From Lutibacter sp. (GTDB taxonomy: Bacteria; Bacteroidota; Bacteroidia; Flavobacteriales; Flavobacteriaceae), in contig NZ_JABDRI010000036.1 of the NCBI RefSeq assembly GCF_013041805.1, forward strand, positions 1 to 64,000: 64,000 bases of DNA. Reading direction: 5' to 3'. Positions within the stretch are counted from its first letter, which is position 1. The number at the start of each line of letters is the position of its first letter. The notes under the pieces are model-generated. The model did no database searches and was not told the origin of the DNA. It was given only the letters and a program-made list of their open reading frames with translations. This document shows positions 1 through 64,000 of this stretch, piece after piece. Position numbers and translations under genes: made by a program.

Positions 1-67
1 TATTTATAGAACGGTCTACATTGTTTTTTGGAATGCTTTTTGTTTATTAGCTATTTCAAATAGATAA
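1..67 (+). other. left edge, probable 3' end of an upstream gene
   Basis: Two plus-strand frames are open from the window edge: one ends in TAA at 65-67 and one in TAG at 48-50. Both give short hydrophobic C-terminal-like peptides. The next gene starts at 70, so the first 67 bases are likely the tail of a co-transcribed gene. There is too little sequence to choose the frame or name it. Confidence 0.3.
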
Positions 68-69
68 AA

Positions 70-567
70 ATGAATTTTAAAAAATATCTCTTACTACTTT
101 TATTAATCCCGTTAGTTTCATTTACATTACATAAATACTACATAAGTCTTTGCGAAATTGAATACATTAAAGAACAACAAGCAGTTCAAATAACTCTAGG
201 AATTTTTATTGATGATATTGAGTTTACTCTGAATAAAGACTATAACACTCGATTAAATATTGACACGAAAACAGAGGTAGATTCTATTGATTCTTATTTT
301 AAAAAGTATTTAAATGAACACTTTAAAATAAACATAAACGGTCAGCAAAAATTATACGAATATATTGGTAAAGAATATGATGATGACATAGTTCGTTTTT
401 ACTTAGAAATAAGTAATATAAATGCAATTAAATCCATTGAAGTTTTGAATACTAATCTATTTAGAGATTTTGAAGATCAACAAAATATTATTAAAATACA
501 CGCAAACGAAACACACAAAACATTTTATTTAAAAAAGAATAATGATAAAGGTTTGTTAAAATTTTAA
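70..567 (+). CDS. DUF6702 family secreted protein
   Basis: A 165-residue protein that I recognise as DUF6702, a family of unknown function in Flavobacteriia. It starts with a hydrophobic segment (residues 5-20), probably an uncleaved signal anchor or signal peptide. A short His-Lys-Tyr-Tyr segment follows, then a beta-rich soluble part. No catalytic motif is visible. It lies 65 bp upstream of two secreted M1 peptidases on the same strand and only 2 bp after the presumed stop of an upstream gene, so it is probably in an operon. The family call rests on overall resemblance; the role is unknown. Confidence 0.75.
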   Translation: MNFKKYLLLLLLIPLVSFTLHKYYISLCEIEYIKEQQAVQITLGIFIDDIEFTLNKDYNTRLNIDTKTEVDSIDSYFKKYLNEHFKININGQQKLYEYIGKEYDDDIVRFYLEISNINAIKSIEVLNTNLFRDFEDQQNIIKIHANETHKTFYLKKNNDKGLLKF

Positions 568-632
568 ATTCTTACACATATAATTAATGAAAATATTTAT
601 TTTTCGACTTTTATTTTTATAAATCACTTACC

Positions 633-2903
633 ATGAAGAAAAATCTATTATTTGCACTATCTATAGTGTTTTTGTCAAGTTCATTTTATGCCCAAGAAAA
701 TTCACAAAATAATGAAAGGCAAGCTGGCCATTTAAACATTAGTAAATTTAAGCAATTAAAGCAAGAACTTCCAACACCAAATAAGCAGCATACTGCATCT
801 GGTGCTCCAGGATATGAATATACACATCAGCAAGTTGATTATAAAATGGATCTAATTTTAGATGACGATACACAAAAACTTTATGGTGAAGAAACAATTA
901 CATATCATAATAATTCAAAAGATCAATTAGATTATTTATGGATTCAATTAGATCAAAATATGAGAGCCCCAAATTCTCAAACTGAAGATATTAAAGGAGG
1001 AGGTCCAGATGCGCTATATTCTCCTTCAAAATTCACAAAATCCTTTATGGGAAAACCATTTCAAGGTGGTTTTAATATAGAGCACATCCTAGATTCAAAT
1101 GGTAATGCAATTGATTATATGATCAATAATACAATGATGCGTATTAATTTACCTAAACCTATTGCTTCAGGAGAAACTTTTGTTTTTGATATTAAATGGT
1201 GGTATAATATAAATGATTACACTGCAGATAGAGGACGCTCAGGTTATGAACCTTTACCTGACGGCAATAACTTATATATTATTGCGCAGTTTTTCCCAAG
1301 ATTAGCAGTGTATAACAATGTTGAGGGATGGCAAAATATGCAATTTTGGGGAAGAAGTGAATTTGCTCTTGAATTTGGTAATTATGAAGTTTCAATTACG
1401 ACTCCAAAAGATCATATTTTAAATGGGACAGGAGTAATTCAAAACCCAAAAGAAGTTCTTTCAAAACAACAATACAAAAGATATGTTCAAGCACAACAAA
1501 CTTTTGATAACCCAATGTATATTGTAACGCCTGAAGAAGCTTTAGAAACTGAAAAAGGAAAAGTTAAAGGAACTAAAACTTGGAAACTTTACGCTGAAAA
1601 TGTTCGAGATTTTGCATTTACATCTTCAAGAAAATTGTTGTGGGACGCGATGGCTGTTGATATCAATGGTAAAACTGTAATGGCTTATTCATTATTTCCA
1701 AAAGAAGGAAATCCTCTTTGGGAAAAACATTCAACACGAGTTGTAGCGAATACATTAAAGATATATTCAGAACAAACTTTTGATTATCCTTATCCACAAG
1801 CTACTTCAGTAAACGCTAGACGTCAAGGAATGGAATACCCAATGATATGCTGGAATTTCGGAAGACCAAATGCTGAAGGTAAATATTCTGAAAGAACAAA
1901 AAAAGGAATGATTGGTGTTATAACTCATGAGGTTGGGCATAACTTTTTCCCAATGATTGTAAATTCTGATGAACGACAATGGACTTGGATGGATGAAGGA
2001 ATTAACTCTTTTGTAGAAATTTTAGCAGAATATAAATATGATTCTGAATTATTTCCAATGGAAAAATACCCTAAAAATATTGTAAGGTACATGAAAGGTG
2101 ACCAAAGTAATTTAACGCCAATAATGACTCAAGGTGATAATATTAAAAATTTTGGATCGAATGCCTATGCAAAACCTGCAGCAGGATTATTTATACTCCG
2201 CCAAACAATTATGGGGCCTGAATTATTTGACCACGCATTTAAAACTTATTCAAAGCGATGGAAATTTAAACACCCAACTCCAGCCGATTTTTTTAGAAGT
2301 ATGGAAGATGCATCTGCCATGGATTTAGATTGGTTTTGGAGAGGTTGGTTTTATACCACCGGAAACAATGATATTGGTATTAAAGAAGTAAAAAAATATT
2401 ATGTAACTGATAAGCCAACAAAAAGAGCCGAAAATATGGCGAAGGCTTATGGAATAACGGTAGATCAACTACCTCCTTCTTTATATTTAGTTTCTGAGGA
2501 CAGTGAAGAGTTTAACGATGAGCTAAAAAATAAAAAAGCGGAAGATTTTAATTTACTAAGTGATTATATTGATCAAAATTTTTCTTCAGAAGAAAAAAGT
2601 AATTTAAAGGCACCTAAATATTTCTATGAATTAAAATTTGAAAAACCTGGAGATTTAGTAATGCCAATTATTGTTGAATTTGAATATGAAGATGGTACGA
2701 AAGAGCGTAAACAATATCCTGCACAAATATGGAGATTGAATGATAAAGAAGTTACCAAAGTATTCCCTTCAAGTAAAGCAATTAAAAATATTACAGTTGA
2801 TCCAGATGAGCAAACAGCAGATGTTGATTTAAGCAATAATAGCTGGCCAAAAAATAAAGAAACAAAGTTCGATAAATTTAAAAGAGAACAAATTAAAGGA
2901 TAA
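633..2903 (+). CDS. secreted M1 family metallopeptidase (copy 1 of tandem pair)
   Basis: A 756-residue zinc aminopeptidase-like protein. A signal peptide (residues 1-20, ending FYAQ) sends it to the periplasm or surface. The gluzincin site is visible: HEVGH at residues 432-436 and the third zinc ligand in the WMDEG segment, Glu455, 18 residues after the second His. A GMEYP segment near residue 400 corresponds to the exopeptidase GxMEN motif of M1 enzymes. The last ~180 residues form a charged, beta-rich domain. The next gene encodes a close paralogue: the last 179 residues match at 166 positions, while the middle is much more divergent. Substrate is unknown; aminopeptidase activity is inferred from the family. 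Confidence 0.92.
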   Translation: MKKNLLFALSIVFLSSSFYAQENSQNNERQAGHLNISKFKQLKQELPTPNKQHTASGAPGYEYTHQQVDYKMDLILDDDTQKLYGEETITYHNNSKDQLDYLWIQLDQNMRAPNSQTEDIKGGGPDALYSPSKFTKSFMGKPFQGGFNIEHILDSNGNAIDYMINNTMMRINLPKPIASGETFVFDIKWWYNINDYTADRGRSGYEPLPDGNNLYIIAQFFPRLAVYNNVEGWQNMQFWGRSEFALEFGNYEVSITTPKDHILNGTGVIQNPKEVLSKQQYKRYVQAQQTFDNPMYIVTPEEALETEKGKVKGTKTWKLYAENVRDFAFTSSRKLLWDAMAVDINGKTVMAYSLFPKEGNPLWEKHSTRVVANTLKIYSEQTFDYPYPQATSVNARRQGMEYPMICWNFGRPNAEGKYSERTKKGMIGVITHEVGHNFFPMIVNSDERQWTWMDEGINSFVEILAEYKYDSELFPMEKYPKNIVRYMKGDQSNLTPIMTQGDNIKNFGSNAYAKPAAGLFILRQTIMGPELFDHAFKTYSKRWKFKHPTPADFFRSMEDASAMDLDWFWRGWFYTTGNNDIGIKEVKKYYVTDKPTKRAENMAKAYGITVDQLPPSLYLVSEDSEEFNDELKNKKAEDFNLLSDYIDQNFSSEEKSNLKAPKYFYELKFEKPGDLVMPIIVEFEYEDGTKERKQYPAQIWRLNDKEVTKVFPSSKAIKNITVDPDEQTADVDLSNNSWPKNKETKFDKFKREQIKG

Positions 2904-2911
2904 TTATAAAG

Positions 2912-2931
2912 GCCACTTAAAAAGTGGCTTT
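2912..2931 (+). terminator. intrinsic terminator after M1 copy 1
   Basis: Hairpin with stem gccactt/aagtggc (2912-2928) followed by a T run, 8 bp after the stop codon. It separates the two M1 genes, so copy 2 may have its own promoter. Confidence 0.7.
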
Positions 2932-2983
2932 TGTATTAAATTAAATTTCCTAATTTAGGAACCTAAAATTAAAATAATCATTT

Positions 2984-5239
2984 ATGCATAAAGTAGTTTT
3001 CAAAATTTTAGCATTACTTCTAGTTACAACACTAACGTATGCTCAAGAAACAGAACAAAAAGGTCATTATAATATAAGTAAATTCAAGCAGTTAAAAGAA
3101 GAATTACCAACGCCAAATTCACAACATACGGCATCAGGTGCTCCAGGGTATGAATATACCCAGCAAAAAGTTGATTATAAAATTGATTTAATTTTAGATG
3201 ATGAAAATCAACGTATTTACGGTGAGGAAACCATTACTTACCATAATAACTCTAAAGATAATTTAGAATATTTATGGCTTCAATTAGATCAAAATATGCG
3301 TGCTGCAGATTCGGAAAGACCAGATATTCAAGGTGATGGAGCAAATGTTTTGTACTCACCATCTCAATTTTCAAAAACATTTATCGAAGATCATTTTGAT
3401 GGTGGTTTCAAAATTGAATATGTAAAAAATATGGATGATTCTGATGCTTCCTATCTTATAAATAAAACAATGATGCGACTAAATTTAGAGAAGCCTTTGG
3501 CTTCAGGAGAATCGCACTCATTTAAAATTAAATGGTGGTACAATATAAATAACCACGTAACACAAGGAGGTCGATCTGGTTTTGAACATTTTCCAGTTGA
3601 TGGAAATAATAGCTACGTTATTGCTCAGTTTTTCCCAAGACTTTGTGTATATGACAATGTAGATGGATGGCAGAATTTACAATTTTGGGGAAGAAGTGAA
3701 TTCGCCCTAGAGTTTGGAGATTATGAGGTTTCTATAACAACACCTGCTGACCACGTTTTGGGTGCAACTGGAGTACTTCAAAACGAAAAAGAAGTGCTGA
3801 CTAAGGCGCAGCAAAAGAGATTAGCTGAAGCTAGAACTAATTTTGACAATCCAGTAATTATTGTAACGCAAGATGAAGCAATAAAAGCTGAACAAGAGAA
3901 ATCTAAAAAAACAAAGACTTGGAAATTTTTTGCTGAAAATGTTAGAGACTATGCGTTTGCAACTTCTAGAAAATTTATTTGGGATGCAATGGCCGTTGAT
4001 ATTAACGGTAGAACCGTTATGGCATATTCGTATTATTCAAAAGAGGCGAATCCATTATACGGAGATCATTCTACAAGAGCTGTAGCGCAAACTTTAATTA
4101 CCTATTCTAGAGCTACGTTTGATTATCCTTACCATAAAGCAATTTCAGTAGATGGGCAAATGGGAATGGAGTATCCACAAATTTGTTTTAATCCAGGAAG
4201 ACCAAATCCTGATGGAACCTATTCTGACAGAACAAAATACAGAATGATTGGAGTAACTATTCACGAAGTTGGACACAACTTTTTCCCTATGATTATAAAT
4301 TCTGATGAGCGTCAATGGACGTGGATGGATGAAGGCTTGAATTCGTTTGTTCAAATGTTAGCAATGATGGATTATGAAGAAGGATACCCACTAAATAGAG
4401 GTTTACCAAAAAATATTGTTCCTTATATGAAAGGTGATCAATCAAAATTAACACCTATAATGACACAAGGTGATCACATTTACAATTTTGGGTCAAATGC
4501 TTATGCAAAACCAGCTACTGGTTTATGGATGCTTAGAAACACAATCATGGGACCAGAGTTATTTGATTTTGCCTTCAAAACTTATGCTAAAAGATGGAAA
4601 TTTAAGCACCCAACACCAGCCGATTTCTTCAGAAGTATGGAAGATGCATCAGCTATGGATTTAGATTGGTTTTGGAGAGGTTGGTTTTATACAACTGGAA
4701 CCAATGATATTGGTATTAAAGAAGTGAAAAAATATTATGTAACTGATAAACCTACCGAAAGAGCTGAAAATATGGCGAAACGATATGGAATTACAGTAGA
4801 TGAATTACCTCCTTCATTATATTTAGTTTCTGAAGATAGTGAGGAGTTCAGCGATGAATTACAAAATAAAAAAGCTGAAGATTATAGTCTGTTAAGTGAT
4901 TATATTGATTCTAATTTTTCTTCTGAAGAAAAAAATGAATTGAAAGCTCCAAAATATTTTTATGAATTAAAATTTGAAAAACCTGGAGATTTGGTAATGC
5001 CTATTATTGTTGAATTTGAATATGAAGATGGTACCAAAGAACGTAAACAATATCCTGCACAAATTTGGAGATTGAATGATAAGGAAGTGACTAAAGTATT
5101 TCCATCAAGCAAGGTTATTAAAAATATCACTGTTGACCCAGATGAGGAAACAGCAGATGTTGATTTGAGTAATAACAGCTGGCCAAAAAATAAAGAAACT
5201 AAATTCGATAAGTTTAAACGAGAACAAATTAAAGGATAA
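2984..5239 (+). CDS. secreted M1 family metallopeptidase (copy 2 of tandem pair)
   Basis: A 751-residue paralogue of the preceding gene. It has a signal peptide (residues 1-20, ending TYAQ), a GMEYP exopeptidase segment near residue 390, HEVGH at 427-431 and zinc ligand Glu450. The N-terminal beta domain and catalytic domain align along their length with copy 1. The C-terminal ~180 residues are 93 per cent identical to it, yet the DNA there carries many synonymous changes. The duplication is therefore not very recent, and the C-terminal domain seems strongly constrained or homogenised. Terminators on both sides suggest independent transcription. Family assignment is firm; substrate is unknown. 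Confidence 0.92.
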   Translation: MHKVVFKILALLLVTTLTYAQETEQKGHYNISKFKQLKEELPTPNSQHTASGAPGYEYTQQKVDYKIDLILDDENQRIYGEETITYHNNSKDNLEYLWLQLDQNMRAADSERPDIQGDGANVLYSPSQFSKTFIEDHFDGGFKIEYVKNMDDSDASYLINKTMMRLNLEKPLASGESHSFKIKWWYNINNHVTQGGRSGFEHFPVDGNNSYVIAQFFPRLCVYDNVDGWQNLQFWGRSEFALEFGDYEVSITTPADHVLGATGVLQNEKEVLTKAQQKRLAEARTNFDNPVIIVTQDEAIKAEQEKSKKTKTWKFFAENVRDYAFATSRKFIWDAMAVDINGRTVMAYSYYSKEANPLYGDHSTRAVAQTLITYSRATFDYPYHKAISVDGQMGMEYPQICFNPGRPNPDGTYSDRTKYRMIGVTIHEVGHNFFPMIINSDERQWTWMDEGLNSFVQMLAMMDYEEGYPLNRGLPKNIVPYMKGDQSKLTPIMTQGDHIYNFGSNAYAKPATGLWMLRNTIMGPELFDFAFKTYAKRWKFKHPTPADFFRSMEDASAMDLDWFWRGWFYTTGTNDIGIKEVKKYYVTDKPTERAENMAKRYGITVDELPPSLYLVSEDSEEFSDELQNKKAEDYSLLSDYIDSNFSSEEKNELKAPKYFYELKFEKPGDLVMPIIVEFEYEDGTKERKQYPAQIWRLNDKEVTKVFPSSKVIKNITVDPDEETADVDLSNNSWPKNKETKFDKFKREQIKG

Positions 5240-5245
5240 ACTAAT

Positions 5246-5278
5246 AAAAAAACCATCAATATATTGATGGTTTTTTTT
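5246..5278. terminator. bidirectional terminator between convergent genes
   Basis: Near-perfect hairpin (aaccatcaat/attgatggtt) with A tract on the left and T tract on the right. It can serve both the M1 gene on plus and the M20 gene on minus, whose stop codon is at 5300. Confidence 0.85.
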
Positions 5279-5299
5279 AGCATTATTATACAAAGTTTA

Positions 5300-6736
5300 C
5301 TAATTTACATGAATTGGTGGCGGCCCATCAGGAACAAAAGCTTTATAAACTTCATCGCCTTTTCTTTGTATATATTCTGCTTTAACTTTTTTAACTAATT
5401 CAGGATTTTCAAATAAATCAAGCATTGTCATAGCCATGGCTTTTGAAGCATATGTCATTCCTTTATGTCCAATACTCATACCTCCACAAGCTACCACAGC
5501 CCACGAATGCCAAGGAGTATCTTTTGGAGCTGTTGTTACACCTAAATTTATATTAGCAACATTCCAACTCACATCTCCCACATCAGTTGATCCTCCTCCA
5601 GGGTGATCTTTCGTTTCCAATAAAGGCTTTATAGTACTATCCATTCCTACTTCAGCTTTACCCGTAGCTTCTTGAATCTTCTTTCCAAATGAAATTTCCT
5701 CTTCAGTATACTTTATTGAACCTAATAACTCTAAGTTATTTTGCATTATTTTCCCCCCTTCTCTATTCACTAAAACTTCATATATACCAGATATTAATGA
5801 TACTTTATAATCTACGTTAGCCATAATTGCTGCTCCTTCAGCCATTTTTACAGCTTGTTCATACACAGGCATCATTCCAGATCGTTTGGTATCTCTAACT
5901 CGCATCCAAAGTCTTGAATAATCGGGAACTACATTCACAACTTGTCCCCCATCTTGTATATGGTAATGCATTCTCACAGTAGGTTTCACATGTTCTCTAT
6001 AATAGTTAATACCTGTGGTATATAACTCTAATGCATCAGACGCACTTCTGCCATTCCAAGGATCAGCAGATGCATGAGCAGCCTGACCAAAAAACTCAAT
6101 TTTAAAATCTACCAATGCCAAAGAACTTTGTACATCTGCTTTAATTTCATCAGCTGGGTGCCAACTAATATTTACATCAACATCATCCCAAAGTCCAGCA
6201 CGTACCATCCATATTTTACCAAAATATTTTTCTTCACTTGGTGTTCCAAAAAACTTTACAGTACCTTTAATTTTACCACTTTTAATCAATTCTTTAATTG
6301 CAATTGCAGCCCCCAAACTTGCAGATCCAAATAAATTATGTCCACAACCATGTCCTGGTTCTCCAACATCAATAGGATTCTTAGATGATTCAGCTTTTTG
6401 TGATAAACCTGGTAAGGCATCAAACTCTCCAAGCACACTGATTACTGGTTTTCCTGAGCCATAAGTAGCAACAAAAGCAGTTGGAATTTCAGCAACACCA
6501 CGTTGAACCATAAAGCCTTGTTCCTCAGCATAATCAGCTAATAATTGTGAAGATTGATTTTCCTCAAATGCAGTTTCAGCCAACGACCAAATTTCATCAC
6601 TAATTTTTATTAAATCAGCTTTGTGCTTTTCAACTGAAGTAATTATAGCTTGTTTTTTCTTAGGTATTTTGTTTTGAGAAGTTGCAATAGTTACTGTAAA
6701 ACACAATAAAGCTATTAAAGGTAGATTTATTTTCAT
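5300..6736 (-). CDS. M20 family amidohydrolase, AbgB-like, secreted
   Basis: A 478-residue metal-dependent amidohydrolase of peptidase family M20, subfamily D, resembling p-aminobenzoyl-glutamate hydrolase subunit B (AbgB). A signal peptide (residues 1-20, IATSQ) suggests a periplasmic enzyme. Metal-site signatures are present: HGCGH at 129-133, Glu168/Glu169 in GTPSEE, His193 in SWHP, and a late GGGSTDVGDVSW segment typical of AbgB-like proteins. The internal dimerisation (lid) domain lies around 205-320. The exact amide substrate cannot be read from sequence: p-aminobenzoyl-glutamate, N-acyl amino acids or dipeptides are all possible. It stands alone on minus, 111 bp after the pentapeptide-repeat gene. 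Confidence 0.88.
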   Translation of the reverse strand: MKINLPLIALLCFTVTIATSQNKIPKKKQAIITSVEKHKADLIKISDEIWSLAETAFEENQSSQLLADYAEEQGFMVQRGVAEIPTAFVATYGSGKPVISVLGEFDALPGLSQKAESSKNPIDVGEPGHGCGHNLFGSASLGAAIAIKELIKSGKIKGTVKFFGTPSEEKYFGKIWMVRAGLWDDVDVNISWHPADEIKADVQSSLALVDFKIEFFGQAAHASADPWNGRSASDALELYTTGINYYREHVKPTVRMHYHIQDGGQVVNVVPDYSRLWMRVRDTKRSGMMPVYEQAVKMAEGAAIMANVDYKVSLISGIYEVLVNREGGKIMQNNLELLGSIKYTEEEISFGKKIQEATGKAEVGMDSTIKPLLETKDHPGGGSTDVGDVSWNVANINLGVTTAPKDTPWHSWAVVACGGMSIGHKGMTYASKAMAMTMLDLFENPELVKKVKAEYIQRKGDEVYKAFVPDGPPPIHVN

Positions 6737-6847
6737 AAAAAAAGTTTTAATTAAGTTTTAAAGATAAAAAAACTTTGAGATATTACTACTCTTATTTTCA
6801 AGGGATTAATATTGTATAAGACCTATAATAATTTGCTAAACATATTT

Positions 6848-7423
6848 TTATGTTTCTATTTCAATATTATAATTACTTAATAGCCCTGGTAGACCTTGAA
6901 GTGAAAATTTAGCTTTTTTAATATTATTTGTTTCTGGATGTATATTATAATTATATGAAGTTCTAAAATCAGCTTTTTCCAGAACTGAATTTTCAAAAAT
7001 AGCTCCAACTAAATCGCAATTATTAAATATTGCACCAGTTAAATTCGCTTCAGTAAAATCCACTTCAATTAATTTTGAGTTATTAAATTTTGTAGCCTTG
7101 AGTGGTAAGCTATAAAATGATCCTAAATTTAGGTCACACCCTTGAAAATTGAATGATAATAAAAAATCATCACATTCAAAAAAGTGTATCCCTAGTAATT
7201 TACAGTCCTTAAAGTTAACATCTTTAAATGCAGTATTTTTAACTTTGGTTAAACTTAAATCGCACGCATCAAATTCGCATTCAATAAATGCATAGTTTGA
7301 TAAATTTGAGTTAGAAAAATTACAATTAATAAAAGTGCAATTGTCATATTCTGCCTTAGGAAAGTTCTCGACAGAAAAATCTAATTTTTCAAATACTTTA
7401 TTTTCAAAAAATAAGTCTAACAC
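6848..7423 (-). CDS. pentapeptide-repeat protein (Qnr/McbG-like architecture)
   Basis: A 191-residue protein built almost wholly of pentapeptide repeats of the A(D/N)LxX type, visible from about residue 20 to 160 (for example CTFIN CNFSN SNLSN, and later ANLTG AIFNN CDLVG). Such proteins fold as a right-handed quadrilateral beta-helix. The length, the break in the repeats near residues 100-115 and the non-repeat tail ending in GLPGLLSNYNIEIE resemble the Qnr/McbG group, which mimics DNA and protects gyrase. Family similarity is seen; gyrase protection is only an inference. It follows lgt by 9 bp on the same strand and is probably co-transcribed with it. Confidence 0.85.
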   Translation of the reverse strand: MLDLFFENKVFEKLDFSVENFPKAEYDNCTFINCNFSNSNLSNYAFIECEFDACDLSLTKVKNTAFKDVNFKDCKLLGIHFFECDDFLLSFNFQGCDLNLGSFYSLPLKATKFNNSKLIEVDFTEANLTGAIFNNCDLVGAIFENSVLEKADFRTSYNYNIHPETNNIKKAKFSLQGLPGLLSNYNIEIET

Positions 7424-7432
7424 CCTTAATAA

Positions 7433-8254
7433 TTAAGCTTTTACTTTACGAAACATAAAGTACAAACCAACTAAAATTAGAGGAATACTTAAAACTTGAC
7501 CGGTATTAAGTCCTAAAATCCAATCTTCACGACCTTCAACCTGGGCTTCCTTAAAAAATTCAACTACAAATCTAACCGACCATAACAACACAAAAAATAG
7601 TCCAAAAAGAAAGCCTTGCTTTTCTTTTTTGGTTGTTTTCCAATATACAAACCAAAGAATTACAAAAATTGCTAAATAACTAATCGCTTCATACAATTGA
7701 GCTGGATGACGAGGAAAATCTTCTCCTAATTGCTTAAATACAAAACCGAAATTAGAATTTGTTGGCTTTCCAATAATTTCAGAATTCATTAAATTTCCTA
7801 ACCGAACAAACATAGCCCCTATTGCTACAGGTACTACAATTCTATCTAAAATAAAGAATATTGGTTTTTTAAGTACTTTTTTACTATACAAATACATTGC
7901 TATAGTTATTCCAATCGCAGCACCATGACTTGCTAATCCTGCAAAGCCAGTAAATTCAAATTTTGGAGAAAATCTAAAAGGCAAAATTACTTCTAATGGT
8001 TTTTCAATTAAAAATTGTGGGTCATAAAACAAAAAATGTCCTATCCTAGCCCCTATTAATGTAGAAACTACAACATAAATAAATAAGGTATCTAGTTTTT
8101 CTAACGAGATTTTCTCATTAATAAATATTTTCTTCATTAGATGTAACCCTAGCATAAATGCAATTACAAACATTAAACTATAATAACGAATAGCAACAGG
8201 GCCTATTTTAAATAATATTGGTGAAGGGTTCCAGTCAATTTGAAGTAACATCAT
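7433..8254 (-). CDS. lgt: prolipoprotein diacylglyceryl transferase
   Basis: A 273-residue polytopic inner-membrane enzyme. It transfers diacylglycerol from phosphatidylglycerol to the lipobox cysteine of prolipoproteins, the first step of lipoprotein maturation. Lgt signatures are visible: SHGAAIG at 109-115, the RLGNLMNSE segment at 151-159 (Lgt signature RxGNxxN) and RHPAQLYEA at 182-190. About seven membrane segments can be counted. Many lipoproteins in this window (GldI, the FKBPs, PhoD-like, NamZ-like, CAP, M28) would be its clients. Start is one of two adjacent ATGs at 8254/8251. It lies between yidD and the pentapeptide-repeat gene. Confidence 0.95.
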   Translation of the reverse strand: MMLLQIDWNPSPILFKIGPVAIRYYSLMFVIAFMLGLHLMKKIFINEKISLEKLDTLFIYVVVSTLIGARIGHFLFYDPQFLIEKPLEVILPFRFSPKFEFTGFAGLASHGAAIGITIAMYLYSKKVLKKPIFFILDRIVVPVAIGAMFVRLGNLMNSEIIGKPTNSNFGFVFKQLGEDFPRHPAQLYEAISYLAIFVILWFVYWKTTKKEKQGFLFGLFFVLLWSVRFVVEFFKEAQVEGREDWILGLNTGQVLSIPLILVGLYFMFRKVKA

Positions 8255-8339
8255 TTTTAATAGTGTTTATTTTTTGAATAGTGAATCGTTTCTTTTATTG
8301 AAATCAAACTTCTAAAATACAATTTTATAGTTAACTTAT

Positions 8340-8603
8340 TTAATTTTTTGAAGCATTAGATTTTTCATCCTTCTCCGGCACTGGATCATAACCACTTCCT
8401 CCCCAAGGGTGACAACTTCCAATACGCTTTATAGCAAGCTTTCCTCCTTTAAAAAAACCGTGTTTTTGCAATGCTTCTAAGGTATAACTTGAACACGTTG
8501 GAGAATATCTGCAACTTGATGGTGTATAAGGTGAAATAGCTGCTTGATAGAAGCGTACTAACCAAATAAAAGGAATTGCTAATATTTTAGTGATACTTCT
8601 CAA
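8340..8603 (-). CDS. yidD: membrane protein insertion efficiency factor YidD
   Basis: An 87-residue protein with the characteristic YidD (DUF37) pattern: an amphipathic N-terminus (IPFWLVRFYQ-like segment), then [17 protein letters not shown] with its conserved cysteines, KHG, and [15 protein letters not shown]. The family sits on the inner face of the cytoplasmic membrane and aids YidC-dependent insertion. The gene follows cysS with a single base between stop and start, so it is translationally linked to it. Length is usual for the family. Confidence 0.95.
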
Positions 8604-8604
8604 T

Positions 8605-10077
8605 TTAATTTACTGAAAAAGTCGTTCCATCTTTTCCATCTTTTAATTGAATTCCTAAAGCTGCCAATTCATCCCTAATTTTATCTGAAAGTGCCCAGTC
8701 TTTATTATCACGAGCCTCTTTTCTCATATTTATAAGCATCTCTACTACTCCACTTATTTTATCTGAACTACCTTCTTGCTCTTCATCTTGCAAGCCTAAA
8801 ACATCAAATACAAATTCATTGATTGTCAGTTTAAACTCTTCTAGATCTTCGGCTACTAATGTTTCTTTATTCTCAATTAGTAAATTCACAAATTTTACAG
8901 CTTCAAATAGTTGTGCAATCAAAACAGGACTATTAAAGTCATCGTTCATTGCATCATAACATTTCTGCTTCCAAACTTTAATATCTATTGATGATGAAGA
9001 TGATGTTTCAATTTTATTTAATTTCTGAATTGCTTCCATTAGCTTTATATATCCTTTTTCTGAGGCTTCCAAACCAGTACTTGTGAAATCTAAAATACTT
9101 CTATAATTCGCTTGAAACATAAAAAAACGAGTGGCGCTTGGTGAGAATGGTTTACTTAAAATGCTATTTTCCCCTGTAAATATTTCGTTTGGTAAAATAT
9201 AATTTCCCGTAGATTTTGACATTTTTTGACCATTCAAAATCAACATATTTGCATGCATCCAATAATTAACTGGATTTACGTGATTATTTACTTTAGACTG
9301 TGCAATTTCACACTCATGATGTGGGAATTTTAAATCCATTCCACCACCATGAATATCAAAAGTTTTACCTAGATATTTGGTACTCATTGCGCTACACTCT
9401 AAATGCCAACCAGGAAAACCATCACTCCACGGTGAAGGCCAACGCATGATATGACTTTCATCTGCTTTTTTCCATAATGCAAAATCTTGTGGGTTTTTCT
9501 TTTCAGATTGCCCATCTAATACACGGGTATTTTCAATAGTATCTTCAACATTTCTACCAGAAAGAATTCCGTAATTTTCTGTTTCGTTGTATTTTAAAAC
9601 ATCAAAATAAACCGAACCATTAATTTCGTAGGCCATTCCTTTATCTAGAATATCTTTTATAATTTCAATTTGCTCAATAATATGGCCTGTTGCTGTTGGC
9701 TCAATACTAGGAGGTAAAAAATTTAATTTTTGAAGAATTGTATGAAAATCAACAGTATATTTTTGCACAACCTCCATCGGCTCAATTTTTTCTAATCGAG
9801 CTTTCGTAGAAATTTTATCTTCAGCATCATCATCAGTTAAATGCCCTGCATCTGTGATATTCCTAACATATCTAACTTTATATCCTAAATGCTTCAAATA
9901 ACGAAAAATTAAATCAAAAGACATAAAAGTCCTAACATTTCCTAAATGCACATTGCTATAAACTGTAGGACCACAAACATACATTCCAACATTACCTTCT
10001 AATACTGGTTTAAAAACTTCTTTAGACTTGCTTAAAGAATTGTATATTTTTAGCTGATTTGTTTTGTATAATTCCAT
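8605..10077 (-). CDS. cysS: cysteinyl-tRNA synthetase
   Basis: A 490-residue class I aminoacyl-tRNA synthetase that charges tRNA-Cys. The HIGH motif appears as HLGN (44-47) and KMSKS is at 285-289. Zinc-site residues typical of CysRS are present: Cys35 in MYVCGPT, Cys228 in WHLECSAMS, and the HHECE cluster at 253-257. Full length for the family with a standard C-terminal helical domain. It is the promoter-proximal gene of a minus-strand unit with yidD, divergent from meaB across 242 bp. Confidence 0.97.
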
Positions 10078-10319
10078 TAAATTTAGCTTGTTTTTGAAGT
10101 TGTAAAGATAAAAACAAATCCCTAATGGAAAAATTTAACGCTATTGGATTTTGTAGTTAATAGATAAGCTTCATAAAGTGTTTGTTACCTCCGTATTAAA
10201 AAATCTAATTTTTATTTTTTGCTTGTCCACATTTCTTCAATTTGACAGAACAATATTATAAGTGTTGCATTTTATCAAAATAAATATTTTAAATTTACCA
10301 TAATTATTGCGTTTGTAAT

Positions 10320-11405
10320 ATGACTAAAAAAAAATCATTAGAATCCGCCTTGCAAGAAGTTAAAGGAATTATGCAACCTACGACTACTAATGATGCTTCA
10401 ATTAATAAAATTAAATTACAAAGAAAAAAACAACCTTCAGCAGAAGAATTTGTAAAACATATTTTGGCCGGTGATATTTCTTTTTTAAGTAGAGCAATTA
10501 CCTTGGTTGAAAGTACAAACCCAAAACATAAAATAAAAGCTACTTTAATTTTAGAGCAATGTTTGCCTTATGCTAACAAATCCATCAGAATTGGAATTAC
10601 AGGTGTTCCCGGTGTTGGAAAAAGTACGTTTATTGAAACTTTTGGAAAATACTTTACTGAAAAAGGTAAAAAAGTAGCTGTACTTGCCATTGACCCTAGC
10701 AGTTCCATCAACAAAGGAAGTATTTTAGGTGATAAAACAAGAATGGAAGAATTGGTAAAGGACAAAAATGCATATATTCGACCTTCCCCTAGTGGAGATA
10801 GTTTAGGTGGTGTTGCTCAAAAAACTCGTGAAACTATCATTTTATGTGAAGCCGCTGGTTTTGATACTATTTTTATTGAAACGGTGGGTGTTGGTCAAAG
10901 TGAAACTGCCGTACATTCTATGGTTGATTTCTTTTTATTACTGAAACTTGCCGGTGCTGGTGACGAGTTACAAGGTATTAAGCGAGGAATTATTGAAATG
11001 GCGGATGCTATCGTTATTAATAAGGCAGATAATGAGAATGTAAAAAATGCTAAACTCGCTAAATTAGAATTTTCAAAAGCATTACATTTGTACCCGTTAA
11101 AAGAAAACGGTTGGCAACCAAAAGTGACTACTTGTAGTGCTTTTTATAATGAAGGAATTGATGTTGTTTTCAATATTATTCAAGATTATCTAACTTTAAC
11201 AAAAACCAATGGTTTTTTTGATGAAAAGCGAAACAACCAAAATAAATATTGGCTATTAGAAACTATTAATCAGCAACTTAAATTTAATTTCTATTCTAAA
11301 AAAGAAGTGAAAGAAAGTTTAAAAAAATATGTTATGGATATAAAAAACTTAAAAACAACCCCTTTTAAAGCTGCTGTAGAAATCTTAAAACTATCAAATA
11401 AATAA
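10320..11405 (+). CDS. meaB: methylmalonyl-CoA mutase-associated GTPase MeaB
   Basis: A 361-residue G3E-family GTPase (MeaB/ArgK). It chaperones cobalamin loading and protects B12-dependent methylmalonyl-CoA mutase. Walker A is GVPGVGKST (95-103); further on are AIDPSSSINKGSILGDKTRM, a DTIFIETVGVGQSE switch segment and INKAD as the base-recognition motif. The N-terminus is helical, as in the family. No mutase gene is in this window. Its stop overlaps the next start by one base (TAATG), coupling it to a glycosyltransferase gene of unrelated function. The TTTG of a likely -7 box ends only four bases before the ATG, so the mRNA may be leaderless. Confidence 0.93.
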   Translation: MTKKKSLESALQEVKGIMQPTTTNDASINKIKLQRKKQPSAEEFVKHILAGDISFLSRAITLVESTNPKHKIKATLILEQCLPYANKSIRIGITGVPGVGKSTFIETFGKYFTEKGKKVAVLAIDPSSSINKGSILGDKTRMEELVKDKNAYIRPSPSGDSLGGVAQKTRETIILCEAAGFDTIFIETVGVGQSETAVHSMVDFFLLLKLAGAGDELQGIKRGIIEMADAIVINKADNENVKNAKLAKLEFSKALHLYPLKENGWQPKVTTCSAFYNEGIDVVFNIIQDYLTLTKTNGFFDEKRNNQNKYWLLETINQQLKFNFYSKKEVKESLKKYVMDIKNLKTTPFKAAVEILKLSNK

Positions 11406-12121
11406 TGAGTTACGAATTTACGATTGTTGTTCCGGTTTATAATGAAGAAGACAATTTAAAACGGGTAGAGCAAGAATTAACCAACTATATTAAAATTGCA
11501 GCAAAAAAAACCAAAATTCTATTTGTAAATGATGGAAGTAAAGATAATAGTCAGCAATTAATTGAAGAAATTTGCAATAATAATAGTGACTTTACTTTTA
11601 TTCAGTTTCAACAAAACTGTGGATTAAGTGCTGCAATTACAGCTGGATTTAAACATACAGATACCGAGTTAGTTGGTTATATTGATTCTGATTTACAAAC
11701 TGCTCCTGAAGATTTTAACTTATTATTAGCTCAAATTGGTGAATATGATTTAGTTACGGGTGTAAGGTCGAATAGAAAAGATTCTTTTGTAAAAAATATG
11801 TCGTCAACTATTGCGAATGGCATTAGACGAGCTTTTACCAACGACGGAATGGATGACACCGGTTGTCCGCTAAAAGTAATAAAAACTGAATTTGCTAAAA
11901 ACATTCCAATGTTTAAAGGATTACATCGTTTTTTACCCGCCATGATATTATTGCAAAATGGAAAAATAAAGCAAATTCCGGTACAACATTTTCCAAGAAT
12001 TGCTGGAGAAGCTAAATATGGATTATGGAATAGACTATTAGGCCCTCTTTTAGATTGTTTTGCATATTTATGGATGAAAAAGAAATACGTTAATTACGCA
12101 ATTACTAAAAAAAGTGAATGA
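11405..12121 (+). CDS. family 2 glycosyltransferase, DPM1/ArnC-like
   Basis: A 238-residue GT-A fold glycosyltransferase. Seen: the VPVYNEEDNL start, VNDGSKDNS, the nucleotide-sugar/metal motif DSD at 94-96, and the acceptor-side GCPLKVI segment. It resembles dolichyl/undecaprenyl-phosphate sugar synthases (DPM1, ArnC, GtrB) but lacks the C-terminal two-helix anchor of ArnC/GtrB. It probably makes a polyprenyl-phosphate-linked sugar on the cytoplasmic face. It overlaps meaB by 1 base and the LAB_N gene by 4 bases. The sugar cannot be predicted. Confidence 0.88.
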   Translation: MSYEFTIVVPVYNEEDNLKRVEQELTNYIKIAAKKTKILFVNDGSKDNSQQLIEEICNNNSDFTFIQFQQNCGLSAAITAGFKHTDTELVGYIDSDLQTAPEDFNLLLAQIGEYDLVTGVRSNRKDSFVKNMSSTIANGIRRAFTNDGMDDTGCPLKVIKTEFAKNIPMFKGLHRFLPAMILLQNGKIKQIPVQHFPRIAGEAKYGLWNRLLGPLLDCFAYLWMKKKYVNYAITKKSE

Positions 12122-12735
12122 GTAACTGGATAATTTATAGTGTTGGATTTTTGGCACAACTTTTATTTTCTGGAAGGTTAATATTACAGTGGGTCTTATC
12201 TGAAAAAAGCAAAAAAGTATTAACACCTTCTATTTTTTGGAAATTAAGCTTATTTGCCTCCTTTTTATTATTTGTTTACGGTTATTTGCGTGATGACTTT
12301 GCTATTATGCTGGGGCAAGCACTTACATATTTTATCTACATTAGAAATTTACAATTACAAGGTGAATGGCAAAAAGCGCCAAAATCAATTCGTTGGTTTT
12401 TATGGGTATTTCCTATATTATTAGTAATTTATTCATTTAATAATAACACATACGATTTGGTGAAATTATTTAAAAATGAAGCCATTCCATTATGGCTCAT
12501 AATTTTGGGAAGTGTTGCTCAAATAATTTTTACACTTCGTTTTATTTATCAATGGATTTATTCTGAAAAAAATAAAGAATCCTCTCTTCCATTTGGATTT
12601 TGGCTATTAAGTTTAATTGGCTCAATATTAATTTTAGCTTATGCTATTTTAAGAAAAGACCCTGTACTTTTAGTTGGACATTTAATGGGCTCCGTTATCT
12701 ATTTTAGAAATTTACTAATTTTAAAAAAGCAATAA
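12118..12735 (+). CDS. tandem LAB_N-domain membrane protein
   Basis: A 205-residue integral membrane protein made of two copies of the lipid A biosynthesis N-terminal (LAB_N) domain, at about 1-78 and 125-204. The copies share a pattern of AQ..F, an Arg-containing QW..SEK turn, FW.LSL, and a final GQ/GH segment with IY.RNL. LAB_N is a small three-helix domain best known from the N-terminus of some LpxB proteins. Its place between glycosyltransferases, overlapping the first by 4 bases, suggests a role in carrying or presenting a lipid-linked sugar, as ArnE/ArnF do; that role is inference. Confidence 0.82.
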   Translation: MSNWIIYSVGFLAQLLFSGRLILQWVLSEKSKKVLTPSIFWKLSLFASFLLFVYGYLRDDFAIMLGQALTYFIYIRNLQLQGEWQKAPKSIRWFLWVFPILLVIYSFNNNTYDLVKLFKNEAIPLWLIILGSVAQIIFTLRFIYQWIYSEKNKESSLPFGFWLLSLIGSILILAYAILRKDPVLLVGHLMGSVIYFRNLLILKKQ

Positions 12736-12758
12736 TTTAGAATATCAAAAATCAATAA

Positions 12759-12794
12759 AATAAGAAAGTTATTTAGAAAAATAACTTTCTTATT
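12759..12794. terminator. perfect 16-bp inverted repeat, likely terminator
   Basis: A perfect 16-bp stem (12759-12774 with 12779-12794) closed by a 4-base loop agaa, 24 bp after the LAB_N stop. The strong stem and AT-rich flanks fit an intrinsic terminator. The -7 box for the next gene starts only 8 bases further on. Confidence 0.75.
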
Positions 12795-12801
12795 TTATAC
12801 A

Positions 12802-12809
12802 TATATTTG
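12802..12809 (+). promoter_or_regulatory. -7 box TATATTTG for the second glycosyltransferase unit
   Basis: Exact match to the Bacteroidota TAnnTTTG box, just downstream of the terminator hairpin and 21 bp before the TTG start at 12830. No clear -33 TTTG is seen. Confidence 0.6.
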
Positions 12810-12829
12810 TACAACTTGAATTTTTTAAT

Positions 12830-13603
12830 TTGAACAAATCATCTAATAGCAAAAGAGAACCACTAATAACAGAACTTTTTGAGTTATGCATTGTAATTCC
12901 ATGTTACAATGAAGAAAATAGGTTGAACAAAGAACGTATGTTTGACTTTTTAAATTTACAGAAAAATATTTTACTATGCTATGTAAATGACGGTTCAAGC
13001 GATAATACCATTGAACTACTTCAAGAAATTAAATCGAACTATCCTTATAATGTTGAAGTAATTTCAACACCTAAAAATGTTGGAAAAGCGGAAGCTGTAA
13101 GATTTGGATTTTTAAAATGTCATAAGCTTTTTAACTTTACAAAAATAGCCTATTTAGATGCTGATTTGGCGACTACATTAGAAGAGTGTTATGAAATTAG
13201 CCACATAGTAAAAGATAAAAAAGTATTTGCTTTTGGCTCTAGAATTAAAAAAATAGATACTAATATTCAGCGAAAAGGATATCGCTTTTTAATTGGGCGC
13301 GTAATCGCAACTTTTATTTCCAAACAATTAAATCTTGGAGTTTATGATACACAATGTGGTTGTAAAATATTTAACGCTGAACTTTCTGAAACTATTTTTA
13401 AAGAAAAATTTATTTCAAAATGGCTTTTTGATGTTGAACTCTTTCATCGCATTATAAAGCTATACAGCATAGAAAAAATGCCTGAAGTTTGCGTAGAGGT
13501 TCCGTTAAAGTCTTGGATTGATTATGATAAATCTAAAGTGAAAATAACCTACTTTTTTAAACTTTGGTTAGATTTATACCAAATAGAAAAAGCATATCGC
13601 TAA
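12830..13603 (+). CDS. family 2 glycosyltransferase, dolichyl-phosphate-glucose synthase type
   Basis: A 257-residue GT2 enzyme with IVIPCYNEENRL (residues 21-32), VNDGSSDNT (52-60), a YLDADLATT catalytic metal motif (Asp110, Asp112) and DTQCGCKIF near 185. This pattern fits the DPG-synthase-like branch. No membrane anchor is visible. The start is TTG at 12830: the next in-frame ATG is at codon 37 and would remove the nucleotide-binding strand. It directly precedes two GT39 genes, and probably supplies one of them with a polyprenyl-phosphate sugar. Confidence 0.85.
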   Translation: MNKSSNSKREPLITELFELCIVIPCYNEENRLNKERMFDFLNLQKNILLCYVNDGSSDNTIELLQEIKSNYPYNVEVISTPKNVGKAEAVRFGFLKCHKLFNFTKIAYLDADLATTLEECYEISHIVKDKKVFAFGSRIKKIDTNIQRKGYRFLIGRVIATFISKQLNLGVYDTQCGCKIFNAELSETIFKEKFISKWLFDVELFHRIIKLYSIEKMPEVCVEVPLKSWIDYDKSKVKITYFFKLWLDLYQIEKAYR

Positions 13604-13622
13604 CTAAACTATAAAATTTAAG

Positions 13623-15026
13623 ATGACGTTGCTTTCAAAAAAAACATCTCCTTACTTCATAATTACTGTTGCACTTATTTTATTTCGAGCCTTTTTAAAC
13701 TATGCAATTCCTTTAATGGATAAAACAGAAGCGCGTTACGCAGAAATTGCGAGAATAATGGCTGAAACCAATAATTGGATTACACCTCAAATAGATTATG
13801 GCATTCCATTTTGGGCAAAGCCTCCTCTTTCTACTTGGCTTTCTGCACTAAGTTTTGAAGTATTTGGAGTGAATGAATTTGCTGCTAGATTTCCATATCT
13901 TCTTTTAAGTATTTTCATGATTCTCTTAATTGGAAAATATGCGAAGCGTAAAGGATTAGATTATTTTATTCCCGGTGTAATTCTATTAACAATTCCAGAA
14001 TTTTTAATTCATGCTGGAGTAGTTTCTACTGATACAGCTTTAGCATTTAGTGTTGCTCTGGTAATGATTTCATTTTGGGAAGGAATGCACAATAAAAATA
14101 CTAAAATCTGGAAATATTTATTTTTTGTTGGTGTTGGATTAGGTTTGTTAGCTAAAGGTCCAATCATTATTATTTTAACGGGGCCTCCAATATTCATTTG
14201 GCTTATTTTAACCAAAGAATTTAAAAACTTATGGAAATCATTTCCTTGGATAATAGGAATTTTAGTATCGAGTTTAATTGCTATTCCTTGGTATTATTTG
14301 GCTGAGCAAAAAACACCTGGATTTATTGATTATTTTATTGTAGGCGAGCATTTTAAACGATTTATAAGCTCGGACTGGCAAGGTGACAAATATGGGTTCC
14401 CAAAATCTCAACCATTAGGAATGATCTGGATTTTTTTATTACTTTTTGCAATCCCTTGGATTCAACTTCTTGCTATTAAACTATGGAAAAATAGAGTTGG
14501 TATACTTAAAAATAAATGGGTGTTATTTTTACTTTTATGGTTACTTTGGACTCCATTGTTTTTTACAATTTCAAAAAGTTTAATTCATCCTTACATTATG
14601 CCGGTAATGGTTCCATTAACATTACTTATAACACACTGGTGGAACGATGTTTTAAAAAGGAGAAAAATAATTATTGGTAGTTTGATATTCCCCATTCTTG
14701 CATTATTATGTTATATTGGAATTTCGATTAATAACAAAAAGGAGTTATTTATTAATTCTGATAAATATCTAATTGAAAATTCGTTAAATAATAATACTCC
14801 TTTTTATTACTGGGGAAATAAAAGTTATTCAAGTCAATTTTATAGTAAAGGCCATGTTAAAACTATTGAAGATAATGTTGAACTAAATCAGCTAATTTTA
14901 TCTAAAAATTCGTTTCTAATAATTATTCAGAACAAAAAAATTAAGGATATTAACTCTGAAAATATACTAAGATTAAAAGAATTGGATAGGAATTATAAAA
15001 AAGCTATTTATATTTATAAGCAATAA
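13623..15026 (+). CDS. ArnT-like GT39-type glycosyltransferase (1)
   Basis: A 467-residue multi-pass membrane protein of the ArnT/PMT superfamily (GT-C fold). The first periplasmic loop has the acidic motif DKTEARYAEIAR (33-44), followed by the KPPLSTW segment (67-73), both hallmarks of ArnT-like enzymes. About ten hydrophobic helices follow, then a ~75-residue soluble C-terminal tail. These enzymes use polyprenyl-phosphate sugars on the periplasmic face to glycosylate lipid A, other lipids or proteins; the acceptor is unknown here. It is 19 bp after the GT2 gene and 11 bp before a second ArnT-like gene. Confidence 0.88.
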   Translation: MTLLSKKTSPYFIITVALILFRAFLNYAIPLMDKTEARYAEIARIMAETNNWITPQIDYGIPFWAKPPLSTWLSALSFEVFGVNEFAARFPYLLLSIFMILLIGKYAKRKGLDYFIPGVILLTIPEFLIHAGVVSTDTALAFSVALVMISFWEGMHNKNTKIWKYLFFVGVGLGLLAKGPIIIILTGPPIFIWLILTKEFKNLWKSFPWIIGILVSSLIAIPWYYLAEQKTPGFIDYFIVGEHFKRFISSDWQGDKYGFPKSQPLGMIWIFLLLFAIPWIQLLAIKLWKNRVGILKNKWVLFLLLWLLWTPLFFTISKSLIHPYIMPVMVPLTLLITHWWNDVLKRRKIIIGSLIFPILALLCYIGISINNKKELFINSDKYLIENSLNNNTPFYYWGNKSYSSQFYSKGHVKTIEDNVELNQLILSKNSFLIIIQNKKIKDINSENILRLKELDRNYKKAIYIYKQ

Positions 15027-15037
15027 TAATAAAAAAC

Positions 15038-16663
15038 ATGATTAAAACTTTTGAAAAATATCCTTTAGCAACAATAGTTATTATATTTATTTTAATGTTA
15101 TTAATACAATTAGAGGTTCCAAATGTAACTATTATGGAAGCTCGTAATTTTATTACAGCAAGAGAAATGGTTTTAAACGATCATTGGCTATTAACGACGT
15201 TAAACGGTGAGCCTAGATATCACAAACCTCCGTTGCCTACCTGGATAACAGCTATTTCAGGAATGTTATTTGGATTGAACAATTTATTTGCTCTTCGTTT
15301 GCCTGCTGCTCTTATGGTCTTATTTATAAGTGTTTCTATGTATTATTTTTCTTTAAAGTTAACACTTTCTAAAAAACAAAGCTTTTTGAACAGCTTAATT
15401 TTAATGACTTCGTTTTATATTGTTGCAATTACAAATGAGGCTCCCGTAGATATTTTTACACATGGTTTTATACTTGCCGGATTGTATTTTTTATTTATGC
15501 TCTTTAAAGAAAAACACAACTCATGGAAGAATGCAATAGTTGCAGGTATTTTTATAGGGTTTTCAATTTTAAGTAAAGGACCTGTTTCTTTATACGCTGT
15601 GTTTTTACCATTTTTAATTGCTTTTGGAATAGTTTTTAAGTACCAAAACTTCAATAAGAAAATACTTCAATTCATCTTGTTAATAATTTTATTTTTAATA
15701 ATTGGATCTTGGTGGTTTATTTATGTTAGAATGATGGATCCTGAAATATTTTTACGTATAGCTTCAGTAGAAACAACAAATTGGAGTATGTACAATGTAA
15801 AACCTTTTTATTATTATTGGAGTTTCTTTACGCAATCAGGATTATGGACAATTCCAGCATTTATAAGTTTAATATACCCTTACGTTATAAAAAAAGTTAC
15901 TCATAAAAAAGTTTATAAGTTTTCATTTTGGTGGACCATAAGCGCGGTAATATTGCTCTCTATTATACCAGAAAAAAAAGCACGATATTTAGTTCCTGTT
16001 TTAATACCATTAGCTATTAATATTGGTTTTTATATTCAGTATTTAATAGCTAATTTTTCAAAATTAACTACTAAAAAAGAAACATATCCGGTTTATTTTA
16101 ACTTTGGACTTATTGCATTTGTTGGAATTTTATTTCCAGTTGCTGTGTATATATTTTTAAAAAATGCTATCTCATCGCATCTTACAAGTTATGTACTTAC
16201 ATCAATAGCTTTAGTTTTAATTGGAAGTTTTATTTTACGAAACTTGTATGTAAAAAATATGAATAATGTATTTTATTTAACCATTGCTTTTATGGTTGCA
16301 ACTCTTTCTTTAGGACTTCCAATGTCAAAAAGTTTAAATAAAAATATTGATTTTACCACTATTAATACCATACACGAACTTGAGAAAGAACATGGTATAA
16401 AAACATATTCCATTGGGAATCTTGCTCCTGAAATAATATGGATTTATAAGGGGGTTATAAAAAATATTTATAAAAATGATGAAATAGATATTCCCGAAAC
16501 TAAACAGTTTGGATTATTAATGTTAAATGATGAGGTTGGAATGGTAAACCATCTACTCAAAAAACATTATACACTTAAATTATTAAAAACCTATAATTTT
16601 AATGTCGGATCTAAAAATAAAGAAAGATTAATCAGGCAGTTTTATTTAGTTTCAAAAAAGTAG
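15038..16663 (+). CDS. ArnT-like GT39-type glycosyltransferase (2)
   Basis: A 541-residue GT-C membrane glycosyltransferase, paralogous in plan to the preceding gene. It has the MEARNFITAREM motif at 33-44 and HKPPLPTW at 62-69, then about ten to twelve hydrophobic helices and a soluble C-terminal domain (~440-541). Against the canonical E-A-R-Y motif this copy reads E-A-R-N. Two such transferases next to two GT2 enzymes suggest two sugars, or two steps of one modification. Donor and acceptor cannot be read from sequence. Confidence 0.88.
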   Translation: MIKTFEKYPLATIVIIFILMLLIQLEVPNVTIMEARNFITAREMVLNDHWLLTTLNGEPRYHKPPLPTWITAISGMLFGLNNLFALRLPAALMVLFISVSMYYFSLKLTLSKKQSFLNSLILMTSFYIVAITNEAPVDIFTHGFILAGLYFLFMLFKEKHNSWKNAIVAGIFIGFSILSKGPVSLYAVFLPFLIAFGIVFKYQNFNKKILQFILLIILFLIIGSWWFIYVRMMDPEIFLRIASVETTNWSMYNVKPFYYYWSFFTQSGLWTIPAFISLIYPYVIKKVTHKKVYKFSFWWTISAVILLSIIPEKKARYLVPVLIPLAINIGFYIQYLIANFSKLTTKKETYPVYFNFGLIAFVGILFPVAVYIFLKNAISSHLTSYVLTSIALVLIGSFILRNLYVKNMNNVFYLTIAFMVATLSLGLPMSKSLNKNIDFTTINTIHELEKEHGIKTYSIGNLAPEIIWIYKGVIKNIYKNDEIDIPETKQFGLLMLNDEVGMVNHLLKKHYTLKLLKTYNFNVGSKNKERLIRQFYLVSKK

Positions 16664-16671
16664 TATTTTTG
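16664..16671 (+). promoter_or_regulatory. -7 box TATTTTTG, four bases before the next ATG
   Basis: Exact TAnnTTTG match starting right after the stop of the upstream gene, with only cgtt between the box and ATG 16676. If used, transcription would start at or next to the start codon. Confidence 0.55.
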
Positions 16672-16675
16672 CGTT

Positions 16676-17353
16676 ATGACAAACATTCAACTTTCAAGAA
16701 CTGAAAAAATAGCCTATCTATTTTTAATCCTCATATTTGGATTAGGTATTTACTATTCAAATACAAACTTGTTATATTTTGATGAAGTGTATACAAAAGA
16801 AGATGGTTTTGCTGAATATGGTACAGCATTTTTACTTTTTTGTTCAAGTATACTCCTATTTACTAGATTTTTTAAATTTTTTAAACATAAAAAAACGCTT
16901 TGGAAAGTTGGTGTTTTCTTATTGGCTATTATATTTTTATTTGGAGCAGGTGAAGAAATTTCTTGGGGACAACGTATTTTTAATGTTGAATCATCAGAAT
17001 ATTTTTTAGAAAATAATGCACAAGGTGAAACTAACCTTCATAATATGGTTGTTGATGGTAAAAAAGTAAATAAAATTATATTTAGCCAACTATTAACAGC
17101 TATTCTTGTAATCTATTTAATAATTACTCCAATTTTATATAGAAAATATGACGTGATAAGAAATTTAGCTAATACATTTGCAGTTCCTATTGTAAAATGG
17201 CATCATACCATAGCATTTTTAGTAAGTACTGGGATTTTAGTATTTATGCCTTCTGATAGAAAATGGGAATTATATGAATTAGCGTTTGGTGTTATTTTCT
17301 TTTTAATATTCTTAAATCCGCTAAACAAGAGTATCTATGAAGCTAAATCATAA
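16676..17353 (+). CDS. conserved multi-pass membrane protein, unknown function
   Basis: A 225-residue protein I do not recognise by family name. About six hydrophobic helices are seen (roughly 12-30, 48-66, 76-91, 133-152, 170-190, 197-215). The most striking part is GAGEEISWGQR (90-100) at the membrane border, followed by an acidic loop and NLHN (120-123). Glu, Trp, Arg and His in such positions could form a catalytic or ligand site. It closes the ArnT-like gene cluster and its end overlaps the convergent PAP2 gene by 6 bp. A role in lipid or glycolipid handling is only suggested by position. Confidence 0.75.
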   Translation: MTNIQLSRTEKIAYLFLILIFGLGIYYSNTNLLYFDEVYTKEDGFAEYGTAFLLFCSSILLFTRFFKFFKHKKTLWKVGVFLLAIIFLFGAGEEISWGQRIFNVESSEYFLENNAQGETNLHNMVVDGKKVNKIIFSQLLTAILVIYLIITPILYRKYDVIRNLANTFAVPIVKWHHTIAFLVSTGILVFMPSDRKWELYELAFGVIFFLIFLNPLNKSIYEAKS

Positions 17354-17914
17354 ACTTTTTTTTAAAAAAAACTTTACCAATTTATAACTTAAAATAGCAT
17401 ATAACATACCGAAAAACATTCCTGTTATTACATCTAAAGGAAAGTGCACACCTACATATATTCTACTATAAGCAACGAAAATTGCCCAAATTACTAATAA
17501 ATAAAATACGTATCTGTAACTATTTTTTAACAACAGGCCAAAAAATAATGCTATTCCCATTGAATTTGACGCATGTGCAGAAAAATAAGAATACAAGCCT
17601 CCACAACGATTTCCAACTAACCTGATTAAATGTGAGAGATCTTCATTATGACAAGGTCGTAATCTTTGAAATCCATATTTAAACAAATTACTGGTTTGAT
17701 CAGAAACGGAAATTAATACTAGCGCAAAAAGTACAATTATGCCTAATTTCTTTAATCCAAACTGCTTGTATGTAACATATAGTAGAACTAAATACAATGG
17801 GATAGCACTAAATTTGTTTGTTACAAACAACCAAAAGCTATCCCATTGTAAAGTTCCTAAATTATTTAAGTAAATTAGTAATTCAATATCTTTTTCAATT
17901 AATGAATCTATCAT
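17348..17914 (-). CDS. PAP2-superfamily phosphatase
   Basis: A 188-residue membrane phosphatase with all three PAP2 motifs: K79xxxxxxRP (to 87), a SAH core at 112-114 standing in for PSGH, and SRxxxxxHxxxD at 150-161. About five or six transmembrane helices. PAP2 enzymes dephosphorylate phosphatidate, undecaprenyl pyrophosphate or lipid A. It is the last gene of the nrnA-gldI-PPIase unit (18 bp gap) and converges on the ArnT-like cluster, so recycling a polyprenyl carrier or acting on lipid A are both possible. The Pro and Gly of PSGH are not conserved (FSAH). Confidence 0.9.
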   Translation of the reverse strand: MIDSLIEKDIELLIYLNNLGTLQWDSFWLFVTNKFSAIPLYLVLLYVTYKQFGLKKLGIIVLFALVLISVSDQTSNLFKYGFQRLRPCHNEDLSHLIRLVGNRCGGLYSYFSAHASNSMGIALFFGLLLKNSYRYVFYLLVIWAIFVAYSRIYVGVHFPLDVITGMFFGMLYAILSYKLVKFFLKKSL

Positions 17915-17932
17915 TGAATACTAATTTTAAAA

Positions 17933-19042
17933 CTATTTTTTAGCAAGTTCTACCAATTCTATTTCAAAAATTAAATCGGTATTTGGAGGTATAACACCTC
18001 CTGCTCCTTGGGCTCCATAACCTAAGTGAGAAGGAATAAATAACATTGCTTTATCTCCTATTTTCATTTGCTGTAAGCCCTCCTTAAAGCCAGGAATTAA
18101 ACGTGCTTCTGGGCCATATTGAGTTGTAAACGGTGCATAGCCCCCTTTATCATCACGTATATGATCATATACCTGATACAATTTTGCAACTTCTTTATAA
18201 CTTGTATCAAATAATTTACCGTCTGTAAAATATCCTGCATAAGCTACTTTTACATCAGCTCCTTTTGCTGGAAGTTCTCCATTTTTAGTTTCAGTAATTA
18301 CATATTTTAAACCTGAAGACAGCTCAATGAATTTATCAGAATTTTCGTTAATTTTCATCACACAATTTTCTTGTGCCATCTTAATTTTGTCTTCAATCAT
18401 TTTTTGCTCCTCAGCAAAATTTTCAAAATATTCAGTAAACTCTTTATCCGCTTTAAATTTTCTCGCTAGTTTACCAAGTTTTATAATTTCAATATGCACA
18501 ATTGTATCATTTTGAGCAATTGAGTCCACAACAGATTGACCTTTAACAACATTTCCAAAAACAGTATGTTTACCATCTAACCAAGGAGTCTCTTTATGAG
18601 TAATAAAAAACTGGCTTCCATTCGTAGTAGGACCAGAATTTGCCATAGATAACACACCTGCCCTATCGTGTTTTAAAACTAGTTCTTTATTGGCATCAGT
18701 AGGAAATTCATCTTTAAAGTTATACCCTGGACCTCCTGATCCAGTCCCTAACGGATCTCCTCCTTGAATCATAAAATCTTTTAAAACTCTATGAAAGGTT
18801 AAACCATCGTAATAAGGTTTTCCTTTTAATGAATCAACTACTTGTTCATTTGTCCCCTCTGCTAAGGACACAAAATTAGCGACAGTAACTGGTGTTTTTT
18901 CAAATTCTAATTTTAAAAGAATATCACCTTTATTGGTTTTCATATCTGCATATAAACCATCTGCTAAATCAGCATATTTAGTTGGTTTACAAGATATAGC
19001 GCTCACTAATATAGTTAAAGCGAATAATTTAAATAGTCTCAT
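17933..19042 (-). CDS. cyclophilin-FKBP fusion peptidyl-prolyl isomerase, lipoprotein
   Basis: A 369-residue dual-family immunophilin. A lipobox cysteine at 18 (SAISC) marks a lipoprotein. Residues ~28-190 are a cyclophilin domain with [15 protein letters not shown] (83-97; Arg85), GSQFFIT (142-148) and W154. A charged helical linker (195-230) follows. Residues ~240-368 form an FKBP domain with the [16 protein letters not shown] start and the [18 protein letters not shown] core. Cyclophilin-FKBP fusions (CFBP) are known from Flavobacterium and Treponema. It likely aids folding of exported proteins in the periplasm. It starts 2 bp after the stop of a second FKBP lipoprotein and not far from gldI. 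Confidence 0.93.
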
Positions 19043-19044
19043 AA

Positions 19045-19776
19045 TTATTTTACAATTTCTAATAATTCTACCTCAAATATTAACATATCAAAAGGCCTAA
19101 TTTCACCTCCTCTTCTAGGATTCGCACCATATGCTAATTCTTGAGGGATAAAAAATTTGTATTTTGCTCCTTCTTTCATTAGTTGAAGTCCTTCTGTCCA
19201 ACCTTTAATTACCATATTAACGCCAAATTCAGCTGGTGTTCCTTTGTCAACAGAACTATCAAAAACAGTTCCATCAAGCAAAGTACCGTGGTAGTGCACT
19301 TTGACTTTTGAAATAGCAGTTGGCTTATTTCCTGAACCTTCTTTTAATACAACATATTGCAATCCACTTTCAGTAACTTGAACTCCTTTTGCAGATTTAT
19401 TTTCTTCTAAAAATTTTTCTCCTTCAGCTTTTACCTCACCAAACTCAGCTTCTGCCTTTTTCAATGCTTCTGCTTGTTGTTTCTCTCTCATTTCTACCTG
19501 TTTTTTCTGAAAAAACGTTCTTAGAATACTGTCAATTTTATTAGATTCAATTAAAATATTTGTAGAATCCATTCCGTTTTTTACACCTTGCATATATAAA
19601 TCTACATTAATATCATCAAAGTTTCCTTTTAACTTATACGCCATATCTAATCCTAACGAATAACTTACCGTATCTAGTTCATTGTTTAATGACTTTTGAG
19701 TAAACCCTTGATTATCACATGATAAAAATACTGTTGATATAAACACAACACTTACTAAAAACTTAATTACTTTCAT
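19045..19776 (-). CDS. FKBP-type peptidyl-prolyl isomerase, lipoprotein
   Basis: A 243-residue lipoprotein (lipobox FLSC, Cys20) with an N-terminal helical dimerisation region (FKBP_N type, ~28-125, rich in K/E/Q). A C-terminal FKBP domain (~128-243) has [16 protein letters not shown] and [19 protein letters not shown]. The plan is that of FkpA/Mip-type periplasmic foldases. It overlaps gldI by 14 bp and is followed after 2 bp by the cyclophilin-FKBP fusion, giving three consecutive PPIase lipoproteins. Confidence 0.93.
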
Positions 19777-20308
19777 TTTTCTTTTTTATTTTATTTAATT
19801 TAACTTTATAAATTAATGGTTGATTAATCTTAATTTTATTTTGATCGCCTAAATATCCGAAAACTTTGTGAGATGGAAATAAAAAAGTATAAGTATCTCC
19901 TTCACTCATTAACTTTAATCCATTTCTTAACCCTTCTATTATTTCCTGCTGATCTACAAAATAGGTTTTTTCACCTATTTCTTCAAAAGAGTAAATAATT
20001 GTGGAATCAATAGCATACACTTCATAGGTATAACTTAATTGATCGCCAAATTTTGGTAAATACCTTAGTGAATCCTTTTGCTCAACTTTATACCAAAATC
20101 CTTGTGCAGATTGCACATAACTATTTAAAGAATCTAATTGAATGAGTTCTTTAAAAATTGCTTCTTCCTCTGAAATCAAGGCCTTATTAAATGAAACTGA
20201 TTCTTCTAGAAAAGAAGATGTCTTTTGAACAACTGGTTTACGAGCTGTATTATTTTTACAAGATAGCATTGATAATAAAACAATAAAAAGGAAAGAACTA
20301 TATTTCAT
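19763..20308 (-). CDS. gldI: gliding motility-associated FKBP lipoprotein GldI
   Basis: A 181-residue lipoprotein (Cys17 in MLSC) with a C-terminal FKBP-like domain ([12 protein letters not shown] through [18 protein letters not shown]). Length, lipobox and the location next to nrnA match GldI. In Flavobacterium johnsoniae, GldI is needed for gliding and for stability of the machinery linked to type IX secretion. The FKBP core is divergent, with [10 protein letters not shown] in place of IPxxLAYG, so isomerase activity is uncertain. It overlaps nrnA by 11 bp and the next FKBP gene by 14 bp. Confidence 0.87.
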
Positions 20309-21329
20309 AAGAATTCAATAACGCTATTTTGTAATTAGGTAGTACATCTTTAAATTTTTTAACAGTTGCTTCTAAAGACATTGTAGACTTACCTCCTGCC
20401 GCATTATCGTGTCCGCCACCATCAAAATGTTCTCGAGAAAATTTGTTGACGGAAAAACTTCCTTTAGATCGAAGTGAAATTTTAATAATTTGTTGCTCAA
20501 CATCTTCAATAAAAATAGCCGCAAAAATAACTCCTTCTAAGGATAATGCATAATTTACAACACCTTCGGTATCTCCTTTTTGATAATTAAATTCATTTAA
20601 TTCTTTCTGATTCAAGGTTATATAAGCCGTATTCAGTTCGTTAATTACTTTTAAGTTACTTAAAGCGCATCCTAAAAGTTGCAACCTACCATAAGAATTA
20701 GTATCATAAACATTATTATGAATTCTTGCATTATCAGCTCCTTTATCAATCAAATTTCCTATTATTCTATGGGTTGTACTTGTTGTAGATGGAAACCTAA
20801 ACGAACCTGTATCAGTCATAATTCCGGTATATAAGCACGTTGCGATATCTGCATTAATTGAGGCAACTTCATCTAACATTTCAAAAAAATGATAAACCAT
20901 TTGACACGTTGAACAAATTGAAGTGTCTGAATATAAATAAGTTGCAATATCGTCTGGCTGCTGATGATGGTCAATCATAGCAAAGGTGCCTTTATAATTT
21001 TCCAAATAGCCTTGCATGTCACTTCCAACTCTATGCAAAGCATTAAAATCTAGCAAGAATATAATAGAGGCCTCATCAATACAATTTTTAGATTGCCTAT
21101 TTTGAATATCAAATTTAAAACTCTCTTCAGAAGATGGAAGCCATTTCAAAAATTCAGGATAATCATTTGGTGTAACTACAGTTGCGTTATGACCTTTATT
21201 TCTTAAAAAATGATACATTGCCAAACTCGATCCAATAGCATCTCCATCAGGGTTTCTATGTGGTACAATAACAATATTTTGTGGTGTAGCAAGTAATTGC
21301 TTAATTTCCTTTATTTCATCTGCCTTCAT
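20298..21329 (-). CDS. nrnA: DHH/DHHA1 phosphoesterase, NrnA-like oligoribonuclease/pAp phosphatase
   Basis: A 343-residue DHH-family enzyme. N-terminal motifs HRNPDGDAIGSSLAMY (first metal site), LDFNALHR and MIDHHQQPDD (the DHH motif) are followed by a DHHA1 domain ending in GGGHDNAAGG. NrnA enzymes degrade short RNA and 3'-phosphoadenosine 5'-phosphate. An ATG at 21338 is possible, but the -7 box TATATTTG covers it. I therefore place the start at ATG 21329 (MKADEI). First gene of the unit nrnA, gldI, two PPIases, PAP2. Confidence 0.9.
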   Translation of the reverse strand: MKADEIKEIKQLLATPQNIVIVPHRNPDGDAIGSSLAMYHFLRNKGHNATVVTPNDYPEFLKWLPSSEESFKFDIQNRQSKNCIDEASIIFLLDFNALHRVGSDMQGYLENYKGTFAMIDHHQQPDDIATYLYSDTSICSTCQMVYHFFEMLDEVASINADIATCLYTGIMTDTGSFRFPSTTSTTHRIIGNLIDKGADNARIHNNVYDTNSYGRLQLLGCALSNLKVINELNTAYITLNQKELNEFNYQKGDTEGVVNYALSLEGVIFAAIFIEDVEQQIIKISLRSKGSFSVNKFSREHFDGGGHDNAAGGKSTMSLEATVKKFKDVLPNYKIALLNSYEI

Positions 21330-21335
21330 AAGCTG

Positions 21336-21343
21336 CAAATATA
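21336..21343 (-). promoter_or_regulatory. -7 box TATATTTG for nrnA-gldI unit
   Basis: On the minus strand TATATTTG runs 21343 to 21336, six bases before ATG 21329. It overlaps an alternative ATG at 21338, arguing for the shorter protein and a very short or absent leader. Confidence 0.55.
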
Positions 21344-21377
21344 CAAATAATCCAATATTTATTTAAAATAAGGAATG

Positions 21378-21385
21378 TATATTTG
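21378..21385 (+). promoter_or_regulatory. -7 box TATATTTG for the PhoD-like gene
   Basis: Exact TAnnTTTG box 27 bp before ATG 21413 in the 83-bp gap between the divergent nrnA and PhoD-like genes. Confidence 0.6.
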
Positions 21386-21412
21386 TTCTTAAATAAATAA
21401 CATCAACAAAAA

Positions 21413-22453
21413 ATGAATAACTTTAAAATACTTTTACTTTTTTTATTTGCGTTTTCATCGTGTAAAACAGATAAAAAAACTACACCTGAAGTTTTAAATA
21501 CAACTAAACCAGCTACCGATTTTGTAATTGCATTTGGCTCATGTAATAATCAAAATTTACCAAATACTTTTTGGGGTGAAATTAAAAAAAATAATCCTGC
21601 TGTTTGGATTTGGGGCGGTGATATTATTTATTCTGACACAGAAGATATGGCCTATTTAGAACAGAATTATTTGAAACAAAAGAATAATGTTGATTACATG
21701 AACTTTATAAAAAACCTGGATGTACTTGCAACTTGGGATGATCACGATTATGGTGTAAATGATGGAGGAACCGAATACCCTAAAAAAGCAGAAGCCCAAC
21801 AATTATTTTTAGACTTTTTTGATGTTCCTAAAAATGATGAAAGAAGAATGCAAGAAGGTGTATATTTTGCTAAAGACTATAAGGTTGGTGCTAAATCTAT
21901 AAAAATAATTTTGTTAGATACACGTTATTTTAGAACTGCATTAACAGATGATACTGAAACAAAAAAAAGGTACAAGCCAGCAATAAATACTGATGCAACT
22001 ATATTAGGAGAAAAACAATGGAATTGGCTGCAGGAACAATTGGAAAACTCCCAAGCTTCTTATACTATTATCATGAGTAGCATTCAATTTCTATCGGCGG
22101 AACATGGTTTTGAAACATGGGGAAATATGCCTTCTGAAGTTGAAAAGCTTGAAAAGCTACTTATTTCAACAAACACAAAAAATGCGATTATACTTTCTGG
22201 TGATAGACATATTTCTGAGTTCTCAAAAAAAGAGGTGAATGGTTTAAACTATCCTCTTATAGATTTTACATCAAGTGGTTTGACCCATTCTTATTCAAAT
22301 TTTAGTGGAGAGAACAATCAATTTAGATTTGGAAACGTAGTCTCTGAAAAAAGCTTTGGGATTTTAAAATTTGATTTTGAAAATGATACGGTGCTTATGG
22401 AAATAAGAGGTGAAAATAATAAACTTTACGAAACTATATCTCAGAAATATTAG
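21413..22453 (+). CDS. PhoD-like alkaline phosphatase/phosphodiesterase, lipoprotein
   Basis: A 346-residue lipoprotein (Cys17 in FSSC). The metallophosphatase core carries FGSCNNQ, WGGDIIYSD, the metal-binding WDDHDYG, LLDTRYFR and SGDRHISE. These are PhoD/PhoD-like family signatures; family members are calcium/iron phosphodiesterases. The enzyme would sit in the periplasm or on the outer membrane and release phosphate from phosphodiesters or phospholipids. It is a single gene between divergent nrnA and downstream ndk. No pho-box-like repeat is apparent to me. Confidence 0.9.
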   Translation: MNNFKILLLFLFAFSSCKTDKKTTPEVLNTTKPATDFVIAFGSCNNQNLPNTFWGEIKKNNPAVWIWGGDIIYSDTEDMAYLEQNYLKQKNNVDYMNFIKNLDVLATWDDHDYGVNDGGTEYPKKAEAQQLFLDFFDVPKNDERRMQEGVYFAKDYKVGAKSIKIILLDTRYFRTALTDDTETKKRYKPAINTDATILGEKQWNWLQEQLENSQASYTIIMSSIQFLSAEHGFETWGNMPSEVEKLEKLLISTNTKNAIILSGDRHISEFSKKEVNGLNYPLIDFTSSGLTHSYSNFSGENNQFRFGNVVSEKSFGILKFDFENDTVLMEIRGENNKLYETISQKY

Positions 22454-22482
22454 CGGTAAAATCAATTTAATTCAAAAAATAC

Positions 22483-22490
22483 TATATTTG
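22483..22490 (+). promoter_or_regulatory. -7 box TATATTTG for ndk
   Basis: Exact -7 consensus 29 bp before ATG 22520, right after the PhoD-like gene, giving ndk its own promoter and a leader of about 25 bases. Confidence 0.6.
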
Positions 22491-22519
22491 CCCCGATTTT
22501 AAATAAATGATAACTTATA

Positions 22520-22939
22520 ATGGTAACAAATAGAACATTTACAATGCTTAAACCTGATTCCGTTGAACAAGGTTATACTGGAGCAATATTAGAAAAAATT
22601 AATGCTGCAGGTTTTAGAATTGTAGCAATGAAAAAAACACAAATGACTGTGGCTGATGCTGAAGAATTTTATGCAGTTCACAATGAACGTCCATTTTTTG
22701 GAGAATTAGTTGAGTTTATGACTCGCGGTCCAATTGTAGCAGCTATTTTAGAAAAAGAAAATGCAGTTGAAGATTTTAGAGTACTAATTGGTGCTACAAA
22801 CCCAGCTGATGCTGCTGAAGGAACCATTCGTAAATTATATGCAACTTCAATGGGAGAAAATGCAATTCACGGATCGGATAGTGATGAAAATGCAGCAATT
22901 GAAGGTGCTTTTCATTTTTCAGGAAGAGAAATGTTTTAA
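22520..22939 (+). CDS. ndk: nucleoside diphosphate kinase
   Basis: A 139-residue enzyme that balances NTP pools by phosphate transfer through a phospho-histidine. The active-site segment [12 protein letters not shown] places the catalytic His at 117, and the N-terminus [12 protein letters not shown] is typical. Length and motif are fully canonical. A bidirectional terminator follows, separating it from the convergent DUF721 and recF genes. Confidence 0.97.
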
Positions 22940-22960
22940 AAATACTTTTTATAACAAACA

Positions 22961-22990
22961 AAAAAACCGATGTTCAGCATCGGTTTTTTT
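22961..22990. terminator. bidirectional terminator between ndk and DUF721 gene
   Basis: Hairpin ccgatg/catcgg (22967-22983) flanked by an A tract and a T tract, so it works for ndk on plus and for the recF-DUF721 unit on minus, whose stop codon is at 22992. Confidence 0.87.
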
Positions 22991-22991
22991 G

Positions 22992-23288
22992 TTAGCTCAA
23001 AATAATTCTTGAGATTAACTCCTCTCCTAGTTCTTCATTCATCAGCTTAATAATTTTATCTTTACCATAGCTTAATTCTTCTCTTAAAACTGAAGAATTC
23101 AAATTTACAACTAGTGTTTTTCCATTTAATTGAACCTTATTCGTATACGAAACAACTCCTTTCCCCATTAATTTAGCCCAAGCGTCTTTAACAGAAAGTT
23201 GTTGAATACCTTTTGTTAGCTTATTTTCTTTTATAACATCTTTCATTAAATCTTGAATTGAATGAAAATCATTTTGTCTCTTTGCCAT
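22992..23288 (-). CDS. DUF721 (DciA-like) protein
   Basis: A 98-residue DUF721 protein. The core with KDAWAKLMGKGVVSYTNKV, LVVNLNSSVLREELSYGKDKI matches the DciA-like family. In many bacteria lacking DnaC, DciA loads the replicative helicase DnaB. The gene shares one base with the recF stop/start junction, so it is co-translated with recF, a common arrangement. Helicase loading here is inferred from family and context. Confidence 0.87.
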   Translation of the reverse strand: MAKRQNDFHSIQDLMKDVIKENKLTKGIQQLSVKDAWAKLMGKGVVSYTNKVQLNGKTLVVNLNSSVLREELSYGKDKIIKLMNEELGEELISRIILS

Positions 23289-24367
23289 TATAATTGAAAT
23301 ATTTTATAAGATTGCTTCGTTACTTTTACAACCTCTTCCGTTCGCTCTTTATGTGTATCACTTATGAATAACTGACCAAACTCATTATTATTTACTAATT
23401 TAATAATTTGAGTTACACGTTCATCATCTAATTTATCAAAAATATCATCAAGTAATAAAATTGGTTTCACTTTAGACTGTTTTTTAATAAAATCGAATTG
23501 CGCTAATTTTAATGCAACTAAGTAGGATTTTTGCTGCCCTTGAGATCCGAATTTCTTAATAGGATAACCATCAATTTCAAAAACTAAATCATCTTTATGT
23601 ATTCCTGAGCTCGAATATTGCAATACTCTGTCTTTTTCTAAATTTTGCTCAAATAAATCTAAGAAATTTGTTTCATTTAATTGAGATTTATACACTAAAT
23701 CTACACTTTCTGAACTATTTGAGATTACTTTATACCTTTTCTTAAAAATAGTAATAAATTCAGATAAAAACGCTTTTCGTTCATTATAAATTATAGTTCC
23801 GTACTGCGCTAATTGTTCATTATATACTGTTAAATTAACAGCATCAAAGGTTCTATTCAAAGCAAAATATTTCAACAACGAATTTCGTTGAGCCAACACT
23901 TTATTATATTTTATAAGTGCTAGTAAATATTTATTATTTGATTGAGAAATTACATTGTCAATAAATTTCCGGCGAACATCGCTACCATCAGTAATTAAAT
24001 CTCTATCGGCTGGTGAAATAATTACTAAAGGCAAGTAACCAATATGGTCTGAAAATTTTTCATATATCTTCCCATTTCGCTTCACTACTTTTTTATGCCC
24101 TCGCTTTAAACTACAAACAACCGTATCTATTTTAGCATTAATATCATATTCTCCTTCTATCATAAAAAAATCTTCAGAATGTCTAATATTTTGAGTTGCC
24201 ACAGGATTAAAGTAACTTTTAGCAAAAGATAAATAATAAATTGCATCTAATACATTCGTTTTTCCCACGCCATTATTCCCAACAAAACAATTAATTTTAT
24301 CTTGAAAATTGAACGTTTTCGATTCGAAATTTTTAAAATTTACGAGTGTAATTTTTTGTAAGTGCAT
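23288..24367 (-). CDS. recF: DNA replication and repair protein RecF
   Basis: A 359-residue SMC-like ABC ATPase that binds gapped DNA and helps load RecA. Walker A is GNNGVGKTN at 30-38, the signature appears as [19 protein letters not shown], and Walker B as [13 protein letters not shown]. Full length. The two-gene unit recF-DUF721 is divergent from the TPR/ribH unit. Confidence 0.96.
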
Positions 24368-24450
24368 CTATTTTTTTTGAAAGTTTAAAATTATTGAAAA
24401 TAAATGGAAATTTTGATAGAAATGCATTTTTACTTTTCAATTAAAAAAGC

Positions 24451-24458
24451 TACTTTTG
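24451..24458 (+). promoter_or_regulatory. -7 box TACTTTTG for the TPR-ribH-mutL unit
   Basis: Exact TAnnTTTG box 22 bp before ATG 24481 in the recF/TPR divergent gap. No convincing -33 TTTG. Confidence 0.6.
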
Positions 24459-24480
24459 CGCCTACAAATATTAGAAATAA

Positions 24481-25245
24481 ATGGCAACATATAAAAAGAC
24501 GGGAAGTAAAGCTAAAAAAGCTCAAAACAAAATTGAAGAACATTCAACAACTGCTGAAGTTTTTAATACTTTAGATGAGACTGCTTCTAGGTCAGAAAAA
24601 TTCGTGATTAAAAACCAAAAAACAATATTTATTGTTTTAGGTATTTTGGTAGTGCTAATTTTAAGCTATTTACCATATCAAAAATATATTGTAGGGCCTA
24701 AAGAAAAAGAGGCTGCAAACGAATTAGCATTTCCGAAAGTTTATTTTGAACAAGCGTCAACTAGCTCAGTTGCTGTAGATTCATTATATACACTAGGTTT
24801 AAATGGTGCTGATGGAAAATTAGGCTTTGTAGATATTGCTAGTCAGTATAGTGGAACTAAAGCTGGTAATTTAGCTAATTACTATGCTGGAATCGCTTAT
24901 TTAAAACTAAAAAACTACCCAGAAGCTATCGAATATTTGGAACAATTCTCATCAGACGATGAGTTATTAGGTCCAACTGCAAAAGGTGCTATTGGTGATG
25001 CTTTTGCTGATATTAATCAACCAGAAGACGCTTTAGACTATTATTTAAAAGCGGCCAATTTAAGAGATAATAATTTTTCAACTCCTTTGTTTCTTTTCAA
25101 AGCAGGAAATACAGCGATGGAACTAGAGAATTTCTCAAAAGCGTTGGAAATTTTCAATAGAATTAAAAGTGACTATCCTAATTCTGAAGAGGCTAAAAAA
25201 ATTGACATTTACATTAGTAAAGCAACATATGCTTCAAAAAAATAA
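24481..25245 (+). CDS. membrane-anchored tetratricopeptide repeat protein (YfgM-like)
   Basis: A 254-residue protein with a basic, Lys-rich cytoplasmic N-terminus (1-45), a single membrane helix (~48-66) and a periplasmic part containing TPR-like helical pairs (for example KAGNLANYYAGIAYLKLKNY, and later FKAGNTAMELENFSKALEIF). The plan matches YfgM-type ancillary proteins of the Sec translocon, but the resemblance is general. It is followed after 6 bp by ribH, so the two are co-transcribed. Confidence 0.82.
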   Translation: MATYKKTGSKAKKAQNKIEEHSTTAEVFNTLDETASRSEKFVIKNQKTIFIVLGILVVLILSYLPYQKYIVGPKEKEAANELAFPKVYFEQASTSSVAVDSLYTLGLNGADGKLGFVDIASQYSGTKAGNLANYYAGIAYLKLKNYPEAIEYLEQFSSDDELLGPTAKGAIGDAFADINQPEDALDYYLKAANLRDNNFSTPLFLFKAGNTAMELENFSKALEIFNRIKSDYPNSEEAKKIDIYISKATYASKK

Positions 25246-25251
25246 GCTATA

Positions 25252-25731
25252 ATGGCTACAACTAATTTATCTTATTACGATAAAGCTACAATCCCAAATG
25301 CGAAGAAATTTCGATTTGGGATTGTTGTTTCTGAATGGAATCCTGATATTACAGGTAATTTATATTTGGGGGCTGAAGAAGCACTTATTCAAAATGGAGC
25401 AGTTAGAGAAAATATTATTCGCTGGGATGTTCCAGGAAGTTTTGAATTAATTTATGGTTGCAAACATATGCTCGATACCCAAAAGGTAGATGCTATAATT
25501 GCAATAGGAAATGTAATTCAAGGAGAAACAAAACATTTTGATTTTGTATGCGAAGGTGTTACTCAGGGCATAAAAGATTTAAATATTAAATATGATGTTC
25601 CAATCATATTTTGTGTGCTTACCGATAATACAAAGCAACAATCAATTGATAGATCAGGTGGTAAACACGGAAATAAAGGTATAGAATCTGCTATTGCCGC
25701 AATTAAAATGGCAGCTTTAAGAGAGTTTTAA
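25252..25731 (+). CDS. ribH: 6,7-dimethyl-8-ribityllumazine synthase
   Basis: A 159-residue lumazine synthase, the penultimate step of riboflavin biosynthesis, joining 5-amino-6-ribitylaminouracil with dihydroxybutanone phosphate. Motifs seen are VSEWNPDITGNLYLGA, WDVPGSFEL, AIGNVIQGETKHFDFVC (with the catalytic His) and FCVLTDNTKQQSIDR. Canonical length. No FMN riboswitch is visible in the 6-bp gap before it; other rib genes are not in the window. Confidence 0.96.
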   Translation: MATTNLSYYDKATIPNAKKFRFGIVVSEWNPDITGNLYLGAEEALIQNGAVRENIIRWDVPGSFELIYGCKHMLDTQKVDAIIAIGNVIQGETKHFDFVCEGVTQGIKDLNIKYDVPIIFCVLTDNTKQQSIDRSGGKHGNKGIESAIAAIKMAALREF

Positions 25732-25775
25732 CAGACTTCTTATTCACAAAACTTGACCACTACTTGAGAATTCAT

Positions 25776-25783
25776 TATTTTTG
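25776..25783 (+). promoter_or_regulatory. -7 box TATTTTTG (with CTTG 20 bp upstream)
   Basis: TATTTTTG lies six bases before ATG 25790. A CTTG at 25752-25755, 20 bp upstream, is one mismatch from the -33 TTTG. It covers a possible TTG start at 25781, favouring the ATG. Confidence 0.55.
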
Positions 25784-25789
25784 GTTTCT

Positions 25790-26074
25790 ATGGGATTTTT
25801 AAAAAAACGCACCAATAAAAAGTTCGACTATAAGCCTAGATATTACAAGGGTGAGGGAAATCCATATCAAATAGGGCATAAATTTGACGAATTTAGAACA
25901 ACCGTAGGCGGTAGTAAAGGGTTAAAAGAGAAGTTTCAGAGAGCATTTGAAGAAAGTGAAAATTCAGAAAACAGAGGCTTCAACAAAACAATTTTGATCA
26001 TAATTGCTATTCTTGTATTCATCTTTTTATACATTATTGATTTCGACTTATCCATTTTCAAGAATCCTTTTTAA
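25790..26074 (+). CDS. small conserved membrane protein between ribH and mutL
   Basis: A 94-residue protein: a basic soluble N-terminus (FLKKRTNKKFDYKPRYYKGE), a charged middle and one C-terminal membrane helix (~75-92). In Flavobacteriia such proteins are often labelled riboflavin synthase subunit beta, apparently because they lie next to ribH; nothing in this sequence supports an enzyme. A TTG at 25781 is in frame but lies inside a -7 box, so I use ATG 25790. Its stop abuts the mutL start directly, with no base between. Confidence 0.75.
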   Translation: MGFLKKRTNKKFDYKPRYYKGEGNPYQIGHKFDEFRTTVGGSKGLKEKFQRAFEESENSENRGFNKTILIIIAILVFIFLYIIDFDLSIFKNPF

Positions 26075-27889
26075 ATGTCAGATATAATTCAGTTATTACC
26101 CGACCATGTTGCCAATCAAATCGCAGCTGGTGAAGTTGTTCAGCGACCAGCTTCTGTAGTAAAAGAATTACTAGAAAATGCAATTGATGCAAACGCCACT
26201 GATATTAAATTACTTATAAAAGATGCAGGTAAGATACTCATTCAAGTAATTGATAATGGTATTGGAATGAGTCAAACAGATGCTAGACTTAGTTTTGAGC
26301 GACACGCAACATCAAAAATTAAAAAAGCAGAAGATTTATTTAATCTACATACCAAAGGGTTTAGAGGTGAAGCATTAGCTTCAATCGCGGCCATTGCTCA
26401 CGTTGAATTAAAAACAAAAGAAGAAGGAAAAGAGGTTGGTACACATATTAAAATTGAAGGAAGCAAATTAATTTTTCAAGAAAACACTTCAACATCTATT
26501 GGAACATCTATTGCTGTAAAAAATTTATTCTATAATATTCCTGCTCGTCGAAATTTTCTAAAATCTAACAGTATTGAGACACGACATATTGTGAATGAAT
26601 TTCAGAGAGTTGCTTTAGCTCACCCTAACGTATCTTTTTCATTTTATCACAATGATAATGATGTTTATAACTTAATTAAAGGAAATTTACGACAACGAAT
26701 AGTAGCAATTTTTGGTAAAAAAACTAACGAAAAATTAGTACCAATAAATGAAGTTACGGATATCTTAGAAATAAACGGTTTTGTTGCGAAACCAGAGTTT
26801 GCCAAGAAAAAAAGAGGAGAACAGTTCTTTTTTGTCAATGATCGCTTTATCAAAAATGCTTATTTAAATCATGCAGTTACGAATGCTTTTGAAAGCTTGC
26901 TATCTCATGGTTACTTTCCAACGTATTTTTTGTATTTAACGGTTCCTACAAAAAGTATTGATATAAATATTCATCCAACAAAAACCGAAATTAAGTTCGA
27001 TGATGAAAAAACGCTGTATGCTATTTTACGCTCAACAATAAAACACAGCTTAGGACAATATAATGTTGCACCTGTTCTTGATTTTGAGAGAAGCGCCTCA
27101 TTTGATACACCATACGATTTTAAACACAAAAAATCTGAAACGCCAAAAGTATCAGTAAATCCAGATTTTAATCCATTTAAAAGCGACACTCAAAAATCTA
27201 TATCATTCCCTTTCAAACGGGAAAAAATGCCTAAATGGGAAAGCTTATATGCAGGTATTGATGTTCAACATATAGAAGTAGAAGCTGAGACTATACCTTC
27301 TTCTTTGTTTTCAGAAGAGAAAACAACTAGTAAAACATATCAAATTCATAAAAAATATATTGTTAGTAGTATTAAATCTGGTATTGTGTATATCAATCAG
27401 CATTTAGCACATCAACGAATTTTATATGAAGAGTTTTTGGAAAATATTACTGTTAAAGAAGCTATGAGTCAACAATTATTGTTTCCTTTAGAAATTTCAT
27501 TCAATAAAGACGATATTGATTTGATCAAGGAAATTGAAGCCGATTTAAAAAATATTGGGTTTTTGTTTGATAAAATTTTAGATGACACTATTATTGTGAA
27601 AGGAATTCCAACTACTATTGTTGAAAGTCAGATTACTATTATTATTGAACAATTATTAGAAGATATTAAAAATGATATACCAAATGCTAGTTTTAGTCAG
27701 TTAGATATTATGGCAAAAAGCCTAGCTAAAAGTTTAGCTATTAAAACAGGGACAAAATTAGATTTAAAAGAACAGGAAGAAATTGTAAATAAATTATTCA
27801 GTTGCAAACAGCCTGACATATCTCCGTTTGGAAAAACTACGTTTGTAACCGAAGCTATTGATGAAATTGATAATAAATTTAACAATTAA
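26075..27889 (+). CDS. mutL: DNA mismatch repair protein MutL
   Basis: A 604-residue MutL. The N-terminal GHKL ATPase is intact: ELLENAIDANAT, DNGIGM, and TKGFRGEALASIAA. A linker (~340-420) joins a C-terminal dimerisation domain. The usual endonuclease motif DQHAxxExxxxE is degraded: residues 441-452 read NQHLAHQRILYE, so Asp and the first Glu are Asn and Gln. The C-terminal CPHGRP-type motif reads SPFGKTTF. The nicking activity expected for MutL from organisms without MutH is therefore doubtful. It is followed by two rhomboid genes (20 bp gap). Confidence 0.95.
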   Translation: MSDIIQLLPDHVANQIAAGEVVQRPASVVKELLENAIDANATDIKLLIKDAGKILIQVIDNGIGMSQTDARLSFERHATSKIKKAEDLFNLHTKGFRGEALASIAAIAHVELKTKEEGKEVGTHIKIEGSKLIFQENTSTSIGTSIAVKNLFYNIPARRNFLKSNSIETRHIVNEFQRVALAHPNVSFSFYHNDNDVYNLIKGNLRQRIVAIFGKKTNEKLVPINEVTDILEINGFVAKPEFAKKKRGEQFFFVNDRFIKNAYLNHAVTNAFESLLSHGYFPTYFLYLTVPTKSIDINIHPTKTEIKFDDEKTLYAILRSTIKHSLGQYNVAPVLDFERSASFDTPYDFKHKKSETPKVSVNPDFNPFKSDTQKSISFPFKREKMPKWESLYAGIDVQHIEVEAETIPSSLFSEEKTTSKTYQIHKKYIVSSIKSGIVYINQHLAHQRILYEEFLENITVKEAMSQQLLFPLEISFNKDDIDLIKEIEADLKNIGFLFDKILDDTIIVKGIPTTIVESQITIIIEQLLEDIKNDIPNASFSQLDIMAKSLAKSLAIKTGTKLDLKEQEEIVNKLFSCKQPDISPFGKTTFVTEAIDEIDNKFNN

Positions 27890-27909
27890 CACTTGTTATT
27901 AGAAAAATT

Positions 27910-28644
27910 ATGGGAAGAATTACAGAAGCTGTTAAACATTTAGTAATTATAAATGTTTTATTTTTTATAATACCTCAACTCGCGCCAAGCTTAGGATTGC
28001 AAAGCATGTTTGCTTTGTATTTTCCTGAAAGCCCTCAATTTGGGTTTTGGCAATTTGCTACTCATATGTTTATGCACGGTGGCTTTTCGCACATCTTATT
28101 TAACATGTATGGTTTATGGGCTTTTGGAACACCATTAGAACAAATGTGGGGGAAAAATAAATTTATATTTTTCTACCTTTCTGCTGGTTTAGGAGCTGGT
28201 ATAATTTATACATTAGTTAATTATTACCAATTTAATAGTGTGTACGAACAATTAATTAAAATTGGAGTTTCAACTTCTGATATTCAGCAGTTGTTAACTA
28301 CGGGAAGCTACAATTCACAAATTTTAGAACAAATCTCAGAAACTACTCTATCCGAATTTTACGCAACTTACCATACCCCTGCTGTTGGAGCTTCAGGTGC
28401 TATTTATGGAATTTTAGTTGCTTTTGGGTTATCATTTCCAAATGCTAAATTAGCATTGATATTTTTTCCTGTTCCAATAGCGGCAAAATATTTTATTCCT
28501 GTCATAATTTTAGGTGATTTATTTTTTGGAGTAACGAAATATTCAATAGGAAATGTTGCTCACTTTGCACATATTGGTGGAGCCTTAATAGGATTTATTA
28601 TTGCTTGGTATTGGAAACAAAATCAATTTAAACGCTGGAATTAA
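27910..28644 (+). CDS. rhomboid family intramembrane serine protease (1)
   Basis: A 244-residue membrane protease. The catalytic dyad is visible as Ser162 in GASGAIYG and His221 in AHIGGALIGF, and the HGGFSHILFNMYGLW segment (56-70) holds the conserved membrane Asn/His. About six helices. An insertion of ~45 residues (107-155) separates helices 3 and 4. Substrate unknown. It is 3 bp upstream of a second rhomboid gene. Confidence 0.92.
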   Translation: MGRITEAVKHLVIINVLFFIIPQLAPSLGLQSMFALYFPESPQFGFWQFATHMFMHGGFSHILFNMYGLWAFGTPLEQMWGKNKFIFFYLSAGLGAGIIYTLVNYYQFNSVYEQLIKIGVSTSDIQQLLTTGSYNSQILEQISETTLSEFYATYHTPAVGASGAIYGILVAFGLSFPNAKLALIFFPVPIAAKYFIPVIILGDLFFGVTKYSIGNVAHFAHIGGALIGFIIAWYWKQNQFKRWN

Positions 28645-28647
28645 ATT

Positions 28648-29490
28648 TTGAACATTTTAAACGACATAAAATACGCTTACAAAAAGGCAACTGTAGTTGA
28701 AAAAATAATTTACATCAATGTATTTCTATTTTTAATTACATTGCTCTTCACGCGATTTATAATTCAATGGTTTGCACTCCCTGCAAGTTTGGATAATTTT
28801 TTATACAAACCTTGGACATTAATTAGTTATTCCTTTTTACACCAAAACCTGTTTCATATACTTTCAAATTTACTAGTGCTCTATTATATTGGGAATTTAT
28901 TCTTGGATTTTTATACTAAAAAGCAATTTTTAAATTTTTACTTTTTAGGAGGTATTTTTGGAGGTAGCATGTTTTTGACCTATTACTATATATTAGATAC
29001 TATAAATGTGCTTCCACTAGCCGGAGCATCTGCTGCAGTTACTACCATTTTTATTGCAATAGCCACAAAAATTCCGAGATATGCGCTAAGATTGAGATTC
29101 ATAGGGAGTGTTGAGTTATGGGTATTAGCAGCAATTTGGGTTTCATTAAGTATTTTACAATTAGCAAATCCTGACAAAGGATCTGCGATTGCGCATATTA
29201 GCGGTGCTATTTTTGGATTTATATATTCAAAACAATTAGAAAGAGGAAATGATATTGGTCAATGGTTTGAAATGATTTTAGATTATTTTTCAACACTTTT
29301 CAAACCAGAGAAAAAATCGCCCTTTAAAGCCGTTTACAAAACAAAAAATAAAAGAAGTAGTAAAACCAAAGATGTTTCTAAAACAAAGCAACGTAAAATT
29401 GATGATATTTTAGATAAAATTAGTAAATCGGGTTACGAAAGTTTGACACAAGAAGAAAAAGATTTTCTATTTAGAGCAGGAAAAAAGTAA
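28648..29490 (+). CDS. rhomboid family intramembrane serine protease (2)
   Basis: A 280-residue rhomboid with Ser128 in AGASAAV and His183 in AHISGAIFG, plus HQNLFHILSN at 65-74. After the membrane core (to ~200) there is a ~75-residue cytoplasmic tail rich in Lys and Ser (KTKNKRSSKTKDVSKTKQ). The tail ends with a helix carrying DDILDKISKSGYESLTQEEKDFL, a pattern seen at the end of many Flavobacteriia rhomboids. Start is TTG 28648; there is no ATG before the membrane core. The stop abuts the next ATG. Confidence 0.9.
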   Translation: MNILNDIKYAYKKATVVEKIIYINVFLFLITLLFTRFIIQWFALPASLDNFLYKPWTLISYSFLHQNLFHILSNLLVLYYIGNLFLDFYTKKQFLNFYFLGGIFGGSMFLTYYYILDTINVLPLAGASAAVTTIFIAIATKIPRYALRLRFIGSVELWVLAAIWVSLSILQLANPDKGSAIAHISGAIFGFIYSKQLERGNDIGQWFEMILDYFSTLFKPEKKSPFKAVYKTKNKRSSKTKDVSKTKQRKIDDILDKISKSGYESLTQEEKDFLFRAGKK

Positions 29491-30501
29491 ATGAAAAAAT
29501 TATCAATTATAGATAAATTAATTACAATTGCTAATTCATTGGTAGCAGCTTTATTACTTATTTCATTTTTAAGCTATTACATTTCGCCAAACACATTTCC
29601 AATATTCTCTCTTTTAAGCTTGGTTATACCATTTTTAATTGTGATAAATTTATTATTCGCATTCTATTGGATTGTAAAATTAAAACGTCAGTTTTTAATT
29701 TCAATATTAGTTTTACTTATTGGTTTTCAACACCTTACTAAATTTTATTCCTTTCAAGAAAAAAAAGTACTCTTAAATAACGATTTAAAAATTATGAGTT
29801 ATAACGTACGCATGTTTAATGTGTACGATTGGATTCATGAAGAAAATGTACCACAAAAAATATATGATTTTATCAATAATAAAAACCCTGATGTACTTTG
29901 CTTACAAGAATTTAATAATAAAGAAGAATTAGGCTTTAGCTATCCATATAAATTTATAAAAGTAAACAACAAGGGAAATAGATTTGGACAAGCAATTTTC
30001 TCAAAATATAGCATCATTAATACAGGCTCTCTAAATTTTTCTAATAGTAGTAACAACGCCATATTTGCAGATATTGTAAAAAATAATGACACGATAAGAG
30101 TTTATAATGTACATTTAGAGTCGTTGAAAATAAATCCTGAAGAGAAAGCTTTTAATAAAGAAAATACTGAAAAATTAAAAGTTAGATTGGAAAATGCCTT
30201 TAAAAAACAAGCAAACCAAGCTACTTTATTAGTGCGACATCAACAAAAAACAAACTTAAAAAAGGTGATTTGTGGAGATTTTAATAATAATGCATTTTCT
30301 TGGGTATATCATCAATTGAAAAAAGGAAAAAATGATGCTTTTGAAGAATCTGGAAAAGGATTTGGAAAAACCTATAATTTCAACTTCCCCTTACGAATTG
30401 ATTTTATTTTAGCTGATCAAGCTATCAATATCAATAATTTCAAAACCTACAATGTTAATTACTCCGATCATTTCCCTATAATGGCTCGCTTAAATTTTTA
30501 A
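29491..30501 (+). CDS. endonuclease/exonuclease/phosphatase family protein, membrane-anchored
   Basis: A 336-residue protein with three N-terminal hydrophobic helices (~12-80) and a C-terminal EEP-fold domain. Motifs: MSYNVRMFN, VLCLQEFNN (metal Glu), YNVHLES, ICGDFNNN and YSDHFPIMARL (catalytic His). The fold covers nucleases and phosphodiesterases; the membrane anchor and extracytoplasmic placement make a nuclease or sphingomyelinase-like role possible. It directly follows rhomboid 2 without a gap. Confidence 0.87.
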   Translation: MKKLSIIDKLITIANSLVAALLLISFLSYYISPNTFPIFSLLSLVIPFLIVINLLFAFYWIVKLKRQFLISILVLLIGFQHLTKFYSFQEKKVLLNNDLKIMSYNVRMFNVYDWIHEENVPQKIYDFINNKNPDVLCLQEFNNKEELGFSYPYKFIKVNNKGNRFGQAIFSKYSIINTGSLNFSNSSNNAIFADIVKNNDTIRVYNVHLESLKINPEEKAFNKENTEKLKVRLENAFKKQANQATLLVRHQQKTNLKKVICGDFNNNAFSWVYHQLKKGKNDAFEESGKGFGKTYNFNFPLRIDFILADQAININNFKTYNVNYSDHFPIMARLNF

Positions 30502-30542
30502 TTACAACTGATAAACATCATAACTCAAGTACAAATATTAAG

Positions 30543-30550
30543 TAACTTTG
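30543..30550 (+). promoter_or_regulatory. -7 box TAACTTTG for the S9 peptidase
   Basis: Exact TAnnTTTG match 24 bp before ATG 30575. It contains an in-frame TTG (30548) that would otherwise extend the protein by nine residues. Confidence 0.6.
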
Positions 30551-30574
30551 TTTTATCACTTAAATACACTACCC

Positions 30575-32701
30575 ATGAGAAGAATATTTTTTATTTTATT
30601 CCTTACTACTTTTTTCGTAGGATTTTCACAACAAAATACACTAACAATTGACGATGCCGTTTTAGGATATTACAAGGGCTTATACCCTACCTCATTACAA
30701 AATCTAAAATGGGTTGACGATTCAAACACCTATGTTTTTCAAAAAGAAAATGAGTTAATTTTTACAGATGCCAAAACAGGGAAAAAAATTAAGAGCCTCT
30801 CTTTAGTTCAATTACAAGTCATATATCCAACTTTAAAACGATTTCCACTTTTGCAAGAAATCACTCCAACACACTTTTCTTTTAGAAATAGAAACTCTGT
30901 AGAAATAGTTAACTATGTAACAAATCAAAAAAAAATCTCTATTAATTTTGATGAAAAAGCTCAAAACACAGAGTTCAATTCAAAGGCTGAAGCAATTGCA
31001 TACACATTAGATAACAATTTATATATTGGTACAGCTTCCAATACAAAAATTGCTGTAACTAAAATTGATGATGAAAATATAGTTTCAGGACAGGCTATTC
31101 ACCGAAGTGAGTTTGGAATTGTAAAAGGTACTTTTTGGAGTCCAGAAGGAAATTTTTTAGCGTTTTATCAAAAAGATGAAAGCAATGTTACTAATTATCC
31201 TTTAGTAGATATAACAACGTATCCTGCTTCATTAAATAACATTAAATATCCAATGGCTGGGCAAGAAAGTGAAAAAGCTAAAATTGGAATTTATAATTTA
31301 AAAAATAACACAACCAGTTACTTAAACATTGATACTTCAGATGAGCATTATTTAACAAATTTATCGTGGACACCCGATGAAAAATACGTGTTGGTTGCAG
31401 AAATAAACAGAGATCAAAATCACGTTTGGTTTAACAAGTATAATATTGAAACCGGAGAAAAAGTGAATACACTATTTGAAGAAACAAACTCAAAATGGAC
31501 TGAGCCCGAGTATGATGCTGTTTTTTTACCGAATAGTAATACCAACTTCTTATGGCTAAGTGAACGTGATGGATTTATGAATATATATGAATACACTACG
31601 GAAGGAAAATTGGTAAAACAACTTACTAATTTTAATTGGGTAGTTACTGGAATTATAGGTTTTGATGTAAAAGGTAAACACGTATTTATATCAGGTACAG
31701 GAAAAGATGCAAGAGAATCTCATACTTTTAAGGTAAACTTAAAGTCTGGTAAATATGATCAAATTACGAAACAAGAGGGAACACATAGCACCTTAATAAA
31801 TTCATTTGGAGATTATTTTATTGATTCATACAGCAGTTTAAATATTCCAAAAAATATTAAGATTGGTGCGATTAAAAATGGAAAATCTACGACCATCTTA
31901 GAAGCTGAAAACCCACTAAAAGAGTACAATTTAGGCTCTACTGAATTTCTAACTTTGAAAGGAGTTGATGGTACTGATTTATATGCAAAAATAACAAAAC
32001 CTGCTAATTTTGACCCTACAAAAAAATATCCTGTTTTAGTGTATGTATATGGTGGGCCTCATGCCCAATTAGTTACTAATTCTTGGTTAGGCGGATCAAG
32101 TTTATGGATGCCTGCCTTTGCTACATTAGAAAATTATATTGTATTTACGCTTGATAACCGAGGTTCAGCACATAGGGGTTTTGCTTTTGAAAGCGTGATT
32201 CATAGAAATTTAGGAGATGCAGAAATAGAAGATCAATTAACAGGTATAGACTATTTAAAATCGTTAGATTATGTTGATGAGTCTAGAATTGCTGTTAATG
32301 GTTGGAGTTATGGAGGTTTTATGACAACTAGCTTAATGTTGCGGAATCCTGGAGTATTTACAACTGCTGTAGCAGGTGGACCTGTAACCGATTGGAAATA
32401 TTATGAAGTTATGTATGGTGAACGCTATATGGATACACCACAAGAAAATCCTGAAGGATACAAAAAAGCAAAAGTCCATAACTATATTTCAAATCTAGAT
32501 GGAAAAATGCTTCTAATTCATGGTTCTGTTGATCCAACAGTTGTGCCACAGCATAGTATGACCTTATTGCAAGAAGCTGTAAAACAAAAAGTACAAGTCG
32601 ATTTTTTCACTTATCCAATGCACCCTCATAATGTACGTGGAATGGATAGAGTACATTTGGTAAAGAAAATGTTAGAATATATTATTGAAAATAATAAGTA
32701 A
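30575..32701 (+). CDS. S9 family dipeptidyl peptidase IV-like serine protease
   Basis: A 708-residue secreted prolyl-type peptidase. A signal peptide (residues 1-19, ending VGFSQ) is followed by a DPP4-type beta-propeller (~25-450) and a C-terminal alpha/beta hydrolase. The nucleophile is in GWSYGGF, the Asp in GSVDPTV and the His in HPHNVRG. The start is ATG 30575: an in-frame TTG at 30548 lies inside the -7 box. It likely removes dipeptides from proline-containing peptides in the periplasm. Confidence 0.92.
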   Translation: MRRIFFILFLTTFFVGFSQQNTLTIDDAVLGYYKGLYPTSLQNLKWVDDSNTYVFQKENELIFTDAKTGKKIKSLSLVQLQVIYPTLKRFPLLQEITPTHFSFRNRNSVEIVNYVTNQKKISINFDEKAQNTEFNSKAEAIAYTLDNNLYIGTASNTKIAVTKIDDENIVSGQAIHRSEFGIVKGTFWSPEGNFLAFYQKDESNVTNYPLVDITTYPASLNNIKYPMAGQESEKAKIGIYNLKNNTTSYLNIDTSDEHYLTNLSWTPDEKYVLVAEINRDQNHVWFNKYNIETGEKVNTLFEETNSKWTEPEYDAVFLPNSNTNFLWLSERDGFMNIYEYTTEGKLVKQLTNFNWVVTGIIGFDVKGKHVFISGTGKDARESHTFKVNLKSGKYDQITKQEGTHSTLINSFGDYFIDSYSSLNIPKNIKIGAIKNGKSTTILEAENPLKEYNLGSTEFLTLKGVDGTDLYAKITKPANFDPTKKYPVLVYVYGGPHAQLVTNSWLGGSSLWMPAFATLENYIVFTLDNRGSAHRGFAFESVIHRNLGDAEIEDQLTGIDYLKSLDYVDESRIAVNGWSYGGFMTTSLMLRNPGVFTTAVAGGPVTDWKYYEVMYGERYMDTPQENPEGYKKAKVHNYISNLDGKMLLIHGSVDPTVVPQHSMTLLQEAVKQKVQVDFFTYPMHPHNVRGMDRVHLVKKMLEYIIENNK

Positions 32702-32716
32702 TATTGTGTCACTTCT

Positions 32717-32764
32717 ATCACTAAAAAGCCTTCAAATTGATAAATATGAAGGCTTTTTAGTGAT
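32717..32764. terminator. bidirectional terminator, perfect 18-bp stem
   Basis: An exact 18-bp inverted repeat (32717-32734 with 32747-32764) around a 12-base loop, with A and T tracts in the stem. It lies between the convergent S9 peptidase and PLP-dependent synthase genes. Confidence 0.87.
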
Positions 32765-32776
32765 TAATTTCTTCAA

Positions 32777-34138
32777 CTACTGAATAGCTCTAATAACATC
32801 GTGCTTGGTAATAATTTGAAATTTATTATTTCCTAAATCTACCAAAACAGCACTATTTTCACGATTAATTAGTTTTGAAATTTCTGCTATTGAAGTGTTA
32901 CTTTTTACGATTGGAAAAGAAGTACCCATCACCTCTTTTATTGGTTTATTAGCACTATCCTTATCATCAAAATATAAGTTAAATAGTTCGCTTTCATCCA
33001 CTGAGCCTACAAAACCATTAGAATCTGTTACCGGTATTTGAGAGATGTCATTTGCACGCATGCGTTCAATAGCATGAGAAACTAATTCTTCTGTTTTTAC
33101 AGTAATTAATGGTTTATGGATACTGTCCTTAATTAAATCAATTGCCACTAATTTTTCTTCGTCTAAAAAACCTCTTTCACGCATCCAATCATCATTAAAC
33201 ATTTTACCAACATACCTGCTTCCGTGGTCATGAAATATGACTACCACTACATCGTCTTTTGTAAAATGATCTTTTAATTGCAATAATCCTTTTACTGCTG
33301 ATCCTGCAGAATTTCCAACAAAAATACCTTCTTCTTTCGCTATTTTTCGTGTATATACTGCACCATCTTTGTCGGTCACTTTTGTAAAACCATCAATTAC
33401 ACTAAAGTCTACATTCTTAGGTAAAATATCTTCACCAATACCTTCGGTTATATAGGAATAAATTTCGTTCTCATCAAAAACACCTGTTTCATGATATTTT
33501 TTAAATACAGATCCATAGGTGTCAATTCCCCAAACTTTAATTGCTGGATTTTGTTCTTTTAAATATTTTCCAACACCTGAGATTGTACCTCCTGTTCCTA
33601 CTCCAACAACAACATGAGTAATTCTACCGTTGGTCTGTTTCCAAATTTCTGGTCCTGTACTTTCATAATGCGCCAAAGCATTTGACGGATTATCATATTG
33701 GTTTACGTACCACGAGTTTGGTGTTTCTTCAGCCAATCGTTTTGAAACTGAATAATAAGAACGAGGATCTTCTGGCTCCACATTTGTTGGACAAACAACA
33801 ACTTCAGCACCAACAGCTCTTAAAATATCCATTTTTTCTTTTGACTGCTTGTCACTAATTACACAAATTAATTTGTACCCACGCATAATTGCTACTAAAG
33901 CCAATCCCATTCCTGTATTTCCTGAAGTCCCTTCAATAATAGTTCCACCTGGATTTAATAATCCTTTAGCTTCTGCATCATCAACCATTTTAACGGCCAT
34001 CCTATCTTTTGCAGAATTGCCAGGATTAAATGTTTCAACCTTAGCCAATACCATAGCATCAATTTCTGCAACTGTTCTATTTAATTTAACCAAAGGTGTG
34101 TTACCTATAGTTTCTAAAATATTTTTAGCGTACATCAT
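32777..34138 (-). CDS. PLP-dependent cystathionine beta-synthase/cysteine synthase with CBS domains
   Basis: A 453-residue enzyme. The N-terminal ~320 residues are a fold-type II PLP enzyme: Lys44 in NPGNSAKDRM carries PLP and GTSGNTGMGLA binds the substrate carboxylate. The C-terminal ~115 residues hold two CBS motifs (around 340-390 and 400-453), which in such enzymes bind adenosyl ligands or act as an autoinhibitory module. The overall plan is that of cystathionine beta-synthase without the heme domain. Cysteine synthase activity cannot be excluded. A -7 box TACATTTG lies 19 bp upstream. Confidence 0.9.
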   Translation of the reverse strand: MMYAKNILETIGNTPLVKLNRTVAEIDAMVLAKVETFNPGNSAKDRMAVKMVDDAEAKGLLNPGGTIIEGTSGNTGMGLALVAIMRGYKLICVISDKQSKEKMDILRAVGAEVVVCPTNVEPEDPRSYYSVSKRLAEETPNSWYVNQYDNPSNALAHYESTGPEIWKQTNGRITHVVVGVGTGGTISGVGKYLKEQNPAIKVWGIDTYGSVFKKYHETGVFDENEIYSYITEGIGEDILPKNVDFSVIDGFTKVTDKDGAVYTRKIAKEEGIFVGNSAGSAVKGLLQLKDHFTKDDVVVVIFHDHGSRYVGKMFNDDWMRERGFLDEEKLVAIDLIKDSIHKPLITVKTEELVSHAIERMRANDISQIPVTDSNGFVGSVDESELFNLYFDDKDSANKPIKEVMGTSFPIVKSNTSIAEISKLINRENSAVLVDLGNNKFQIITKHDVIRAIQ

Positions 34139-34156
34139 TTTTTTAGTTTAGTGATG

Positions 34157-34164
34157 CAAATGTA
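34157..34164 (-). promoter_or_regulatory. -7 box TACATTTG for the PLP/CBS gene
   Basis: Minus-strand TACATTTG from 34164 to 34157, 19 bp before the ATG at 34138. Confidence 0.55.
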
Positions 34165-34222
34165 CCATAATTTATAAAAAAGTCAGGTTGAATAGTTTAA
34201 GATCTTAGACTAACAAATAAAA

Positions 34223-35458
34223 CTACTCGAACTTAATAGAAGTAACCGGATTAATTTTTGTGATGATCACGGAAGGAACAATTAACATTAAAAAACATAA
34301 CACCAACGTACCTATGTTAAGTAAAACTATATAACTTACATCTAAGAAAATAGGAACAGTCGTAACATAATAAGTTTCTGGGTTTAAGGAAATAAATTTT
34401 CCATATTTCTGCGTCAATAAAATAAAAAGTCCTATTAAGTTTCCCCAAAATAAACCTCGAATAATTAAATAGCCCGCATTGTATAAAAATATTTTTCGAA
34501 TACTATTATTATTGCTTCCTAAAGCTTTTAAAATACCAACCATTTGAGTACGTTCTAAAATTAACACGAGTAACGCCGTAATCATGTTAATACCAGCAAC
34601 TAGAATCATAATGATGATAATTAAATATATATTAGTATCAAATAAACCAATCCATTCAAATATAGCTGGATATTTATCTATAATACTTTGAGCATTTAAT
34701 GTTGAAGCTGTTTCACTATAGACTTCATTACTTTTTTGATTTATTAAATTAAAGTCATCTATAAAAACTTCAAAACCACCAACTTCACCTTGCTCCCATT
34801 TATTCATTTTTTGAATATGACGAATATCAGCAAGAACAAAATTTCTATCAAAGTCTTGAAAACCAGAATTGTAAATACCTACTGCTTTTACAACACGTAT
34901 CCAAGGTGCTTTAGAAGGGTCTTCCTTTATAAAAAGAATATTAAACTCCTCATTCAATTCAATCTTCAATCTATTCGATAGCTCACTTGATATTAATACT
35001 TCATTAGAAACTTCATTATTGTAATTTGGAAATTTTCCTTCTATTATGTAATCTTTAAAGAAAGTCCAATCATAGTCATTTCCAACTCCCTTAAAAATAA
35101 TACCTTCAAAATCGGCTTCTGTTCTAATAATACCAGGTTTTGTCGCAAAAACTTGAATGTTTTTAATTCCACTAACTGTTTTAAATTCAGGATAAAAATT
35201 TTGTTCTATTGAAACTGGCTCTAAAGTAATTTCAGAGTTATTATTGTCAAAATTTGTGATTTGAATATGACCATTAAACCCCGATAATTTTTCCCTAATT
35301 TTTTCTTGTAAACCAACTCCTGTTGCAATAGAAATCATCATTATAACCATTCCTACTGTAATAGCAATAATTGCGATTTTTATTATAGGAGAAGATATAC
35401 TACTTTTATATTGTTTTGCAGCAATAATGCGTTTTGCAATAAATAACTCGTAATTCAA
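34223..35458 (-). CDS. FtsX-like/LolC-LolE-type ABC transporter permease
   Basis: A 411-residue membrane protein: one N-terminal helix (~20-45, IIKIAIIAITVGMVIMMISI), a large periplasmic domain (~50-270), then three C-terminal helices with the LERTQMVGILKALGSNNNSIRKIFL segment of FtsX/LolE permeases. It would pull lipoproteins or other cargo from the inner membrane with an ATPase encoded elsewhere. The start is taken as TTG 35458 (MNYELFIAKR), the usual N-terminus of the family. The frame stays open for 64 more codons, but that stretch is antisense to the divergent gene and includes no plausible start. Confidence 0.85.
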   Translation of the reverse strand: MNYELFIAKRIIAAKQYKSSISSPIIKIAIIAITVGMVIMMISIATGVGLQEKIREKLSGFNGHIQITNFDNNNSEITLEPVSIEQNFYPEFKTVSGIKNIQVFATKPGIIRTEADFEGIIFKGVGNDYDWTFFKDYIIEGKFPNYNNEVSNEVLISSELSNRLKIELNEEFNILFIKEDPSKAPWIRVVKAVGIYNSGFQDFDRNFVLADIRHIQKMNKWEQGEVGGFEVFIDDFNLINQKSNEVYSETASTLNAQSIIDKYPAIFEWIGLFDTNIYLIIIIMILVAGINMITALLVLILERTQMVGILKALGSNNNSIRKIFLYNAGYLIIRGLFWGNLIGLFILLTQKYGKFISLNPETYYVTTVPIFLDVSYIVLLNIGTLVLCFLMLIVPSVIITKINPVTSIKFE

Positions 35459-35465
35459 TGTTATA

Positions 35466-36677
35466 ATGGTTTGTAATTGGTTCAAAAATACATATTTCTT
35501 ATTGGTTTCTTTATTTTTTTTTAGTTTGATTTCTTGCGGACAAGAACTAACGGTCAAAAAAGAAGCAGCCACAAAAATTGAAACTGGTGCACAGCAAACA
35601 ACATTGTATGCAAACTCTCTTAGAAATAAAAATATTGCGCTAGTGGCCAATCAAACATCTGTTTTACTTAACAAAGAAGGAAATTTCACACATTTAGTAG
35701 ATAGTTTAGTCGCTTTAAATTTTAACATTCTAAAGGTTTTTTCTCCAGAACATGGATTTAGAGGAAATGCAGATGCTGGCGAAAAAGTGAATGATGGTAT
35801 AGATTTAAAAACAGGACTTCCGTTAATTTCATTATATGGAAATAATAAGAAACCAACAGAGGAGCAACTAGAAAATGTTGATCTTATTGTTTTTGACATT
35901 CAAGATGTTGGAGTTCGGTTTTACACTTATATTTCTACCTTGCACTATGTAATGGAAGCGTGTGCTGAAGCAGGAATTGAACTTGTTCTACTAGATCGTC
36001 CAAATCCCAATGCGCATTATATAGATGGCCCCGTTTTAGAAAAGGAATATACAAGCTTTGTTGGTATGCATCCGGTACCTATTGTATATGGAATGACTAT
36101 TGGTGAATACGCACAAATGATAAATGGTGAAGGTTGGCTTAAAAATAACATTCAATGTGAATTAACAGTGATACCGCTAAAAAACTACACACACAGTATA
36201 CAATATAATTTATCGATTAAACCATCACCTAATTTACCAAATAAAAAATCTATTAACCTTTATCCTAGTCTGTGCTTTTTTGAAGGTACCAACGTTAGTG
36301 CAGGAAGAGGTACTGAAAAACAATTCCAAATTTTTGGTTCACCTTTTTTGTCAGGTAAAGAATTTAACTTTTGCTTTACACCTAAACCTAACGAGGGATC
36401 TAAATATCCTAAACATAATGGAATAAAATGTTGTGGACAAGATTTAAGCAAAATAAACTATTTAAGTAAAATTGATATCTCATATTTAATAAAAGCTTAC
36501 CGAGCAACATCAGATAAAAAAGTATTCTTTAACGATTTTTTTCCAAAATTAGCAGGTACAAATAAACTGCAACAGCAAATCGAAAATACGACTTCAATTG
36601 AAGATATTTACAACTCTTGGAAGAAGGGAATTCAGGACTTTAAAAAAGTTAGAAATACCTACTTAATATATCAATAA
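35466..36677 (+). CDS. DUF1343 (NamZ-like) exo-beta-N-acetylmuramidase, lipoprotein
   Basis: A 403-residue protein with a lipobox (LISC, Cys24) and a DUF1343 domain. Characteristic segments are LVANQTSVL, FSPEHGFRGNADAGE, DIQDVGVRFYTYISTLHYVMEA, LDRPNPN, GMTIGEYA and the late RGTEKQFQIFGSPF. The founding member of the domain, NamZ (GH171), cleaves terminal N-acetylmuramic acid in peptidoglycan recycling. Lipid anchoring suggests action in the periplasm. Only 7 bp separate its ATG from the divergent permease start, so each promoter must lie inside the other gene. Confidence 0.88.
   Translation: MVCNWFKNTYFLLVSLFFFSLISCGQELTVKKEAATKIETGAQQTTLYANSLRNKNIALVANQTSVLLNKEGNFTHLVDSLVALNFNILKVFSPEHGFRGNADAGEKVNDGIDLKTGLPLISLYGNNKKPTEEQLENVDLIVFDIQDVGVRFYTYISTLHYVMEACAEAGIELVLLDRPNPNAHYIDGPVLEKEYTSFVGMHPVPIVYGMTIGEYAQMINGEGWLKNNIQCELTVIPLKNYTHSIQYNLSIKPSPNLPNKKSINLYPSLCFFEGTNVSAGRGTEKQFQIFGSPFLSGKEFNFCFTPKPNEGSKYPKHNGIKCCGQDLSKINYLSKIDISYLIKAYRATSDKKVFFNDFFPKLAGTNKLQQQIENTTSIEDIYNSWKKGIQDFKKVRNTYLIYQ
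35483..35490 (-). promoter_or_regulatory. candidate -7 box TATTTTTG for the permease, inside the NamZ-like gene
   Basis: Minus-strand TATTTTTG at 35490-35483, 24 bp before TTG 35458. It lies within codons 6-9 of the divergent gene. No -33 match. Confidence 0.4.
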
Positions 36678-36902
36678 ATATCAATCCTTTTTCTACTCAC
36701 TTTATCGATTTGATTCTCTCGATAATTTTAACTTTTCACCTTCTTGATTTTGCTTTTTTATATGTTAAAAAGCATTAAATATTGTTACTCATTAAAAATA
36801 ATACGCTTATTTTTATAAATAAAATACACGTTTATATAAATAAATAGTAAGTAAAAAAATATTTTTAAGTCTATAAAACCTTATAAATGACATCTTTTAC
36901 TA

Positions 36903-36932
36903 ATAAACGGTATGTTTTTTATAATAAATGGT
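36903..36932 (-). promoter_or_regulatory. LytTR-type operator (two 9-bp direct repeats) upstream of the CAP gene
   Basis: Read on the minus strand the boxes are ACCGTTTAT (36911-36903) and ACCATTTAT (36932-36924), 21 bp apart with a 12-bp spacer. The published LytTR consensus is [TA][AC][CA]GTTN[AG][TG] repeated with a 12-13 bp spacer. The first box fits fully; the second has one mismatch (A for G). They end 19 bp before the -33 box. Confidence 0.5.
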
Positions 36933-36951
36933 AATTTTTTTTAATTTTTTA

Positions 36952-36982
36952 TTTGTTTTATAAATATTTATTCTTACATTTG
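36952..36982 (+). promoter_or_regulatory. promoter TTTG-N19-TACATTTG for the CAP gene
   Basis: Both Bacteroidota elements are exact with the ideal 19-bp spacing: TTTG at 36952-36955 and TACATTTG at 36975-36982. The transcript would start near 36987. Confidence 0.8.
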
Positions 36983-37026
36983 AACTGTAATTAAAACATA
37001 ACCCTATACCCCAAGACAAAATAAAT

Positions 37027-37070
37027 AAATAAATCAACCCTAAAAAAAGTAAAATAAATCAACCCTAAAA
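37027..37070 (+). repeat. 19-base direct repeat in the leader, third copy after the CAP gene
   Basis: The 19-base word aaataaatcaaccctaaaa occurs at 37027-37045 and 37052-37070. Its first 18 bases occur again at 37618-37635, spanning the stop codon of the CAP gene and preceding the small ORF at 37674. Confidence 0.8.
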
Positions 37071-37116
37071 TAACAATAAATTAACCTCTAAAATTAGCCC
37101 CCAAAACCCCGCAAAA

Positions 37117-37623
37117 ATGAAAACTTTAACCCTAAACCTCGTTGCCATATTTCTTTTGAGCTTTGTGTTATTTTCTTGTTCTCCTGAAGAAGATGGTGTT
37201 TATTTTAATGATACAGTTGAAGTAGTGAATACTTCAAATGTTGTCTATTCAAGTATTGAATCTGAAATTTTAGATTTAGTTAATGCACACAGAGCTAACA
37301 TTGGATTAGCTACCCTTAACAGATTAGACATTATTTCTGGTGTAGCTGATGGACATACCAATTATATGATCCAAATTGGTGAGGTAAATCACGATAATTT
37401 TAGTCAAAGATCACAAAATTTAATGGATAACGCTGGTGCAAAAAGTGTTGGTGAAAATGTTGCATACGGTTTTAACTCTGCAGAAGGTGTTGTAAATGGA
37501 TGGTTAAATAGTCCAGCTCATAAACAAATTATTGAAAATCCTGATTATACACACTTTGGCATTTCTACAGATGCAAATCAAGAACAAAGAAATTACTTCA
37601 CCCAAATTTTTATTAAAAAATAA
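37117..37623 (+). CDS. CAP (SCP/PR-1) domain lipoprotein
   Basis: A 168-residue lipoprotein (lipobox LFSC, Cys21) with a CAP/SCP domain from about residue 45. The core includes LVNAHRANIGLATLNRL, GHTNYMIQIGEVNHDNF, GENVAYGF and VNGWLNSPAHKQIIENPDYTHFGIS. The conserved His, Glu and His residues are present. Bacterial CAP proteins are exported; their function is mostly unknown. The gene has a strong promoter, a long C-rich leader and a LytTR-like operator, so it is probably a regulated surface or periplasmic protein. Confidence 0.9.
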   Translation: MKTLTLNLVAIFLLSFVLFSCSPEEDGVYFNDTVEVVNTSNVVYSSIESEILDLVNAHRANIGLATLNRLDIISGVADGHTNYMIQIGEVNHDNFSQRSQNLMDNAGAKSVGENVAYGFNSAEGVVNGWLNSPAHKQIIENPDYTHFGISTDANQEQRNYFTQIFIKK

Positions 37624-37673
37624 ATCAACCCTAAACCTTAATTAAATATAATTTAACCCCTAAAATAATAATC

Positions 37674-37850
37674 ATGAAAGCAAATACTTTTAAAAAGGAA
37701 CCTCATTTAAAATTAATAAAAAACACTAAAAAAAAGAAAACAGCCAACGCAAGAGTGAATAGAATTTATATTAATACATTAATACCTGGTTTTAGTTATT
37801 TAAACAAAGCAAAAAAAACAATAATTCCAGAAAACTGCGCCTTATTGTAA
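37674..37850 (+). CDS. small basic ORF, 58 residues, unknown
   Basis: ATG 37674 to TAA 37848-37850 encodes a 58-residue, strongly basic peptide (13 Lys, 2 Arg) beginning MKANTFKKEPHLKLIKNT and ending IIPENCALL. Upstream it repeats the C-rich leader motif seen before the CAP gene, followed by an A-rich translation-start context typical of Bacteroidota. There is no signal peptide. It could be a small expressed protein or a chance ORF in AT-rich DNA. The leader-like LKLIKNT segment loosely recalls RiPP precursors, but no modifying enzyme is nearby. Confidence 0.4.
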   Translation: MKANTFKKEPHLKLIKNTKKKKTANARVNRIYINTLIPGFSYLNKAKKTIIPENCALL

Positions 37851-37879
37851 TAGTACAAAGTATGCTCCTTAACTACATA

Positions 37880-38064
37880 AATTGTCCCCTCACAGAGTAG
37901 TTAAATAAGCATCTTAAAAGTCGTTCTCACAACGGTAGTTTTAAAATAAAAAATAGATGTCCCCACATCACAACCCACAACGGTAGTATAATTATGAATC
38001 ATCTTACATTTCAAGTCATTCTCAAAACATAGATAGAAAGGTAATTAACCTATTTAACATCTTA
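37880..38064 (+). repeat. degenerate tandem repeat region, non-coding
   Basis: About 185 bp of imperfect repeats. The word cacaacggtagt is at 37928-37939 and 37976-37987 (48-bp period); aagtcgttctca at 37918 recurs as aagtcattctca at 38013; catctta occurs at 37910, 38000 and 38058. A stem ttaactac/gtagttaa (37869-37876, 37897-37904) lies at the left end. No ORF crosses it. Confidence 0.55.
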
Positions 38065-38087
38065 AAAAAATATTTTTTCAGGGATTA

Positions 38088-38144
38088 TAAGGGAGCTGTT
38101 TAGTATTTGTAAGGGGTTATAAATATTAAATAAAGGCTCCCTTA
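38088..38144 (+). other. hairpin in the gap before the YkgJ-like gene
   Basis: Nine-base inverted repeat taagggagc/gctccctta with a 39-base loop. It is a possible end structure for a transcript from the small-ORF region. The loop is too long and no T tract follows directly, so it is not a standard terminator. Confidence 0.35.
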
Positions 38145-38214
38145 ATCGTTAAATAATTGTCAATAATTGCTATTCTTTAAACTTTCATAAATTTAAAAAA
38201 CAAGTACGTTAAAT

Positions 38215-38712
38215 TTATAATTCAATTTTTTTCTTCAATTCCTCAACAATATTAAAAGCTGCTGGACAAATCTCTGTATTCTTTAACGTTAAATCGGTAA
38301 TCTGAATAAATTTTCTTCTATTTGTATGTGGATATTCACTACACGCTTTTGGCCTAACATCGTAAATAAAACAAGTATTATCATTCAAATCAAAAAAAGA
38401 ACATGGAGCTGTTTTTAATACAAAAAAATCATCGGAATCACGTTCTAGATATTGTGCTATAAAATGAACTACCTTCATTTTTAAATGCTTTGAAATACGC
38501 TCAATATCTTTATCTGTAAAAATTGGACTCGTAGTTTTACAGCAGTTCCCACAAGTCAAGCAATCAGTTTTTTCAAACTCTTTAATGTGTAAATCTTGCA
38601 TGACCACATCTAAATTTTTTGGTGTACGCTTTTTTAACTTCGCAAAATACTTTTTACTTTCTGCGTGTTTTTCTTTTGCTAATTCAGGCAAATCCTTTAA
38701 AAACTGATCCAT
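38215..38712 (-). CDS. YkgJ family cysteine cluster protein
   Basis: A 165-residue protein with the CxxCxxCC cluster at 51-58 (CLTCGNCC) and later cysteines in APCSFFDLNDNTCFIYDVRPKACSEYP and EICPAA. This is the UPF0153/YkgJ pattern, thought to bind a zinc ion or iron-sulfur cluster; some family members act on proteins near flagellar or RNA-modification genes, but the function is not settled. The N-terminus is helical and charged. Single gene on minus, divergent from argS. Confidence 0.87.
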   Translation of the reverse strand: MDQFLKDLPELAKEKHAESKKYFAKLKKRTPKNLDVVMQDLHIKEFEKTDCLTCGNCCKTTSPIFTDKDIERISKHLKMKVVHFIAQYLERDSDDFFVLKTAPCSFFDLNDNTCFIYDVRPKACSEYPHTNRRKFIQITDLTLKNTEICPAAFNIVEELKKKIEL

Positions 38713-38761
38713 CTTTTTAATTTAACTACAATAATACGATTAAAAATTTTCAAAATTTATG

Positions 38762-38769
38762 TATTTTTG
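38762..38769 (+). promoter_or_regulatory. -7 box TATTTTTG for argS
   Basis: Exact match. An in-frame ATG at 38759 lies just upstream of this box and would be left out of the mRNA, so the ATG at 38795 is the likely start. Confidence 0.65.
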
Positions 38770-38794
38770 CACTTCAAAATATTTCAGCAAAAAA

Positions 38795-40567
38795 ATGATG
38801 CAAAACATATTAGGAGAAGCCGTAAAAAAAGGCTTAAAAGAAATTTACAATGCAACAATAGAATCCGTGGAATTTCAAGCCACTAAAAAAGATTTCGAAG
38901 GTGATATTACTATTGTTGTTTTTGCATTATTACGCGTTGTAAAAGGAAACCCCGTTGAAATAGGAACCAAACTTGGTACTTATTTGAAAGAAAATGTTGA
39001 GCAAATAGCTGATTTTAATGTCGTAAAAGGATTTTTAAACTTAGTAATTTCTGACTTCTATTTTCTGGAAAATTTCAATACAATTTATAGTACTAAAAAC
39101 TTTGGATTTATTCCTGCAAACCCAAATGAAAAAGCTGTTATGGTTGAATATTCTTCACCTAACACGAATAAACCTTTGCATTTGGGCCACATCAGAAATA
39201 ATTTATTGGGCTATTCGGTAGCTAAAATTATTGAAGCTTCTGGAAAAAAAGTTTACAAAACCCAAATTATAAACGATCGTGGAATTCATATTTGTAAAAG
39301 TATGTTGGCTTGGCAACGCTTCGGAAATGGAGAAACTCCTGAAAACACCGGATTAAAAGGCGATAAATTAGTTGGTAATTATTACGTCAAATTTGATCAA
39401 GAGTATAAAGCTGAAATTGCCCAATTAATTAAAAATGGTAAAACTGAAGAAGAAGCAAAAAACGAAGCTCCAATTTTATTAGAAGCAAAAGAAATGCTTT
39501 TAAAATGGGAAGCTGGAGATAAATCGGTAGTAGAGCTATGGAAAACAATGAATCAATGGGTGTATGCTGGTTTTGATGAAACGTATAAAGAATTAGGTGT
39601 TGATTTTGATAAAAATTACTATGAAAGTAATACTTACTTATTAGGTAAAGATATTGTTTCTGAAGGTCTTAAAAATGGTATTTTTTACAAAAAAGAAGAT
39701 GGATCAGTTTGGATTGATTTAACTGATGAAGGTTTAGATGAAAAAATTGTTTTACGCGCTGATGGAACTGCGGTCTATATGACTCAAGACATTGGAACCG
39801 CTATTGAACGTTTTAAAGATTATGACTTAGATGAATTGGTATATACTGTTGGAAATGAGCAAGATTATCATTTTAAAGTTTTATTTCTAATTTTAGATAA
39901 ATTAGGGTTTAGCTGGGCTAAACATTGTTATCATTTATCCTATGGAATGGTAGATTTACCAAGTGGTAAAATGAAATCGAGAGAGGGAACAGTTGTAGAT
40001 GCAGATGATTTAATGGAAGAAATGACAAAAACTGCAAAAGCTATTTCTCAGGAATTAGGAAAATTAGAAGGCTACTCTGAAAAAGAAAAAGCAATCTTGT
40101 ATAAAACTATTGGTCTAGGTGCTTTAAAATATTACATTTTGAAAGTGGATCCTAAAAAAAGAATTCTCTTTAATCCTGAAGAATCAGTTGATTTTGCTGG
40201 AAATACTGGCCCATTTATACAATATACTTATGCTAGAATTCAATCTATTTTAAGAAAAGCTACATTTGATTACACGCAAGAAATAAGTGAATTAAAATTA
40301 CATGAAAAAGAGCGTTCAATAATTAAACAATTGGAATTATTTCCAGAGACCATTCAACTCGCAGCTAAAAACCACAGTCCGGCTTTAGTGGCAAATTACA
40401 CTTATGATTTAGTAAAAGAATACAACTCATTTTACCAAACCATTCCTATTTTAGGTTGTGAACACGAACAAGAAAAAATCCTACGAATTCAAATATCAGA
40501 AAAAGTAGCTGAAGTATTAAAATCGGCATTTTATCTTTTAGGAATTCAAGTACCAAAACGCATGTAA
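38795..40567 (+). CDS. argS: arginyl-tRNA synthetase
   Basis: A 590-residue class I aminoacyl-tRNA synthetase for arginine. It has the N-terminal tRNA-recognition domain, the HIGH motif as HLGHIRNN within SSPNTNKPLHLGH, a KMSKS-equivalent region KMKSREGTVV, and the C-terminal anticodon-binding helical domain ending with PKRM. The start is ATG 38795 rather than the in-frame ATG at 38759, because the latter lies upstream of the -7 box. Confidence 0.96.
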   Translation: MMQNILGEAVKKGLKEIYNATIESVEFQATKKDFEGDITIVVFALLRVVKGNPVEIGTKLGTYLKENVEQIADFNVVKGFLNLVISDFYFLENFNTIYSTKNFGFIPANPNEKAVMVEYSSPNTNKPLHLGHIRNNLLGYSVAKIIEASGKKVYKTQIINDRGIHICKSMLAWQRFGNGETPENTGLKGDKLVGNYYVKFDQEYKAEIAQLIKNGKTEEEAKNEAPILLEAKEMLLKWEAGDKSVVELWKTMNQWVYAGFDETYKELGVDFDKNYYESNTYLLGKDIVSEGLKNGIFYKKEDGSVWIDLTDEGLDEKIVLRADGTAVYMTQDIGTAIERFKDYDLDELVYTVGNEQDYHFKVLFLILDKLGFSWAKHCYHLSYGMVDLPSGKMKSREGTVVDADDLMEEMTKTAKAISQELGKLEGYSEKEKAILYKTIGLGALKYYILKVDPKKRILFNPEESVDFAGNTGPFIQYTYARIQSILRKATFDYTQEISELKLHEKERSIIKQLELFPETIQLAAKNHSPALVANYTYDLVKEYNSFYQTIPILGCEHEQEKILRIQISEKVAEVLKSAFYLLGIQVPKRM

Positions 40568-40676
40568 TTAAGTATATTAATTAAAACGATCAAAGAAAAT
40601 CAATAAAGTCAACATTTTTCGAAAAGCTTTTAGTGAATTCTATTAAAGGTATAAAACTTATAAACAAATAAATACT

Positions 40677-40684
40677 TAAATTTG
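40677..40684 (+). promoter_or_regulatory. -7 box TAAATTTG for lpd
   Basis: Exact match; it contains an in-frame TTG (40682) that could be mistaken for a start codon. The true start ATG is 40 bp downstream of the box end. Confidence 0.6.
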
Positions 40685-40723
40685 CTGAAAAATTTAGCAA
40701 AACTAACATTTAAACAAAAACAC

Positions 40724-42112
40724 ATGAAATACGACATAATAATTATTGGTAGTGGTCCTGGAGGCTACGTTACAGCAATTAGAGCATCTCAATTAGGATT
40801 TAAAGTTGCGATTGTAGAAAAAGAAAATTTAGGTGGAATTTGTTTAAACTGGGGATGTATTCCTACAAAAGCATTATTAAAAAGTGCTCAAGTATTCGAT
40901 TACTTAAAACATGTAGATCAATATGGTTTAAAAGCTGAAGCGATTGACAAAGATTTTGAAGCTGTTATTAAACGAAGTAGAAACGTTGCCGATGGAATGA
41001 GCAAGGGTGTTCAGTTTTTAATGAAGAAAAACAAAATTGATGTCATTGATGGTTTTGGTAAAATTAAAACTGGTAAAAAAGTTGATGTGACAGATGCAGA
41101 AGGTAACGTTACAGAATATAGTGCAGACCACCTAATTATAGCAACCGGTGCGCGTTCACGTGAATTACCTAACTTACCACAAGATGGTGAAAAAGTAATT
41201 GGCTACAGAAAAGCAATGACTTTGCCTTCACAACCTAAAAAAATGATTGTAGTAGGATCTGGTGCAATTGGTGTTGAATTTGCTCATTTTTACAATGCAA
41301 TGGGAACTGAAGTTACTATTGTTGAATTTTTACCGAATTTAGTTCCTCTTGAAGATATAGATGTTTCAAAACAATTTGAGCGTTCTTTCAAAAAATCTGG
41401 AATTAAAGTAATGACTAACTCCTCTGTTGAATCTGTTGACACCTCTGGTAAAGGAGTAAAAGCTGTTGTAAAAACTAAAAAAGGTGAAGAAATTTTAGAA
41501 GCTGATGTGCTACTTTCAGCAGTGGGGATTAAATCAAATATTGAGAATATTGGTTTAGAAGATGTAGGTATTATTACCGACAGAGATAAAATTTTAGTAA
41601 ATGATTTCTATGAGACTAATATCCCTGGTTATTATGCTATTGGTGATGTAGTTCCTGGTCAGGCTTTAGCACATGTTGCTTCTGCTGAAGGAATTACTTG
41701 TGTTGAAAAGATTGCTGGATTGCACACTGAAAAAATAGATTATAGCAATGTGCCTGGTTGTACGTATGCTACTCCTGAAATTGCAAGTGTTGGTTTAACT
41801 GAAGCCCAAGCAAAAGAACAAGGATATGATTTAAAAGTTGGAAAATTCCCTTTTTCAGCCTCAGGAAAAGCAAAAGCCGCAGGAACACCTGATGGTTTTG
41901 TAAAAGTAATTTTTGATGCGAAATATGGAGAATGGTTAGGTTGCCATATGATTGGTGCAGGAGTTACTGATATGATCGCTGAAGCTGTACTAGGAAGAAA
42001 ATTAGAAACAACAGGACATGAAGTATTGAAAGCTATTCATCCGCATCCTACAATGAGTGAAGCAGTTATGGAGGCTGTGGCTGATGCCTATGATGAAGTG
42101 ATTCATTTATAA
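40724..42112 (+). CDS. lpdA: dihydrolipoyl dehydrogenase
   Basis: A 462-residue flavoprotein disulfide reductase, the E3 component of 2-oxoacid dehydrogenase complexes. FAD site GSGPGGY (9-15), redox disulfide Cys40/Cys45 in GGICLNWGCIP, NAD site GSGAIGVEFA, and the C-terminal HPHPTMSE with the catalytic His441/Glu446 pair are all present. ATG 40724 gives the conserved MKYDIIIIGSGPGG start; an upstream in-frame TTG is inside the -7 box. No E1/E2 genes are adjacent. Confidence 0.96.
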   Translation: MKYDIIIIGSGPGGYVTAIRASQLGFKVAIVEKENLGGICLNWGCIPTKALLKSAQVFDYLKHVDQYGLKAEAIDKDFEAVIKRSRNVADGMSKGVQFLMKKNKIDVIDGFGKIKTGKKVDVTDAEGNVTEYSADHLIIATGARSRELPNLPQDGEKVIGYRKAMTLPSQPKKMIVVGSGAIGVEFAHFYNAMGTEVTIVEFLPNLVPLEDIDVSKQFERSFKKSGIKVMTNSSVESVDTSGKGVKAVVKTKKGEEILEADVLLSAVGIKSNIENIGLEDVGIITDRDKILVNDFYETNIPGYYAIGDVVPGQALAHVASAEGITCVEKIAGLHTEKIDYSNVPGCTYATPEIASVGLTEAQAKEQGYDLKVGKFPFSASGKAKAAGTPDGFVKVIFDAKYGEWLGCHMIGAGVTDMIAEAVLGRKLETTGHEVLKAIHPHPTMSEAVMEAVADAYDEVIHL

Positions 42113-42161
42113 GCATTTTATTATTAAAACTCATTTAGTTTAAACTTTAAGCTAAAAATTT

Positions 42162-42204
42162 AAAAAGATGTCATACCTAGGAAATCTTCGTATGCCATCT
42201 TTTA
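42162..42204 (+). terminator. terminator after lpd
   Basis: Two-part stem: aaaagatg/catctttt outside and catac/gtatg inside, with a loop of 13 bases and a T-rich tail. It lies 50 bp after the lpd stop. Confidence 0.7.
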
Positions 42205-42258
42205 CTTTTAATCGCTTTAAATATATAAGTATTCTTAAGTGATTTTATATTTTTATAC

Positions 42259-42266
42259 TATATTTG
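42259..42266 (+). promoter_or_regulatory. -7 box TATATTTG for the Cys/His-repeat lipoprotein
   Basis: Exact match, 24 bp before ATG 42291; an in-frame TTG at 42264 lies inside it and is not used. Confidence 0.6.
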
Positions 42267-42290
42267 AATTTTACCAAAAAATACGATTTT

Positions 42291-42719
42291 ATGAAACTCT
42301 TTAAATTACTGCTAGTGTTCCTATTTGTTTTAACTACTTCTTGTGAGGAAAAGAAGCAAAAGGTTCAAACTGATAACAAGAAAGAAATAGTGAAAGTTAA
42401 ACACTATATATGTGCTAATAAATGTGAAAATAGTGGTAGTGATGTTGAAGGTATTTGCCCAACTTGTAATACGCCATATTTACATAATCAAGCCTTTCAT
42501 AATGATGAGTTTTTGAAAAACGGACCTTTAAACGTACCTAAAACTAATTTAGGAAATACAACCAACCCTACTCAAAATACGGCTCCATCACCTGCTCAAA
42601 ATGCCTTAGGAATTTTTCATTACACATGTACAAATGGTTGTCCTGGCGGTTCTGGTACCGCTGAAAATTGTGTCGCTTGCGGAACTCTTTTAGCACATAA
42701 TACAGCGTATCATAATTAA
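42291..42719 (+). CDS. lipoprotein with two Cys/His metal-binding repeats
   Basis: A 142-residue lipoprotein (lipobox TTSC, Cys18). Two similar modules follow a Lys-rich linker: residues 38-71 with Cys41, Cys45, Cys56, Cys59, His65, His70, and residues 110-142 with Cys113, Cys117, Cys127, Cys130, His136, His141. Both start with HYxC and end LxHNxAxHN. They are joined by an Asn/Thr/Pro-rich spacer (80-105). The CxxxC..CxxC pattern suggests zinc or another metal. I do not recognise a named family with certainty. A hypothetical gene follows 12 bp later. Confidence 0.8.
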   Translation: MKLFKLLLVFLFVLTTSCEEKKQKVQTDNKKEIVKVKHYICANKCENSGSDVEGICPTCNTPYLHNQAFHNDEFLKNGPLNVPKTNLGNTTNPTQNTAPSPAQNALGIFHYTCTNGCPGGSGTAENCVACGTLLAHNTAYHN

Positions 42720-42731
42720 ATTATTTAGTAT

Positions 42732-43151
42732 ATGAGGTTTTCGATATCAAATCTTTTTAAATCTAAAAAAAAAGAAGTTTCTGTAGAAGATTTTCCTAAA
42801 ATAGACTTTAAAGGTGGCTCTAAATATGCAGAAGATGAAAAAAATACTGTGTATTTAGATTTTGAAGAATTAGGTGGATTTCCATTTATTCAAACAATTA
42901 TAATAGGAGAATTTTCAACTAAAATAAAACGAGTTGGCTGTACATTAACTTTTGTTTTTGAAAGTGATGAGTTAACCATACACTCAGATAATACAGATAT
43001 AGGATCTTCCGAAATTAAAAATACACCTTTCTACTATACCGAAATTGATTTCGAATTAAATGAAGAAGAATCAAAACGAATTCAAGATGAAAAAGTTATT
43101 GAAATTCAATATCAATTTAAAGAAAAAATGATACGACTTAAAACAATTTAA
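42732..43151 (+). CDS. hypothetical cytosolic protein
   Basis: A 139-residue acidic protein without signal peptide or membrane helix. It has a basic N-terminus (RFSISNLFKSKKKE) followed by alternating beta-like segments (NTVYLDFEELGGFPFIQTIIIGEF; VGCTLTFVFESDELTIHSDN) and a helix-like KRIQDEKVIEIQYQF end. I do not recognise the family. It sits 12 bp after the Cys/His-repeat lipoprotein and is likely in the same transcript. Confidence 0.65.
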   Translation: MRFSISNLFKSKKKEVSVEDFPKIDFKGGSKYAEDEKNTVYLDFEELGGFPFIQTIIIGEFSTKIKRVGCTLTFVFESDELTIHSDNTDIGSSEIKNTPFYYTEIDFELNEEESKRIQDEKVIEIQYQFKEKMIRLKTI

Positions 43152-43201
43152 TCTAATAATATTAAGTGAATTTAAGCTTTATAATGATATCTAGATTATT
43201 A

Positions 43202-44050
43202 CTATTTTGTTAAATTAAATTTTGCCCCAAATACATACATATTTTCTAAAAAAGTAAAACTCTGAGATGCCGAATCTGTTGTATTAGCTGTAGTTCTTAT
43301 ATCAGCCATATTAATATAGCCAACTTTTAAATTAGATTGAATAAAAAAGTGTTTAAAAAAAGTAATGTTTAAACCAACATGTGCAGATATTCCATACCCA
43401 GAAACATGAAATTCATCGTATCGCTCTTTTCCCAATAAAGTTGTATTAGTTTTAGGATACAATACTCCTACTCCAACTCCTTCAGTTAAATTAATATCTA
43501 TATTCTTTATAGGAAATTTTAACCAATTATCTAAGTTGTCAAATCTACTTACTTCAACATTCACATAGTTTAAACCATCAGTATGCTCAAACAATAAAAA
43601 ATCTTCAGTCAAAACAATATCATCATTACTAAAGGTTCCATCAAATTCGCCTCCTGTATTTATATTACCATTTATGTTTACAGTTTGGTCATTTCGCATT
43701 ACATATTTCATATGGTCAACACCAATTGAAACTGTATAATTTTCTTTAAAAAAGTATCCGATTCTAAAGTTTGTTTGAGGTATCGTTACTTCATCCAATT
43801 TAAAATAATAAATACCAAACGGTTTTGGTTTATCATCAGCTTTTACATCGCTTAACGTAAAATTATAATTTTCTCCTTTGAATGTAATATCAGATGTTGA
43901 AAAGTGTCCTCTATTCCATCCCCAATATGCAAACATTTTTCCTTTATTACTTTTTACATCTCGGAAATCTTGAGATATATCTTGATTATTTTCTTGCGAA
44001 AATAAAACTGTAGTTATTAGCAAAAAAATTGCTATTGAAGTTTTTCTCAT
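43202..44050 (-). CDS. outer membrane beta-barrel-like protein
   Basis: A 282-residue secreted protein with a signal peptide (residues 1-19, VLFSQ). Alternating hydrophobic/polar strands with aromatic residues continue to a C-terminal strand (NMYVFGAKFNLTK), as in small outer-membrane barrels. Repeated phrases such as FRIGYFFKENYTVSIGVDHMKY and GISAHVGLNITFFKHFFIQSNLKVGY fit barrel hairpins. No known domain is evident. It follows glmM by 5 bp on the minus strand, so they are co-transcribed. Confidence 0.72.
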   Translation of the reverse strand: MRKTSIAIFLLITTVLFSQENNQDISQDFRDVKSNKGKMFAYWGWNRGHFSTSDITFKGENYNFTLSDVKADDKPKPFGIYYFKLDEVTIPQTNFRIGYFFKENYTVSIGVDHMKYVMRNDQTVNINGNINTGGEFDGTFSNDDIVLTEDFLLFEHTDGLNYVNVEVSRFDNLDNWLKFPIKNIDINLTEGVGVGVLYPKTNTTLLGKERYDEFHVSGYGISAHVGLNITFFKHFFIQSNLKVGYINMADIRTTANTTDSASQSFTFLENMYVFGAKFNLTK

Positions 44051-44055
44051 AAAGT

Positions 44056-45438
44056 TTAAATAATATCTTTTATTTCTGTAATAAAACGCAATGCTAGTTC
44101 GTCTGCTAACTTTTGTGTGGTACTTTCTGTATAAATTCTAATAATAGGCTCTGTATTTGATTTTCTCAAATGCACCCACTCATTGTCGAAGTTAATTTTA
44201 ACACCATCAATAGCTATTACATCTTCATTCTTGTAAGAAATTGCAATAGTATTTAAAATTTCATCTACATTAATTTGAGGTGTTAATTCAATTTTATTTT
44301 TACTCATATAGTAATTTGGGTAAGTATCTCGTAGTTCTTTACAAGACATTTTTGAAGTTGCTAAATGCGATAAAAATAAGGCAACACCAACTAATGAATC
44401 TCTTCCATAATGTGACTCAGGATAAATAATTCCTCCATTACCTTCACCTCCAATAATCGCATTATTATTCTTCATTAATTCAACTACATTTACTTCTCCA
44501 ACTGCACTAGCTTCATATGTTCCTCCATGTTTAAGTGTTATATCTCGCAAGGCTCTAGATGAAGATAAATTTGAAACAGTATTACCCTTGGTTTTACCTA
44601 ATACATAATCAGCACAAGCTACTAAGGTATATTCTTCACCAAACATACTTCCATCTTCACAAACAAGCGCTAATCTATCTACATCAGGATCAACCACAAT
44701 TCCTAGATTAGCCTTTTCTTTTACCACTAATTCCGATATATCAGTTAAATGCTCTTTTAAAGGCTCAGGATTATGTGGGAATTCTCCATTTGGCTCACAA
44801 TACAATTCAACACATTCAACACCTAATTTTTCTAACAATGGCGGAATTGAGATCCCTCCTGTTGAATTCACCGCATCTACAACTACTTTAAAATTTGCAC
44901 TTTTAATTGCTTCAACATTTACCAATGGGAGATTTAAAACAGCATTTATATGTTTTTGAATAAAATTTTTCTTTTTTCGAAAAATTCCTAAATCATCAAC
45001 TTCAGCAAAATCAAAGCTTTCATCTTTTGCAATTTTTAATACTTTTTCTCCTTCAACAGCATCTAAAAACTCCCCTTTATGATTTAACAATTTTAAAGCA
45101 TTCCATTGTTTTGGATTATGACTTGCTGTAATAATAATTCCACCATCAGCTTCTTCCATTTGAACAGCTAATTCAACAGTTGGCGTAGTAGATAATCCTG
45201 CATCCACAACATCAATACCTAAACCAACCAGCGTGTTTCCTATTAAACTACTCACCATTTTTCCTGAAATTCTGGCATCCCTTCCTATTAAAACTTTATA
45301 CTCCTTTTTGGTTGATTGTTGCTTCAACCACATTCCGTAAGCTGCAGCAAATTTTACGGTATCTAAAGGAGTTAGGTTGTTTCCTGTATTTCCTCCTATA
45401 GTACCTCTAATACCTGATATTGATTTTATTAATGTCAT
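44056..45438 (-). CDS. glmM: phosphoglucosamine mutase (alpha-D-phosphohexomutase)
   Basis: A 460-residue phosphohexomutase. The phosphoserine loop TASHNP places catalytic Ser at 106, the metal site is DPDVDRL, sugar binding GEGNGG, and the C-terminal phosphate site RKSNTEPIIRIY. Length and motifs fit GlmM, which makes glucosamine-1-phosphate for peptidoglycan and lipopolysaccharide. Phosphomannomutase activity cannot be excluded on sequence alone. It has its own -7 box. Confidence 0.88.
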   Translation of the reverse strand: MTLIKSISGIRGTIGGNTGNNLTPLDTVKFAAAYGMWLKQQSTKKEYKVLIGRDARISGKMVSSLIGNTLVGLGIDVVDAGLSTTPTVELAVQMEEADGGIIITASHNPKQWNALKLLNHKGEFLDAVEGEKVLKIAKDESFDFAEVDDLGIFRKKKNFIQKHINAVLNLPLVNVEAIKSANFKVVVDAVNSTGGISIPPLLEKLGVECVELYCEPNGEFPHNPEPLKEHLTDISELVVKEKANLGIVVDPDVDRLALVCEDGSMFGEEYTLVACADYVLGKTKGNTVSNLSSSRALRDITLKHGGTYEASAVGEVNVVELMKNNNAIIGGEGNGGIIYPESHYGRDSLVGVALFLSHLATSKMSCKELRDTYPNYYMSKNKIELTPQINVDEILNTIAISYKNEDVIAIDGVKINFDNEWVHLRKSNTEPIIRIYTESTTQKLADELALRFITEIKDII

Positions 45439-45455
45439 TGGATAAATTTAATGAG

Positions 45456-45463
45456 CAAAGATA
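45456..45463 (-). promoter_or_regulatory. -7 box TATCTTTG for glmM
   Basis: Minus-strand TATCTTTG (45463-45456), 17 bp before ATG 45438; TTCG 19 bp upstream is one mismatch from the -33 box. Confidence 0.6.
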
Positions 45464-45484
45464 AATTTAATTGAACTAATAACG

Positions 45485-45517
45485 AAAAAAAAAGCTGTAT
45501 CCTTTGATACAGCTTTT
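45485..45517 (-). terminator. terminator of rpsA
   Basis: Perfect 12-bp stem (45490-45501 with 45506-45517), loop of 4 bases and a run of nine T on the minus strand, 25 bp after the rpsA stop. Confidence 0.88.
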
Positions 45518-45541
45518 AATATTATAAAATATGAGAGAATC

Positions 45542-47536
45542 TTATTTCCCTTCCATTTTTTTCTTTAATGCAGCAAGATCTCCACCTAAATCTCCAAGAG
45601 TAGTTTTATCAGCAGATTCAGCTTTTTTCTGAGCTACTTTAATATTTTTCTCTTCTTGTGCTTTAAATATTGATGTATGAGAAGCTACAACACGTCTAAA
45701 TTCTTTATTGAATTCAATAACTTTAAACTTGTCTGTATCTCCTTTTGCTAATTTAGTACCATCTTCTTTAGTTGTAAAACGACTAGGAACAAATGCTTCA
45801 ACTCCATCTTCAAATGAAACGATTAATCCTTTATCACTTTTATCTTTAACAGTACCTTCATGAATAGAGTCTATAGCAAACTTCTCTTCATGTGCATCCC
45901 AAGGATTTTCAGTAGTTTGCTTATGACCTAAATTTAATTTACGTCCTTCAACATCTAACTCTAATACTTGAACTTCTAATTTATCACCTACAGTTGTAAA
46001 GTCTGATGGGTGCTTAATTTTCTTAGTCCAAGAAAGATCTGAAATATAAACTAATCCATCAATTCCTTCTTCTAATTCAACAAATACACCAAAGTTTGTA
46101 TAATTACGAACAGTACCTGTATGTTTAGAACCTACTGGATATTTTTCTGCAATCGCATTCCAAGGATCTGGATGAAGTTGCTTAATACCTAAAGACATTT
46201 TTCTGTCTTCTCTATCTAAAGTTAACACTTGCGCTTCAACTTCATCACCAACTTTTACAAAATCTTGAGCCGAACGTAAGTGCGTTGACCAAGACATTTC
46301 AGAAACGTGAATTAAACCTTCAACACCTTGTGCTACTTCAATAAATGCACCATAATCAGCAAGTACAACTACTTTACCTTTTACTGTATCACCTACTTTA
46401 ATAGTATCATCTAATGCTTCCCAAGGATGAGCATTTAATTGTTTTAATCCTAATTGAATTCTTGTTTTCTCATCATCAAAGTCAAGAATTACAACGTTTA
46501 ATGTTTGATCTAATTCAACCACTTCACTTGGATGATTAATTCTAGACCATGATAAATCTGTAATGTGAACTAAACCGTCAACACCGCCTAAATCAACAAA
46601 TACACCATAAGAAGTAATGTTTTTAACAACACCTTCTAATACTTGTCCTTTTTCTAATTTACCAATAATTTCTTTTTTCTGAATTTCAATATCAGCCTCG
46701 ATTAGGGCTTTGTGAGAAACAACAACGTTTTTGAATTCATGATTAATTTTAACCACTTTGAATTCCATTGTTTTTTCAACATATTGATCGTAATCTCTAA
46801 TTGGCTTCACATCAATTTGAGAACCTGGTAAGAATGCTTCAATTCCAAAAACATCAACAATCATACCTCCACGAGTTCTGCATTTAACAAAACCATTCAC
46901 AACTTCACCAGTTTCGTGTGCATTATTTACACGATCCCAAGCTTTTATTACTCTTGCTTTTTTGTGTGATAATACTAATTGACCTGTACTATCTTCTCTT
47001 TTATCAACTAAAACTTCAACAACATCACCAACAGCTAAGTTAGGGTTATAACGAAATTCATTTAAAGAAATAACACCTTCAGATTTTGAGTTGATATCAA
47101 TAATTGCTTCACGATCTGTTTTTCTAATTACAGTTCCTTCAATTACTTCTCTTTCATTCACTAAACCTAATGTTCCATCTAAAGCTGCCTCAAAAGCTTT
47201 TAAGTTTTCTTCGTCAACTGCTTCAATTCCTTCTTCGTACATGTGCCAATCAAAATTCTCTAGGAATTCTTCAGGGTTGACAACTTCAACTTTAGGAGCT
47301 TCAACAACTTCTTCTTTTACCGCTTCCTCAGTTTCTGTAGTAGCTTTTACTTCAGTTACTGCCTCTTCTTTTGCCGCTTCCACAGATTCAGTAGTAGTTT
47401 CTACTTCTTTTGCTGCTTCTTCTTTAATTTTTGCTGGTTTTTCAGCTTTAGCTTTTGTAGTTTTTGCTTTTGCTGTTGTTTTTTTTACTTCAGTAGCTTC
47501 TTTTTGCTCCTCAGTTTTTTTTGTTTCTTCAGACAT
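45542..47536 (-). CDS. rpsA: 30S ribosomal protein S1
   Basis: A 664-residue S1 with six S1 RNA-binding domains from about residue 120 to 640 (visible by repeated GxVxxxxxxGxFVxL..GxxGLxHxSxxSW patterns). It has an unusually long N-terminal extension of ~90 residues made of Lys, Glu, Ala, Thr and Val (for example AAKEEAVTEV and ETEEAVKEEVV). S1 bridges mRNA and the 30S subunit; in Bacteroidota, which rarely use Shine-Dalgarno pairing, it is likely important for initiation. A ~120-base leader separates its promoter from the ATG. Confidence 0.96.
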   Translation of the reverse strand: MSEETKKTEEQKEATEVKKTTAKAKTTKAKAEKPAKIKEEAAKEVETTTESVEAAKEEAVTEVKATTETEEAVKEEVVEAPKVEVVNPEEFLENFDWHMYEEGIEAVDEENLKAFEAALDGTLGLVNEREVIEGTVIRKTDREAIIDINSKSEGVISLNEFRYNPNLAVGDVVEVLVDKREDSTGQLVLSHKKARVIKAWDRVNNAHETGEVVNGFVKCRTRGGMIVDVFGIEAFLPGSQIDVKPIRDYDQYVEKTMEFKVVKINHEFKNVVVSHKALIEADIEIQKKEIIGKLEKGQVLEGVVKNITSYGVFVDLGGVDGLVHITDLSWSRINHPSEVVELDQTLNVVILDFDDEKTRIQLGLKQLNAHPWEALDDTIKVGDTVKGKVVVLADYGAFIEVAQGVEGLIHVSEMSWSTHLRSAQDFVKVGDEVEAQVLTLDREDRKMSLGIKQLHPDPWNAIAEKYPVGSKHTGTVRNYTNFGVFVELEEGIDGLVYISDLSWTKKIKHPSDFTTVGDKLEVQVLELDVEGRKLNLGHKQTTENPWDAHEEKFAIDSIHEGTVKDKSDKGLIVSFEDGVEAFVPSRFTTKEDGTKLAKGDTDKFKVIEFNKEFRRVVASHTSIFKAQEEKNIKVAQKKAESADKTTLGDLGGDLAALKKKMEGK

Positions 47537-47662
47537 ATTTGCTGATGATAATTATTTGTATCTTATTGTTATTCAGATTTTTAAACGATAATAACTCCAA
47601 GAGATTATTTATATATTTTTCTCTAAATCCCTTTTTTAAATCTGTTCTCGTAAAAAGGAGTG

Positions 47663-47694
47663 CAAATTTAGTAATTTTATTTTAGTATAACAAA
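47663..47694 (-). promoter_or_regulatory. promoter TTTG-N20-TAAATTTG for rpsA
   Basis: On the minus strand TTTG (47694-47691) and TAAATTTG (47670-47663) are both exact with a 20-bp spacer. The resulting leader of about 120 bases is long for this window and could hold an S1 autoregulatory site. Confidence 0.75.
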
Positions 47695-47722
47695 AAGAAA
47701 ATGAAGCTTTTATGCTAAATAA

Positions 47723-48475
47723 CTAACCTATCCAATTTTTAAAATCTTTTACACGCTCTCTACTTACAATTATTTCCGATTCGTTATAACTATTTAACAT
47801 AAGTTTCAAGCGACTATTTGAATAAGAGACTATATCTTTAATCGCATTTATGTTTACAATATATTTACGACTTACTCTATAAAAATACTCAGGCTCTAAA
47901 ACATCCTCTAATTGTTCCAACGTATCTTCAATTAAATAGTTTCTATCATTATTTGTATGAATGTTTGTTGCTTTATTTTCACTAAAGAAACATTCAATTG
48001 TATCAGTTGGAACCATTTTTAAATGTTGTCCAATTTTTACTGTAAATCGTTTTTTAAAATTCTTTTCTGTAGGAGCAATTAATTTTTTAATTTGTTCAAA
48101 ATCAAATCCAGGATTTAATGTTGCACTCTGTATTTTTTTATATTGATTCACAGCATTTTCTAGTTCGTCAGTATCAATAGGCTTTAGCAAATAATCTATA
48201 CTATTTAATTTAAACGCTTTTAATGCATACTCATCATAAGCTGTGGTAAAAATAATTGCACTTTTTATTTCTACTTCTTCAAAAATCTCAAAGGATAATC
48301 CATCCGAAAGCTGAATATCTAAAAATATTAAATCAGGATGTTGATTATTATAAAACCAATTAATAGATTCATTTACAGAATGTAACATTGCAATAGGTTC
48401 TATTCCTAAGTCATTAAGCATTCTACTTAATCGGCGAGCAGCAGGTTTTTCATCTTCTATAATTACAACTTTCAT
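47723..48475 (-). CDS. LytTR-family response regulator
   Basis: A 250-residue response regulator. The receiver domain (1-~120) has the acidic pair Glu7/Asp8, phosphoacceptor Asp53 in DLIFLDIQL, Thr in FTTAYDEYA and Lys in LLKPID. The C-terminal LytTR DNA-binding domain (~150-250) includes YFYRVSRKYIVNINAI and RERVKDFKNWIG. ATG 48475 (MKVVIIEDE) is the natural start; an ATG three codons upstream is possible. It closes an operon with a sensor kinase and 2TM proteins. A matching operator lies upstream of that operon. Confidence 0.93.
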   Translation of the reverse strand: MKVVIIEDEKPAARRLSRMLNDLGIEPIAMLHSVNESINWFYNNQHPDLIFLDIQLSDGLSFEIFEEVEIKSAIIFTTAYDEYALKAFKLNSIDYLLKPIDTDELENAVNQYKKIQSATLNPGFDFEQIKKLIAPTEKNFKKRFTVKIGQHLKMVPTDTIECFFSENKATNIHTNNDRNYLIEDTLEQLEDVLEPEYFYRVSRKYIVNINAIKDIVSYSNSRLKLMLNSYNESEIIVSRERVKDFKNWIG

Positions 48476-48503
48476 AGTGTACATATTTGCTTTTTAAAGA
48501 AAT

Positions 48504-48824
48504 CTACTCCCATTTATTAGTTCGATCTTTATCCATAAGTTGTTTTATTTTTCGATCTTCCCAGTCTTTGCCCAAAATAACATCTATTCCAAACACACTA
48601 AATGCATGAAACGCCAATCCTATTCCCCAAAATATTGCTGTACTATAAGATTGCCACTCCCAAAAGGCTTCCCAATCTCCAGTAGATATGAATCTAGACC
48701 CTAAAATAAAACCATTAACCACAAGGTAAACCAATAAATGTGAATAGAAACCTTTAATAGATTTTACCTTCTTTTTTGCTCTTACATATTGTTGTTCTTT
48801 TGTATAATTATTGTTTTCCATCAT
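48504..48824 (-). CDS. 2TM domain protein (2)
   Basis: A 106-residue protein consisting of one 2TM domain: a Lys-rich YVRAKKKVKSIKGFY helix, two membrane helices (~28-48 and 62-84) and the conserved tail GKDWEDRKIKQLMDKD. It is homologous to the upstream gene product and to the C-terminus of the kinase. The ATG at 48824 lies one base after the stop of the previous gene; an ATG at 48839 would overlap it. Function unknown; the context points to signalling with the LytTR system. Confidence 0.85.
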   Translation of the reverse strand: MMENNNYTKEQQYVRAKKKVKSIKGFYSHLLVYLVVNGFILGSRFISTGDWEAFWEWQSYSTAIFWGIGLAFHAFSVFGIDVILGKDWEDRKIKQLMDKDRTNKWE

Positions 48825-48825
48825 C

Positions 48826-49122
48826 TTAAAATTTAGCATTCTTATCTTTATCCATAATTTCTTTTATTTTACGTTCTTCCCAGTCTTTCCCAAAAAGTAG
48901 ATCATTACCAAAAACTCCAAATGCGTGAAAAATAATTCCAATACCCCAACCAAACATAGGCCACCAAAACCAATAATAACTTGGAGAAGTCATATAATTT
49001 ATAAAGAATAAAAAAGGTATTACTAAGCAATAGGCTAGTAAATTTGCATAAAATCCTTTAATGTTATCAACTCTTTTTTTTGCTCTAATATATTTGTCTT
49101 CTTCTGTATATTCTGTTCTCAT
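48826..49122 (-). CDS. 2TM domain protein (1)
   Basis: A 98-residue 2TM-domain protein: YIRAKKRVDNIKGFYANLLAY, two membrane helices, FGWGIGIIFHAFGVFG and GKDWEERKIKEIMDKD. It is closest to the C-terminal 2TM domain of the adjacent kinase. It is 30 bp after the kinase gene and one base before the next 2TM gene. A role as subunit or ligand of the kinase is an inference from shared domain and synteny. Confidence 0.85.
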   Translation of the reverse strand: MRTEYTEEDKYIRAKKRVDNIKGFYANLLAYCLVIPFLFFINYMTSPSYYWFWWPMFGWGIGIIFHAFGVFGNDLLFGKDWEERKIKEIMDKDKNAKF

Positions 49123-49152
49123 TGTTTATGTTTTTAAATTTATTTTTAACTA

Positions 49153-50496
49153 TTACTCCCAATATTGTTTTTTATCTTTATTCATAAACTCCTGTATTTT
49201 ACGCTCTTCCCAATCATTCCCAAGAAATGGATTATACGCGAACGCTTTAAATCCTTGAAAAATTAACCCTATTCCCCAGCCCATTGCAGGAAACCAAAAC
49301 CAATGAAATTGAGGTACATATTTTAAGTTTATAAATATTAAAAATGGAATTACTAAGCAATATGCTATTAAGCTTCCATAAAATCCTTTTATCTCTTCAA
49401 CGCGCTCTACCGCTTTACTATATCTGTTATATTGTTGTGTGTTTGATGTCTTCATAAGTGTTGTTTTTTGAGTTAATAGCGGTAATTTTACGGTGAAATC
49501 TTCCAATGTTTTTTCTACCACTACTTTTTTTAATGTTATTAAATTATAGCGTTCAATTATATTTTTTAATCCAACTTTTGTTCCTTGTTCTAAAATTTTT
49601 TTGGGCTTAAAGTTGTTATTTACTATTAAAAAACCATCTTCTTCATGAATAACCACTTTTAATGGATTTTCTTCAGAAACTACATTGTGCTTGATACTGT
49701 TTTCTAAAAGTAATTGCAATGACAAGGGAATAATTTTAAGTTCTGAATTTGAAGCTGCCTCTGGTATTTCAAAAGTTACTGCATTTTCAAAGCGCATTTT
49801 TAATAATTCCATATACGTTTTAGCAAAATGTAATTCTTCGTCTAAACTTACTAAATCTTTACTTTTTTGTTCCAAAACATACCTATAAACTTTTGAAAGT
49901 TTAGTAGTAAATTTCTCCGCTTGAATAGGGTTTTCACCTATTAATGATGTTAATACATTCAAACTATTAAATAAAAAATGTGGGTCAATTTGACTCTTTA
50001 GCGATTCATATTTCGCAGTTTCTGTTTTAGCAACTATCTGTTGTTCTTTTACTTTGTCTTCAGTAAGTGCTTTGTAAAAATAAATTGAATGAAATACTAA
50101 ACTTATTATTAAGGTTATAACTAAACCGAATGTATAATAGCCAAAAGCATATTTATCATTTAAAAAATTATCTACTGGCTTTCCATTAATAAGTACTATT
50201 GAAATAAAACGTAAAAGCACTAATCCTATCATTGTAAGGGCAATAGATCCAGCAGCTCCAATTATTAATCTTTTCTTTGAATGCTTTTTCCAAGAAAATT
50301 TTGAATTTAAAAAATCATAAAAATGAGCGTTTATTAAAGTCAGAACGAAAGCATACATAAAATGAATACTAAAAACTTTAAACAACTCGTTTGCATTTAA
50401 ATTAAATCCGTTATTTGTTAAAGCGCGCTCAATAATAAAAACTATAAGTGCTATAAGTATAGAAATTTTAAATATATATTTGATATGCGACTTCAT
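49153..50496 (-). CDS. LytS-type histidine kinase fused to a C-terminal 2TM domain
   Basis: A 447-residue protein. Four N-terminal membrane helices (~8-140) are followed by a coiled linker and a His_kinase domain with phosphoacceptor His173 in SQIDPHFLFNSLNVL, the N-box at QLLLENSIKHN (Asn266) and a G-box at VGLKNIIERY. From ~357 a complete 2TM domain is added (NRYSKAVERVEEIKGFYGSL, two helices, GNDWEERKIQEFMNKD). The ATPase domain is short, as in LytS/AlgZ types. The partner regulator is the LytTR protein at the end of the operon. Confidence 0.9.
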   Translation of the reverse strand: MKSHIKYIFKISILIALIVFIIERALTNNGFNLNANELFKVFSIHFMYAFVLTLINAHFYDFLNSKFSWKKHSKKRLIIGAAGSIALTMIGLVLLRFISIVLINGKPVDNFLNDKYAFGYYTFGLVITLIISLVFHSIYFYKALTEDKVKEQQIVAKTETAKYESLKSQIDPHFLFNSLNVLTSLIGENPIQAEKFTTKLSKVYRYVLEQKSKDLVSLDEELHFAKTYMELLKMRFENAVTFEIPEAASNSELKIIPLSLQLLLENSIKHNVVSEENPLKVVIHEEDGFLIVNNNFKPKKILEQGTKVGLKNIIERYNLITLKKVVVEKTLEDFTVKLPLLTQKTTLMKTSNTQQYNRYSKAVERVEEIKGFYGSLIAYCLVIPFLIFINLKYVPQFHWFWFPAMGWGIGLIFQGFKAFAYNPFLGNDWEERKIQEFMNKDKKQYWE

Positions 50497-50524
50497 TGAA
50501 ATTTATTTTTTTAGTAGCTGCAAT

Positions 50525-50956
50525 TTAAAACTTAATTTCTAAAGATATATCTTTATCTGCAACCTGAAACTTTGAACTATCGAATTGTGGAGGACCAAAA
50601 TTCATCGGGTTATTTGAAGTACCATAACTTTCTTTTGGCATTCCATTTTCTTGAAAATCCATTTGATCATTATTATTTTCATCATGAAAACAAATAATAG
50701 CATAAGTTCCTGTTGGTACTTTTTCAAAAGTGACTATACTTTTCCCATTTTCAATAGAAGAGGATTTGGCAAATAAAGGTTGCTTTCTAAAATTTTCTTG
50801 AGTAAAAAGCGCAAAGTTAATTTTTCCATTATTATTTAAAACATTAGGAACAGTTACCGTAATAGTGTTTTCTGAATTATTTTCAGTTACTTCTTGTGCA
50901 TTTGACATAAAAATTACTGAAAAAACTAAGACAATTGTTAAAATTAAATGTTGCAT
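50525..50956 (-). CDS. DUF2141 secreted protein
   Basis: A 143-residue exported protein (signal peptide 1-20, SNAQ) with a DUF2141 domain: INFALFTQENF, GTYAIICFHDENNNDQMDFQENGMPKESYGTSNN and a final beta strand. The acidic DENNNDQMDF stretch is typical of the family. Function unknown. It leads the operon with the 2TM kinase, 28 bp upstream of it, and lies downstream of a LytTR operator, so it may be both sensor accessory and target. Confidence 0.85.
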   Translation of the reverse strand: MQHLILTIVLVFSVIFMSNAQEVTENNSENTITVTVPNVLNNNGKINFALFTQENFRKQPLFAKSSSIENGKSIVTFEKVPTGTYAIICFHDENNNDQMDFQENGMPKESYGTSNNPMNFGPPQFDSSKFQVADKDISLEIKF

Positions 50957-51037
50957 TGTTGTTGATTTAAATTAATATTATTTTTTGTTTACTCAACAAA
51001 TATCTATGAAACTTGGCTTGAAAAAAATTTAAATAAC

Positions 51038-51067
51038 CTGAACTGTAATTTTAATAGGATGAACTGT
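51038..51067 (-). promoter_or_regulatory. LytTR operator: two 9-bp direct repeats, 12-bp spacer
   Basis: On the minus strand ACAGTTCAT (51067-51059) and ACAGTTCAG (51046-51038), separated by 12 bp. Both fully match the LytTR consensus [TA][AC][CA]GTTN[AG][TG] with the required 12-13 bp spacer. They lie 82 bp upstream of the DUF2141 start, in the gap divergent from the EF-G2 gene. Confidence 0.72.
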
Positions 51068-51202
51068 AAATAAACAATTAAATTCTACTTTTAATTTAAA
51101 AATTGAATACTAAAACAGTTTAACATAAATACTAACATTCGTCATATTTTTAAATAAAAAAGTTTGTAACTTTATACAACTTTTCACAAAAACAATTAAA
51201 TT

Positions 51203-53311
51203 ATGAAAATATACGATGATAAACACATTAAAAATGTTGCCTTTGTAGGAGCTCATAAAAGCGGAAAAACCACATTGGCTGAAACAATGCTCTTCGAAGC
51301 TGGATTAGTCAAACGCCGTGGTAGCGTAGAAAACAAAAATACTGTTTCCGACTATCACGAAATTGAGCAAGAAAGAGAAACTACCATTTTTGCCACTCCC
51401 CTTCACACTGAATGGCGCAATTACAAAATAAACATTATTGACACTCCTGGCTTAGACGATTTTATAGGCGAAATCGCCTCAACTATGCGTGTAGCAGATT
51501 CAGTTGTTACGTTAGTAAACGCGCAACATGGAGTTGAAGTTGGTACTGAAATTATTTGGAATTATGTAGATCGTTTTTCTCGTCCAACACTTTTTGTTAT
51601 CAATCAAATCGACAGTCCAAATGCTGATTTTGATGAAAGTTTTAAAAGCATCGTAGATTTGGTTGGAAACAACGCTATTAAAATACAGTTTCCATTAGTA
51701 ATTGATGGTGCACAATGTATAATTGATGTACTCAAAATGAAGATGTACAAATTTGGACCTGAAGGTGGGAAACCTGAAAAGTTAGAAATTCCTGCTGACC
51801 AAATAGATCTTGCTAATGAACTACATAATGAATTAGTAGAAAAAGCTGCTGAAAATGATGAAGAGTTAATGGAACTTTATTTTGATAAAGGTACTCTTAA
51901 TGAAGATGAAATGCGAGAGGGAATTAAAAAAGGAATGTTAAATCATGAATTATTTCCAGTTTTTTGTATTTCTGCATTAAACGATATGGGTAGTGGAAGG
52001 TTAATGGGATTCATAGATAATGTAGCTCCTTCTGCAGCTGATTTAAAGGCTGAACAAAGTGTTGAAAATGAAACTATTGAATGCAAAGTAGACGGACCAA
52101 CATCCTTATTTATTTTCAAAACATTATATGAACCAAACTTGGGTCAAATAAGTTTCTTTAAAGTAAAATCAGGAGAAATTAAACAAAATGATAAGCTTGA
52201 AAATTCGAGAAATGACGAAACTGAGATTTTAAATCAGCTTTATATTATAAATGGTAAAAATCGTGAACCTGTAGAAAAATTAAGCGCAGGTGATATAGGA
52301 GCAACATTGAAATTAAAGTATACTGAAACCAATGACACTTTAAGAACTAAAGGTTCTAATATAACTATTAAACCAATTAATTATCCTTCTTCAAGAATTA
52401 GTAAATCAGTAAATGCTGTTGATAAAAACGATGAAGAAAAACTGAATGAAGCTCTGAAAAAAATTCATAGTCAAGATCCAACTGTAATTATCAAATATTC
52501 GAAAGAATTGAAACAGCAAATTTTATCTTGCCAAGGAGAATTACATTTAGCAACAATAGATTGGACATTGAAAAAGTTATACGGTATTGAAGCTAGTTTT
52601 GAACAACCAAAAATTACATATAGAGAAACTATTCAAAGATCTGCAACAACCAGTTACAAACATAAAAAACAATCGGGTGGATCTGGTCAATTTGGTGAAG
52701 TTCACATAAAAATTGAACCTTATTTTGAAGGTATGCCGGAGCCAGAAGGTTTTAATATTAGAGGTAAAGAAGAAGTAGAATTAGATTGGGGTGGAAAATT
52801 AGTATTCTACAACTGTATAGTTGGTGGAGTTATTGATACGCGCTATTTACCTGCTGTTCTAAAAGGAATTTTAGAGGTCATGGAAGAGGGGCCTTTAACA
52901 AAATCATATGCAAGAGATATTAGAGTTATGCTATTTGATGGTAAAATGCACGCTGTAGATTCTAATGATATTTCATTCAAAATTGCGGCGGCTCACGCAT
53001 TTAAAGATGCTTTCTTAAATGCAAAACCTAAGTTACTTGAGCCAATTCATGAGCTTACTGTTAAAGTGCCTGAAGAGTTAATGGGTAATGTGATGACCGA
53101 TTTACAATCACGTAGATCTATTATTTTAGGTATGGACAGCGATGGAAAATACCAAACTATAAAAGCTAAAACACCATTAGCTGAAATGTATAAGTATTCA
53201 ACTACGTTACGTTCAATAACTCAAGGAAGAGCAAGTTTTAGTACTAAATTCTCAAGTTTTGAATTAGTACCTAATAATGTTCAAGAGGAACTGATTAAAA
53301 AAGAGGCTTAG
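51203..53311 (+). CDS. EF-G2-type elongation factor G paralogue
   Basis: A 702-residue translation GTPase with all EF-G domains. The N-terminus (IKNVAFVGAHKSGKTTLAETMLFEAG; G1 at 16-24) and KRRGSVENKNTVSDY resemble the Bacteroides EF-G2 group rather than canonical FusA. In switch II, canonical DTPGHVDF is DTPGLDDF (80-87), so the catalytic His is Leu84. Switch I has ERETTI in place of ERGITI, and G4 is NQID. Bacteroides EF-G2 lacks GTPase activity and supports translation in starvation. A housekeeping fusA should lie elsewhere in the genome. Confidence 0.88.
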   Translation: MKIYDDKHIKNVAFVGAHKSGKTTLAETMLFEAGLVKRRGSVENKNTVSDYHEIEQERETTIFATPLHTEWRNYKINIIDTPGLDDFIGEIASTMRVADSVVTLVNAQHGVEVGTEIIWNYVDRFSRPTLFVINQIDSPNADFDESFKSIVDLVGNNAIKIQFPLVIDGAQCIIDVLKMKMYKFGPEGGKPEKLEIPADQIDLANELHNELVEKAAENDEELMELYFDKGTLNEDEMREGIKKGMLNHELFPVFCISALNDMGSGRLMGFIDNVAPSAADLKAEQSVENETIECKVDGPTSLFIFKTLYEPNLGQISFFKVKSGEIKQNDKLENSRNDETEILNQLYIINGKNREPVEKLSAGDIGATLKLKYTETNDTLRTKGSNITIKPINYPSSRISKSVNAVDKNDEEKLNEALKKIHSQDPTVIIKYSKELKQQILSCQGELHLATIDWTLKKLYGIEASFEQPKITYRETIQRSATTSYKHKKQSGGSGQFGEVHIKIEPYFEGMPEPEGFNIRGKEEVELDWGGKLVFYNCIVGGVIDTRYLPAVLKGILEVMEEGPLTKSYARDIRVMLFDGKMHAVDSNDISFKIAAAHAFKDAFLNAKPKLLEPIHELTVKVPEELMGNVMTDLQSRRSIILGMDSDGKYQTIKAKTPLAEMYKYSTTLRSITQGRASFSTKFSSFELVPNNVQEELIKKEA

Positions 53312-53328
53312 ATTTAATTTTGTTCAAT

Positions 53329-53358
53329 AAAAAAAGCACCTGAAAAGGTGCTTTTTTT
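53329..53358. terminator. bidirectional terminator between EF-G2 gene and folE
   Basis: Stem aaaaagcacct/aggtgcttttt (53331-53341 with 53346-53356) with loop gaaa and flanking A and T tracts, between convergent genes. Confidence 0.88.
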
Positions 53359-53378
53359 ATTATGTTTTTTTGTTAGAA

Positions 53379-54074
53379 TTAAGTAATTTCATTAAAATTA
53401 GTATCCATTTTAATATAATCTAAAAATTCACTTTTAGTCTCTTTGTTTTTAAACACTCCACCAAATTCAGACGTAACTGTACTACTTACAATATCACGAA
53501 CTCCTCTAGAGTTTACACATAAATGCTTTGCATCAATTACGCAAGCAACATCTTTTGTCCCAAGAGCTTCTTGTAGAGCCTGAACAACTTGCATTGTTAG
53601 ACGCTCTTGAACTTGAGGTCTTTTTGCAAAATAATCAACAATACGATTCATTTTTGATAAACCTATTACATTACCATTAGAAATATAAGCTACATGAGCT
53701 CTTCCAACTATAGGTAACAAATGGTGTTCACAAGTAGAATAAACAGTAATGTTTTTTTCAACCAGCATTTCACCATATTTATAATTGTTATCGAACGTAG
53801 ATAATTTTGGCTTATTTTTAGGGTTTAAACCACTAAAAATTTCATTTACATAGGCTTTAGCTACTCTTCTTGGTGTTCCTTTTAAACTATCATCTTCTAA
53901 ATCCATGCCTAATGTATCTAGAATATCTCTAACACTTTGTTCTATTCTAACCAATTTTTCCTGATCTGAAATCTCAAAAGCATCCGCTCTTAAGGGTGTT
54001 TTAGCAGAAGAGGCAACGTGGTCATCTCCTATTTCATCTGTATTGTTTACCATTCCTTTTTTACCTTCAAACAT
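53379..54074 (-). CDS. folE: GTP cyclohydrolase I
   Basis: A 231-residue enzyme that converts GTP to dihydroneopterin triphosphate for folate biosynthesis. Seen: the zinc/active-site CEHHLLPIVGRAHVAYI, GLSKMNRIVDYFAKRPQVQERLT and the ending DIKHLCVNSRGV-type segment with its conserved Cys. ATG 54074 is used: an in-frame ATG at 54095 lies inside the -7 box TAAATTTG. A ~40-residue variable N-terminus precedes the core. Confidence 0.95.
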   Translation of the reverse strand: MFEGKKGMVNNTDEIGDDHVASSAKTPLRADAFEISDQEKLVRIEQSVRDILDTLGMDLEDDSLKGTPRRVAKAYVNEIFSGLNPKNKPKLSTFDNNYKYGEMLVEKNITVYSTCEHHLLPIVGRAHVAYISNGNVIGLSKMNRIVDYFAKRPQVQERLTMQVVQALQEALGTKDVACVIDAKHLCVNSRGVRDIVSSTVTSEFGGVFKNKETKSEFLDYIKMDTNFNEIT

Positions 54075-54092
54075 TTTTTTCTGTTTAGTGTG

Positions 54093-54100
54093 CAAATTTA
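54093..54100 (-). promoter_or_regulatory. -7 box TAAATTTG for folE
   Basis: Minus-strand TAAATTTG from 54100 to 54093, 19 bp before ATG 54074 and just after the hisS stop (54112), giving folE its own promoter. Confidence 0.6.
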
Positions 54101-54111
54101 CGACTTAGTTT

Positions 54112-55488
54112 TTAAAATAAAGTATCGATTCTAAGTAATTCTTCCAAACTACATAACTTCTGATCACCCGTTTTCATGTTTTTTACTGTAAAATTATTGT
54201 TTTTAACTTCATCAGAACCAACAATTATTACATAAGGAATTTCTCTTTTATTTGCATAATTGAATTGTTTCTTCATTTTAACATTCTCAGGATATAATTC
54301 TGATTTAATATTATTTTTTCTTAACAAAACCAATGCGTTCAAACAGGAGGTCGCCTCAGCTTCACCTAAATTTATAAATAGTATTTTTGGTGTTGGTAAC
54401 TCAACCTCTTCAAACAAATTCAATTCTTCTAACACCAAATAAATACGATCTAGACCAAATGAAATTCCAACACCACTCATATCTTTCAGTCCAAAAATTC
54501 CTGTTAAATCATCATATCTTCCACCACCACCAATAGATCCCATTTTAATACCTTCAGGGGCTGATACTTCATAAATTGCTCCCGTGTAATAATTTAATCC
54601 TCGTGCTAAAGTAACATCTATAACCAAATTTACAGATTGTAAACCTAATTTTTCAATAGTGCTAACAACAAATCTTAAATCTTCCACTCCTCTCAAACCT
54701 TCATTAGACTCAGCTAACATTACTTCCAACTGATTCAATTTATCTTGGTTACTTCCATTAAAACTAAATAATGGCTGTACTTTTTCAATTGCATTTTCTG
54801 AAATACCTTTCGCTACCATTTCGTTAGTTACTCCTTCTGCACCTATTTTATCTAATTTATCCAATGCAACTGTGAAATCAATTAACTTATCTGTCTCGCC
54901 AATAATTTCAGCAATCCCTGCTAATATTTTACGATTATTCAATTTGATAGTCGTTCCTTTCAATTTTAACTTACTAAAAACAGCATCATACAATTGTACA
55001 AACTCCACTTCTTGCCATAAACCTTTACTTCCAACCACATCAGCATCGCATTGATAAAACTCTCTAAAGCGACCTTTTTGGGGTCTATCTGCTCGCCAAA
55101 CTGGCTGCATTTGATAACGTTTAAAAGGAAACTCTATATCATTTTGGTGTTGAACTACATAACGCGCAAACGGCACAGTTAAATCATAACGTAGTGCTTT
55201 TTCAGAAATTTTTGAAGTAACTTTAGAGCTATCTTTATTTGATAATATATCGTCATCTACTTTCTTTAAGAAATCCCCTGAGTTTAATATTTTAAAAATT
55301 AAACGATCACCTTCATCTCCATATTTTCCCATAAGTGTTGATGAATTTTCAAATGAAGGAGTTTCAATAGGCTGAAAGCCATATACTTCAAATACCTGCT
55401 TAATAACAGAGAATATATAGTTTCTTTTTGCGACTTCAGTAGGTGAAAAATCACGAGTTCCTTTTGGTATGCTTGGTTTTTGTGCCAT
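54112..55488 (-). CDS. hisS: histidyl-tRNA synthetase
   Basis: A 458-residue class II aminoacyl-tRNA synthetase for histidine. Motifs: IPKGTRDFSP at the N-terminus, LRYDLTVPFARYV (motif 2 region), FKRYQMQPVWRADRPQKGRFREFYQCDADVVG, LARGLNYYTGAIYEV, and motif 3 GGGGRYDDL with VGISFGLDRI. The C-terminal anticodon-binding domain is complete. Canonical length. Confidence 0.97.
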   Translation of the reverse strand: MAQKPSIPKGTRDFSPTEVAKRNYIFSVIKQVFEVYGFQPIETPSFENSSTLMGKYGDEGDRLIFKILNSGDFLKKVDDDILSNKDSSKVTSKISEKALRYDLTVPFARYVVQHQNDIEFPFKRYQMQPVWRADRPQKGRFREFYQCDADVVGSKGLWQEVEFVQLYDAVFSKLKLKGTTIKLNNRKILAGIAEIIGETDKLIDFTVALDKLDKIGAEGVTNEMVAKGISENAIEKVQPLFSFNGSNQDKLNQLEVMLAESNEGLRGVEDLRFVVSTIEKLGLQSVNLVIDVTLARGLNYYTGAIYEVSAPEGIKMGSIGGGGRYDDLTGIFGLKDMSGVGISFGLDRIYLVLEELNLFEEVELPTPKILFINLGEAEATSCLNALVLLRKNNIKSELYPENVKMKKQFNYANKREIPYVIIVGSDEVKNNNFTVKNMKTGDQKLCSLEELLRIDTLF

Positions 55489-55580
55489 TTTTTTAAATTA
55501 ATTTGCAAATATCCGAAAATTTAAAAACTAATTAAAGCTTTTGTAATATTGATTTTTCGCAAATTAAAAATTCAAATACT

Positions 55581-56159
55581 TTATTTTACAGATTTTGAGG
55601 ATTTAAATAGTTTAAATACTTTAAATAAAATCCAAAATATAAATATCACAAAAATCATAGCAATTACTGGAATGAATATAGCAAGAAATGACATCACAAT
55701 TGAAGTACCTGTTTCAACAGTTGAAATAACTGGGTTTGCGATTCCTGCAGTTGTAGTTGTTGAGGCTAAGCGAGTGGTGCTTGTTGAGCCTTTGATGGCA
55801 GCTGCAGTTCCTCCACCAGCAATAATTGCTAATGCCCAAGTAAATGTTGGATCTAATTCACTTACGGTTGCAACCATAACTGCTGTCCCTGCAATTGCCG
55901 CTAGTGGAACTGCTATGGTATCTAATAAATTGTCTAAAAAAGGAATAAAATAAGCAATAACTTCAACAATAGTTGCAACCCCTAAAATAATTAATGCAGA
56001 TGAACTACTAACCCATTGCCAATTTTCATTCAAAGGAATTATATTGAAATAGGACGCTAAACTTAGAGCAAACAAAGGAACAAAAATACGAAAACCAACA
56101 GATGCTGCTAAACCTATTCCAACTAAAATACTAAAAATTGTTTCAGGTGAAATACTCAT
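55581..56159 (-). CDS. DUF4126 membrane protein
   Basis: A 192-residue protein with about five hydrophobic segments and the DUF4126 pattern: GIGLAASVGFRIFVPLFALSLAS at the N-terminus, a VEVIAYFIPFLDNLLDTIA segment and a glycine/alanine/threonine-rich GGGTAAAIKGSTSTTRLASTTTT loop. Function unknown. It is 3 bp after kdsB and is the last gene of a nadC-yihY-kdsB unit. Confidence 0.85.
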   Translation of the reverse strand: MSISPETIFSILVGIGLAASVGFRIFVPLFALSLASYFNIIPLNENWQWVSSSSALIILGVATIVEVIAYFIPFLDNLLDTIAVPLAAIAGTAVMVATVSELDPTFTWALAIIAGGGTAAAIKGSTSTTRLASTTTTAGIANPVISTVETGTSIVMSFLAIFIPVIAMIFVIFIFWILFKVFKLFKSSKSVK

Positions 56160-56162
56160 TAT

Positions 56163-56894
56163 CTAATTATTTTTAAAAATTAAATTGGCTTTTTCTAAAT
56201 CTTCTGGAGTATCTATCCCTATTGCTATTTGATTGGTTTCAACCATCTTTACGTTTAAACCATTTGCTAAAAATCGTAAATTTTCTAATTTTTCAGTAGC
56301 TTCTAACCTATTTATAGGTAAGGTTGTAAATTTTAATAATGCCTTTTTCCTAAACGCATAAATTCCAATGTGCTTAAAGTAAACAGCCTTAGATTCTTCT
56401 CGAGGGTATGGAATTGGAGAACGAGAGAAATACATTGCAAAATTATCTTCAGAAGTAACTACTTTTACATTATTTGGATTATTTATTTCTTCTTCATCTT
56501 CAATTTTTAGCATTAAAGATGCGATATCAATTTTTTTATTTTCATCAAGTTCAAATACCTCTATCAATTTCTGTAAAGGCTCTTTCTGAGTAAAAGGTTC
56601 ATCTCCTTGAACATTTACAACAATATCTACCTCTAAATTCTCAACGGCTTCCGCAATTCTGTCACTGCCAGATTCGTGTTCCTTTTTACTTTTTATAGCT
56701 TTCCCACCATTTGAAATAATTTCACTAAAAATTAGATCACTATCCGTAACTACATATACTTCATCAAATAAGTTTGACTTTTTTGTAGCTTCATAAGTTC
56801 TAACAATTACAGATTTACCAGCCAAATCTTTCATTAATTTACCTGGAAAGCGGCTTGCTTCAAATCGTGCTGGAATCATTGCTACAATTTTCAT
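56163..56894 (-). CDS. kdsB: 3-deoxy-manno-octulosonate cytidylyltransferase
   Basis: A 243-residue cytosolic CMP-Kdo synthetase activating Kdo for lipopolysaccharide core synthesis. Seen: [44 protein letters not shown] and [12 protein letters not shown]. Canonical length. Four-base overlaps on the upstream side link it to yihY. Confidence 0.95.
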
Positions 56895-57826
56895 TTCCTA
56901 TTTTCTTTTAATTGTGATCTTTTCAGTTTACTCATACTCGCATTTAATTCAAACCCTAACAATAAAATAATAGAATTTAGCCAAACAAAGAGCATTAAAA
57001 TTAACAACGTACCAATTGAACCATATAACTCGTTATAGGTTGCAAATTTTAACACGTACACGGCAAATAATTTAAACATAAGTAAGGTTAATAGTGTTGT
57101 TAAAATTGATCCTGGAGTAAAAAAAGAATGGTGTTTAACTTGCTTAGTACCAAATTTATACAAAAATGAAACTGATACAAATATTAAAATTAAAAAAAAT
57201 ACAAAACGCCCCTTTTCAATCCAAAAAACATCATCATTTAACCAACCTTTTGCTTTTAAATTTTCAATTCCAATTTGAAAATAAATGATAATTGCAACTG
57301 TTAATAATAAGACAAATGATAAAATTATAGCCATTCCCATTGAAATAAAGTATTGTCTTAAAACACTTCTCATTTCATTTACATGATAGGAATATTCAAA
57401 TCCACCTAACACAGCATTCACTCCGTTTGTCATTAAAAAAATAGAAGCGACAAAACCAAAGGAAAGCAAACCACTATATTGATTATTAGCAATATCCACA
57501 ATTACTTCATGAACAGATTGCGCTGTATTTGGAGGTAACAACTGTTCAATCATAAATAAAAAGTCTTGCTGAAATCCTTCAATTGGTACAAATGGAATTA
57601 GTGTAAGAATAAATAGTAAAAAAGGAAATAAAGCCATGAAAAAACTAAATGCAATACCACCGGCACGCGATGTTAAAGCACCTTTAACTATTCCAATTAC
57701 ATACATTTCAATTACATCATACAAAGACATACCCCTTAAACCAGGAATTTTAATCTTTTTTGTAAAACGAACCAGCCAATTTACAATTGGAATTTTATTT
57801 AAACTATCTTCAATTTCTTTTGTCAT
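56891..57826 (-). CDS. YihY/virulence factor BrkB family membrane protein
   Basis: A 311-residue inner-membrane protein with six helices and the family's [28 protein letters not shown] segment (53-80); a second conserved region is [28 protein letters not shown]. YihY/BrkB proteins were once mis-called RNase BN; the function is unclear. It overlaps both nadC and kdsB by 4 bp, so the three genes are translationally coupled. Confidence 0.92.
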
Positions 57827-58683
57827 TCAACAGCTTTTAAACTTAAATCCATATTATAGACAGAGTGTGTAAGAGCACCTGAAGAAATATAATCTACTCC
57901 ACAATTAGCATAGTCTCGTGCAGTTTCTAAAGTAATTCCACCTGAGGATTCAGTTTGACAACGATCTCCAATAAGCTCAACTGCTTTTTTGGTATCAGCA
58001 TAATTAAAATTATCAATTAAAATTCTGTGTACGCCGTCAGATTTTAAAATCTCTTTTATTTCTTCTAAACTTCGTGCCTCAACAATTATTTTTAAATCAA
58101 GAAAATTTTCTTTTAAATAACGTTTTGTTTTCTTAATGGCATTAGTTATACCTCCAGAAAAATCAATATGATTATCTTTTAACATAATCATATCATATAA
58201 AGCAAATCTGTGGTTCTCACCTCCACCAATTTTTACGGCCCATTTTTCAATAGCTCTAATTCCCGGTGTAGTTTTTCTAGTATCTAATATCTTGGTTTTA
58301 GTACCGTCTAATAAGTTTGCAAACTTTTTAGTTTTTGTCGCAATAGCACTCATTCGTTGCATCGCATTTAAAACCAAACGTTCAGCTTTTAAAATAGATT
58401 GTGACCTTCCTGAAACAAAAAACACAATATCACCATACTTTACTTCTGCTCCATCTTCAATAAGCAACTCAACCTTTAAATTTATATCAACATATTTAAA
58501 AATTCGTTGCGCAAATTCAACGCCCGCAATTATACCATCTTCCTTTACTAATAATTTTGCTTTTCCGGTTGCCTGCTCAGGAATACAAGCAAGTGAACTA
58601 TAATCTCCTCCGCCAACATCTTCTCTAACAGCATTTACTATTATTAAATCAAGCTCTTTTTCAAATTGTTTGTTGCTAATCAT
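57823..58683 (-). CDS. nadC: nicotinate-nucleotide pyrophosphorylase (carboxylating)
   Basis: A 286-residue quinolinate phosphoribosyltransferase, making nicotinate mononucleotide in de novo NAD synthesis. Seen: EDVGGGDYSS, ERLVLNAMQRMSAIAT, ILDTRKTTPGIRAIEKWAVKIGGGENHR, MLKDNHI and ESSGGITLETARDYA. ATG 58683 gives the usual N-terminus (MISNKQFEKELD); an in-frame ATG 17 codons upstream adds a non-conserved stretch overlapping the divergent control region. Confidence 0.95.
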   Translation of the reverse strand: MISNKQFEKELDLIIVNAVREDVGGGDYSSLACIPEQATGKAKLLVKEDGIIAGVEFAQRIFKYVDINLKVELLIEDGAEVKYGDIVFFVSGRSQSILKAERLVLNAMQRMSAIATKTKKFANLLDGTKTKILDTRKTTPGIRAIEKWAVKIGGGENHRFALYDMIMLKDNHIDFSGGITNAIKKTKRYLKENFLDLKIIVEARSLEEIKEILKSDGVHRILIDNFNYADTKKAVELIGDRCQTESSGGITLETARDYANCGVDYISSGALTHSVYNMDLSLKAVE

Positions 58684-58747
58684 GAGATGCCTATTTTGTA
58701 ACAAAAATAACTTTTTTATTTTCAAAAAATTCATCTTTAATTCTTTT

Positions 58748-58755
58748 TATATTTG
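58748..58755 (+). promoter_or_regulatory. -7 box TATATTTG, four bases before the rlmH ATG
   Basis: Exact consensus ending four bases (cttt) before ATG 58760. The geometry matches the boxes before the genes at 16676 and 63733 and suggests a leaderless transcript. Confidence 0.6.
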
Positions 58756-58759
58756 CTTT

Positions 58760-59233
58760 ATGAAAATTAAGTTATTGGCCATTGGTAAAACCGATGATAA
58801 AAATTTACAATTATTAACTGAAACCTATCAAAATAGGTTAAAGCACTATATTAATTTTGAGTTTGAAATTATTCCTGACATTAAGAATGTTAAAAATTTA
58901 AGTGAAACGCAACAAAAAGAGAAAGAAGGTGAGCTTATTTTAAAAAAATTAATTGCTACTGATATACTAATTTTATTAGATGAAAAAGGAAAAGAATTTA
59001 GGTCAATTGATTTTTCTTCCTACCTTCAAAAGAAAATGAATTCAGGTATTAAGCAATTAGTATTAGTTATTGGAGGGCCATATGGATTTTCTGAAACAAT
59101 TTATAAAAAGGCACAAGGAAAAATATCTTTATCTAAAATGACTTTTTCACATCAAATGATTCGTTTATTTTTTGTTGAACAACTGTACAGAGCATTTACA
59201 ATTTTAAAAAATGAACCATATCACCATGAATAA
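58760..59233 (+). CDS. rlmH: 23S rRNA (pseudouridine1915-N3)-methyltransferase RlmH
   Basis: A 157-residue SPOUT methyltransferase acting on the 70S ribosome at helix 69. Seen: [16 protein letters not shown], the YxxRLKHY segment, [10 protein letters not shown], the SAM-knot VIGGPYGFS and the C-terminal [20 protein letters not shown] with YHHE end. ATG 58760 gives the canonical N-terminus; in-frame ATGs upstream lie before the promoter. It overlaps rdgB by 8 bp. Confidence 0.96.
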
Positions 59234-59813
59234 ATTAAAACTTGTTTTTGCAACTAATAATCGGCATAAATTAAAAGAAGTTCAAGCAATGCTTACCAAT
59301 TTTGAAATTGTTAGTTTAGCTGAAATTAAATGTTTTGATGATATTCCTGAAACTGCTGAAACTTTAGAAGGAAATGCAATTTTAAAAGCAAATTTTATTA
59401 CTAATAAATATGGTTTAAATTGCTTTGCTGATGATACAGGACTTGAAGTTGAAGTCTTAAACAATGAACCCGGAGTGTTTTCTGCACGCTATGCTGGAAA
59501 AGAAAATAATGCCAAAAAAAATATGAATAAATTATTATTTGAGCTTGATACTAAAACTAATAGAAAGGCACAATTTAGAACTGCCATTGCGTTGAATATA
59601 CACAAAAAACAGTACCTTTTTGAAGGTATTTGCAAAGGTGAAATATTAAAAAATAAACAAGGAGAAAGTGGTTTTGGCTATGACCCAATCTTTAAACCTA
59701 AAGGCTATAAAAAATCATTTGCTGAAATGGGTATGGAAGAAAAAAGCATTATTAGTCACAGAGGAAAAGCAATTGAACAATTAGTAGAATTTCTAAAAGA
59801 ATATAATTGGTAA
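59226..59813 (+). CDS. rdgB: XTP/dITP diphosphatase (RdgB/HAM1 family)
   Basis: A 195-residue pyrophosphatase that removes non-canonical purine triphosphates. Motifs: [56 protein letters not shown] and SHRGKA. ATG 59226 is used; an ATG 15 bases upstream is possible but lengthens the rlmH overlap and is not conserved in type. Its end overlaps the permease gene. Confidence 0.95.
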
Positions 59814-60841
59814 GCCTAACAAAGTCATACAGAAATACATTTATTCTCCTGTTAATTTCATTATTAATTATCAGCTTTATAAATATTAGTTTAGGATCTG
59901 TCTCAATTCCTTTTAAACAATTGCTTTTAAGTTTAATTAATGGTGACGTGGCTAAGGAATCCTGGCGAACTATTGTTTTAGATTATAGATTACCAAAAGC
60001 AATAACTGCTATTATTGTTGGTTCTGGTCTTTCAATTAGCGGGCTGTTAATGCAAACCTTGTTCAGGAATCCCCTAGCAGGCCCTTATGTTTTAGGAATT
60101 AGTTCTGGAGCAAGTTTAGGAGTGGCAATTTTAATTTTAGGAGCTTCTTTTCTTGGAGCAAGTATTACAAGTTATGCCTTTACAAATTTTGGACTCGCCA
60201 TTGCTGCTAGTATTGGATCATTTATGGTACTTTCTGCAGTCATGATTGCCGCCATAAAAGTTCGAAATACCATGTCAATATTAATTATAGGATTGATGTT
60301 TGGAAGTTTAACAGCTGCTATTATTAGTGTGCTTGCTTATTTTAGTAGCGCTAGCCAATTACAGCAATATCTCTTTTGGAGTTTTGGTAGTTTAGGAAAT
60401 CTAAGTTGGAACGAAATTATTGCATTAATAAGTCTTTTTAGCATTGGAATACTATTAGTAGTATTTATTATAAAACCATTAAATAGTCTTCTTATCGGTG
60501 AAAATTATGCTAAAAGTATGGGTGTAAACGTAAAATTAACTCGCTCTATTACACTTATTTCTACAAGTTTACTCACTGGTGTTATTACTGCTTTTTCAGG
60601 TCCTATTGCATTTATTGGTTTGGCAGTACCACATTTAACAAAGCTATTATTTAATACCTCAGACCATAAAATTTTATTACCTGCAGTTGCAATAAGCGGT
60701 TCTATTATTATGCTAATATGTGATAGTATTGCTCAATTGCCAACCAGTGATTACACGCTACCTATAAATGCTATAACATCTCTACTTGGAGCACCTATTA
60801 TAATTTGGCTTTTGGTTAGAAAAAGAAAGATCTATTATTAA
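59807..60841 (+). CDS. FecCD/BtuC-type ABC transporter permease
   Basis: A 344-residue membrane protein with about nine or ten helices and family marks [45 protein letters not shown] and [15 protein letters not shown]. Such permeases import siderophores, heme or cobalamin with an ATPase and a binding protein. The start is TTG 59807, overlapping rdgB by 7 bp; no ATG is present before the first helix, so the start is not certain. The ATPase gene follows with a one-base overlap; no binding protein is nearby. Confidence 0.9.
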
Positions 60842-61644
60842 TGAAGTCAATGAGTAAACATATTTTAAAAGTTTCAAATTTAAGCATTGGATATACTTCT
60901 AAAAGTGAAGTAAAAACAATTGCCTCTAATTTGAATATTGAGCTCAAAGCAGGAAATTTGGTTTGCTTGTTAGGTGAAAATGGAATTGGAAAATCTACCT
61001 TACTAAGAACATTAACAAAAGTTCAACCAACTTTGAACGGTGAAATAGTTATAGATTCAACAAAATTAGAAACATATAGTTACGCAAATTTAGCTAAAAT
61101 AGTAAGTCTCGTTCTTACTGAAAGATTACCTGACAGTAGTTTAACTGTCTTTGAATTAGTAGCTCTGGGTAGACAGCCTTATACGAATTGGATTGGTTAT
61201 TTAACTACTGAAGATTTACAAATTATTGAATTAGCATTTGAAAAAACAAGTACTAAACATTTAATGAATTCTAAATGTTACGAATTAAGTGATGGGCAAC
61301 TACAAAAAGTATTAATCGCGAGAGCGCTCGCACAAAATACACCTATAATAGTGCTAGATGAGCCAACCGCTCATTTGGATTTACACCATACTATTAATAC
61401 ATTTTCCTTACTTAAAAACTTAGCTACAGACTTTCAGAAAACTATTATTGTCTCCACTCATGAAGTAAATTTAGCTTTACAACTTGCAGATGAGCTTTGG
61501 TTAATGACTCCTTCAAAATTTATTTCTGGGAAAACCTCGAAATTGATTAAGGACAATGACATTGGCCATCTCTTTGATTCTGATTTGATTAGTTATGACA
61601 AAGCTTTAAATCAGTTTACTATAAAACACAATTCAAAAAATTAA
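60841..61644 (+). CDS. ABC transporter ATP-binding protein (FecE/BtuD-type)
   Basis: A 267-residue ATPase. Walker A is GENGIGKST (45-53), the signature is LSDGQLQKVLIARALAQ (LSDGQ in place of LSGGQ), Walker B is IIVLDEPTAHLDL and the H-loop is STHEVNLAL. It pairs with the preceding permease (start and stop share one base). The transporter likely brings in a metal chelate or cobalamin; the outer-membrane receptor and binding protein are not in the window. Confidence 0.92.
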   Translation: MKSMSKHILKVSNLSIGYTSKSEVKTIASNLNIELKAGNLVCLLGENGIGKSTLLRTLTKVQPTLNGEIVIDSTKLETYSYANLAKIVSLVLTERLPDSSLTVFELVALGRQPYTNWIGYLTTEDLQIIELAFEKTSTKHLMNSKCYELSDGQLQKVLIARALAQNTPIIVLDEPTAHLDLHHTINTFSLLKNLATDFQKTIIVSTHEVNLALQLADELWLMTPSKFISGKTSKLIKDNDIGHLFDSDLISYDKALNQFTIKHNSKN

Positions 61645-61652
61645 TATCTTTG
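61645..61652 (+). promoter_or_regulatory. -7 box TATCTTTG for the M28 peptidase
   Basis: Exact match beginning right after the ATPase stop codon, 25 bp before ATG 61678. Confidence 0.6.
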
Positions 61653-61677
61653 ATTCAATAGCTAAAATCATTTTCAA

Positions 61678-62697
61678 ATGAGAAATTTATACTTACTAAT
61701 TTTTATTATTTCACTCCAAAGTTGTGGAAGTAAAACAATCAACAGCCAATTAGATTCTTTAACGACTGGAAGCGAAACAGCTACAGAGTATGCTAATACC
61801 ATTACAAAATCTGACTTAAGCAAACTCTTATATAGGCTTGCTTCTGACGAATTTCAAGGAAGAGAAACAGGTAAACTCGGACAAAAAAAAGCAGCAGATT
61901 ATTTAAAAAACTTCTATATTCAACATAAAATAGCTTCACCTTATGGTGGAAGTGATTATTTTCAATCTATACCAACCGAGCATTTAAGACCTAAATTAAA
62001 TCCTTCAGAAAACGTTGTTGCATTTATAGAAGGAAGTGAAAAACCAGATGAAATTGTTGTTATTTCAGCACATTACGACCATCTTGGAATGTATGACGGT
62101 AAAATTTATTATGGAGCGGATGATGATGGCTCAGGAAATGTTGCCATATTAGAAATTGCTGAAGCCTTTCAAAAAGCCGTTTTAGAGGGTAACGGGCCAA
62201 AAAGGTCTATCTTGTTTTTGCATGTTACAGGCGAGGAAAAAGGTTTATTAGGTTCTAAGTATTATACAAATTTTCCAATTTTTCCTTTAGAAAACACCAT
62301 CGCCAATTTGAATATAGATATGATTGGACGCGTGGATGATTTACATCAAGAGAATCCTAATTTTGTTTATTTAATTGGTTCAGACAAGTTGAGCACAGAA
62401 TTACATAAACTCTCGGAAGAAATAAATGAAAAATTTACTCAATTAGAGTTGGATTATACCTATAATAATGAAGATGACCCTAACCGCTATTACTATAGAT
62501 CAGATCATTATAACTTCGCTAAAAATAATATTCCAATCATTTTTTATTTCAATGGAACACATGAAGATTACCATAAACCTTCAGATACTCCAGATAAAAT
62601 TAATTATGACGTACTTACAAAACGCACTCAACTTATTTTTTATACTGCGTGGGAAATTGCGAATAGAGAAGATAGAATTAAGGTGGATAAAAAATAA
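61678..62697 (+). CDS. M28 family zinc peptidase, lipoprotein
   Basis: A 339-residue lipoprotein (LQSC, Cys16) with a di-zinc M28 aminopeptidase core: ISAHYDHLG, YGADDDGSGNVAILEIAE (bridging Asp), TGEEKGLLGS (general base Glu and zinc Glu), NIDMIGR and SDHYNFAK plus the late HEDYHKPSDTPDKIN. All metal ligands appear present. It would release N-terminal amino acids from peptides in the periplasm. It converges on holA with one base between the stop codons and no terminator. Confidence 0.93.
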   Translation: MRNLYLLIFIISLQSCGSKTINSQLDSLTTGSETATEYANTITKSDLSKLLYRLASDEFQGRETGKLGQKKAADYLKNFYIQHKIASPYGGSDYFQSIPTEHLRPKLNPSENVVAFIEGSEKPDEIVVISAHYDHLGMYDGKIYYGADDDGSGNVAILEIAEAFQKAVLEGNGPKRSILFLHVTGEEKGLLGSKYYTNFPIFPLENTIANLNIDMIGRVDDLHQENPNFVYLIGSDKLSTELHKLSEEINEKFTQLELDYTYNNEDDPNRYYYRSDHYNFAKNNIPIIFYFNGTHEDYHKPSDTPDKINYDVLTKRTQLIFYTAWEIANREDRIKVDKK

Positions 62698-62698
62698 A

Positions 62699-63703
62699 CT
62701 AATGAATAATTTTAAACATTAATTCTTTTAATAAATCTCTACTAGACAAAGCATTTGCACCAACACCCTTGCTTTTAACATCTGCTTCACGCAATAAAGC
62801 AATTACTTGAGAAACTTTTCTCATCGGGTAATTTTTAGCTGCTGTACTATAATCTGAAACAAAATAAGGATTTACTTTTAAAGCTCTGGCTACATTATTT
62901 TTAGAGGTATCTTTTAAACTATGAAAAATAAGTAATTGTGTAAAAAAACTATTTAACAACGAAATGGTCATTACCATTGGGTTTGCCTTTGGGTTTTGGG
63001 CAAAATAATTAATAATACTATTAACTTTAAATACATTACGCTCCCCAATTGCTTTCCGTAATTCAAAATTATTATAATCTTTACTTATCCCAATATTCTC
63101 TTCAATATCCTTTGGTGTAATTGTAGAATTCAAAGGTAAAATTAGCATTAATTTATCAAGCTCGTTATTTATTTTGCTTAAATCGTTTCCTAAAAATTCA
63201 ACTAACATTAAAGATGCCTTGGTATCTATTTTATAGTTTTTACCAGATAAAACACGGCGAATCCATTCTGCAACCTGATTTTCATATAGCTTTTTACTTT
63301 CATAGATTAAACCATTTTTTTGAATGGCTTTATACAACTTTTTACGCCTATCAATAGTCTTATACTTATAACAAATAACTAAAACTGTTGAAGGCTGAGG
63401 GTTATCTACATACGAAACTAACTTTTCAATACTCCTTGATAAATCTTGTGCTTCTTTAACAATAACCACCTGCCGTTCTGCCATCATTGGAAAACGCTTT
63501 GCATGGTCAGAAATTTCTTCAATAGCAACATCTCTGCCATACAAAACCATTTGATTAAAACCTTTTTCTTCTTCAGAGAGTATATTGTCCTGAATAAATT
63601 CAGAGATTTTATCAATATAGTAAGGCTCTTCACCCATTAAAAAATAAATAGGTTTAATATTTCCGTTTTTAATATCAGAAACTATTTTAGTAACGTCACT
63701 CAT
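62699..63703 (-). CDS. holA: DNA polymerase III subunit delta
   Basis: A 334-residue clamp-loader subunit. Seen: KPIYFLMGEEPYYIDKISEFI at the N-terminus (degenerate ATPase domain), the FPMMAERQVVIVKEAQDL segment, VEFLGNDLSKINNELDKL and the C-terminal KGVGANALSSRDLLKELMFKI. These are HolA family hallmarks. It opens the sliding beta clamp during replication. Divergent from an HsdR_N gene across 29 bp. Confidence 0.95.
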   Translation of the reverse strand: MSDVTKIVSDIKNGNIKPIYFLMGEEPYYIDKISEFIQDNILSEEEKGFNQMVLYGRDVAIEEISDHAKRFPMMAERQVVIVKEAQDLSRSIEKLVSYVDNPQPSTVLVICYKYKTIDRRKKLYKAIQKNGLIYESKKLYENQVAEWIRRVLSGKNYKIDTKASLMLVEFLGNDLSKINNELDKLMLILPLNSTITPKDIEENIGISKDYNNFELRKAIGERNVFKVNSIINYFAQNPKANPMVMTISLLNSFFTQLLIFHSLKDTSKNNVARALKVNPYFVSDYSTAAKNYPMRKVSQVIALLREADVKSKGVGANALSSRDLLKELMFKIIH

Positions 63704-63732
63704 TTATTAAAAAAAATTAGCATTTTTGCTAT

Positions 63733-64000
63733 ATGTATGCATTGAATTTACCAACATATAAATTCAGAATCAAAAGTACCAAAAATAAGTATGAAATTTT
63801 TGATATTGTTCGAAAAAAATATGTAGTTCTAACTCCTGAAGAATGGGTTCGTCAACATCTAATCCATTATTTGATAGAAGAGAAAAAATATCCAATTTCA
63901 TTAATTGCTGTGGAAAAACAACTCACTATTAACAAATTAACAAAACGCACTGATATTTTGGTTTTTAATACAGACGGTTTACCACACATTATTGTTGAGT
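63733..64000 (+). CDS. HsdR N-terminal-domain protein, 5' part, cut by window edge
   Basis: From ATG 63733 an open frame runs to the right edge: 89 complete codons, no stop. The product starts MYALNLPTYKFRI and includes YVVLTPEEWVRQHLIHYLIEE, PISLIAVEKQL and KRTDILVFNTDGLPHIIVE, the N-terminal domain of type I restriction HsdR (PD-(D/E)XK fold, with an Asp in RTD and the E before the edge). In Bacteroidota, short proteins with only this domain are common beside holA; a full HsdR is not implied. The TTTG of a -7-like box ends four bases before the ATG. Confidence 0.8.
   Translation, partial: MYALNLPTYKFRIKSTKNKYEIFDIVRKKYVVLTPEEWVRQHLIHYLIEEKKYPISLIAVEKQLTINKLTKRTDILVFNTDGLPHIIVE

Follow-up and report, generated by a model that had tools for sequence, protein, structure and literature searches.

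The pair of direct repeats at 51038-51067 on the minus strand of the window (the whole 64,000-nt stretch of Lutibacter sp. contig NZ_JABDRI010000036.1, GCF_013041805.1, positions 1-64,000) is, judged from sequence, very probably an operator at which a LytTR two-component system with a small envelope regulon activates its own operon. It is part of a composite promoter that is fixed across the sampled Flavobacteriaceae, occurs there only in regulator-bearing genomes and is common to the promoters of unrelated genes.

The repeat pair and its conservation

The distal half-site, box 1 (ACAGTTCAT, 51059..51067, minus strand), is separated by a 12-bp spacer (CCTATTAAAATT, 51047..51058, minus strand) from the promoter-proximal half-site, box 2 (ACAGTTCAG, 51038..51046, minus strand); in many relatives CC comes next after box 1, at the start of a spacer with an A-rich middle. 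LytTR regulators are said, after Nikolskaya and Galperin, to bind pairs of [TA][AC][CA]GTTN[AG][TG] with spacers of 12-13 bp. Both repeats fit this consensus and the spacer falls within its range. The two 9-bp minus-strand direct repeats, 12 bp apart and free of mismatches, were thus found as the first-pass annotation had described them, and the 82 bp that it gave as the distance to the operon fits the 81 bases measured to the DUF2141 ATG at 50956. The 12-bp form of the pattern has a single match in the 64-kb window, at 51067-51038 on the minus strand, and in 100 dinucleotide shuffles of the window it has a mean of 0.07 matches, with at least one match in 6 of them. Across the whole genome (2.81 Mb) the same consensus with a 12-13 bp spacer yields 7 matches against 10 for the reversed control, so that by itself it does not discriminate genome-wide and the case rests wholly on comparison with relatives. 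Its use as a genome scan was dropped for the same reason. One of its matches, an ACCGTT pair at G000:C89:86771 (L006), was rejected, being located downstream of two convergent reading frames with no same-strand gene behind it. The genome scan for the same pair that had been proposed earlier does succeed with family-derived boxes (ACARTTCRK-N12-ACARTTCRK), for which the window pair is the sole match with fewer than 2 mismatches, but with the quoted consensus it performs no better than its control.

The comparison covered 30 kinase loci from 199 Flavobacteriaceae genomes and 80 named loci. From these 110 loci, L009, L066 and L067 were removed as duplicates and L057 as too short, leaving 106, with residual overlap between the two sets possible. 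With a two-box matrix whose spacer was fixed at 12 bp and whose training set was 28 Lutibacter-type loci, 102 of the 106 loci show the element on the operon strand at or above the threshold of 15 bits (28/28 trained, 74/78 held out). Among Markov nulls modelled on these regions, 7 and 3 of 2200 sequences reach this threshold under two seeds, with maxima of 21.0 and 16.9. In a run with another seed one null of 2200 reached 30 bits, and this single sequence accounts for the p-values of 0.0005 obtained there. Weaker versions are found in L024 and L027 (11.1 and 11.8 bits), with the same spacer and with TTTG exactly at +37. No element is found in L028, whose locus start lies 13 bases downstream of a strict-pattern site in its genome, or in L113, whose locus start falls within the kinase gene.

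The consensus of the matrix loci is ACA[A/G]TTCATCC-N10-ACA[A/G]TTC[A/G]G. At position 4 of both boxes A is commoner than G among relatives, and the window has G in both; strict GTT is therefore not the conserved feature. Of 102 loci, only 8 match the quoted LytTR consensus in both boxes and 46 in one, so that the strict GTT boxes noticed at first are present in the window but are not what the relatives conserve, and a search that requires strict GTT can miss LytTR operators. Per-column information forms islands at positions 1-11, in the A-rich part of the spacer, at 22-30, at the TTT of 41-43 and at the -7 element of 64-71, with variable stretches between them. The expectation that boxes and 12-bp spacer would be kept while the flanks vary is borne out by this pattern and by the 102 of 106 loci.

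The operon and its presumed regulator

The first gene of the presumed operon (minus strand throughout) encodes a DUF2141 protein of 143 aa (50525..50956; PF09912, 1.4e-30), followed by a histidine kinase of 447 aa with a C-terminal 2TM domain (49153..50496; PF06580, PF13239), a 2TM protein of 98 aa (48826..49122; PF13239), a second 2TM protein of 111 aa, or 105 aa from the ATG at 48821 (48504..48839; PF13239), and a response regulator of 253 aa with receiver and LytTR domains (47723..48484; PF00072, PF04397), the presumed binder. Neighbouring genes of this set are separated by gaps of at most 30 bases or overlap, which suggests a single operon. Three consecutive 2TM domains lie within 48504-49440, one fused to the C-terminus of the kinase and two as free proteins that are perhaps tandem duplicates; among relatives neither the 2TM matches nor the regulator keep a constant place. 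Kinase and receiver-LytTR regulator both lie behind the site, and 76 of 80 relatives likewise have a regulator homologue within the locus. On the plus strand a divergent EF-G-like gene (51203-53311) shares a 246-base gap with the operon, and the boxes are located 135 bases before its ATG. This gene is found in just 27 of the 80 loci while the element persists, indicating that the element goes with the operon and not with EF-G.

Of 199 Flavobacteriaceae genomes, 105 contain the strict search pattern and 1 contains its reversed control. A regulator orthologue was scored as present at a best E of 2.4e-56 or lower (153 genomes) and as absent at 5.6e-35 or higher or with no match (46 genomes). Strict sites are found in 105 of the 153 genomes with the orthologue and in none of the 46 without it (Fisher p 4e-19, kinship not corrected; 96 of the 105 site-bearing genomes were entered, and the 46 regulator-less genomes and their zeros were read by eye from per-genome tables). 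Regulator presence tracks genome size and kinship in part, 33 of the 46 regulator-less genomes having rounded sizes of 2.2 Mb or less, and 48 of the 153 regulator-bearing genomes contain no exact strict match. In a class-wide draw the strict pattern is present in 10 of 14 genomes of the family. Neither of the 2 further genomes from the order has it, and of 379 genomes from the rest of the class 11 do, against 3 for the control. Two genomes of the same class and another family (f53), G527 and G754, have sites like the Flavobacteriaceae form, with CATCC ending box 1, and these may be true operators.

The window genome encodes eight LytTR proteins, the operon regulator and seven others, and one could suppose that the operator is real but is read, alone or jointly, by another of them while the operon's regulator acts elsewhere; HdrR and BrsR of S. 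mutans can share targets, according to the excerpted text of PMC6193735. Such a division of labour is unlikely. Among the regulator-less genomes of at least 2.6 Mb the strict site is found in 0 of 13, despite 2 to 12 weaker regulator matches in each, and an alignment of 73 operon regulators shows common LytTR-domain residues that few or none of the seven paralogues in the window genome possess. Taken with the co-occurrence and with an element that follows the operon, these regulator-specific residues make the operon's own regulator the most likely predicted binder.

Promoter geometry and direction of control

The TTT of a predicted -33 element (51025..51027, minus strand) lies 10 bases after box 2; across 102 loci its three positions have T at frequencies of 99, 97 and 91%. 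The predicted -7 element, GATATTTG (50997..51004, minus strand), carries TTTG exactly 37 bases after box 2; the weak -7 candidate proposed by the first-pass annotation does exist, two bases away from the 51006-50999 at which it had been placed. A start-site study of F. psychrophilum locates TAnnTTTG at -12 to -5 in the excerpted text (PMC9723704). If this rule is applied here, transcription would start at 50992 (minus strand), the boxes would occupy -75 to -67 and -54 to -46, with the centre of the element near -60. The whole layout reads box, 12 bp, box, 10 bp, TTT (-33), 24 bp, TTTG (-7), with the repeats just upstream of the predicted -35/-33 element. TTTG stands exactly at +37 from box 2 in 96 of the 102 operon loci (68/74 held out), with TTTA in the remaining 6, and in 87 of 110 strict-search sites, while mononucleotide shuffles have any TTTG within a 14-base window in 4.8% of cases. 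This exact geometry upholds the activator position earlier ascribed to the boxes. A sigma-70-type promoter scan was uninformative here, with 16 sites against 21.7 in shuffles.

Where the TAnnTTTG consensus begins with T, the -7 elements of the 102 operon loci have C (52 loci), G (29), T (17) or A (4), and 86% of aligned strict sites have G or C there. The departure from T may mark a weak promoter that needs help. In the mechanism proposed, the two boxes, roughly one helical turn upstream of -33, would be bound side by side by the phosphorylated regulator, which would then help RNA polymerase to start at promoters whose -7 element usually has C or G for the first T of TAnnTTTG. The outcome would be that the kinase/2TM/regulator operon feeds back positively on itself and that a few envelope genes, those for DUF2141, the DUF2807/GIN lipoprotein and the TonB receptor, are activated along with it.

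Direction of regulation is not directly readable from sequence, and the regulator might instead repress the operon from this site; the 17 of 102 operon loci that keep T as the first base of -7 also count against activation. Negative autoregulation is distinctly unlikely all the same, for the boxes lie entirely upstream of -33 at a fixed position, 81 of 102 loci have C or G as the first base of -7, and known LytTR regulators activate from such positions: in the excerpts of the respective sources, AgrA activates P2/P3 from repeats centred near -60 (PMC4227749) and HdrR activates from repeats just upstream of -35 (PMC6193735). That the boxes serve the divergent EF-G-like gene, in whose shared gap they lie, is very unlikely, as the element persists in loci where that gene is not found and the -33/-7 spacing points toward the operon. 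A chance match to a loose consensus, for which the comparison with the reversed control would speak, is scarcely credible against retention in 102 of 106 loci with the exact 37-base spacing.

The predicted regulon and related systems

At least 150 strict-search sites were found in the family, and the figures that follow hold among the matches listed. Sites were considered operon-proximal when they lay on the same strand, either no more than 6 kb ahead of the kinase start or immediately after the gene, distance being taken to the best kinase match only. By this definition 71 of the 150 listed sites are operon-proximal and 79 lie elsewhere. First genes were recorded for 110 of the listed sites, including all 79 non-proximal ones. 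Behind the latter are found DUF2807/GIN (28), DUF2141 or TPR, mostly DUF2141 (27), TonB receptors (10), DUF4440-like secreted proteins (4), DUF2306 (3), 2TM (1), singletons (5) and no clear ORF (1); DUF2807 (GIN) lipoproteins, DUF2141/TPR proteins and TonB receptors thus account for 65 of the 79, and six sequence clusters for 73. Clusters were named from the Pfam match of one member each (DUF4440 below cut-off), DUF2141 and TPR by BLAST to one query each. Most target genes begin 80-130 bases beyond the first base of box 1. Because the element also stands before other envelope genes, it is better seen as a regulon site than as a site of pure self-control: the operon control of itself proposed by the first-pass annotation is supported by the comparison, but not as the only role of the site.

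Three F. succinicans loci (L266, L282, L287) contain three strict sites within about 3.2 kb, before TPR-like, DUF2141-like and TonB-receptor-like genes, as if forming a clustered regulon. In Lutibacter agarilyticus (L284 1603-2628) a strict site is located at the gene of a beta-lactamase-family (PF00144) protein, and a protein with a similar N-terminus lies behind a site in L226; this protein is a possible further regulon member. Among 12 named Lutibacter genomes, 9 contain one strict site, one (L041) contains two, and two (L043, L050) contain none, their operon site being found by the matrix outside the strict pattern.

The window genome itself has three DUF2807 genes, one of them with a candidate site (G000:C37) of 12.1 bits, with TTTG exactly at +37 and the ATG at +92; 99.9% of 300-base nulls score below 10.5. 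The site has 3 mismatches, and a composite search allowing at most 3 finds this and the operon site only, against 2 matches for the reversed control. In the same scan two other loci, L298 and L178, reach 13.1 and 12.1 bits, both without TTTG at +37. Given the two control matches and these scores, as high as its own or higher, the candidate rests on its DUF2807 placement and +37 spacing, not on rarity. The DUF2807 lipoprotein gene lies directly behind that of a PspC-transmembrane/ToastRack protein (L297 1450-3493, on G000:C37), a pairing that recalls envelope-stress systems. No close relative of the TonB receptor was found in the window genome, the best match having 29% identity to a 432-residue N-terminal part of the query. 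The regulon predicted here from sequence for this genome comprises the operon and one DUF2807 lipoprotein reached via a weaker site.

Several known systems resemble this arrangement in part. LytTR regulatory systems (LRS), in which a transmembrane inhibitor is paired with a LytTR regulator, have operons with 9-bp repeats, mostly 12-bp spacers and a strong bias to a position 10 bp upstream of -35, as described in the excerpted text of PMC6193735. HdrRM and BrsRM of S. mutans share with the present system the 9-bp direct repeats, the 12-bp spacer, the 10-bp distance and membrane proteins in the operon, and their repeats too can depart from the published consensus (PMC6193735, excerpted text). 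The positive autoregulation described for LRS in the same excerpts (PMC6193735) has a counterpart here that is predicted from genes and sequence. Identity with LRS was discarded, however: besides the putative membrane partners there are a partner histidine kinase and, in the regulator, a receiver domain, which place the arrangement among LytTR two-component systems. The agr P2/P3 promoters of Staphylococcus aureus likewise have two direct repeats upstream of -35, near -60, and suboptimal promoter elements, with the difference that their weakness lies in a long -35/-10 spacer and that of the present promoter in a -7 element usually without the first T (PMC4227749, excerpted text). Unlike in agr, no peptide quorum circuit is seen here. 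AgrA also has a receiver domain, and from its box sequence the present boxes differ in that A outnumbers G at position 4. LytS/LytR and BtsS/BtsR pair kinases of the PF06580 type with receiver-LytTR regulators, as does this operon, and the two best curated models for its regulator are LytR and BtsR, both below cut-off; the 2TM domain fused to the kinase, the two free 2TM proteins and the leading DUF2141 gene set it apart. When F. johnsoniae was coevolved with Burkholderia thailandensis, two genes with consecutive locus tags, one for a LytTR regulator and one for a histidine kinase, were hit by mutations in 5 of 5 lines, the regulator in 2 and the kinase in 3, according to the excerpted text of PMC10197871; they may be the orthologous pair.

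LytTR operators of this kind are already known, while the envelope regulon is apparently undescribed; an earlier description of operator or regulon was not recognised in the open-access literature. An ancestral LytTR/2TM system may, on a tentative and rather doubtful reading, run a compact envelope regulon of the Flavobacteriaceae (DUF2141, GIN lipoprotein, a dedicated TonB receptor, TPR, DUF2306) through a rigid composite promoter, with 2TM proteins as membrane brakes on kinase or regulator, a cross between two-component system and LRS that in Lutibacter-type genomes would have shrunk almost to self-control. For a family in which regulation has been little studied, the comparison places DUF2141, 2TM, DUF2807/GIN and DUF2306, all families of unknown function, under one predicted regulator with a promoter layout exact to the base, and this shared predicted regulator makes their function testable.
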